Part shown: positions 1-64,000 of the stretch, piece after piece
Layout: the number at the start of each line of letters is the position of its first letter
Numbering within the stretch: position 1 is the first letter of the stretch
Assembly (NCBI GenBank): GCA_902728285.1
Contig: CACVBU010000402.1
Span: 603,930-667,929, forward strand
DNA length: 64,000 bases
Reading direction: 5' to 3'
DNA from: Clytia hemisphaerica
Lineage: Eukaryota; Cnidaria; Hydrozoa; Leptothecata; Clytiidae
Notes under the pieces: model-generated
Database searches by the model: none
What the model was told of the DNA's origin: nothing
The model's input: only the letters and a program-made list of their open reading frames with translations
Translations under genes and position numbers: made by a program

Positions 1-79
1 CCCTATTACCCCCTCCCCCTGGAACTAGAAAACATGACTTCTTAAAATTTAACTAATGTATGGTTTAACCAATGTATTA

Positions 80-523
80 CATAGTGTCCTAGTAGGTTAG
101 TTTCCCCCCTAGAAAATGGAAAAAAATCCCTCTCCCCCCCTGAGATTTGAAAAAAAATTTCCCCCTCCTAGAATTTTTTTTTCCAATTTTTGCTCTTGAT
201 GATTCTATTCACGTTATCTCTGTTATATATACAATGAAAAATTGAAAAAAAAGTTTCCACAAAGTGAAATGAAAAATTAAAAATGAACTGCTAGTGAAAG
301 ATAACTTCTAATCAATTCATTTACAAAGCGATAGGCCACACCAGAAAGATGCAAACTAGCTGGTGTCTTTTTCTAATATTTTTTTCTCCCCCCCCCTAGA
401 CTTTTTGGGGCCATTTTTTCTCCCCCCCCCTAGATTTTTGAAAACCATTTTGCCCCCCCCCTTTTCCTATTTTCTGAAAAAAAAATTCCCCACCTTTTAA
501 AAGGGGGGGGGGAGGACACTGTG
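80..523. mobile_element. Small C/G-run-rich DNA element with inverted ends
   Basis: The ends are inverted: CATAGTGTCCT on the left and AGGACACTGTG on the right. Both sides are flanked by TATTA (75-79 and 524-528), a plausible 5-bp target duplication. A TA-only duplication is the alternative. The interior is made of repeated C-run blocks followed by CTAGA and T-runs, with no coding potential. It lies in the intron at the left edge, downstream of the last visible NME9-like exon. The superfamily is unknown. Confidence 0.5.
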
Positions 524-640
524 TATTAATTTTCCTAAATTTTGAAACTAACATTGTTATTGATACTGGTATCGGATATACTTAGCTTAACTTGAATTCC
601 TAAAAGCTTTATTCAGTCAACAAGGAAATGAGTGACCAAC

Positions 641-3600
641 CTCTTCTATGATGCTATCCACAAGACCAGCTTGAACTGCATCTGGTTTGATCAATGCCAC
701 TGCCACTTGTTTTGGTATTTGAACTAAACAAGAATTTCATAAAAAGGTTGTGCTAAGATAAGACAGGATAAAGTAACATATCGACCTTTTATAAATTTGA
801 GCAAGGTTAAAGTATCACATAGTTTTTTTTTATAATAAATTAATAAATCGAAGTGGGTCACGCAATTCTTTAAAAGATTTTTGAGTTTTGAGCCTCAGAA
901 TATTCTAAAATGAATATAAAGACTGATTTATATTGTACAGTAGTTCAAAAATGGAAAACTAAAAATTTCTAACTGAAGGAAAAATGGACAAAATTTTTAA
1001 GACTTATAATTGTAAAAAAAAAAAGGAATAGAAATAGGAAAATTTAGTAAATTGATATCTTTCAAAGGGCTCTTATAAAAAAGAGTCAATCCTTTTTTAT
1101 ACCTTGAGAATTTTTATTTTTCATCTGAGGATTGTTTGAATAAGACATGAAACTGTCAGTATTGATAAAATAATTCTCACTGCCTCAGTTATCATACCTT
1201 GAGGATATAAATTCTATTGTCAATGACAAAAGGTTGATGGCGTTCATATAAAGAACCCCCCTCAGCAGTTTGCGTGATAGCGTCATCAGGGACTGAATCA
1301 TTTAGTTATGACATTAGCTGTTATCATTTTAAATATTAGTAAATTATTGTTGATCATTATCATAAGTAAATAAATATGATTAGTTTGTTAAAATTTGGTT
1401 ATTTTTTAATTGTATATTTTTACCTTCTGCTAATGTCGAGGTCCTTGATTTTACTAGAGAAATAAAATTGAATCGTTTAATGAAAACATTTAAAATAAGG
1501 TTTAGTTCATAGCAGACTCATGCACTTGACTTGTCATTAATCTGTCAACTTTGCTGAAATTATATTCTTTCACAATCTTTAGCTGCCTTTAACTGTAGTT
1601 TTATTGCTGTTAGGATACGAATCTTCCTGAATTAGAATTCAAAAAAAAGGGAACAAAATAACTGTAAAATAAATAGAAAACATAAACTAATTGATTCTGC
1701 AGTCTTAATTCTGAACAAACCTTCGTTGTCTAACGGTGGTAATTTGCCTATCTTTCTAGACATCTTCCTTGCTAAAATAGAAAATAAAGATACAGTTTAA
1801 ATAGCTACAAGACTTTGGTTTTCACTACTTAAACTACACACCCCTTGATTTATGACCCTTCTAGAATTGAAAAATATGGACCATTGATATGGACAGTACT
1901 CCCTAAAAATACAGTGTAGAGACTTTTTCTTGGGTATAGGCTAAAACCTTTTTCATAAAATCACAAATATTTCTCAGCATAGTTAGCTAGAATTATGTTA
2001 TTTGGATAGCTTGAGTGTCCTTAAACTGTTAAGAAATTAATGATAGTACAAGACAACAGATACAAACAGAATCCATGAAATTCTTACCTAATTCTTCATC
2101 CTCCTCTATTACTTCACTTTCTTCATCTTGTTTTTCATCCTCATGATACCCACCAAGTGCTTTGTCAACAAACTAGACAAAGAAAAAAGTGTTTTACATA
2201 ATAATATGACTGCAATGACCTGCACTGCTACTGTGCCCCCTAGTAGAAATAATATTTCAGGTACCCACCCTCCCCTACACAAGCTTGCCTAAATTATAGT
2301 CCGACGCTGAATTGGCTTTTATTACTTTTCAAAAAAATTACAATAAAATGGCGAGAAATTTTACAACCATGAGATGAATCGAAAGACACTTACAACAGTG
2401 CGTTCAGCTTTCCCATCTAAAATATCATGCTCTTTTTTCAACTGAGTAAGTATGTAATTGTTCAATACAGGACCATTACAGCCACGGATAACATTTATTA
2501 GTTTCCCATCCTAAAAAATAAAATAAGTGGTTAAAGAAAAGTATTTCATATCAAAGGGAATTTGAAATCTACTCAACCAATTAGCATAGACTTTTCAGAC
2601 TTTGCAGAATTTTACACTTTGCCTCGAGACAAAAATTTCTCTGAGATTGAAGAACTTAAATCATTGCATAATTGTCATTTCATAAAATGGGATTTTCAGT
2701 TTATTTGATAGGGTGATACATCACTTTAATATGTTACAGTTTTAGATGAGCTTTACAACCAAGATGTTCAGCGCAATTATATCTATATTCAAGTTAGTGA
2801 TCAGTAGCTTTGTTGTGAATTTTTAGTTTGTCAGAATTAAATAAGGATACAAAAATTATAATTAAAAGTTATTCAAAAACTAAATAATCTTACCCCATAA
2901 AACAAAAAAGTGGGTTCACTTTTACCCCTATAACTTTCCAATTCTTGGATCCCATCTGTTTCAGCCTAGAACATGAAAAACAAGAAAAGAAACGAGTTAC
3001 TTATCAAGGTTTTGTATAAACCTCTCATGAGAAATCAAGTCCCCAATAAGCTCAAGCAGGTATCAACTATTGTAAGATATTTTAGACAAACCTTACCAAA
3101 ACCAAAATATCTGATTTAAGATTTGTATAGAATACAAAGGCATCTTAGATTAGAACCAATTTCTTATTCCATTTAACAATGGCTGTGTAACAGAAAAGGA
3201 TCATCGTACCGCTGCAAAATGTAAAAGATCATCTCCTGTCTCATTCTTTATTCTTCTAAACGTGTTGACAATTGCAGTGCAGGGTCCACACCAAGCAGCA
3301 TACACATCAACCACTCAAAAAGTAAAAATAAAATTACTGAAAACATGTAAAATCTAAAGTTTTTTCTTGTCAGTTCTTTTTAATTTCAGGGTCATGGCTC
3401 CTGCCTCTACTATGCAGAGAAAAACCTTATATGTATACATTTGTTGTGATTAAATAAATATCTCTATAATTAGGGAATCTGTTTTTTACTCAGGCCTTCA
3501 TCCGTTTTGTTAAGGTCTTAGGAAAAAAATTCACAATAAAAATCACATGTTGCCTTTAAAGAGTGCTAAAACAACATTTTATCAAAGAGGCTAATTGGAG

Positions 3601-6600
3601 GCTAATCCTCCTTTATATACATATATTATTTATCGTATTATATTTCACATAAGATTTACCCATCAGTCCTTGTGTGTCCAACATTTTTTGCCATTCTTCA
3701 TCAGTTTTAACATCAGCCTGAAGTTTCAAAAGAATTTTGGATTTCATTAAAAAATTCCTACCTTATTACACTTATGTAACTACTCAAGTTATTAATGCAA
3801 AATGGTTTAAATCACATTAATTTTACAACCGTTAAACAAAATTTGAACCAAAAAAGCCAACACCTTAGCAATGGGGTTCTTGCCCAAAGTTGCCCATAAG
3901 GATTTGTACAAATTGTTCTGTACTGTCTACATAAACACGACAAAACAGTGGGCTGTTTATTTTTAGTCTGACAGATCTCATTTTTTCATCAATCATTTGT
4001 GTTATTATTATCATCACTGATCATCAAGTTATAAATCAAAATCTCAAAGAATGAAAAATTTTTCTACCATCCAACAAATGACCACCTAATTTATTTTTTT
4101 AACAGGGATCAAATCAAAAGTTAGCTGTGGCACACAAAATTTAGATGGCACATGAAAATTCAGAGGAAAAATGGACAGTCTAAATTTTGTGAGGGACAGG
4201 TGGAAAAAGTAGCAAATGTAGGCTCCTGCGTTGAAAAAATAGGGATTGTGGGAGCGCAGGACACGTCATTTATTTGGCAGTTCCAGAAAAAAATATTACC
4301 TCTCTGTGGTCGACAGTGTTTTTAGGAATATTTTTTCACTTTCATTTTTTCAGTCTTGAGAAATTTTGAAAAAAGTCACGGAAAGTGCAAAATTTTACTC
4401 ATTGTTTGGTCATCTGTATATCGGAAAACCATAAAATCTGCTCTATTTCCTTTTACTTAAAAATTCTTGAATGTTTTAGGGAAATCTTGAACCGTCAACT
4501 GCTTTAACTTGGGACTATCTGACAAAACATGGGAGGGCAATTCTGCCACCATTTCACTGAACCTCCAAAAACATTTGATTTGACTTAATGAACAGCGTAT
4601 TAAAAAATACACGATTTCTCTTTCCCACTGAGTAGGCTTTTAAATCGAAATATGAAAAATTCCATAGTGGAACACGATGGAGCATTTGACGTCACTTGTG
4701 CGGCAAGTTACACACTCGTTATTTGTTTATCCATTGGGCAATAGGCAGTTAAGCGACAGGTGTTCTCTAATGCTCCAATTGGCGTCCGGTCATTTTAAAT
4801 GGAAACAAAATACCATGAAGGCGGGTAACTTGCATCAGTGGAGGCTAACATGCAAAGCCCTCAAATGAATGACCTGGCTGGTCCTTAAAATAATACAAAG
4901 TTAAATCAAAACAAAAATGGTAGAGTAGAGCTGCGACCGGAGCTGCGCAGTTCATTTGTTCTGAAATTTTGCTTCTTTGATTGGTCAGTCATTTGAGGGC
5001 TATGCATGTTAGCCTCCACTGATGCAAGTTAGCGACTTCCATTCACGGTAGTTAATTGACGCGCTATCAGTGAAAGTTATCGTGACATGTTATGACAGAA
5101 GGTATGATTAATCTTGGTGGAGTTAAACAAACAAATTTGTTGTCAAAGAGATTTAACAGTAGGTGAAAATAAAAGCCTGTTATCAACAGTCCCTGTTTCG
5201 ACTAATCGTCCCAAGTTAGAGCAGTTGACGGAAGTTTCTTTTTGTATGTGTGCAAAAATGCAAAAACAGAAAAAGAAAGAAGATGAACAATTTTACAACA
5301 AACTGACTGAAAAAAAAAATGTACCTGTAGCTCCTTTTTATGATCTCCTTTCTTGAGTACCATATCTTATATTAAGCAATTAATTTCCAAAGAAATAAAA
5401 TTCAAGTTTTGCTGTTCGCAGGACTTTCTCGTTCCCGAGCACACGTTCAAAAATGATCACGCAGCTCATGTCTACCATTTTTAAAAAAGAATGATTTTGG
5501 TTTCTAATTTCCCCGGCAACATGTAAACACAGAGCTTTAAAGAAATTTATTTTGTAAGCACAAAGGTATTGAAAACATGCGATCGCCGAGGGTATGTCCA
5601 AGCCAAAGTTCGAAAATCGACCCTTTGAGAGAATGAATTTCAAAAGAAAAATTCCTTTGAAAGACTATTTTCAGCTGAAAATTACCAGATTTTATAACCC
5701 TTTGAGGGCGTTTGAGGGTGTTTGATAGAGGAGCCCCATTGAGTTTCAAGCCCGAAGGGCTAGAGGTCAATCTCTAACCTTTCTCAGGCAAGAAAAATTG
5801 AAGCCTTAAAATATGCGCCGTATTTTTGATGACGGATTGAATCTAGCAATTCCTTTGTCTTCGAGTGATATATTTTTCGAAATTAAGCGGTAAATTTTAG
5901 TTTCAATCTGTCATTTGTGTAAAAACCAGGCGGGTCGCTCAAGGCCGCGCAACTTTGGTAGGATTTGTTGGCTTCAAATCCTACCAAAGAGATTGACCTC
6001 TAGCCTTCGGCTTGAAACTCAATGAGGAGCCCCCCCCTCCCCAGCGGACCCAAAATTCACGCCATCATGCCAATTTTTTTCGATTTCACGCCATTACGCC
6101 TAGAAAATTTAGTTTTCACGCTCATATTCTCTGGATAAGTTCAGTTTTAGACCACGTTTAGACCGCCATTGGTATGGATAAAATGCCGTTATATAAACTT
6201 TTAATTTTTGCCCACAAATAGGTGTGTGTTTGGTCGTCAATCAGTTCTTTGGCATTCTCATACACGTAAGTCAAGATTATATCATTTTTTCTATCGGAAA
6301 CACCCGAAAGATTTTGAAGGAATTTGACCTCTATTTTTGGATTTTTAGCAATACATTTTAGCAATACACAGTTTTTTAGGTTGTTTCCAATAGGAAAAAT
6401 GACGTAATATTGACTTATACATATCAAAAATTGTTTGACAACTGGTGGGTCACATCAAAGTGCCCTGATTTGATGGCTGAGACGTATATTTGAGTAAATT
6501 GACAAAGCCCACCATGGTTGAAAATTTTTGAATTTTGAAGGGTTCAAAGTGCTATTTTAGGACCCCTTTCAATTCAATTTGAAAAATAATTCATGTAAAA

Positions 6601-8818
6601 ATAATGGAAATCTTTTAAAAGTACAAGTGGCTTTTTTTGGTAAAAACATGAGGGGCCATGCCCCTGGTCTCCGGTTGACGGGACCAATGGGCATTAATTG
6701 TAAATTAGCATGAATAGTTTTCAAAAGGGGAACGAGGAGGCGCAACCATGGTTTGTGCCGACGGAAGAAATTTTCAATTTAATATGGCTACAATCGCCCT
6801 CATTTACTCTTTTTTCCAAAATATGGTTTAAACATCACATGATTTCTTCTGATTTCTTTGATCAATACCAATTTGCTCTAAATTTCACCTCATAATAAAC
6901 CTGTTGCTTCTTGGTATATTTTTCTGAAATAAGGTAAAAATAAGAAACAATCATCAATAACAGATTTGCAATCCCTTATTCTCAAATAAAAACATTGCTT
7001 CATACTGCTTTTACCTTCCAAAAACAACTAAAATCTGGCGGAGGACTGTTTTACAGTCTGCCTAAGCAAAAGCATAATACCATATACTACCGGGCCACTT
7101 AATCGCGCCATCAAGTCTATCAAAAAAAAGCTTTCAGTGGACCCCGGGCTAATAGCATTCGGCTTTATTTTGAAGACAAGCTGGCAACTGCTAAAGACAA
7201 TTGGAAGTAACAAGGATAAATGCCAGATGAATAATGTTTGCACCATTTCTTTTATGTTTTAGAATGAGATCTGTAGGAGGTCCCTCCCATTGAGTTTCAA
7301 GCCCGAAGGGCTAGAGGTCAATCTCTTTGGTAGGATTTGAAGCCAACAAATCCTACCAAAGTTGCGCAGCCTTGAGCGACCCGCCTGGTTTTTACACAAA
7401 TGACAGATTGAAACTAAAATTTACCGCTTAATTTCGAAAAATATATCACTCGAAAACAAAGGAATTGCTAGATTCAATCCGTCATCAAAAATACGGCGCA
7501 TATTTTAAGGCTTCAATTTTTCTTGCCTGAGAAAGGTTAGAGATTGACCTCTAGCCCTTCGGGCTTGAAACTCAATGGTCCCACCATAGTTGGGGCCGAC
7601 CAAGAAAATTTTGAAATTTAATCTCTCTAAATTGGCTAAAGTGGTCATAGAATTACGATTCAAGTAATAATTATAATTTTCACGATCACGCTGAACTGCA
7701 AATTTCACGCCATCACGCCTAAAAAACTCGATTTCACTATCACGCCAGCACTTCATTTTCACGCCATCACGCCGTTTTTTTCAAAATTTCACGCCATCAC
7801 GCCACGAAAAACCCTCCATCACACCATCACGCCAACCGCTGGGGGCGTCATAGAGAAACCAGAAGCGACAAAATCCCAAGGAAATAAAAAAGTTCTCCCA
7901 AAAAATTCTCCGTCTTTGATTTTTGTTTCTCCATGAAATTTATATAAACACTGGATAAACATCAACGAGCTAGATTTTCATCTCCGTCTTTGCTTTGACG
8001 ACTCAAGTTCTATCTCTGTCTGCAGTAGTGCCATTTTGTCCAATCTCCTTCCCTCATTAGAATATCTTTCGTAGCACACTTTGATTGGATTTTTTATTAT
8101 AAAGCAATCGTGCAGTACCCAAATGAGACTGCTAAGCTTTCCTCCAAGAGTCTGCTAATTGAGTGTTGGCCTTCTTTTAAAAATGAAATTGTCCACTAAC
8201 CAGAGGTGTCCACCTTTTATAGTTTTAATCAGAGGTTTTTACTGTAGTTGCTTATTATGTGGTGTCCTATCAAGTTTCGTATCATTATTTTCTAATGTTG
8301 GATGAAAAACTAAAAACCTTTAAACTCCCTTTTAACTTTCGAATGTTAAGATCCATAAAGATTCTTTGATCTTGGCTATTTTTTTCAGGGGGAGACGAGG
8401 AGGTCCCACCAAGTCTATGAGAAGTGGATGTATTATAACATATAACCATGATATGACATACATACAAGATTATGGTGCTCTGAATTACCTTTTCATAAAC
8501 GGTATATTATTTGACAAAGAGACCATCATACCCATTAGTCCGCCCGACCTGTGCACGATTTTATTTTTTTTATAGAACAAAAGTTTAAAGTTTCAAACAT
8601 TTTAGTTTTCATACAGTGCACAGAAAAACTTTGACTCAACCAACATGTAAAATTCTCTTATTTTCTCCTTTATAGTGATAATATTTCAACCTGTAAGAAT
8701 GACAACGACTCAATAAATTTTGACCTTACAGACAAACCATTCTGACTAATTATTTAAGATTCAACAAGGTAAATGAACGTACCTGTATTGCAACAGCTTG
8801 TCCTCTTTTGCCAGCCAT
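641..8818 (-). CDS. Thioredoxin + NDP-kinase fusion protein, NME9/TXNDC6-like (5' part, 8 exons)
   Basis: Exons on the minus strand in coding order: 8783-8818, 3660-3717, 3210-3313, 2894-2965, 2394-2510, 2088-2172, 1721-1771, 641-723. All have AG/GT borders and the phases join without a stop, giving 202 residues before the window ends. The start is the ATG at 8818 (MAGKRGQAVAIQ). Residues 13-130 form a thioredoxin domain with the intact redox motif WCGPC at 39-43 and the later cis-Pro region SEPTFLFYG. An acidic linker (about 131-160) follows, then VAVALIKPDAVQAGL at about 182-195, the opening of a nucleoside diphosphate kinase domain. The order Trx-NDK matches NME8/NME9 and the outer-dynein-arm intermediate chain of sea urchins, so a role in cilia or flagella is expected from the family. 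The NDK catalytic His lies beyond the edge and is unseen. Intron 1 is 5 kb and full of transposons. Confidence 0.9.
4288..5240 (+). repeat. Dispersed repeat, copy 1
   Basis: Stretches of this segment reappear in the same order at 22930-23625. Shared stretches include TTTCACTGAACCTCCAAA, TAGGCTTTTAAATC, TAGTGGAACA and GTCAAAGAGATTTAACAGTA. Copy 1 has about 430 extra bases (roughly 4680-5110) that copy 2 lacks. No terminal repeats or target duplication were found, so the class is unknown. The short open frames inside it are probably chance. Confidence 0.7.
5738..6023 (+). mobile_element. MITE copy A (10-bp TSD, about 38-bp inverted ends)
   Basis: The 286-bp element starts ATTGAGTTTCAAGC and ends with the near inverse, GGCTTGAAACTCAAT being the full-length form. 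It is flanked by perfect 10-bp duplications GAGGAGCCCC at 5728-5737 and 6024-6033. Its interior is the inverse orientation of copy B at 7289-7576. A 9-11 bp duplication with long inverted ends points to the Mutator/MULE group. It sits inside the left terminus of the hAT-like element, so it inserted later. No coding capacity. Confidence 0.85.
7289..7576 (-). mobile_element. MITE copy B of the same family
   Basis: This 288-bp element has clean ends ATTGAGTTTCAAGCCCGAAG and its inverse. It is flanked by GGTCCCTCCC (7279-7288) and GGTCCCACCA (7577-7586), which match at 8 of 10 bases. The interior matches copy A almost base for base in opposite orientation. Internal palindrome: TTTGGTAGGATTTG against CAAATCCTACCAAA. 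The less perfect duplication suggests an insertion older than copy A. Confidence 0.85.
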
Positions 8819-10077
8819 TTTTGTATATGTTGATGATTGAAATGAAGATGAAAGATGAAATTTTAAAAAAAGTGTCTTGAAATGAAAATGACAGAATAAA
8901 TTATGCGACTCTTTCACCAAATGGATGATTCGAAAATCGAATGTTTACAAAAACATTCGAATTATGAAGCGCGGGAAACATTGCAATGTCTTCTTTGAAT
9001 GAAAATAAATTCTAGGTGAAAAAAGGCTGGCCCTGGCTGGCCGGTCAAAATGAGGTATTTAAATTTAGTTTTTACTTAAACAAATATTGGAGGACATGGG
9101 GTGCTAGGTTTGCAAGCTGAGGGGTATGTCCGAGTCAAAACTTTCGAAAATCGACCCTTTTGATCGTCTACCCTTTTAGTTGAGAGACTAAACTAAAAAA
9201 AGACGAATTCACATCCTTAATCGGTATGGAAACTGGTCTAACTGAAACCAGCTGTAGATGTGGAAGGAAGGCGAACAAGAATGAGGATTCGACAACTGTT
9301 CATGCTTCAGGCATGAGAGGAATCGAGTGTAATGTAAACACCCCCTTCTCTCAGACCCGGTGGGATTTTTCAGCCAGGAAAAACAACGAATCATAAAAGT
9401 CGACGAGAATTGATATTCCAATGTTATTTATGGCTGGAGATTTGATTCTTTTATTTTAAAGTCAGAAAATTCAGTGGGGTGATATATTGGCCAATTTTTC
9501 CATTGCGAAGGGGTCCCAGTGGGTCTGTGAGAAGGAAGTGTATGTCGTTTTTGTAAAAGATGTCAAAATGGGAGACATGAAAACTTTCTCATCTAAAAGA
9601 AGAGTAAAGTATTTAATTTAACTGAGTCTTAGTCAAATGTCCACTTCAACGCCCAACCGGAAAGCTTGCAGTTACTTTTTCGTAATTTTTGTGAATTTTA
9701 AGTTTGAATTTTCATTTTCTACCTGACTAAGAGGTAAAACAATTTTAGTTGACAAAAGAGAATATAGAAATACAATTGCAAATTAATCGAAAAGTGTATT
9801 TGAATACTGGAGTAAATAATGTATTGTCAACTTTTTCAAACCACAAACTATTTTACACTTGTTAGTTTCAAAAGCATCCAAAATTAGTTACAAATTATCT
9901 CGAAATATACAATACAATAACAAAGAAAACAAAATAGATGATGCGCGACTTAAAATCCGAAATAAAAATTCTTAAATATGTTGTATAAAAATGAAAAATA
10001 CTTCTTAAATAAAAGGTATTTTATGTACAATAACAGCAGTATTTCTACAAACTAATAAATATATGGTAAAGGGAATG
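8819..10077. other. Spacer between the NME9-like and kinase genes
   Basis: This is upstream sequence of the NME9-like gene and downstream sequence of the kinase gene, both on the minus strand. I see no exon. It holds short pieces of dispersed repeats: 9121-9165 matches 5589-5630, and GGTCCCA...GTCT.TGAGAAG occurs near 8402 and 9511. The NME9-like promoter must lie just above 8818, but no core motif could be assigned. Confidence 0.5.
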
Positions 10078-10673
10078 CAGTGTGTCCGAAAAAAAACGGA
10101 ACAAGAAATAATTCAAATCAAACCATAAATTTTCATTTTTACAATCCCTTGGACACTCAAAGATATTCATGCGCTGGTTATTATGACATCCAGTCAAAGA
10201 GACATAATAAGATTCTACTATTGTCTGGATGTTCCACTTTTTTCGGTAGACATACTGTATTATTTAATTTAACTAAAAACAGAATATATGATACTTATTT
10301 TATGAAGTAGTCTCGCCAAGGTTCTTGACAAGGTCAAATAATTACAGAAATGCACATCAATGCCAAACTGGGAGTAATCTCTAGTATGGACATGCGATAG
10401 GAGAGCAAATAACATGTGTGTCGCAGAAAGAGGACAAATTTTTCGTAAAATCCTCATTATTTATGCCAAATTTTATGCTTGTATTAGCAAGCTATACAAG
10501 TGTCCTTGATATTAGTTAATATTCAATTTCGAAAACTTATTCAATCATCTTTGGAATTGAATTATATTGATTGAACAGAGAATTGTAATCTCATTTCATT
10601 ATTCTAAGCCCAGTTTGGATAGTGAGGATTTTACTTCATATAGAACTTTGCCTGCTTTATTTGGGACACACTG
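10078..10673. mobile_element. Tc1/mariner-like non-autonomous element
   Basis: The left end is CAGTGTGTCCGAAAAAAA and the right end is the inverse of CAGTGTGTCCCAAATAAA. It is followed by TA at 10674-10675 and preceded by TG, which would be a decayed TA. Ends beginning CAGTG with a TA target fit Tc1/mariner. The 596-bp interior has no transposase. It begins only 89 bp past the kinase stop codon, probably within the kinase 3' untranslated region. Confidence 0.65.
10656..10661 (-). terminator. Possible polyadenylation signal of the kinase gene
   Basis: AATAAA on the minus strand lies about 100 bp downstream of the kinase stop codon. It lies inside the terminal repeat of the Tc1-like element (CCCAAATAAAGC). 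Use of this signal is inferred from position only. Confidence 0.4.
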
Positions 10674-10761
10674 TACGATTCATAAATTCAATTGATCAGT
10701 TCACTTTACAGCATAACCATTTTGGCTTCTATAGTTCTTCTATCGTTAAGTTAGTCAATGA

Positions 10762-23970
<13,209 letters not shown>

Positions 23971-24216
23971 TTCTAAAATTTTTTAAATCACTTTCGATTA
24001 AAACGTGTTTATGTTTTGATCAGATTTTTTGTTTTGATTTTCTCAGCGTTTGATTGGCCAGATTAATTGCTCACGTGCTCACAGAGTGCTTTGTGCACCA
24101 TTGATGACATCATAAATATTATTCCACCAATCAGGCTTTGTTTTTTAAAGCCTGGCTTACCTTACAAGTTTTTTTCCCCGGAAATTTCCCAAAGACTTGA
24201 GTGATATGATAATATA

Positions 24217-24545
24217 CGAGTTGCGAGTTACGAGTTACGAGTTACGAGTTGCATTTAGAACCACGAGTTGCGAGTTACTTTTTACGAGTTACGAGTTACG
24301 AGTTGCATTTTAACAAAATAAAATCGCGAGTTACGAGTTATGAGTTGCATTTTAACTCACAAAATTCGCGAGTTGCAAATTGAAAGTGCGAGTTGCAAAT
24401 AAAAAGTGCGAGTTGCAAATAAAAAGTGCGAGTTGCAAATTAAAAGTGCGAGTTGCATATTAAAAGTGCGAGTTGCAAATTAAAAGTGCGAGTTGCATAT
24501 TAAAAGTGCGAGTTGCAAATTAAAAGTGTGTGTTACAAATCGAAA
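24217..24545 (+). repeat. GAGTTRC short tandem array, forward copy
   Basis: The outer part is built of CGAGTTRCGAGTTAC units broken by TTTAGAACCACGAG and ATTTTAACAAAATAAAATCG. The inner part is about eight units of GCGAGTTGCAAATTAAAAGT (20 bp). The same parts in the same order form the inverted array at 26057-26398. No clear target duplication was found for this copy. Confidence 0.85.
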
Positions 24546-26056
24546 AGTCAGTAAGAGTGAAAATTGATAAAAGGAAGGATATTTTTTAAATGATTAAATT
24601 ATTATTGCTGCTCACTATTATACATAAGAAGAGCAAATATTTGGTGGATAAAGAAAAAAATGTACAAAAAGTATTTACATTGCATGAGTGTAAAGAACTG
24701 TAGAGAAAAGTGCTCCCGGGCGGGGGTAATAGGTTTGGATGCGTTTTTACTAAAAAGGGTAACATGAGGTAGCGCGGGGTAAGGGGGTAACAAGGTAAAA
24801 GGCTGAGAATGCATGGCTCTAAGGGGTTGTTTCACCTACAGTAATCATAAGATCACATGCAAAACGTGTACAATCATGGTCGTAATATTTTAGAAAAAAG
24901 GGAAATTCCCACGAATTTTCAAAACTAAAAACGATTTGGAAGTGCTCTAAGTTAGGTTGGAAGGATAGAGTTTTAACTCGAGTTCTAACGCTAGATTTAA
25001 GACTTTAGGATCTGAGGATCCAAAAGTTCAAAAATGGTCCAATACGGCTCAGAATATAGCCTGGAAATCTATAAACCCATGCCAAATTGAAATATCCGAT
25101 TAAATTTAAGAGATGGCCCAAAATCTCGCCTGAACTCCAAATTTTGAGAAACAAGGAAATAAGCTAAATTCTCAATAGATTTTTAACATGATTGTAGAAC
25201 AGCCATTTGAAAGCTATTGAAGCTTGAATAGGTTGTCGATTTCTATCCTTTTGTGTTATCAGCATCAAATTTATAAGTGACAAAACCCCAAATCAGTCCT
25301 TCGTAGAGTGCCTTTTTCGAAAAATTTGGGGAAAAAGTTGAAAGTTTTAGAAAATTTTGGATTTTCAGTTCCAATCAGGGTCACTCTTTTCGCAAATTTC
25401 GGCAACATTTTTGAAAAAACGAGTCCCATGTAGAGTCATATTTTGGAACCTCAGCGGAGCATCCCCGTCGGTCGGAAGGGTAGGACCCCCCCCCACCCCC
25501 GGGACAAAACCTTTGTTTGCTGGGATTGCCTAAAGAAACTTTATATTTGACCATCAGATCATTATTTCATAAAAGTAAGTGATTTTATCAACATAAGGAC
25601 AATAGAATAATTGATTAGAATTGTATCTCTAAAACTGCCCTTCCCAAAGTTTGCCTCTTGACAATATTTATCTATTTATATCAAAGGCATCTCATTCTGT
25701 ACAATTAAAATATTTGGTGTAATAAAGCTTGCAGGTATCACACTTAAGTAGCCTGTCAATAATTTTATCAAAAAGTGTCACTTTGTCTTGAAAATGACAG
25801 GTAACGTCCACGTTATTAAAAGTAACATTAAAGATGTTTCTCGATAGGAAGAAACACGCGCATTTCTTTTCAAAACTTAAAGTTATGTAATGCTCTGTTT
25901 TGTTTTTATACAAAAATGAGCGAAAAAATGTGTGATTTGAGTGGTTTCACAACTTTAATCACAAAACGTAAACAGTTTGGCTGAGTTTTCCATGCTTTGC
26001 TTTGGGTTTAGCTTTTTTTGTGCTGTTATTATTTAAGATAACAATCTCAGACTTGA

Positions 26057-26398
26057 TTTTAATTTGCAACTCGAACTTTTAATTTGCAACTCGCACTTAA
26101 TATGGAACTCGCACCTTCAATTTGCAACTCGCACTTTTAATTTGCAACTCGCGAATTTTGTGTGTTAAGATGCAACTCGTAACTCGCAACTCGCGATTTT
26201 ATTTTGTTAATATGCAACTCGTAACTCGTAAAAAGTAACTCGTAACTCGTGGTTCTAAATGCAACTCGTAACTCGCAACTCGCGATTTTATTTTGTTAAT
26301 ATGCAACTCGTAACTCGTAAAAAGTAACTCGTAACTCGTGGTTCTAAATGCAACTCGTAACTCGCAACTTGTAACTCGTAACTCGCATATGAAAAATC
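26057..26398 (-). mobile_element. GAGTTRC array, inverted copy with 11-bp TSD
   Basis: This 342-bp array is the inverse of the 24217-24545 type, with units CAACTCGCACTTTTAATTTG and then CAACTCGTAACTCG blocks. It is bounded by exact copies of CTCAGACTTGA at 26046-26056 and 26399-26409, so the block appears to have inserted as a unit. A 100-bp part (TTCTAAATG...AAAAAGTAACTCG) is itself duplicated in tandem. It ends about 150 bp before the hnRNP U-like start codon. The class is unknown. Confidence 0.75.
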
Positions 26399-26550
26399 CT
26401 CAGACTTGACATGTTCTAGTGTAGAAGTACTTTTAAGAATACCATGATCCTTTGCGACAAAGACAACGCGCGGAGAAGAAGCTGGAAGCCAATTTCCACT
26501 GAACAAAATCATAGAGCTGGTCAAAGACTGATTCTTTTCAAGCTATAAAA

Positions 26551-29500
26551 ATGGATATCAACATAATCAAAAAGTTGAAAGTTGTCGAGCTCAAAGCTGC
26601 TTTAGGGGAGAGAGGACTTAGCACAAAAGGTAAGAAAGATGACTTGGTAAAACGCTTAGTCGAAGCAATGGAAGCTGATGAAGAGCCTCAACAAGAAGTT
26701 GAAAATGAACCAGAAGTTGCAGAAGAAGCTATGGAAACAGAGGAGAGTTCTCAACAAAGTGATTCTAATAACCAGGAAAGCGAAGATAAAGAAGCTCCTA
26801 CTAGCAGTGAACAAGTAGAACAGGTGAAGGAACCTGAAGTAGAGGCACCAGTTGAAGAGGAATTTGTTCCTTCGTCCACAACTCAAGCTGAGCCAGAGGC
26901 ATCTGCTAATTCAGAAACTGAACCTTCTGAAAGCAATACTGAAGGTAATTATATTTAATTTTTAGAACTCGGATAGTAGGCAAAAATAGATAGATAGGAG
27001 AAGTAGGCAGCTTAATTGAGTAAGTTAAGATTGAGCAAGACCAAGAGAAGGCTAAATCACAAATACTGATCAATTTCACTTATTACAGTCAGGAACAATG
27101 TCTTAGTTAGGACAATGGCCTAACTAGGACAAAGGCCTAAGAAGGACATTTTTGCAAAGCGAATTTATGAGCGAAGCAGTTTTGCTATATTGTGCACGTA
27201 CCAGGACTCTGCCGACGCACCGGACTTGACGAACACCGGACACGCAAAAGTCAGGTGTAAAATGAGAATTTTTTTTACCAGTGGACAATCTCTACACCGG
27301 ACTTAAGAAAGTCGTGTGTCCGGTGTTGGAGAAGGATATTTTTTCCACCGGACAATCAAAACACCGGACATGACCAGTCCGGTGCGTCCGTTGTTTCTTA
27401 ATTTTTTGTTTCATAAATGTCCGGTGTCCAAAATTCCCTTATGCAACACCGGACTGACACCGGACTTATTGCGTCCGGTGTAGCGAAAGGATACTTTTTG
27501 CCACCGGACAAATACACTGGACAGTCCGGTGCGTCGGCAGGGTCCTCACGTACCTTTAACTTCTATCCCAAGCGAAAATTTGCTATAAAATTTGCTATAT
27601 AAATCACATCTTCAAACCAATGATTTTATCAAAATGACCTTGAATGGTTTGGCTTGAAGCCACGAAAACTTTCTCGGTTTGGTAGCTAGGACTGCGAAAA
27701 ATGCCGTTTTAAAATGGTGTACCCTAACAGTGGACAGCAACAAAATTACCGGAAGCCGAAACACGGACTGAATCTGAAGTTGATCAAATTGCCGCGCGGG
27801 CGGCACGCATCTAAGCAATCTAAGCAATCTAAGCAGTAGTTCTTCGGTTTTAAATGTTCATTTTGCTGTTAAATGGAAAAAAATTAGTTTGAAAGTTGAC
27901 AGAAAGGATCTTCATCATCCCTTGAATTTTAACAGCAAAAGTATCAAGTATCAAATAAGGCCAATTAATGAGAGGTTTTTGAAAGTCGCGAGGGCGGGCG
28001 GGAGGAGTGCTCTTTTAGTGAACGAAACTTACCTTGCAAAACCAAGTGGATATTCTATGATAAAGAAGTACGGAGGTAATCAAATTTGTCAAATTTGTCA
28101 AGAAATAAATCAAAACTGCCCAACAAGCCATCTTTGTACATTTTTGTTTTTGTTTTATTTTTATGTTTTGATGATTTCGACAGACGATTTGTGTGATTCG
28201 AATAAAAATGTTCGATCGTTCGACTAATATCGTTCGATTTTATTAAGGCACCATTTACACTAGAATAACTAGAAGGAAAAAAAAAGAGCGATGCGCGGCG
28301 GGCGGGCGGCGGGTGTTGTGCCGCCGTGGATTATGTGGTGTGTTTGGGACATTAAGGCTCTTACGACCCTGTCTCTATAGCGGCTTTATTAGAGGGATTT
28401 TTAGAGTGTCTCTTATTTTGCTAGCAACTTGCAAATTGAGGTGGAGTCTGGATCGCTTCGCAACCCTTATACAATACAGCTAGTTTTATGTCCTAATTAT
28501 GGCCTAAGTAGGACATTTTTTATTTGAACCCCCATTTTAGACATTTTAGAGGAAAATGCGCATGTTAAAAACATAACCAATCGAAAGAGCAAGCTTTAGT
28601 TGGTATATGTTGAAAATTTCTTCAAAATCTGCAGAAGGGTTTTTTCTCTCTCTATGTGTCTTTGAATATACAATTTGTAAAACAGCAGAACAGGAACGGA
28701 ACCTTTACCATCGCCACTTGGTCTACCATTATGAAAATTCCCGATTTTACAAATAAAGGACTGTCTACATCATAAAATTTCGGGTTTTTGTAACATGTAG
28801 ATTTGGCTTTAGGGCTAGGATAAGATATTTCTTGATTCCTTTGACCAAAATATTTGAAGATCACCTAAAACCTTTATTTTTTGGTGCTCTTTCGATTGGC
28901 GATGGTAAGAAAGTGCGCACTTTTCTTGATTTTGAGTTATAGGCAAAAATAGAAAAAATGGCCTAGTGAGGACATCTTTTATTTCCTAGTTAGTACATAT
29001 GTCCACAGTAAGACATGATGTCCTAAGTAAGACATTGTTGCTGACTGTATTAGTAGCATTAGGGTAGGGGTCATCAACAAAAGATTTTTGAATTTGTTAT
29101 CGGCATTTGGCTGTTAAATTTTAAACCCCCCCCCCTTTGCTCTTATTGTTACTTACTTTTGGTTACTTTTGGTTGTCTTCGAGCTTCATGCTCTGGCAAG
29201 AAACTTTCTGCTTCACACCACAATGCTGCATCCATCAAACCTGAATAAGGAAGGATGTCAGCAGCTAAACAGTTTTCATGTCAAGAATGGAGTTAGAGTC
29301 GGCTCTCCTGCACCCTGTGTAACCATGAATCTGTGGCTCGTCTGGGATCGAACTGAGGTGTCTGTCTAGAGAGTTTTTGAACTTTTCGACTGTAACATTC
29401 TTCATATCTCTAATACTCTTGGGCATTGAATTGAATAATTTAGCACCTTGCACAACAAGAGTGCTATCATGTAGTTTTGAACTATGGGTGCGAACACACA

Positions 29501-32500
29501 TCCTTCCCAATCTTGGGAGTTTCCTTGAATTGAAATTTATTGTTGATGTTTGGAACCAGATTTTCAGCTATTTTCCATGTATACAGGATCCGATATCTCT
29601 CCCTTCTTCTTTGAAGTGAGTAAAGTTTTAGCTTTTTCAGACAATCCCAATAGTTTTTTGGAGTGCCAGTTATTCTTTTGAGAAATGATTTTTGGATTTC
29701 TTCTAATCTTTGGGTAGAACTGACAGCACTTGGACTCCATAGGACTGAGCAATATTCAATGACTGGAATAACCAATGATTTGTAAAGAGTAATCATTAGT
29801 TGGGGTAAACGCGAAGAGAAAAGTCCGCAATCCAGGAAATCAAGTTTTTTGCTTTCTCAATGACTGAATTTATTGATGTGTAAAGACAGCATCATCTGAC
29901 ATTAGTACTCCCAGGTCCTTCACAAATTTCTTCCTTTCGATATTTTCTCCTGAAGGGATTTGTAGTGAGTTTGGTTTTTTATTTCTTCATCTGGACCATA
30001 GCGTAGAAGTTCAAACTTTGTGTCGTTTAGTTTCATGTTGTTTTCTTCAGTCCAGTCATAGACTTTTTCTAGTTCTTTTTGAAGAATTTCAACATCCTTT
30101 GTGTTTTTGATTGATTTGGTGGCACGTGTATCATCAGCAAATGATTTCAATACACAGTACAGTACTTTTTCATCAATGTCACCAATCAATATTAGAAATA
30201 TAAGAGGTCCCAATACACTGCCTTTAGGGACTCCTGAAATTACTTTCTGGGCTTTGGACTTGACACCATTTACTATTACTGTTTGATATCTTTCAGTAAG
30301 GAATGATTCAATCCATCTGTGGATTGGTCCGGATATACCCAATTGCTTTAATTTCCCAAGTACAACTGCATGATCGACTTTGTCGAAAGCCTTTGAGAAA
30401 TCAAGGTAAACAACATCTGCATTCAAACCCTCATCTAATATGTCAAGAATGAGGTCGTGTTGCTCGAGAAGCTGACTAAGGCAGGATCTCCCACTTCTGA
30501 AACCATGTTGGTTTGGATTGAAAAGGTCGTTGTTGTTCATGTGATTTACAATATGATTTCTCAATATTTTCTCGAAAATTTTTATCACATGCGAGGTGAG
30601 TGCAACAGGTCTGTAGTTGGCAGCCAGAGATCTGCTTCCTCCTTTGTGAATTGGTGTTATGGTGCATTTTTTTCAGTTCAGTTGGAACAAGACCTATTTC
30701 TAGGCTTTTTCTTCCAGAGTAAACACAGTGGAACGGATAACTCATCTTTGCATTTTTTGAGAAACATAGCTGGAAATCCATCAGGTCCTGCAGAAGATGA
30801 TGGAGACAGCTCATTTATTGCTTTAACGATGGAGTCTTCTGTTATGTTAATCTCATCAATCTTGACGTTTGTTTTGTCTTGGTTAGGTTGTGGTTGTGGT
30901 TGCTTTGGTTTACTGAACACTTTAGCATATTGGTCGGCTAAGAGATCAGCCATTTCTTTGCTTCTTTGTGTAAGTTCTTCATTGCAATTCAATAGGGGTC
31001 CGATATTAGACCGAATTTTCGATTTCTTTTTTGCATAGGTAAAGAAATATTTTGAATTCTTTTTAATTGAGTCAATCACTTTGCTTTCCCACGTGACGCT
31101 TTGACTCATTAAAAGATTTTTGAAGTTTTTTTCTCAATTTGTAAAAGTTCATCTTTTATCTTGTCTTTCTTGGATTTGGAGTTGGTGTGTAAAGTTTTTT
31201 GTAATTTTTCTTCTTCTTTTTGTAGAGAGTGACGGTATCTCTCAGCTTTTGATTTCGTTTTTGATGTGGTCTTGGCCTTCACGGGAACTCTGCTTTCGCA
31301 TATTCTGTAGCATATGTTGTTGAAGGTTTCCAAAATAACATCTGGGTCTTCAGTATCGAACTCACTTGGCCAGTTGACATATTTGAGATCATCTTTAATA
31401 GTTTCCCAATCAATGTCATCAGCAAAATAATTCAGTGTGTTGAATTTTGTGCGTGGCTCTTGTTGATCGTCGTCCAGAAAGGAGTTTTGAACTTTCAGAG
31501 TTGTTGATACAAGTACAATTTCGTGATGTGATGTGCTTTGCAATACAGGTACTGTTGTGTAGCTGTGTATTATTTGTTCGTTGTTAGTGAAAACAAGGTC
31601 TATAATGTATTTCCGTCCTTGTGTGTTGGCAAATCGATATATTGTGACATGAAGAATTCGTTGCAAAACTGATTCAAAGAGTTTAGAATAAGACGGTCGT
31701 TGATAGTACATCCTGATTTTGGAAGGCCCTCAGGCCAAGTTGCTTTTGGAAGGTTGAAATCACCTCCAAAAATGATATTTGGTACGGTTTCTAACTTTGA
31801 AAGTGCATTTTTTACACCATTGATAGGAATGATAAAATCATTTGCGGTTGAAGGATTACCATTTGCTTTGTCGTCAGGTTGTCGGTAGACTACCAGGATA
31901 GCCAGATTTTCGATGCTTGAGTATAGGCAAAGAAGTTGTACACTGGGCGAGGAGTGAGAATAGATTTTTTCGCATGAAGCTGCAATATCATCCCTGACAT
32001 AAAAAACAAACTCCACCAGTAAATCTGCCTCTAGATTTCTTCTTTCTTGTTGAATCACATCGGAAGGGAGCGAAACCTTCTACTTTAAGTTCTGCGTCTT
32101 TATGGTTATATAACCAAGTTTCTGACAATCCAACAAAAAGTTGGTTTTCATTACAAACATTATCTTTAATAAAGGGAACTTTGCTGGGTACTGTTTGTGG
32201 ACAAAGCCCTTGTATGTTAAAAAATGCAAAGCTATTCACTACTGGAATGTTTGCATTGGGTTGAATGGTAGTTGAGGGATTTGGAATGGTGGTCTGAGCG
32301 GTAGTCCTTGTGGGGGTATCAGATGAGTCTGTTGTGGAGGTATTTGGTGAGTCTGTTGTTGAGGTAATTGATGAGTCTGTTGTAGGTTTTGTACTTGAAA
32401 TTGAATGTCTTGGATTTTCTGTCCCAGTGTTTCCAGAATTTCTTCCTTCAACAGACGAATCATATCTAAAAAATGACCAGGCTCTTGTTTGTTATTGTTT

Positions 32501-35500
32501 GATTGTTTGTTATTGTGCGCTACACTACTTTTCACAGTTGGAGGTTGTCTTTTTGTTCCTTTTACATGAGCAAAACGACAGGATTCTGAAAAGCATTCTC
32601 CTTTCCGAAGGGAATCTAAACACATTTTTGGATGAAAGTCCTTGCATTTAGTTCCAAGGTTACATCCTCTTGGTTGCCTTGTTCCATGTTGTGTGAACTT
32701 GCGACACATTTTAGGGTGAGTGTAGTTGCATTCCTTTCCTTTTAGGCCATGCTTGCATGTTCCACTTTTGTAAAATTTGCAGATTTGGGATTTCTTTTCA
32801 TTATCTTTGATTTCGCCTCTTCTTGTTTTGTTGGTTTCGTCATCTTCACTTTGTTTACCAGCAGAGAAATTATAATCAGATGACTGGTCAATGTCGACAA
32901 CATCAACATCAGTTGTTGAATCGGTTGTGACTGTAAGGGTTGTATCCTGAGCTTCAGTATTTATTGGATGATGGTTGTTCTGAGTTTGGGATGTACTTTT
33001 TGTACGTTTTTTACGCTTACTATTCCCTTCTTCATCACTTGGAATGGTAGTAACTTTACAGGGATCGCAAATGTAAAACATTCCTGGTAGATTTAGAGGG
33101 TTGACCAAGGTTTTGAAGACATCCGCATCTACAGGTTGGTTGAAATCGTTTGTAGCAATTGATGCAAGATTTAACCAACAAGGTTTGTGGACCCCTTGGC
33201 CACAAATGGCACATTCGAGAATCGGACAGTCATGAAGGCTGATACGATACCTTCTTTTGCAAACTGAACAATTGTCTGGAAGAAGGTTTTGGATTTTACA
33301 GGTTATCAGGTGTGATAACGCCTTCTTTGTTTTATCCTCGAAATGCTGTATTTTTTAAAAAATTCTGCAGTCTCTTTCAGCAATTCAACCTTCTCTTTGT
33401 ATATGTCCTTTTCAATCTGTGCTACACTTTTGCCAAATTGATACTTTCGCACACAAGATTTCACTGCTTTAGATGAAGTATTCAGACATAATTCAGCAAT
33501 TAAGTCTTCTATTTCTGACTGATTTTCTTCAACTTGAGATAGCTTTTCTGTTTCGCTAACACTTTCAGGGGTGTTTCTCCGTCATGGTGCGAGTGCAGGA
33601 GAACCAAAACAGTAAAGTAATAAGAAAAAGGTACTTCCTTTCAATGAAAGATTGAAGTGTCTTGAGAAGTGAAACAATCGATAAATAAAGGATCGGTACC
33701 TGCTCAGCTACACATGGGAACCCAGGTGTTCTCTTGTCATGTGTAGCTGATCCTAGGTCAAATGCTGTGAATATCAATCCTTCTTTGTCAGAATGAGAAG
33801 ATGTGACAAACTTTCCACAGTGACAAAAAACCAACCAGTTTCCCAACAAGTTCCGTTACGGCCACTTGAAACAAGCGGGTAGCACTGGTATTTTAAAACA
33901 CAAGGTTTCACGGATTTTACAGTGTTCACCGTTTTTGTCTTCTTTATCTTGTCATTTTATTTTTCTCATTTGTTTGTATCTAAAAATACGGCTCCACCAG
34001 GTTCCCCATGGTTTTGCCTTATTCACTAATTCTTAATGGAGTGAATTTTTTTATCTGTCCAAAATTCAAATTTCAAAATTCAAAACAAAGTCTTACCCTA
34101 AATTTCTTTTTTCACCCCGCCATCTTTTTCATCTGATCTCACGATAAGGGCGGCGAAGGTATTAGTTTACCGTTACAATGAATTCAAAATTTGATGCAGC
34201 AAAATTTCATTATTCATTAATTTACCATAAACTCTCCCACGCGAACGATCGAACGTAAACAGTGCGCTCTCGTATCCTATGTTTCACATTGGGCGTGCAA
34301 GTGGCGATGATACAAAGCGTGTGGATGAAATCAGTTGCGTGAAGGCTTCGGGGACAATGTGTATGCAGAGACAAGTCATGTATTGATGTTTTTCATATTT
34401 GGACTGAAAAAAAAAAAAGAAATAATGAAAAATTTTAAGCGGTAGCTCAAACACAAGTAGGCGGGTAACGGTAAACTAATACCGACTTCCCTTTGCTTTA
34501 CTGCATGTCACCGTTTGAATTTTGTCTATTTGACCCACATTGAGTTTTTTTTTTAATACCCGCATTGATGTCGAAATCCTAAACAAAATTTAAAATGGCG
34601 CAATGCAGTCGCAACATTTTGAAAGGAAAAACTAAAGAAATTAGCACACGGACCAATAAAAGGCAAGTATTTTAGTAATGCTACTTCCAAATTGTTCATT
34701 AAAAAGTTCTGAATTTGTTTTAGAAGGCCAAATGTCGATAAAGAAAATCTTTTGTCAATGACCCTTGATGTCATTTTCACATCAGCCATTTTTCTAAGAA
34801 CGATTGAAAGGTATGTAGAGTCCAATTTAGTCATAACTTTTGGGCTATGTCCAGTAGCAGTAGCAGTGGATTGCTTAATGTTTTAAGCTTAGTTGTGGGC
34901 GTGGATTTTGTATATTTATAGAATTGAAATTGGGACAGATTGAGAGAGAATTTACATGATTCAAAAATGTGTGTGAGGATTGGTTCATTTGCTGAGAGTT
35001 GGCAAAATAAAGAAGTATCCTGAAACATAATTATCGTAAGTTGGTCTAATGTCGATATCCCTCTTCTAATTTTGACACCCTTTAAAGGTAGGAAAATAAT
35101 AGGAAGGTCGGAATCGCTGATAGACTCAAGATTTTTTCCTCTCTAATCGCTAAACAAAGAAAATTAGTTTCAATCAGTGATTCTGACCTTCCTATTCTTT
35201 CTATCTCTAAAGAAGTATGTCAAAATTAGAAGAGGGATGTCAATATTAGACCAACTTACAGTAATTTAGACAGAGAAGCCATAGTTAAAGTCAGTTGTCT
35301 AAACTAGAGTTGACTAAAAGACTTCCACACCTTCATGCCATTAATTTTTCTGACTTTAATTTTTGCGAGGGTATTTGTGCACCCTGAAATTTCGTTATCA
35401 AGAGATACATACAAAGTACTTACGTTTTCTAAGTTTTGAAAACAAAAGTGCTTCATATCTCCAGATAACGAAATTTTCAGACCATGGTTCTAAAATTTTT

Positions 35501-38500
35501 CTTAATCAGCATAAAATTTGTGATCGATTGGTATTATGTCTATGTATGTCTATGTATGTCAAGCAAGAGGGCTAAAAAGGGTTGAAAATCTATAATCCGC
35601 CATTATGGAAATTTGTGCCGGATCCAAATAACGCCACACACGTTTTCTGACTCTTCAAGGACTATACTTTCATGATCAAAAGAAAAAATGATTATACGCC
35701 GATGTGCATATGAGACCTAACTCAGCCCCTAGAGCATAGGCCTTTTTCCTGCACATTTTATTTTTGTCTCTGATTTCTGCTAGAAAGTAAAAGGTATGTA
35801 AAAATTAACGGGATGGAGGTACATAAACTTAATTGATAGAGGAAAGAGCAGGGCAGTGTCGGCAGGAAGCCAAAAAGGGTACTTTTTGCAATGTTTTCTC
35901 CAAAAAAAGGCTGTATTGGCACAATTTTAGTGATTTTAAGAGGGGCAGTGTCCAATAAACAAATACTTAAAAGACATAAAAAATTGTCTGTTATCTTCTT
36001 TTTAAAACAAAAAATATTTCAAGTTGTAATTGAAAATTTTCATCCAAATCATTGAGTGTTGCTGGAAAGAGTCAAAAGCTAAAATTAAAAAAGAATTTTT
36101 CAATTGCCACACTGAAAGATGTTTTTCTTTTTCAACAGTTTTATCAAATGAGTTTTGAAGTGTAGTAGAATTTAAACTGGTGTATAATCTAGAATGGAAT
36201 AGAGTGTTACACAATTTGAAGATTTTCTGTTAAATTTTGGTTTATTTTGAGCTTAGTAGTTTTTTTAACTTACTTTTCAGTTAATTCAGTTCTGATTAGC
36301 CATTTTTTTATAACAGCAGGCTTGGAATTTAGAAAAAACTCAACAGGAACATTTTAATTTTTGGTTATCATTTTTTGGATAACCAAATAATCCATCACTT
36401 TGCAGTCTGTCAAATATCACTGCAAACTTCCCCTTAAACAGTGAACTAGTGACTCGGAGGTTGCCATTTTGAAAAAAAGCTCTAATTTTCCAAATAAATA
36501 ACAAAAAGACTACCGAGTTTAAAAAACTAATTAAAAATATGAACCCAACATGTAAAACAGAAATACAATACCCCTTTTTAAGAAACACCATGTGCCACAA
36601 CCATTTTTATCTGAATAGAATCTGGCAGTCTTTTCTGTTCCACCTAAAAGCAATACACAATTTTTGATCTTGTTAGGCAAAACATGCTGTATTCTATGTC
36701 TTAACGTTATGCCAGTTAGGATGTCATGTCAAATAATCAAAAACTCCAGGATCAAAACAATGATATGAAAAAAAAGAACATTCTAAGTGAGATTCAGGTT
36801 GTTAGGTGACAACACTACCAGTAACTGTAAAATTAGACATTGTTTATAACTATTATTATATATCCACACAGTATTTACCTACTAAAAAGTCAAAAATTGA
36901 GTACTTTGACCTCTCCTTTTAGGAAACCTTATGTTATATAAGAGATGTTTTATTTATTTGGTTTGGAAATCTTTTTGAAAAGAATCAAGGCTTTACAGGA
37001 AACTTCCTTAGATAATGATATAACTTGGGCTGCCGGGGTTTCCCCTTTTTCTAAGGGAAAGAAACAGATGATATTATTTAGCGAGAACAGAACAACAACT
37101 CAGTCTTTATTCTTGTTCACACCATTTTACATACAAAAAAGGAGCTGTGAACAACGTACATTAATATGCGTATATTTATTTTCTTGCAGCCCCTTCCCTC
37201 TCCTTGTACACAAGGATGTTTTTGATAAGCAACCCCTTAATAATGGGTAATAACTGTAACCGTTAAACCACAGAATAGTTCCTGCTGTAGTGAGACCCAT
37301 TTTCCAGAATAAACCCTTTATGCACCTTTTTTAAATAAACAGCTCATGATATAAGACAGTGCTTTTTTGTCTGTAGACACATAGGAAACATCTAGATAGC
37401 TAGATGTTTGTCCTAATGATAACCTTTTGATATGATAGGAAATTAACATTAATATTTTTTCTTCTTTTCTAGATTTTTCATTTAAATTTTATTGTTTGTA
37501 ATTGTAAGAACAATTAATTATTATATGCTTTTTATGATTTTTTTTATCAATCAAGTATATATCTTTTCCAGGTATCTCAAGAATACATCTTGTAGTGGAG
37601 TCTACTAACATAATAATTCTAGGGACAGGGTACTAAGCAAGTGAGGGGTCTGAGGCCAAAATTTAGCAAATTTGTTGGATCATTAGCTGCTCTGATAGAG
37701 GCTCTATATAATTATAACCTAGCCCTTACTTTCTGATTTTTCCAGTCATATGTAGTTCTCAAACTTGGTGTCTGCATTATTCTGAAAAATTCAAAAAGAA
37801 ATGTAACAAAATTTCTATAGAGAAGGGGTGGTTCCCGAGAAAAGGGGGAGAAACACCTAGGGTAGGGACAGTTTTTCTTTGGACTAGGGGAATAGTGACC
37901 TACTTTCAAACTATGACACTTTCTTTTCATTGTTCTGCCGTTTTACAGCCAAAGGAGGTAAGTTACAAATTTTCAAAAAAAATTTTTATTTCACAAAACC
38001 ACATTTTTTCAAGTGCTCTTTCCAGCTACAGACTAGCCTGGGAATCCATGCTATGATTTCTTCTTTGATAAATTGATGGCGAAATGTATAGCATGGTACG
38101 GGCTGAGAGTTTGAATTTCTCAGATCCTAATAACGGTTGAAAACATAGCCAATCAAATTTTGTTATTCTTTTACTGGTCACACTTTCTTAGAGAAAGCGC
38201 AATTTCCGAAATTTGGTTTTTATTTTAGTAAGTGAGGACAGCCCTAAATTCGAATTTCCCACTGTAAAAAATGTGAGTCCAATATTGGACTCACAGCTCG
38301 AACCCGTCTTGTGTACATCAAATTATAAAAAAAAACACGACGGGTCTCCTGTCTAGCTACAGACATATTGATAAAAAATTTTCATTGAAAAGTGCTGATT
38401 TTAACATGGTAACATATTTAGAAGAATAGATGTATGATGATGATTAAAATAATATTTGATGATGTAAAAGGATGTATTAGTTCCGCTGCTGAGGTCGAAA

Positions 38501-41500
38501 AAAGTGGCTAGAAAGTGATTTTCGTGACACATCTCTTAGAACTAACTTTTTTTTGTGGAAACTCGCGAATTACTATGTCCTGATTGCAAAATCGAAAAGT
38601 TTCCGCGATTTTAGCGTGCAAGTGTCGAGAAAATCGGCTTAAAAGTTGACTTTTATCGATTTAATCGATTTTAATCGATTTTCATGAATTTAACAGTTTC
38701 TTGGTCATGAATTTTTACTTTTATGATGCATTTTGCTTGTAAATACTAGTAGCTATCAAATTATTACACTAACAATAAATTTAAGCGATGAAAATGTAGG
38801 AAAAACGGCTAAAATCGATAAAATCATCGATAAAGCATCGAATGTCAACTGAAAAACTTCGAATGAGTCTATAGACTTCAAAAATTGTCTGATTTGCCTG
38901 AAATTTTGCACACTTGGCCCTTGGGTGAATATCTGCAGATCTAAGTTTTCAATTTTTTGAAAATTTGGATTTTTGGGGTCTGGGGAGGAGTTTTTTGTCA
39001 AAACGAGGCTGAAACTTAGGGGCGGCCTGTAGACTTCAACAATGGTCAAATTTTGCTGAAATTTTGCACACTTGGCCTTTGGGTGAATATCTACAGATAT
39101 AATTTTTCATGGAAAATCGACCTAGAAAATCATATTATCGAGTTTATCGGTTTATCCTTGTGGCATAGATAGATTTCTTTACCGGTAAAGGCTTGACTAG
39201 GAATATCACGCCAGGTCTTGAAAAAATATTCCATTATATTCTCCTTGTATTTGCCGGACTTTAAAAACTTTTTCCATTAACGAGTTTTTTTCGAACCACC
39301 ATATATATTGATAACAGCTGCACCAGCACTGCCCCTTTTGAGACGCTCAGCTTTCATCAGGATATCTGCCACAAACTACATCGACTCGAATACAGCCAAA
39401 CTTTGATGACGGTTTTAAAGATGGTTGTAGCAAGATTTTCGAAGGTATCTGGTACATTTTTCAGCACTTGCAGCATGACCATTGCGTCAATGACCAAACA
39501 ACTTTTTTCAGGAATGGATGCAATCAACTTTTGACTTCGTCTCGAAGATTTCGAGTAACTTTGATTTCTGAGTTTTGACCATGCTCCCGTCGTACAATGA
39601 CAATGGTGAAGAGAAGGGGCGTAGAGTATATTTCAGCACTTCTTGCATATCAATATCCCGACTTTTGGCAAGTAGACAAGTTTTGCAAAAAGATCTTTGG
39701 TCAATTTGATTGCAACAATTTCGTTTTTTGTGTTCTTCACGTTCATTGTTTGGGACTGAGTACCAAAGGTTTTCAATTCGGTTTTCTTCATCGTTCGGTA
39801 AACGTCAGCCTCCTCACTTAACAAATTGTCTAAGTAGTCGTTAAGAGCAATTGAAGACGACGAGAATCACTTGGAAACGTTTTCATTACTTGGTACTTCG
39901 CTATCAGAGGATTTGCCCTCTCTCAATCATTTTGTTTGTCAATTGTACGGTCACAAAGAAACAGACGACCTTAATCGGGTTCATTTTACCATTTTCAAAA
40001 GTGGAAAATTTTCCGAGGAATCGCTCCGACCTACTGACGATTCTCTCTTGTTGCATACTCGACGTGCTAATTATCAAGTGTACATATGGAGGAGCTCTGT
40101 CACCCCAATGAGATTACCTTCTGCAAGTGACCACGGATGGGAGGTGAGAAAAAGTGGGCTGGAAATCAAATGGATATCACTACCCATCGCCCCCGATAGC
40201 ATCTTATCAATTCATCAGCAGTGGATGTAAATCAGGTTGTTCCATAAATCGCTGTTCCTGCAAAAAAGCCTCTTTTAAATGTAGTGATTTATGCAAATGT
40301 GAGGGTTGTGAAAATGGTAATGGCGAGACTACTGTGGAAGATGACACAGAGGAAGTAGATTACAATCTAGAAATGTGTGATAGTGGTGATGATTCAAATG
40401 ATAGTGATACTGAAATAGAATCTGACAGTGACAATGATGATGCACTAGTTTCAGAGTGGGAAACGTCTTTTAAATATTTGAATTTACATATAGAAATAAG
40501 TACTTAGAAGGCACAAAAAAGCTTAAAATTAACTCCTTTCTACGACCCAATTAAGGTTTGAGCAATTTTATCATAAAAGGGGCTCCCCCAGGGGCTGGCG
40601 TGACACGTGAATGAGCCTATTTTCTGACGTGAATACGTGAAATGGACTTTTTTAGCACGTGAATACGTGAATTGAGATATCAGCGTGAACGTGAAAATAT
40701 GAAAATAAGATTTTTCCACCGTGAATTCGTGAATCGAGATTTTTAGCGTGAACGTGAAAAGCAAATCATTGTCTAAAACACAAGGAAACTCTAAAAATCT
40801 ATCTAAGACCTAAATACCTAAATCTAAAAGTTTTTTTGCTTGCTTTGCTCGCATAGTCTTGGATTAACTTATTGTCATATTAACTTAGTGAAGTCATTCA
40901 AAATAATCAAAAATTTATAACATTAAAATTCTCAAAGATATCTAAACAAATTTTTTTATTTTTTCGAGGGCGTATTTTTTCATTTTTAACGACAAATTTT
41001 GTGATGCAAATACTGCATCCAACGAGAGTGTCTTTAGCCAAAACAAAAGAGATCCAACGAGAGTGTCTTTAGCCAAAACAAAAGAGTCTAGAGAAAAATT
41101 TTCTCCGTCAGCGTTTAATGATGGTCGTTTTCCGTAGTTACTTATATTGTTACTACAATGCAATACACAAAATGATACCGCGTTAACTTAGAGACTTAGA
41201 GGGTTTTTGCACCCTCAATAATTTGTAAGGTAGGTAGTTCAGAGTAGTTCTAAAACATCTTCTAAAAAATAATTCTCATAGATGATGCATGCACATGATG
41301 CGTTTTCAAATCTAGGCATTCTAAATTTTAAAAGCTTTTTCTTTAGCAAAACTCTTGGAACACGGAACCGGGTACGGCAGATACGTCGCTCGCCGTACCA
41401 GATTTTTGCCAACAAATGGTCAGTGTTAAATAAAATCAAAGATTTTCAAAATAAATTGTGTACGACCAAAAAAGGCATACTTGACTAACAATAGCGTATT

Positions 41501-44500
41501 AAGGCCGTTTTTCAGTCATCAAAGACGAGATTTTCCGAATAAATTTCGCGCTCGTGTTGTTGTTTTCCATACATTAGCAGGGTTCCCAGCGGTCAGGGAA
41601 AACCTGGAAAACCTGGAAAAAGTAGCTTTTTTGGAAAAAGTCAGAGAAAACCTGGAAAAGTCAGGGAAAATTTAGAAAAAGTAGTGAAAGTCAGGGAAAA
41701 GTCAGGGAACTTTTTTTGGAATAGTCAGGGAAAGTCAGGGAATTCCAAAATCAGTCAACTCCAAATTACAAATGATAATTGAAATGATATTATCCTTTTC
41801 ATCTTTCATTTTTGCCGGTATTTTATCAGCCAGTAAGTATTGGTGTATTGTAAGCTCTGTGATATTTATTTAGTCCACAGTTCTGACAGTTTTGTTTTAC
41901 TTATCTCTTAATTAGTTTCTTTTATTTCGTTTTAGTGATAGAAAAATGACCCGGGGGGGGGGGGCACTCAAGGTAAATGACCTACCAGACGTTCAGACCT
42001 TAAGGGTAGGTTTTTCATAGTTCAGGAAGGGTAAGGGTAGGAAATTACAAAACTGCACTGAACTGGACTGTAAGGGTAGGAAATTGTGATAAAAGGCCAA
42101 TTTTTTGGTAAAATTGGCACAAAAATTTTCGCCCTTACGGGCGAGAAGAGAAATTTGGAAAAAGTGCACTGTAAGGGTATGATTTTTCATGGAATTTCAC
42201 TGCACTCTAAGGGTCCGATTTTAGAAGCCAAATTTTGAAGAAAATCTTTTTAGAAAGAGGAAAGAGGAAAGTTTTCATTCAAATGATAGCACGTTCATCT
42301 TTACATACATACGACGGTACCCCTTTTGTATCCTGGTTTTAGTGGGGTTTTAGTAGACTCGCTTTTAAAAAAATATATGTATTGAAATTGTGTTAAGTTT
42401 TATTTTTTTTATCTCAATATGGTGTTTTTCAAAATACTGTTGGGGCGAACGGTCAGGGAAAAAGGCCCAATATTCTGCTCTGGTCAGGGAAAAAGGCACC
42501 TTGGTCAATCTAAAAGTCATGGAAAAAGGTCTTTTTTTTGGAAAAAGTCAGGGAAAAATATTTCTCTTAAGTGCTGGGAACCCTGATTAGTGAAGTTAAG
42601 TAAATCGGTAAAATCGCGAAGACGAACGAAAACTTAACAGGCTAGTGAGTTTCAACCAATCAAATTTAGTATTTTCACTATTTTATTACATTTGCCGTCT
42701 GTCGTCGTGACTATCCTGATATGCTTAACCTCAGTATTTTCTTCCATGAGATAGGGGTCCAATATTGGAATTTGCGTCCTCTGCTTGTACTACCGCTCCA
42801 CCTGAAGCTTGTGTTTATACGGCTTCTCAAACCATGATTGGAGATTAAAAAAGACTTCTTACGGGTCTGCGAGAAAGAAAATCCCACATCAAAAGCACCT
42901 TACGCCAGAAGGGTAGTTCTTTGAAACTTTGGCGCGGCAGACCTAACAAATTGCTTTATTAAATCTCAAATAGCTGTAAAAGATGCCTTAAAAGGTCGAC
43001 GCTATCGAGAATTAGGTCACAAACTGCAGAAAACTTCATATAGGCGAAAATGTTTGGCATAAGCCAAAGATATAAAAGAAAAATTGGCGCGTGAACGTGA
43101 ATATGGTTTTTTTTGCGCGTGAATACGTGAATTGGCAAAATTTTGTGTGTGAATATGTGAATTGGCAAAATTTTGTGCGTGAATACGTGAATTGAGGGTC
43201 GACTGGGGAGCCTCATAAAAAGAGTTTTATTCGTGAAATAATAGGTAAAATCGATACTTTATCGATAAATTATTGATAAATTAACGATATTTCGATTTTT
43301 TTCGATCTAGAATTTGATCTAGAATTTTTATTATATTATCATTTTCTTAGACATTGATGTGGTGAAGAAAAATAAGCTGTTATAATGTATTTTGACGACC
43401 TGAAGTACACCTTTTATACGTAAAAATTGACATTACCCGATAAACTCGATAATATGATTTTCTAGGTCGATTTTACGAATTTTCAAAAAATGAAAAATTA
43501 TATCTGTAGATATTCACCCAAAGGCCAAGTGTGCAAAATTTCAGCAAAATTTGACCATTGTTGAAGTCTATAGGCCACCCCTAAGTTTCAGCCTCGTTTT
43601 GACAAAAAACTCCTCCCCAGACCCCAAAAATCCAAATTTCCAAAAAATTGAAAACTTAGATCTACAGATATTTACCCAAGGGACAAGTGTGCAAAATTTC
43701 AGGCAAATCAGACAATTTTTGAAGTCTATAGACTCATTCGAAGTTTTTCAGTTGACATTCGATGCTTTATCGATGATTTTATCGATTTTAGCCGTTTTTC
43801 CTACATTTTCATCGCTTAAATTTATTGTTAGTGTAATAATTTTATAGCTACTAGTATTTACAAGCAAAATGCATCATAAAAGTGAAAATTCATGACCTAG
43901 AAACTGTTAAATTCATGAAAATCGATTAAAATCGATTAAATCGATAAAAGTCAACTTTTAAGCCGATTTTCTCGACACTTGCACGCTAAAATCGCGGAAA
44001 CTTTTTGATTTTGCAATCAGGACATAGTAATTCGCGAGTTTCCACAAAAAAAAGTTAGTTCTAAGAGATGTGTCACGAAACGAAACGATTTTCGACCTCA
44101 TCAGCAGCGGGACTATATGTTCGATTTTACGTTAAAAAGGTAAGTTACAATTCTAAGGCTCATTTTAATGCTATAAATTGTATAAAGGAGGTATGTCACA
44201 ATATTTTAAGATTGAATTAAGCAAATCATTTCAAATTAAGTGAAAAAAAAATTAGGGTCATTTTGAACAAAATAAAAAAAAAAGAATCTAGTAGCGTTTT
44301 TAGATCTTCTAAAACTAACCAAAATGCGTTTCGTTAAATAACTGAAAATTTTGAAAAAAAAGAAAATGTAACTTACCTCTTTTGGTTGTAAAACTTCTGC
44401 TACCATTTTTCATAAAATAACAACAATTTTTACAAGGCATAATCAATATTTGGGAATAACAAAGAATCAAAAAGTGTCAATGGAACAAAAACTCTTGATG

Positions 44501-47500
44501 ATGGTGGTAACCCAAATTCTTAAAGGTACCTAAATCATTGGGGTGAACCCAGGGGTGAACCCTTGCTACAATGAAGGCACCTAAATCATTGGGCTCTTGG
44601 GCTATAAAAACCATGATGCTATTTACAGGCCTCCTACACCTTCCAAATATTGCAAAATTGGCTTAATCTCTTAAATCTTACATGAACAAATATTTCTTTA
44701 CTTTCAGGTGCCTGATAAAAAACAACTCCATTTTTTTATATGTTTCATTATTTTTCTAACTCCATGAATTCTTAGGACCATGTCTATCGTCAATGAATAG
44801 TGCCTTTCTTTTCTCACAAAAGTTGGATCTCTACTATATATTAGAAGCTTTAAATAAATGTTACCTTGAGAATTCTGTTTTATATAAAACTTCTTTAGGG
44901 CCAACAAAATACAGTACTTTTGTAAAGTAATAACATTTTCACTCGCATTTTAAACTGTTTAAATACAAAATCATATAAGTCAGAAATGTTATTACTAGCT
45001 GAGTTGTTCTTCAAACAAAATTCTCATCTTTGACCCCATAATAACTTTTAACACCAATCTGTCTAATCATTTCATTGCAATTTTATTTTCAGGTTTAACC
45101 TAAGCTTTGACAGTGACGACTGTGGACTGGTTAAAATTACCATTTTGCCTTTTCATTTATTTGCAAGGATACCTATATCATACTGATCTATTTTAAATCC
45201 CATACCTTGAATAAAGATCATTTTATGAACTTCCATCGTCAGCCTTTTTTCAGATTTCAAAGGCTTGAACCAAATTTAGTTTGTGGTAAACTCGTCCTTC
45301 CCCATAGATATTTTCAACTTAATAATGTAAGCTCATTCTGATACAATCATTACCATACCTAACACTGGCCATTGGAATAATAAGGAATGAAACATTGACT
45401 TTGTCTTAGTGTGACAGCTAACCAGGCTTTCATCGGTTTTGTCAATGATTTTTAAACATGACACACAAATTTGAATGGTCGCACCCCTCCAGATTCGAAA
45501 ATCTTGTTTCCTAGTGAGGCACAATGAAACAAAAAATTCACAAGAGACCCTAATGTAAAAAAGGGTTACCACTACCACTAGGAACTGCAGATACTAATGT
45601 TAGATTCCTTCATAGGTATCACCATTTTGCTTGCTGCGTTGTTGGTGATGACTAGAGACTGTTACATTGTTGTGGTAATTCACAATTTATTTAAGCTAAA
45701 CAAAAAAATGAAAAGACCCTTTTGGTCAAAGGCTTAAATACCAGGCTTTTCTTTTCATTTAGGCAAAAAAAGGCTAGCAAATGGTTTGTTGAAAGGCTCT
45801 TCCCATCAGTCATGGCTATGATGGAGCAAATGTGTTGAAAAGGCATCTCCCTGTAAACAGTAGATGGGCTTCACTGTTGAAACGACGAGACATTATGACT
45901 GAAATAACTTAATGTTGATTATTATATTGACCTAGTGTAGTTAGCGTAGAAAATGAGAAGGCACTCATATTGTAAATTCATTGCATTGTTCCTGTCATTT
46001 TTTGGCACTAAGTCTTTCTTAAATTGTAACCATCACATGTTTTTTGTCAATTTTAGATGCAACACCCAGTGACAAGCCTGCTGAAGACTGGGTCCTTGTT
46101 GAACCACCAACTGTTGACGAAACCTCTGCTGTCAATGATGCTAGCACAAAACAAGATGAAGCTGTGAAGGAATCTCAAGAAACCCCTGTCCCAGAATCAA
46201 CATCTTCCGCAGATGTTGAAATGAAGGAAGACAAGAAAGAGGAAACAACTGAATCAAAGACTGCAAAAGCCGAAACTGATGAAGTAAAGGCACCTGAACC
46301 TAAAAAAGAAGAGCCTAAGGAAGAAGAAATCCAGTGAGTTAAATTTTGTTATAATAACGATTTAGATTATCAAAAGATGCAAAAATTCCAATGATTTCTT
46401 TGTCTGACACACATTTACTTTGTTAAGGGTTTTTTCTTCGTTTTTCCAGAGATGCAATGGTAGAGGTTGAAGTAGAAGAAGGTGAAGAGTTTGTCTTGTG
46501 TGAAGTTGCAGATGGAAAAGTTGGTCTTGATCAATGTAAGAATTTGCTGAAAGTAATTATTTAAAGATATGATTTATTGGAGGAAATCGTCAAATCATCG
46601 ACCATATAATGAATTGTTTCTTGTCTTTCTGTATTTTTATTCAATCATGGCGTTCTCTAATCTGATTTGAAGATGCGTGTTAAAAGTTTGCAAAAATGGT
46701 TACTTTCATGGTTTTAGATTCGTCTGACATCAATCTGGTCATCTCAAACAATGGATTGGCAGCTAGTCCATTAAGCAAGAATGGGTTCAGTTATTTGTGG
46801 GCTGGTGCAAGAGCTAATAGAGGTGTTAAAGGAGGAAAGATTGGTTATGAGGTCAAGGTATAAACATTTGTTCTTTTCCTTGAAAATTGAAATTTTTGAG
46901 TAAGTCTGGAATTTTGAAAAAAACATTAATTTCTCGTAAAACTTTACCTGGACTGCAGTGAAATATCTATTTTTGTATACTTTAGATCACTGGTAAAAAG
47001 GAAGTTGACCTTCCAGAGACAGAAATTCTTCATCATGCCATTCGTATCGGATGGAGCGCTGAGCACTCTGGAATGCAACTTGGTGAATCCAGCTCCTCGT
47101 ATGGTTATGAAAGTACTGGTAAGGTTTGTGCCTCCTCCAGCTTCTATACATATGGTGTAACATTTGGTGAAGGTGATGTCATTGGCACCTATCTTGACTT
47201 AGAAAGTGAGCCCAAAAGCTTGAAATACACCAAAAATGGAGAAGACTTGGGTGTTGCTATGTCACTGACCATCAATTTAGACGAGAAACCGCTGTTCCCC
47301 CATATCTTGGTTCGAAACATGTCGGTTGAATTGAATTTTGGTGACAATGAAACACCTTTTAATGAGACACCAGAAGGCTTCACTCTCTTGCAGAATGGAA
47401 GTGAAGAACAAACCGTAAAAATGACAAGCACTCGACTTGCTGAAGATGAAATGCCTGAGGTATTTTGATTAGAATCCTACTAGTCTGGAATATAAGTTTC

Positions 47501-50144
47501 GAACAGTTTGGTGCTTTTTAAATGTTCCACAACATAACGAAAAATAGGTTTAAGTTAAGAAATAGTTCGTTTTTTATCTTCTGGGTAGCCTTTAAATACA
47601 TCTTCTACTTCACCTTGTCCTTTCTTTGTAGATCTTCAAAGACTTTTGTTTTATGCATGCCTCTTATGCTGATAAGGCAGAGTTAAAAAAAAATTCTCAG
47701 AAATTTTGCTCGCACGGCAGGGAAGGGTAGCTGGTTTTTTTTTTGTTGTTAAAAAATGCTGTAAAAGCAAACGGATGGACGCCCTTCCTTTGACTCTACA
47801 CTCACTATTCTTTTACATAGGTTATTATGATGGTTGGTTTACCTAGCTCAGGAAAAACCGTTTGGGTGAAGAAATATGTAGATTCGAACACAGATAAGTT
47901 GTACAACATTGTGAGTGTTCAAGGCTTATTGGATCGTTGCAAGGTAAGCTTCATTTCCAAATAAACCTTTTCTTATTGTGAACCTAGGAATACTGCCACC
48001 TATGCCGCCATTTTTTTACCCCGTCTGAATAAGAAACCAGACCATATTGGCGTTTTATTCTTAGTTGGGGCGTTTGAAATTAAAAAATATTTGAAATTTT
48101 GAGAATATTTATTTTTTAAAGCAAATGCAATTCTAGGGTCAGCCCTGGGGTTGCTTAGCATTCTAGCTCTTTTTCTGAGAAATTTGCTTTAACCACCCTT
48201 GATCCTACCACATTTATCCTTATTGGACCAAGGGCTTTCGTTTGCCATGTTTAGATTATCTATAACTATAAAGCTTTACATACATAAGAGTGAAAAAAAA
48301 GCAATTTTGAGCCCACTAGCCTTGGCGACCTGGTTGCTTATAAAAATGTGTACGAAATGATGGGTTCAAGGTCCCTCCCATATAAAATTGAATTTAGAAG
48401 TAAAATACTTTTCAAGTTAAATTGCGGAAACGTCTTTAATAGCAGTTTATACCAGTCTGAACATTTCTTTTGTGTTTCAGTTGGAAGGTAAAAGTCGCCG
48501 AAAAGACGACAAAGGTTTCCAAGAACTGATGACCGCTGCTATCAAAGTACTCACAAAGCTCTACCAATTGTGTCCTAAACGAAAAAGAAATTATATATAC
48601 GACCAGGTTTGTATACTAATTTTTTTAGTCCCTTGCCGTTGTACTTTGATCATTGAAAACAAACACTAGTCTAAATTGATTGAACGTGGTGTTAATGAAC
48701 TGTTCAATTGCGGAACTGGCCAAACTCAATCGAACCTAATCATTTTTCTTCGTCGATCTTGGATGATATATTTTAGAAAGGCAGAGCAGCGTCCATTGGT
48801 TGTCAAAAAGGGCACTTTTTGTAGTGTTTTACCACGAAAAAGGCTGTTTTTACTGAAATTTTAGTGATTTCAGGAGGGGGACGACGGGACATTTTTCCCT
48901 TTATTTCTTCTTCTTTTTTTCTAGAGTAACGTTTATCATAAAGCGCAGATTGCAAAAATGGAGCCATTCAATGAATTCAAACGTAAAGCGGTCATCATCG
49001 TGCCGACTCATGATAACTTGCGACGTCGTACATCTGATGCGAAACGTAAAAATGAAATTATTCACGAAGTACCTTTTGGAGATCTGTGTGACATGAAATG
49101 TAAGCCTTTTTATCTTCTCACTGTGTTAGATCATTTTAGATATGAACCTCTTCAGTTTATCCTGTCACATATTTAAATGAACACTAATTATACTCGTACC
49201 TTCAAATGATATTCATTAGAGACCTTCTTATGAACTCAAAAGCACTCAAAGCTTGTAACTAAGAACGCACAACTTCGGGTGTAGTCTGTTCATTCAAAAA
49301 TTGTTTTTTTCAGGCCGCTTCAATATCCCAGAGAAAGGTGAACTTTTCGACGACGTCAGTTTTCCTGAACTGGACGAGAAGAATGCAACGAAAACGGTGC
49401 ACGATTACCATTCGGACGGACAACGTGCCAAACGTACTGGGCGTGATGAGTATTACCCAAAGAAGAAGGGACGATATGAAGACAGACGATCTGGTGATCG
49501 ACGTCAATATGGTAGTGGTGGAGGTATGTTCATATAATTTATACTTTTGTTAAAGATTTCCAATTTTATCCATCGTAATCTTTGTTAATTGTACTGAAGA
49601 AATTGTTTTGTGCTATAACACTCAAAAGGTCTTTTTGTTGTTGTATGATGTTGTTGTATGATGTTGTTGTCACTAAAAAAACTAAAAACTTCTTTGCTTT
49701 CAAGGACGTGACTACCGTCGAGATGATTATAACCGTTATGGAAGCTTTGGTAACCGCCGTGATGATCGCCAGGGAGACAAGCGTCGCTATGATGACCGAA
49801 GAAACTCGGGCGGTAGCAACTACGGACGACAACATTATGGATCGGGTGGTCATCACCGTAATAATAGCGGAGGTTACAACTCCGGATATGGGCAAAACTA
49901 TGGCGGATACGGCCAAAACTACAATGCGAGTGGACAGAGCTATGGTGGTTATAACAATTACAACAATTACCAATACGGAAATCAAGCTGCCAACCGTGGC
50001 CAATCATGGCAACAAGGCCAACCACAGTATTACGTTCAACAACAAGGACAACAACCGCAACAACAGTGGGGCCAGTGGGGCAATTATTACAACACCGGAA
50101 GCGGCTCTAACAACTACGGAAGTGGCAGTGGTTATGGCTATTGA
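26551..50144 (+). CDS. hnRNP U-like protein: SAP, SPRY, P-loop kinase-like, RGG/YGQ tail (10 exons, 814 aa)
   Basis: Exons: 26551-26944, 46057-46333, 46450-46535, 46718-46857, 46986-47459, 47821-47943, 48481-48606, 48925-49099, 49314-49523, 49705-50144. They total 2445 nt, in phase throughout. Residues 5-40 are a SAP DNA-binding helix pair (VVELKAALGERGLSTKGKK, DDLVKRL). Residues 41-250 are Glu/Pro/Ser-rich and acidic. The SPRY domain spans about 253-440 (YLWAGARANRGVKGGKIGYE, RIGWSAEHSGMQLGES, FSKNGEDLGV-like YTKNGEDLGVA). A P-loop kinase-like domain follows, with Walker A GLPSSGKT at 463-470 and NYIYDQ at 535-540. The last 150 residues are rich in Arg, Gly, Tyr, Gln and Asn. The order is that of vertebrate HNRNPU/HNRNPUL, which are nuclear RNA- and scaffold-binding proteins. 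Intron 1 is 19.1 kb of transposons. Confidence 0.95.
27086..29047. mobile_element. Tc1/mariner-like element with internal MITE
   Basis: Ends CAGTCAGGAACAATGTCTTA and the inverse of CAGTCAGCAACAATGTCTTA are flanked by TA (27084-27085, 29048-29049). Next to both ends, several AGGACA/TGTCCT motifs repeat (TAAGTAGGACATTTTTT at about 28505 and a like motif near 27137). The 1962-bp interior carries the 344-bp MITE at 27203-27546 and GC-rich patches (27792-27812, 28290-28332). No transposase frame is recognisable. It lies in hnRNP U intron 1. Confidence 0.7.
27203..27546. mobile_element. hAT-like MITE rich in CACCGGAC, perfect 8-bp TSD
   Basis: The element starts AGGACTCTGCCGACGCACCG and ends with the inverse, GGTGCGTCGGCAGGGTCCT. 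CACGTACC is repeated exactly at 27195-27202 and 27547-27554. The interior has many CACCGGAC/GTCCGGTG motifs in both orientations, so a transcript would fold strongly. The 8-bp duplication fits hAT. Confidence 0.85.
29265..32239 (-). pseudogene. LINE ORF2: endonuclease-reverse transcriptase, frameshifted
   Basis: The endonuclease part begins FAFFNIQGLCPQ at 32239, with LSETW (about 32130) and FGGDFNLP (about 31760). Its late motif reads SHHEIV where active relatives have SDH. Reverse transcriptase blocks follow: FRSGRSCLSQL (about 30490), YLDFSKAFDKVDH (about 30390), GVPKGSVLGPL (about 30220) and the catalytic FADD (about 30140). The C-terminal part includes KSLVIPVIEYCSVLWSP (about 29770). 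The reading switches frame near 32.0, 31.6, 31.1, 30.7, 29.9 and 29.5 kb. It is not functional. Confidence 0.88.
32239..33585 (-). pseudogene. LINE ORF1 with PHD-like finger and three CCCH fingers, frameshifted
   Basis: It starts at an ATG near 33585, with shifts in a C-run near 33570 and at about 33345. An N-terminal helical region (VEENQSEIEDLIAELC) comes first. A PHD-like finger follows: NCSVCKRRYRI, ECAICGQGVHKPCW and FYICDPC (about 33270-33060). After a basic/polar linker come three C-x8/7-C-x5-C-x3-H-type fingers (CKFYKSGTCKH..., CRKFTQHG..., CLDSLRKGECF...; about 32780-32560). The tail is rich in Gln and Pro. The stop TAG overlaps the beginning of ORF2 (CAGTAGTGAATAGC). Confidence 0.8.
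33591..38479. other. hnRNP U intron 1, middle part
   Basis: No exon was seen. It holds the possible LINE 5' region, one palindromic MITE (35034-35261), and AT-rich sequence. The open frame at 36945-37250 has no recognisable domain and no splice context fitting the gene. Confidence 0.5.
35034..35261. mobile_element. Palindromic MITE, TA target
   Basis: The ends CGTAAGTTGGTCTAATGTCG and the inverse of TGTAAGTTGGTCTAATATTG continue as inverted arms of about 43 bp, through CCCTCTTCTAATTTTGACA. TA lies on both sides (35032-35033, 35262-35263). The 228-bp length with TA fits a Tc1/mariner-type MITE. The inner part also folds (GGAAGGTCGGAATC against GATTCTGACCTTCC). Confidence 0.75.
39210..39830 (-). 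pseudogene. Fragment (first half) of a repeat-borne invertebrate gene family
   Basis: Read on the minus strand with frameshifts, this gives a string of blocks: IKLTKDLFAKLVYLPKVG, DMQEVLKYTLRPFSSPLS, SCLVIDAMVMLQVLKNVP, DTFENLATTIFKTV, AERLKRGSAGAAVINIYGGS and FFQDLA. I remember the same order in long, multi-copy uncharacterised proteins of invertebrates (LFARLVV...MDMREVLKYSLGPLP). At least three frameshifts and in-frame stops make it dead. No established function is known to me. Confidence 0.6.
39841..40507 (+). pseudogene. Fragment (second half) of the same family, with CXC-type Cys motif
   Basis: Plus strand: an acidic start, LEDLPSLNHF-like and QLYGHKETDDLN blocks, then LLLHTRRANYQVYIWRSS, DHGWEV and IKWISLPIAPDSIL. 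A one-base shift near 40199 moves to a second frame carrying SGCKSGCSINRCSCKKASF and KCSDLCKCEGC, a Cys spacing like tesmin/TSO1 CXC motifs. A long Asp/Glu/Ser tail ends at 40507. These blocks are the usual C-terminal part of the family whose first half lies next door on the opposite strand. No intact gene is present. Confidence 0.65.
40579..43212. mobile_element. hAT-like element with CGTGAATACGTGAATTG arrays
   Basis: The left end is GGGGCTCCCCCAGGGGCTGG and the right end is the inverse of GGCTCCCCAG. TCATAAAA is repeated exactly at 40571-40578 and 43213-43220. Subterminal arrays of GTGAATACGTGAATTG-like units sit at both ends (40610-40760, 43088-43197). Ends and array layout match the element at 5731-7847. 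There is no transposase, and it holds a further insertion at 41578. It lies inside the long-armed element. Confidence 0.8.
41578..42585. mobile_element. CAGGGTTCCCAGC element with GTCAGGGAAAA repeats
   Basis: Ends CAGGGTTCCCAGC and GCTGGGAACCCTG are exact inverses, flanked by ATTAG (41573-41577, 42586-42590). Next to both ends are many GTCAGGGAAAA/CCTGGAAAA units. The centre includes a long G-run and TAAGGGTAGG repeats. The 1008-bp element has no coding capacity. The end sequence resembles hAT termini, but the 5-bp duplication is short for hAT. Confidence 0.7.
44113..46056. other. Last part of hnRNP U intron 1
   Basis: AT-rich sequence leading to the exon 2 acceptor (TTTTAG at 46051-46056). 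No exon, RNA gene or clear element was seen. Confidence 0.5.
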
Positions 50145-50426
50145 ACACCGAACTATTTTACTAGTTTTCTGGACTTTTATATTTCTCACGACGCACGCAC
50201 GAAAGACAACAGCTGGACAACCTCTTTTCAAGGATACATTCTCTAGTTTCATAGACAATAGTAGAGATTAATCTTTTGTGTTTGCCATTATTTTCTTAAT
50301 ATAGATCTTTTTCATATGGAAATGCATGCTAAGCTTTGAATTCAAAAGATTGTATTTTTAACGTAAACTAAAACTTGGTGGAAAAACTAAGCTATTTTGT
50401 ACATAATTGGAAAAAAATAGATTTTA

Positions 50427-50432
50427 AATAAA
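50427..50432 (+). terminator. Polyadenylation signal of the hnRNP U-like gene
   Basis: AATAAA lies 283 bp downstream of the stop codon in an AT-rich 3' untranslated region. No equally good signal is nearer to the stop. Confidence 0.6.
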
Positions 50433-51324
50433 AATGGAATGTTATTTTATTAGACACTAATTTCAACCAATGCAATGGAGTAGCTTGTGAGCTGGGATTT
50501 CGTGCTTTTAAGCCTGGCTCTCTGCTTTCAATTTCAAACTCCTAGAATGAATTATAGTCATTACTATGCACCATCATCAATCATAAGATATAACCAAAAG
50601 TTAATCCAAGACAGGCTTAAGTCCATTTTTCAAAGATTGGATATAGGAACATGTCCTCAAAGTCAGCTTTCAAATAATCTTCTCGCAAATCTTCCATGTC
50701 CAGATTCATTGTCCTGAAAAATCACAAACAAAAACAACATATCCGACACCCTTCCCTTCGTGTACCTTTTTTCTGCAAAAGAGCCCAACTCGAGTTTGCT
50801 AAAAATGGACTTGGAAATGGCTGTCTTGAAAAGAATTCCAATAAAATGTTCCTAGTGCCAATTATAGGTCCGTATTGTCTGTATCTTTTTGCTCACCCAT
50901 CAGTTGGTAAAGCTTCCATTTACGTCTTAAGGTGCAATAGTTACCTCAAACTGTAATAATTTACTTTCAACTCATTTTCTTTAGAGAAAACTAAAACATG
51001 AAAACAATAATCTTGGTCAGTGGAACAGAACGGGAGATATTTGGCTGCTGTGTTCGTTATGGATCAGTGCTGCTGGATACATATGTATTTGAATGAAGAA
51101 ATAAGGTATCACAATACTTTTTAATAATTTTTACCTTTTTACCTAAGATAGTTTTTTCAATTGATGAAGAAATTCTTGGATGTGAATTGCTCTTTCAAAG
51201 CTTGCATGAAGGTGGGTCCTGTGTCTTGTTACTATGGTGTAAAACGTTTGGTGATCTTTTTAAAAATTTGATGCACGGGGACGTGTTTTCGCCAAGACAG
51301 GCTAAAACTTAAAAGCCTGAAGAC

Positions 51325-51648
51325 TTAAATAATTGCGGGATTTTGCTGAAATCTGGCAAGTTTTTCTTCTCTTTTATCATGAACATAAAAACGACTGGAC
51401 ATCCATCTCCTTTGTATTTTTGAAGATAACACTGCTAGCTTCGTTGCCGCCTCGTTAAAATCAGAAAATGAAACATTTTGATGGTATACCCCTTGGGAAT
51501 ACCTTGCTAACAACGTCAAAACTTCGACAAAAGTCTCTGTTGTTCTACTTTTCTCGAGTCTTTTATTTATATCATTAAAAGATAACAGAGGCAAAATCAT
51601 TGTTTTCAAGTCATAAAAAAAATTATTCGAGTGACAACAGTGATTCAA
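51325..51648 (-). CDS. Unassigned open frame, 107 codons, inside an inverted repeat pair
   Basis: The frame is open for 107 codons, but it opens with TTG (MNHCCH is only nominal). I recognise no domain. The composition is protein-like, ending LSSKIQRRWMSSRFYVHDKR. The sequence CATGAACATAAAAACGACTG at 51378, within the frame's 3' part, is repeated in inverse as GTCCAGTCGTTTATATGTTC at about 51804-51823. The frame may therefore belong to a transposon remnant or be chance. Confidence 0.2.
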   Translation of the reverse strand: MNHCCHSNNFFYDLKTMILPLLSFNDINKRLEKSRTTETFVEVLTLLARYSQGVYHQNVSFSDFNEAATKLAVLSSKIQRRWMSSRFYVHDKREEKLARFQQNPAII

Positions 51649-51876
51649 AAGTATACACGCATTTGGAATTCTGCATTTCAGATCCTTTTACCTAAGTAAT
51701 TCATAGAAATAAAATTGACTGAATTTTGTCGGATTTTTTAAATCAAATTTGAAATTCAGGCTGCAACGAAGCTCGCTTCAAAGACACAATAGAAGAAAGA
51801 TGTCCAGTCGTTTATATGTTCATATTTTTGGACCTACCTCCGGGTGCCCCGGTGGAGGTCCTATAAATTAACCCAT

Positions 51877-51877
<1 letters not shown>

Positions 51878-51908
<31 letters not shown>

Positions 51909-51920
51909 GTCCGTCCGTCT
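51878..51920 (+). repeat. TCCG/TTCG microsatellite
   Basis: A run of TTCG then TCCG tetranucleotides, following GGACCTACCTCCGGGTGCCC and GGTGGAGGTCC. The latter two also form a small hairpin-like pair. Confidence 0.85.
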
Positions 51921-51970
51921 GTTACCAGCTTTTCTCAGGATTGGCTCATTAGTTTTTTTGGATTTTTGGC

Positions 51971-52628
51971 ACAATGATGCAAAATGGTAATGCCCAAAAT
52001 GTGATGGAGCCTGATTTTCGAAAAAAATTCATTTCCGGCCGAAAATGCCGGAAATATGCCGGAAAAACCGGTTTTTTGGCATTTTCTCAAGATTTCATCA
52101 TTGGTTTTTTCTGATTTTTTGCAAAAAGATGCGTATTAGTAATGCCCAAAACTTGGCCGGGTCCGATTTTTGAGAAAAAATCTTTTCCGGTCGAATATGC
52201 CAGAAATCGCCATTTTTGCAGATTTTCATCGGACTTTCAATCGTCAATAGAACTGAGTTTTGAAGCCGGAACTTTCTAAAAATCGCCGGAGCAGCCCATT
52301 TTCGCCGGAAAATGGTATTTCTTGATTTTCTCGAGCTGTACTTTATATTTTTTTATGAAATTTTTCACACTGATGCAAAATGACAATACCTAAAATGTGA
52401 CGGAGCTCGATTTTCGAAAAACATTTTTTTCCGGCCGAAAATGCCAGAAATATGCCGGAAAAACCGGTTTTTTGACATTTCCTCGAATTTTCATCTTTTA
52501 TTTTTTCTAATTTTTTTGCAGAGAGATGCGTATTCGCAATGCTCAAAACATGGCCGAGTTCGATTTTTGAAAAAAATTTCTTCTTGTGGAAAATGCCGCA
52601 AATCGCCGTTTTTGCAGATTTTCATCTG
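51971..52628 (+). repeat. Tandem duplication, period about 397 bp
   Basis: About 51971-52230 is repeated at about 52367-52628. Both copies carry CCGGCCGAAAATGCC, ATATGCCGGAAAAACCGG, GATGCGTATT and TTTTTGCAGATTTTCATC in the same order. Each copy also shows two half-units that resemble each other. No coding capacity. Confidence 0.8.
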
Positions 52629-55491
52629 ATTCTTTCCTTATATTTCCAATTTTTTCACAAAAAAACATTATTAAGCATGATTCAATTGTCAATAAAACTG
52701 ATTTATTCTTTCGATTTATTTTTTCCTTACAACCCTTTCCTCTCCCCCCATCAACAATCAATGATAAAATTTTTGCGTTATGCATTTTCGCTAAACACTA
52801 TATTTTCTGACTGATTTTTTTCATTTTCTTCTCGAATTGCTATCTAACTTTCATCATCAGGTAGGTCAATTCAGCATCTAGCTTGTTATATATATATTTC
52901 ATTATTCCGGACCTTTGGATGACTTTTTGGCCAAAACTAGGCTAGAACTTGTTTTCTGGTTATAAAGTATGTTGATTCTTGTGAATCTTCGACTGTATGG
53001 TAGTTCTAAGACAGCCTTTTCCGTTGAACTACTACAGTACTTCAAAGGTCCTTCTAATTATTTTTTCGTGTCAAAAATACACGCGTGAAGTTAGCATTAT
53101 CATCCTTTAAGTGTAGCTTGTTTCTGGCATGAAACTCGATACTCGACTTTTGGAGTGCGAGTGTCTCGTGATTTGCTTACCCCCATTGGTCAAAGGTTAT
53201 TTTTTCTCAAGTTAAGAGATGAAAAATATGAAATTTATCCATAGCATTAGCAAAAGCTTGATCGGCAGAAAATTTATCTAGAGGTGTGTTACAGGGTGTC
53301 ACGGGACCTGGAAAAATTGAAAACTATCAATTTTCTGTGAAAAAATCTTGAAAGATCGTTAAAAACCTTAAAAACCGCTTGAAAATGGCGCAAAAAAACC
53401 TTGAAAACTCTGAGAAGAAACCCGTAGACACACACCATGGTTAACAAGGCCTGTATTTTAGAACGCAATGGGATTTAGTTGTTTTGAAGCCTTTACTACT
53501 CAGCAACTGTTTAGCATTAATTTTCTTAGATCAAAGCTGAGTAATGCAATCAGAACCTCGGTGTTTGATAAATGCTGGCGTAAAAAAGGACAATAATTTA
53601 AGTCTAAAATTACATCATGAAAGTACATCGATAATTATGATACAAGCTCCCGTACAAGCTAGCTTAATTATAGATGTGAAAACTTCCTTTTGTCTGTAAA
53701 CACATTACAGGAAATAATAAATAGACCAAATGGTGCGCATATCTGTATCTCTAGCCATTGCTTTACGTCAATCTGTGGCTGACATATTCCATTTATTGCA
53801 ATAACAAGCGAGGGTGCATGCATTGGTCGGCATTATGGATAAATGCAAGTAAACATTATATCGAGTTTCTTTATTTTCAAACACAGTAGATTCTTCTTTG
53901 GTGTCACCTTGGCACCTTCTAGAAAACATACGAAGTGATCCCGAATTCGTTCGTATTCCCGTGTTCTCTTAGCTATGTTTCTTTTTTCGTTTTTTATTGC
54001 TCATATCTTGCTTGGAAACAGTTAAGAAGACTAAAAATTTACATCCTGAAGGAAACGCTTATGTTTGTGCTTATATAAAAAAGAATATTAGGGAGACCTA
54101 TTATTACAGTGAAATGTTTTTACATAATCTGACGTAACTACACCATTACGACTACATATGTTTGTTATGTAATATTCAAGACATCCCCCTTATTACTTTC
54201 TAAAGTAAAAAGAAAGCTAAGAGAGGGGGAAATGAAAGCTTTCTTGACATGCTGCAGATGGCTTCAGCTCTTTAAAAAAGTTTATTTTCGAAAAATAAAA
54301 CTTGTTTGTTGATAGATGTTGTCAACTACTAGTTTAAAGACTGATATGATTTCCCGGACAGGGGGAGGTACTCAGGCAAAACGGGTGTCGGGTATGTGCG
54401 AGCTATTAAGGGTCACTTTTTCACACTCTCGAAATTCCCTCAAGGAGGTATACAATGACTTAAAAAGCAATTGAGGTTCTGTAAGGTAAGGGTTCCAAAA
54501 TCACGACAATAAAAATCGGCTCCCTCAAGGGGTCATAAATTTTTGAAATTTTGGGTTTCTGCCACCCTCTCTAATTGTGACAAAAACGTCAAAAATTGAC
54601 AAAATTTTCGAAATTCAGTCCCTCCAAGGGTCGTTTTCGAACTTTGGCTCTAAAATACCCGTCATCTCGCAACCCTAGTACCCCTGGCTACAGCTGGCTA
54701 TAATTTACACAGTGAAAAATGAAAAATGCATTTCCATACCAACGCTGTAACAAATATTATATAATTTTAGCTTGTAATTGGTCTCTTTTTGTGCTATTAT
54801 CTTACTCCGAAACAATTTTACTATACTAAAAATGGATTTATGAACATGCATGTCACGCTGAGTAGATTTAGAGCGCCATGATGTCACGCTAAAGCCCAGC
54901 GTTGATGACATCCCGACCGTCACGGCCGCGCTCATTGAAACATCTTCCTAATTTTACGTCGGCTTTAAACAGTAAAATAAATTCAGATTTAGGTTTTTTT
55001 CCTTCTCAAAATTAAAAACCCACTTTCGCATGGAAATATTTGACTTTTTTTGGGACCCTTGGGCATATGCTATCCGTTGACCGCAAAAATTCCAAAATTC
55101 GCAAATTGACCGTTGAAAACATTAGGAGTAAAAGCACTGACCTTTAAAGGTCAGTGGGGGTAAAGGGACCCAGTGACGTCACAGATTTTAGAAAAACTAT
55201 AAAATGTGATATCTCGAGTTTGAAAAGGAGTTGGGAGGTTGGTGACCCCTCATTGGATCGAGAATTTTTGGGCATTTTCAGTCGATGACGTCAACAAAAC
55301 AGAAAAAATGCCATATCTCGAGTTTGAAAGGGAGTTGGAAGATGGTTGGCCCCACATTTTATCGGAAATTTTGTGGAGAAGAGATTGGGAAGGTTGAGTT
55401 GTTAGTGATAATAAGAAAAATAACTATGACGTATGCGTTGCCGAGCGCTATTCACTCATCGATAAAGAAGAAAAAGTCTACTGCTTTTAAG

Positions 55492-55572
55492 CTCTGGTTT
55501 AGTCGGCGCAACTATATGCCAACTCTAGCAATTAGAATAGGCAGGGCTAAAAGTAGGCCGACTAAACCAGAG
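55492..55572. mobile_element. 81-bp MITE with 16-bp perfect inverted ends
   Basis: CTCTGGTTTAGTCGGC at the left and its exact inverse at the right, with TTAAG on both sides (55487-55491, 55573-55577). TTAA or TTAAG may be the target duplication. Very short, non-coding. Confidence 0.7.
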
Positions 55573-56015
55573 TTAAGGCGTCACCAATTTTTAAGATCTT
55601 ATAGATTTTAAGAAACTTATTTCTAACCGACCGACCGGTCATTTTTTTTTCTGAAAGTCTTCCCGTAGAACAATAACTTGAATTTTTCTCGCCTGATGGA
55701 GGGTTCGAAATTCATTAAGCAAATCACAAGTCAGAGAATTATATTACATATTAATCTTTAGACCAAAGTTATTTTGTTTAAACAATTATAATAATCAAAA
55801 ATTTCTCGTTTTTAAATTAAAAAATATTAACACTATAAATTTACAAAGATACTCAATTATCTATAAACAATAAATCTTTAAATATTTTTATCTTTAAAAG
55901 TTCAACCCAAAAATGTTTGAGCGTCAAAAAGACATCATTTGTATCGCATGGACTACATAGACGTTAAATCCTAGACTTTTCCGCCATCAAATAACGATCT
56001 TTAAAAACGTTGGGC

Positions 56016-58137
56016 TCAATACCAAAACTTATCTTTTCCATTAGACGTCGGTAGACCTCTCAAATAGTCTTCGTTTCTCAATTTGTACTTCAAATCAAAG
56101 TCTTTCACCATCTCCATATTGGCATTAATGTCATACCTCTGTTTTCGTTCCATAAATGAATTTTCCGTACTTGGCAGTCTATTTCTATCGGGTGTTGGAC
56201 CACGAGGGTCGGGATACCCGTTCATGTGTCCGTTCATTCTCTCGTATTCTTTAGAGCGATCGTATTCTTTCGTCAGTTGAGGCGGTCGCTTTCCTCCGAT
56301 TATCACCGGTACTTGGCGATCATCATGAAGTCGTTTCAATGGAGAGCTAGCAAGGGCGTGGGCGTATTCATCCGCCTTATGTGGCGGCATGAAAAAGTTG
56401 GGCGATGCTTTCGGTGATGTTAGAGGCGGGACATCCTTCCTTTTGCTCAGCACTGTCTCTATTGCATTTTTACTTTGTTTATATAAATAGGGCATTGAGA
56501 GATTTCGGCATTTTTCAGCGGACATGATTGCAGTGAGCGGAAGGACTGTGGTGTGGTATTGTGACGTCATAGGGTCTTGCATTAAACATGAAAGTAAAAT
56601 AGGGCCTGGAGTGTCAGTCTCTTTTTCGTGTTCACTTTTCATTTTCTGTTCTTGATGATGGTGATCTGAGAAGGAAAAAGCATTTTGTCCGTTCCTCAAA
56701 GGAGGCGAGTGCTTCATCGAAATCTCTTCTTTTAAACTTCCATTTGTATAATTCAAACCATATTGGCTAGCCACTGTCATTGCGTTTACTTTTTCACGCT
56801 TTAACTTCTCCTTTTGAGCCGCCATGGCGTCATTCAAATCCACCATTTTCTTTTCACCGTTAGCCAAGGGTGATGGTGAGGGTGGTACGAGGACCATGTT
56901 TGGAACCTTCACATCCTCAGGTATACCAATAACTTTGGTCAAACTTTGCAACTCGTTGCCAGATATGTTGTAGACATCACTGATCTTCTTGATAATGTGT
57001 TCTGTTGCTGCTTTATAACCAGTAAGATAAATCTCTTTAGCTGATTCAACAACAACGTCCCGATTCGGACTCTCATTTCCCCGTTTACTTTCCGATTTAC
57101 AATCTTTCGAAAGTTGTGATGGTTCTAAAACAAAAAGAAGAACTTCTATTATATTTTGAAAATGCTGTTTCATAGATTTTAGAAGTTGCTGTGTATAAGG
57201 TTATTATTTTATCCTCTTTTATTTCGCAAATTTGATTTTGAATGAAGTGCCTAACCTTACCTTTTTTAGAAATGTTCTCCAAGTATTCAACTGTCATTTC
57301 AAGAAGTTTAGCTTTTTGCAATCTGCTGTTCCCATTACATTTCATTGAGTCACGTGTCGTAGGTACAAGGCTTTTTAGTTTAACTAAACTTCTGTTAATG
57401 CGTTCTCGACGCCTTTTCTCAATGTCACGGTGTAGGATGTCTTTCTATAGTGAGAAAAAATAATAGATCTAGTTGAGATACATGCTTTTTATATAAGAAC
57501 AAACGATATAAGAACATAAGACTTCGATGGCAAAAATAAAGAACAAGTTAAGAACATTTTATTTAATTCTTTGTGACTCTAAAACTCCCGATTTCTTAAA
57601 AAAATTGACAAAAATTCTCACAAAATGGTGAAAATAAAAACATGTTAATAACATTTTTAGCCCACATCTAGAAGTGTTACCAGTTGGGTACCATTTTTCT
57701 AAAAACTCCGATCAAAGATAAATGATAAAGCTCTGGTCTAGGATATATAAAGGTCAATGTGACAATCTATTTTCTGAGGTGCAGTAGAAGCGCGTCCTCA
57801 AGTGACGTCTAAGACCTCGAAGAAGATTAAGACCACTTACTCTTTTCTTTTCATTGGATCTTTCGTTTTCTTCATTCGAAGAATCATTATTTGTATTTGA
57901 AGCTGAAGACAACGGTAATGCACTATCACTCGATCCCTGATCCGACCCTTCATTATCTTCATCAATATCATCCAAATTTGAATTCTCGGAGCTAGGAGGT
58001 AGTAACCCACCACTGTCCATTATCACTTCATCATGTGGTTTTCGTGGTAGCGGCTCCACTGGCTTCACTGGTGATGACGCACCATTGCATGTTATTAAGG
58101 ATTCGGACGTGGTGGTTGAATTCTCGGTGTTTGTCAT
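56016..58137 (-). CDS. bHLH-Orange transcription factor, HES/HEY/HELT-like (3 exons, 529 aa)
   Basis: Exons in coding order: 57841-58137, 57261-57444, 56016-57124 (1590 nt, phases 0 and 1, no internal stop). Residues 1-99 are acidic and Ser-rich. Residues 100-160 are a bHLH: basic region HRDIEKRRRERINRSL, then a loop of about 12 residues and helix 2 LQKAKLLEMTVEYLE. An Orange-like helix pair follows at about 188-212 (IYLTGYKAATEHIIKKIS). The basic region lacks the HES proline and the HEY glycine and is nearest to the HELT/DEC type. The protein ends KFWY rather than WRPW or YRPW. The C-terminal half is long and polar. Members are usually DNA-binding repressors acting below Notch or in patterning. 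The ATG at 58137 is the first in exon 1, but upstream sequence stays open (see 59167). Confidence 0.9.
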
Positions 58138-58456
58138 CTTATGAATTTTGCTTATTTCTGTTTTGTACTGTAAAGGAAAAGGTTGTAAGTAGGTTTAGAA
58201 TGCTTTAATAGAATGTCAATGTGGATGATTCATGCACTTTAGGCGTACAAACTTTCGCGAGCAGAAACTTTCTTAAATAATGATGAGACTTAAAAGTTAG
58301 ATAACAGGAGATTTACCGGGTGGACCAAAAAGGGTTTCCACAAATTTTCAAATTTTGACGTGGTAGAGCGCTCTAATTGTGCTATCGACTTCGTATTTTG
58401 TATGGGTAAACTTTGACTTAATTAATTCAATTAAATTAATTAATTCAACTTAATAC

Positions 58457-58712
58457 ACTTTTCTCGAGATGTATAAATTTATTGTTGTCCTCGTTTTCAA
58501 ACACATTTCATTGCTATGAAGTTATACATTTAAACTAATTTAAATTCCCAAAAGGCAAACATTAACTCTAAAACAAAAGTACTTGTAATTCAAAATGTCT
58601 CATGAGGTGTAAACAACACAATTATCATTGTGAATATATAATTTTATAGCAATGAATTCTGTTTGAAAACGAGGACAACAATAAATTTATGCATCTCGAG
58701 AAGAGTGGTTTC
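58457..58712. repeat. Foldback repeat upstream of the bHLH gene
   Basis: Inverted arms of about 75 bp: CTCGAGATGTATAAATTTAT at 58464 against its near inverse around 58676-58702. Both arms extend through GTTGTCCTCGTTTTCAAACA. The arms differ at only a few bases. If bHLH transcription begins above 59 kb, this would lie in its first intron. Confidence 0.7.
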
Positions 58713-59166
58713 AATGTCAGAAACTGCAAACTTTGTACTACTTATGAGGTTTGTTAAGAAAGTGGTCAAAATTGACTTGTTCAAAAACTGACGTCAATTA
58801 AAATTCTTTCTTCTTCGTAAGCTCGATGGTTTGTACAATCATTTAAAGGTTTTATTTTTACATAAGTGTTCCCGTTTCATATCAGACACATATTTCATAT
58901 CAGGACAGTGTCTTCCTATTGTTATATTATGCTGATATAAGCAAAAAGTTGTTTCTCTTTTCCTTTTTCTAACCAACCTTGCTTCCACATCCGTGTCAAT
59001 CCAATGTGAATGAGTAAGTAAACGATATCACTCTTAAAAACAAAACCTTAAAACATTCATAAAGTTAAAAAAAACCATTTCTTTACAACAGATCCTCCAA
59101 CCTCAGCAGGACTATTACATGTGAAAATGCCTAGCCAATCGAAGGCTTTAAGAATTATCTACTCAC

Positions 59167-59244
59167 GTTTTTTATAAACTTTGTTATTCCTTCACATTTG
59201 TTAAATGGCTGTTGATATCGTCTGAATTCAAGTTCGCACGTTTT
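59167..59244 (-). other. Candidate upstream exon of the bHLH gene
   Basis: This 78-bp block has an acceptor (TCTACAG) and a donor (GTGAGT) on the minus strand. A further acceptor (TTTACAG) lies at 58168, just before the bHLH start. Joined, they give 26 open codons (KTCELEFRRYQQPFNKCEGI...) in frame with the ATG at 58137. It could be a coding extension or a 5' untranslated exon. No start codon in a phase-matching upstream exon was found. Confidence 0.3.
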
Positions 59245-60115
59245 CTGTAGATAAAAAAATATTTTATGCATTTTATGCGTGACATTTTGTCACATGTTAC
59301 TTGATGTTTTATTACATGGAACCAATCACAGAGCATCTCTCAGACAGATCTAAAAAAATCATAATGCTAAAAAGTGTGTTGGAGAGTATATTATATCATA
59401 ATAAAAACTTATGTTTCCATAATCGTCTCGTATTGCTCGCTGTTCCTCACGTTTAGGAGATGAAAAGGTTGTGCTGTGCCAAGTTAAGTCTCCCTGTCTA
59501 GTTATTTTTGACATTTGAAAACCATTAAAAATCAGTTATCAAGGGTCACCCCTTGATTAATTGTAGAAAAAAGTACCATGTCCGCCATTATGGATTTGAG
59601 GGTGTTCCCATCTTCCTGGGGGTAGGGCTTTTTTTTGGTGATTCCTGCAGATTCCTGACATGTTCCTGGACCTCTGTGCAAAATTTCATCTCTACACCAT
59701 TTTTGTCCCGTTTTTGGCGGTTTATGACTTAATTCTACCTGACTAAAACTCGAACCCAAGCCACCCTCCTACTGGAAAAACAAATATCTTAAAGGGATAA
59801 TCAGATGGTTTCAAATGTTTTGAGATTACTTTAATGGCTTTGATCAAAAGTTCCAAATCTTTTTGTCTAACTCTTTTCCAAAGACGAAATACAGTATCAG
59901 AGTTTTTTGTTTTTAGCAAGAAAACAATAGAATTTCAACGAAAGAACTAAAATAATTAAAAGAACGCATTTTGAAAGATTTCAAATCGTCATATCTCGAC
60001 TTTGGATAATTGTTTTTAGTGAAAGAAGGACTTCCAATTGATTACTTTGATAAGATAAATTTTTGCGGGTATTAAGTTTCGCAGTTGAGCTCATTTGAAG
60101 ATTTTGCGGAGACTT

Positions 60116-60213
60116 CCCAGCTGGCACACAACGTTGTTTCAACGTTTTTCTAACGTTATATGGACGTTGTGAACGTTAGAAAAACGTCGAAACAACGTTG
60201 TGTGCCAGCTGGG
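60116..60213. mobile_element. AACGTT hairpin MITE (98 bp)
   Basis: A nearly perfect palindrome: CCCAGCTGGCACACAACGTT at the left and the exact inverse at the right, continuing almost to the centre. CTT flanks both sides. A diverged relative lies at 19584-19684. Similar CCCAGCWGGCAC..AACGTT repeats are known to me from several animal genomes as MITEs. Confidence 0.8.
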
Positions 60214-63200
60214 CTTAGTTCGCGGATGACATTATCGGGAAACAGTATTTTCATGATCGTGTGTCTTTTTACTGCCAAATTACACATACTGGTTGTTGAA
60301 ATACGCATTATTAGCGCTTCTTTGATGCCAGTTAACATTTTAAAAGTAATGATCTGACAATTTTGGAATTCTGTTCTTACGTGGATAAGACCTTTCCAAA
60401 TTTCAATGTGGTCTTTTCGCGAATTATTATTTAATCTCTAAGAAAATTTATCCCATCAAAGTAAATTTGAAGAGTGCAACATCTATAATCAGTTATGATT
60501 ACTGACCAATATCTTCACTCATATAAGCTAACCAACCATTTCCTTTACCAGCGAGTTTATGTATCATTTGCACTTTTGAGAACGGTGGGGTGATTGAGGC
60601 GATTAATCCACAGATCTAACTCGCAAAATTAAGGACTGTAAAACTGCTGATCTATCATTGTTCTCAGTCAGTCTAGATATAGACAAATAAATGCTAACCG
60701 TCTTCTTCACAGAAAAACACACATACGTTTAAAATCAGTACTATCAGCTAACCAAAATTTTAATCCCTTACGACGGCCCTTATAACGTCAATAAGGGTCG
60801 GCATAAAAGGGCCGATAAGATAGTCTTTGAATTGGACTCAGTGTCTTCCGAAAAGAATATAGTACTTGCTGTCATGGAAACATTAACTTATGACAAGGCT
60901 CTTCAAGTTTTTATAAGAGTAAAGGCTTTGGCATACCATTAGAAAAGTATTCTTACGCCCTTTCTAAAAGCATGCCGTTTATGCCCTTTTAAATCAAATG
61001 GTCATGAGTTATAGCCTTAAGTCTGTCATTTATCAAATTGGCAAATTTAGACCGTGTATATCCACTCGGGTTTGAAGGGTTAAGACTTTTACCCCGTTAA
61101 ATAAGAAAAACGTTTTAACGAACTAAGATAAATATTTCGTGGCGAACGTACTTAAGTCAATACACTGAATTTGTTATAAATTCGCCTGCCCATAATCTAG
61201 TACACGTTTTTTTTATTAGAGTATCTAAATTTTTGAAGCCTTCGGATGTTCTTAAATGTTCGAGTTTCAAGCCTAAATGTTCTTATTTTCCCCATTTTTT
61301 ATGTATTTTTGTCCATTTTCCTAAAAATTTGACTGTTTTAGAGTCTGCAAAGCCTTAAAATGTTCTTAACTTGTTCTTAACATTTTTGCCATCTAAGCCT
61401 AATGTTCTTATATAGTTTGTTCTTATAGAAAAACGTGTATATATCTTAAATTCATCAGCGTTAAAGGGACATTACAGTAGTAAAATGTAAACATTGCGCG
61501 AACCACGTGTCATTAAAGAGAACAATGAAAATCACGTGTCCAAAACAAACTTGTAAAACAATTGAACAATAAAAATTAGCCATATTTGGTTTGATTTTTT
61601 ATTTTGACATGTGACATTTGTTTTGATTTTGTATCCGCTGCATACAGTTTGTTTACAAATTTCTCTTTAACTAGCGAACTCCTGAAGAATTGCAAACGAT
61701 GATTGGAATTCCGAACATCGCAAATATCTCAAGCATATTTTAATTCTATCAAAAGAAAAATTATCTGTCTTTGACACGTCTGTCTCCTCGTGAACAGAAT
61801 ATACCTTTTTGGATAAGATACTGTGGAACCTACAAGTCACGTTTTTGTTAAAAAACCTAACAGGAGCAAGCTCCAATATCATACATTTTGTCACGAGACA
61901 ATAAGACTATAGTCTACATTTGATGATAACTTAACATAAAGTGAAATTGAAAGCGTGGAAGTGGTGACCCTCTTATTGCTAGCCACTATTAAAAATTGCG
62001 CAACCACACTACAAGCCTCTAAGTTGTATAAGTAGACACGGCGTATGCCCTGTACGTGCTTTCACGAAATGAAAAAGAACAAACAAAACTCCAAACATCC
62101 GAAATTTTACTAACACATAAACATATCTCGATCCCCGATGATAAATATCAAACCGTAGTAAGCCAAAAAATTTTACCTTTTTTTGTCACTCAAAATATAC
62201 TTCTTGTAAGCTATATTACATCTTCCAAAACTGTTTTTTGATATTTTGATTTTGTGTTATAAAGGAAATCAGGAAAAAAAAGTTTCAGAAGAGAAACGTA
62301 AGTTTAAAAGTCATTCCCTGAGAAAAGCTATTCTGGTCTGTAGAATTAATAAGTAGCGTAAAAGGGATTCCCTCTCTATTGATGTTCCTGATTGATAAAT
62401 TTACAGACCAGCGCGATCAATTCTTATGAATTATTACATAAGTTTATGCACTAATTAAATTCTTATGAATCTATTTATCATAAGAACATTTTTCATGGTC
62501 AGTAAAATATAGATTTTGTTTCTGTGAGGTCTAAATTCCTACATCTTTGAATTTTTTAATTCCATTTTAGTTCGCGATTTTCGATGACTCTTTCTAATGT
62601 AAGTTTGCAGCTTTACTTTAATTTTATTATGAATTGACTGCGGGTTCAACTCTACAGCTTAGGTTCCTATTTATTCTACGTTTATAAGTTGCTTATAAAA
62701 GTTAATGTTTTCTTTCGAAAAATCCCCCTTTCATGAATGTCACGCAAAGAAATGAACCCTCACGAGATTGGTCACCCGAGATGTGATTTTTTTTTCTAAT
62801 AAAAAGCGTGACCACATCATCGACGAAGTATTTGTGTCTGTATGGCCTCATGATACTCACTTCTTTTGCCAAAATATGTTTGAAGCGTGCATGCATAGAC
62901 TATGTATGCCGTAGTCTAATGCAAACACTTTCTAAGAAAAAAAACCCAAAGCTGAAGAAAATCCGCAAAACGGGTTTTTCGCCAAAGGGAGTTTACACCG
63001 GTTGAGTTTGCATTTGTCAGTCTTCTAAACTCTACCGCCGATTTTTTCCCGTATACCGTCATTACTGCTGCAAACTCCGCGCATCTATCTACATTGGTAT
63101 TATTATCCCTGTAACGAACGATAGTATCTCCTAGTTAGACTTGCTTGTACTGTGTGTTTACAGACCACTCTAAAATTGTTCTTTTTGAGAAAAACGAGTC

Positions 63201-63462
63201 CTGCTTTTGTATTTCAGGATTGAAAATGCTTTACACCTTTCTATAATCGGAAGAATAAGAATATGGTCATCATTTATAAATTTCTGTTCTTGCTTGAATT
63301 TTCTCGTAAATCCAAGTCTATAATTATTATTATTGTCTTGAAACATTGTTTTTCTCCTGTTGAAAGATAATTGAAAATGCAGATTCATTTTGTCAAGTAA
63401 AATATTATTCAAAAAGAGCATAAAACCAACTCACTACCCCCGTTGGTAGATTTCGTCTAACG
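60214..63462. other. Region right of the bHLH gene, no gene recognised
   Basis: AT-rich sequence with several open frames of 60-75 codons that lack recognisable domains. CTTAAATGTTCTT..TTTGTCCATTTTC-type text near 61250-61420 resembles 57490-57640 in a loosely inverted way, suggesting decayed repeats. No RNA gene was seen. Confidence 0.4.
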
Positions 63463-63540
63463 GACGGACGCTGTGGCATAGTGATCATTGACCTGGATTG
63501 CTACACAGCTTACAGAGGTTTGATTCCCTCACAGTGGTTC
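63463..63540 (+). repeat. Possible tRNA-derived SINE head
   Basis: TGGCATAGTGATCA resembles a box A, and AGGTTTGATTCCCTC, 45 bp later, resembles a box B with a T-arm. The anticodon arm does not fold well. A GTGGTTC-containing body follows. Polymerase III origin is plausible but unproven. Confidence 0.35.
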
Positions 63541-64000
63541 ACTTTGCAAGTGCCATGTGAGGGAAATTGGCGCTCATTGTAAGCGTCTATAGTTGACCCT
63601 CCATCGTGCAACTCATCCAAATAGGAATAGAAATCTAAAAACTCTTTTTCGTTAGAGAGAAACTTTCTGATTTGATCGGTATGGTATGTAACTGGATGAG
63701 ATTACAACCTCTGATGTTAGTTAAAAGCTTTTAGCAAATTATTAGCACAATGATTATGCTTTCAGGTTGTCAAGCTTTCTTTACTTATAGCACGGTTTAA
63801 CGTCCGTGGTTCCCGGCAGCTGGGGTTGGACATTTGAACTAGATTCACCATAAGATTCACCATCGCTGATAAGCTAGTCGTCGAACGTTTTAAAACTTAT
63901 TTTCGTAATATTGTTGATTCCACCACAACCACCAAGCTCCGAGAGTAGTTCTCTCGGTTTTCTTGCGTTACAGGTTCCCTCCTCGGTGAGGGATAAAGCA

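Follow-up and report, generated by a model that had tools for sequence, protein, structure and literature searches.

A defective derivative of a probable AcademX-type DNA transposon in Clytia hemisphaerica, split head-to-head by inverted duplication and deletion

In the Mu killer element of maize, a segment of a transposase gene is present as an inverted duplication within a transposon derivative, and this derivative silences its parent. Among Academ DNA transposons, the AcademX lineage was reportedly named by Kojima in 2020. According to PMC10045372, AcademX elements encode a nuclease and generate 3- or 4-bp target-site duplications, and AcademH elements combine a helicase with 9- or 10-bp duplications; PMC10294476 names a 17-superfamily study with an Academ DDE set. 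The transposon described below resembles AcademX in its transposase-like and nuclease-like parts, its terminal inverted repeats and its 3-bp duplication, although neither the transposase half nor the nuclease core is present in the copy under study. AcademH belongs to the same superfamily by name, but no helicase was found here and the duplication is 3 bp long instead of 9 or 10. The nuclease-like part follows the acidic-motif order of the FEN1, EXO1 and XPG nucleases and its GCD...GKGKA stretch aligns to EXO1, whereas here it is fused to a transposase-like part and the likeness is too weak for HMMER searches against PDB. As in Mu killer, a transposon derivative contains a transposase-gene segment duplicated in inverted orientation; in the present case the rearranged form has itself multiplied.

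The element occupies positions 38478-44115 of the window (the whole 64,000-nucleotide stretch analysed), between direct repeats of TAT at 38475-38477 and 44116-44118. The initial annotation had located a feature at 38480-44112, which was real and well placed, and which these borders refine. We conclude that the element very likely derives from an AcademX-type cut-and-paste DNA transposon; it is defective and presumably non-autonomous, and has undergone a secondary inverted duplication and deletion. Its features are as follows.

38475-38477: target-site duplication, left copy (TAT)
38478-39150: left arm (terminal inverted repeat), with end TAGTTCCGCTGCTGAGGTCGAAAA
39151-39845, minus strand: fragment A, which covers the front of the nuclease-like region with the VIDAM block, frames broken, matching L053:8402-9115
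39845-39846: junction of the inverted duplication, TTAAGAGC/AATTGAAG, the same in all 8 instances compared
39846-40507, plus strand: fragment B', inverted copy of the gene's 3' part (HTRRANYQVYIWRSS, cysteine-rich tail)
40473-40568, plus strand: beginning of the gene's 3' flank, inverted copy (L053:7111-7016), resuming at 43213 past the nested insertions
40579-43212: older nested insertion, with ends GGGGCTCCCC and GGGGAGCC and an 8-bp duplication, TCATAAAA, at 40571-40578 and 43213-43220
41578-42585: younger nested insertion, with ends CAGGGTTCCCAGC and GCTGGGAACCCTG and a 5-bp duplication, ATTAG, at 41573-41577 and 42586-42590
43213-43474, plus strand: remainder of the gene's 3' flank, inverted copy (L053:7001-6741)
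43436-44115: right arm (terminal inverted repeat), with end CGACCTCATCAGCAGCGGGACTA
44116-44118: target-site duplication, right copy (TAT)

The inverted arms of about 670 bp reported initially are present: positions 38520-39110 and 43490-44080 are 98% complementary across 591 nt, and there is an extra inner pair of 43 nt. The right end of the element has a 3-bp insertion, and the last 39 bp of the left arm (39112-39150) correspond to the 3' flank of the ancestral gene (L053:6740-6778). Each arm also contains a tandem pair of units of about 100 bp (38854-39109; 43485-43746), 80-82% alike and spaced by 158 bp. The left end reads TAGTCCCGCTGCTGAG in all 20 arm-bearing loci fetched (TAGTTCCGC in the window). 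A reading of the terminal TA as a 2-bp duplication was dropped: when TA is counted as part of the element, identical 3-bp flanks are found in 12 of the 15 other copies with both ends found (L035, L036, L048, L049, L050 and the window, where the pattern caught one end only, are excluded from this count), as against 5 of 210 mismatched pairings. Matching 3-bp flanks are absent from the other three copies, and none of the 15 has identical flanks of 4 bp. The duplication, TAT in the window, is thus of the 3- or 4-bp length expected for AcademX. Each copy with both ends has one end of each of two kinds, and this also applies to the C432 copy discussed below.

Searching the 417 Mb genome with the terminal 24-mer (up to 3 mismatches) returned 644 ends (324 forward, 320 reverse), and the control returned none. 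Some of these ends come from short copies, such as two like ends facing each other at C187:399689-400030. The left arm has at least 90 matches in the genome, about 41 of them near-full arms and the remainder arm sub-repeats or pieces, with 40 of 1139 candidates scored. Given the genome-wide arm matches, and 644 ends against none in the control, the feature is not due to chance. The arms correspond to a transposon's terminal inverted repeats.

Between the arms, the first half of the gene lies on the minus strand (VIDAMVMLQVLKNVP) and the second half on the plus strand (HTRRANYQVYIWRSS), as initially described, and the strand switch, first put near 39835, falls at 39845/39846. No second copy of the gene family was found in the window. 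In relatives both halves share a strand, as the initial annotation had said. The parts are ordered on one strand in the frames of six relatives (L051, L052, L054, L055, L056 and L057), among which L051 and L054 stop short of the cysteine-rich tail, and L052 and L057 carry the gene in more than one frame. A seventh, L058 (1-4401), combines all parts in a single frame of 1466 codons whose 5' end is open. The L058 contig is filed under a Planctomycetota MAG; it is probably eukaryotic and a contaminant of that bin. The order in the one-strand relatives is a DDE-transposase-like part, an XPG/flap-nuclease-like part and the cysteine-rich tail, the conserved transposase-like part lying ahead of the nuclease-like one. 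Counting fragments, the second half of the gene has at least 124 matches in the genome, the first half at least 23 and the transposase-like part of L058 at least 86. No relatives were detected in the viral contigs scanned with alignments A1 and A2. In C882, the 3' end of the gene and its flank occur twice as a direct repeat (L053:1235-2926 and 5883-7815, 93-98% identity); the flank of this repeat is unlike the arms and is common to C897.

A resemblance of the VIDAM block to flap-nuclease folds had been guessed at, and the region does align to EXO1, with modest statistics. In a six-row alignment, the acids of the nuclease-like part are invariant at D (IDxMA), D (VxDxY), E, EEAD and PDTD, and GCD is present in five of the six rows, the sixth ending before it. 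When a profile of seven members was compared with an EXO1 profile built from two sequences only, most motifs were in register (score 28.6, E 0.0079), with an hhalign probability of only 5%; none of 200 column shuffles reached this score (maximum 28.4), and the reversed profile scored 18.0. HMMER searches against PDB with L051, the six-member alignment A1 and L058 yielded nothing relevant, and single-sequence structure prediction for L058 residues 961-1370 gave a mean pLDDT of 36, too low to be of use. A nuclease-like identity is therefore suggested, with modest evidence, by motif order and profile comparison and not by structure. The CXC-type cysteine motif noted initially does match Pfam MSL2-CXC (E=0.0045) and TCR (E=0.0095) in the window, but weakly, both matches lying below the curated cut-offs. 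TCR/CXC matches in L034 and L052 are likewise below cut-off and the motif does not qualify as Tesmin/TSO1-like CXC; in the six A1 members and L058, no TCR/CXC Pfam match was found at E<=1.

The FAYDxxNYxRY motif may resemble Academ. The initial annotation had considered that the transposon might be unclassified, which it probably is not: its putative transposase-nuclease fusion and its 3-bp duplication match the description of AcademX in PMC10045372, and it would fit this lineage of Academ. A DDE-nuclease transposon of another or unnamed superfamily is unlikely. Such an assignment would agree with the Pfam results, in which DUF6589, at a score under the cut-off (best E 7.8e-05, two of six members), is all that the transposase-like part matches, and with the fact that the AcademX name is drawn from the fusion and the duplication length, not from a match to a reference protein of Academ. 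However, a nuclease combined with a 3- or 4-bp duplication is what PMC10045372 gives for AcademX, and no helicase domain was found in Pfam scans of L058 and L051.

The strongest evidence that ends and gene belong together comes from C432. In this copy, a 5' end at 1533272 (79% identity over 236 bp to the C897 end) is followed by a transposase-like exon at 1537272-1537823, which contains three stops, then by the nuclease-like part and tail, reaching 1540626 on the same strand, and by a 3' end at 1541094, which shares 85% identity with the left end of the window element across 96 bp (E 7.5e-28) and is followed by CCA in L052. Terminal inverted repeats thus flank a one-strand gene, as expected for AcademX. 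Because the whole gene sits between two such ends, the arms are the transposon's own, which agrees with the initial proposal that the family encodes the mobilising protein of a DNA transposon with such ends; most family members elsewhere have no such arms assigned among the 40 to 60 arm candidates scored. A like 5' end also lies upstream of the transposase-like part in C700 (3.2 kb) and C897 (9.3 kb). C897 was considered as a second complete copy and rejected: its 5' end fits, and no arm was found near the gene's 3' side (106700-108100).

Under Pack-type capture, the arms would belong to an unrelated transposon which acquired part of the gene family, and the gene would be irrelevant to mobility. 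Two observations go in this direction. A recognisable family gene is missing from 14 of the 20 arm-bearing loci read (arm matches of 300 bp or more considered), whose arms are about 90% identical, and in the closest one-strand genes (C882 and C897), the 3' flank runs into other sequence at the place where the window group has the arm's outer 632 bp. Nevertheless, we regard capture as quite improbable, as C432 holds a whole ordered gene between such ends and a 5' end precedes the gene in both C700 and C897, and as we estimate that, with 644 ends in 417 Mb, a correctly oriented end would lie within 10 kb of a given gene with a chance of about 1%. Taken to the letter, the gene-less loci speak in part against the tie between family and arms that the initial annotation had put forward, but C432 keeps its main idea alive. 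L037-L050 form a second arm-bearing group without the gene; the interiors compared are common to the group and include extra arm sub-repeats. Pfam returned no match for four long frames taken from two elements of this gene-less kind.

The rearrangement was mapped onto the one-strand gene of L053 (C882). In all seven gene-bearing copies read (the window and L031-L036), L053 position ~9151 is joined head-to-head to ~7852, L033 holding two of the identical junctions; in the window, fragment B' matches L053:7852-7231 over 39846-40468. Genome-wide, the junction is spanned at nine loci, namely C285 (window), C207, C332, C403, C584, C594, C628, C630 (twice) and C802 (over a shorter match), C628 and C802 being known from the junction match. 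C882 and C897 keep the two sides of the junction apart, as in the one-strand gene. Two copies, L034 and L035, retain the forward 3' half besides the inverted copy, with the same junction, and the event was therefore an inverted duplication. The resulting inverted repeat measures 1.4 kb in L035 (95% identity), and L036 is cut off on its other side. In the window, a deletion at 39150/39151 has removed L053:6779-8401, which comprises the nuclease core together with the forward 3' half; exactly the same deletion is found in C207 and C630, and C332 has a larger one. The head-to-head layout is thus secondary, produced by inverted duplication and then deletion, and not by the inversion within the element that was first suggested. 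The other initial suggestion, that the element is normally built this way, holds for one sub-lineage (the nine loci) but not for the one-strand relatives.

The split form has transposed since the deletion, which is shared by copies at separate sites with their own flanks. Among the split group, L032 and L033 have their own 3-bp duplications (GTA and TTA, respectively), and L031 has none. Identity between the two arms of a copy ranges from 92.2 to 97.4% in the five gene-bearing copies aligned. As the transposase half and the nuclease core are missing, no intact protein remains and the window copy cannot encode one: it is a derivative and not an autonomous member.

A simple inversion inside one element, with no duplication, might be proposed from the window copy, which taken alone has one of each half, but it is contradicted for this lineage by L034 and L035, where the 3' half occurs in both orientations with the same junction, and is extremely unlikely. 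A transposon that normally has the two halves as distinct, divergently arranged genes, as their head-to-head order with one junction at nine loci might suggest, is scarcely credible in view of the single 1466-codon frame of L058, the one-strand order in L051, L052 and L054-L057, and the forward 3' half also kept in L034 and L035.

The nested insertions add to the history of the split form. The older one is common to L031-L033, and its site is empty in L035, from which it follows that it entered before the split form spread. The younger one is missing from these three sister copies. Repeats of ACGTGAAT lie close to both ends of the older insertion, and the interior of the younger one is rich in GTCAGGGAAAA.

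Inverted duplication and deletion of a probable AcademX-type element give the following sequence of events. The complete form carries one gene on one strand, encoding the transposase-like part, the nuclease-like part and the cysteine-rich tail, between TAGTCCCGCTGCTGAGGTCGAAAA-type ends, a structure shown by the ends and exons of C432 and the whole frame of L058. Its protein would cut at the ends and insert the element with cuts staggered by 3 bp, and flaps might be trimmed by the nuclease. In an ancestor lacking the transposase half, the gene's 3' half, its flank and the arm became attached, in inverted orientation, to the gene's middle, giving a near-palindrome with very long arms, as seen in L034 and L035. 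Later loss of the forward 3' half and nuclease core left the two head-to-head fragments observed in the window, C207 and C630. The split form then reached new sites, presumably through the enzyme of intact relatives.

By analogy with Mu killer, the palindromic sub-lineage (L034/L035 type) might act as a mobile hairpin locus that silences its parent transposon, although we consider this very unlikely. Its long arms take in the 3' half of the transposon's gene, and read-through transcription would produce double-stranded RNA matching the one-strand relatives (~88-95% in C882), and the element itself would be carried to new sites by the parent transposon's enzyme. If this reading were true, an element could silence its parent transposon while being moved by the parent's enzyme.

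The element in the window has decayed and most likely belongs to a transposon kind already known, and its rearrangement has left an unusually legible history. A large gene family of this genome, placed only weakly by Pfam, is linked here to defined transposon ends with a duplication of 3 bp, and such genes can be annotated as transposon genes and not as host genes. Finally, the exact junctions show how inverted duplication of a transposon's 3' half made a long-armed, defective and still multiplying family.
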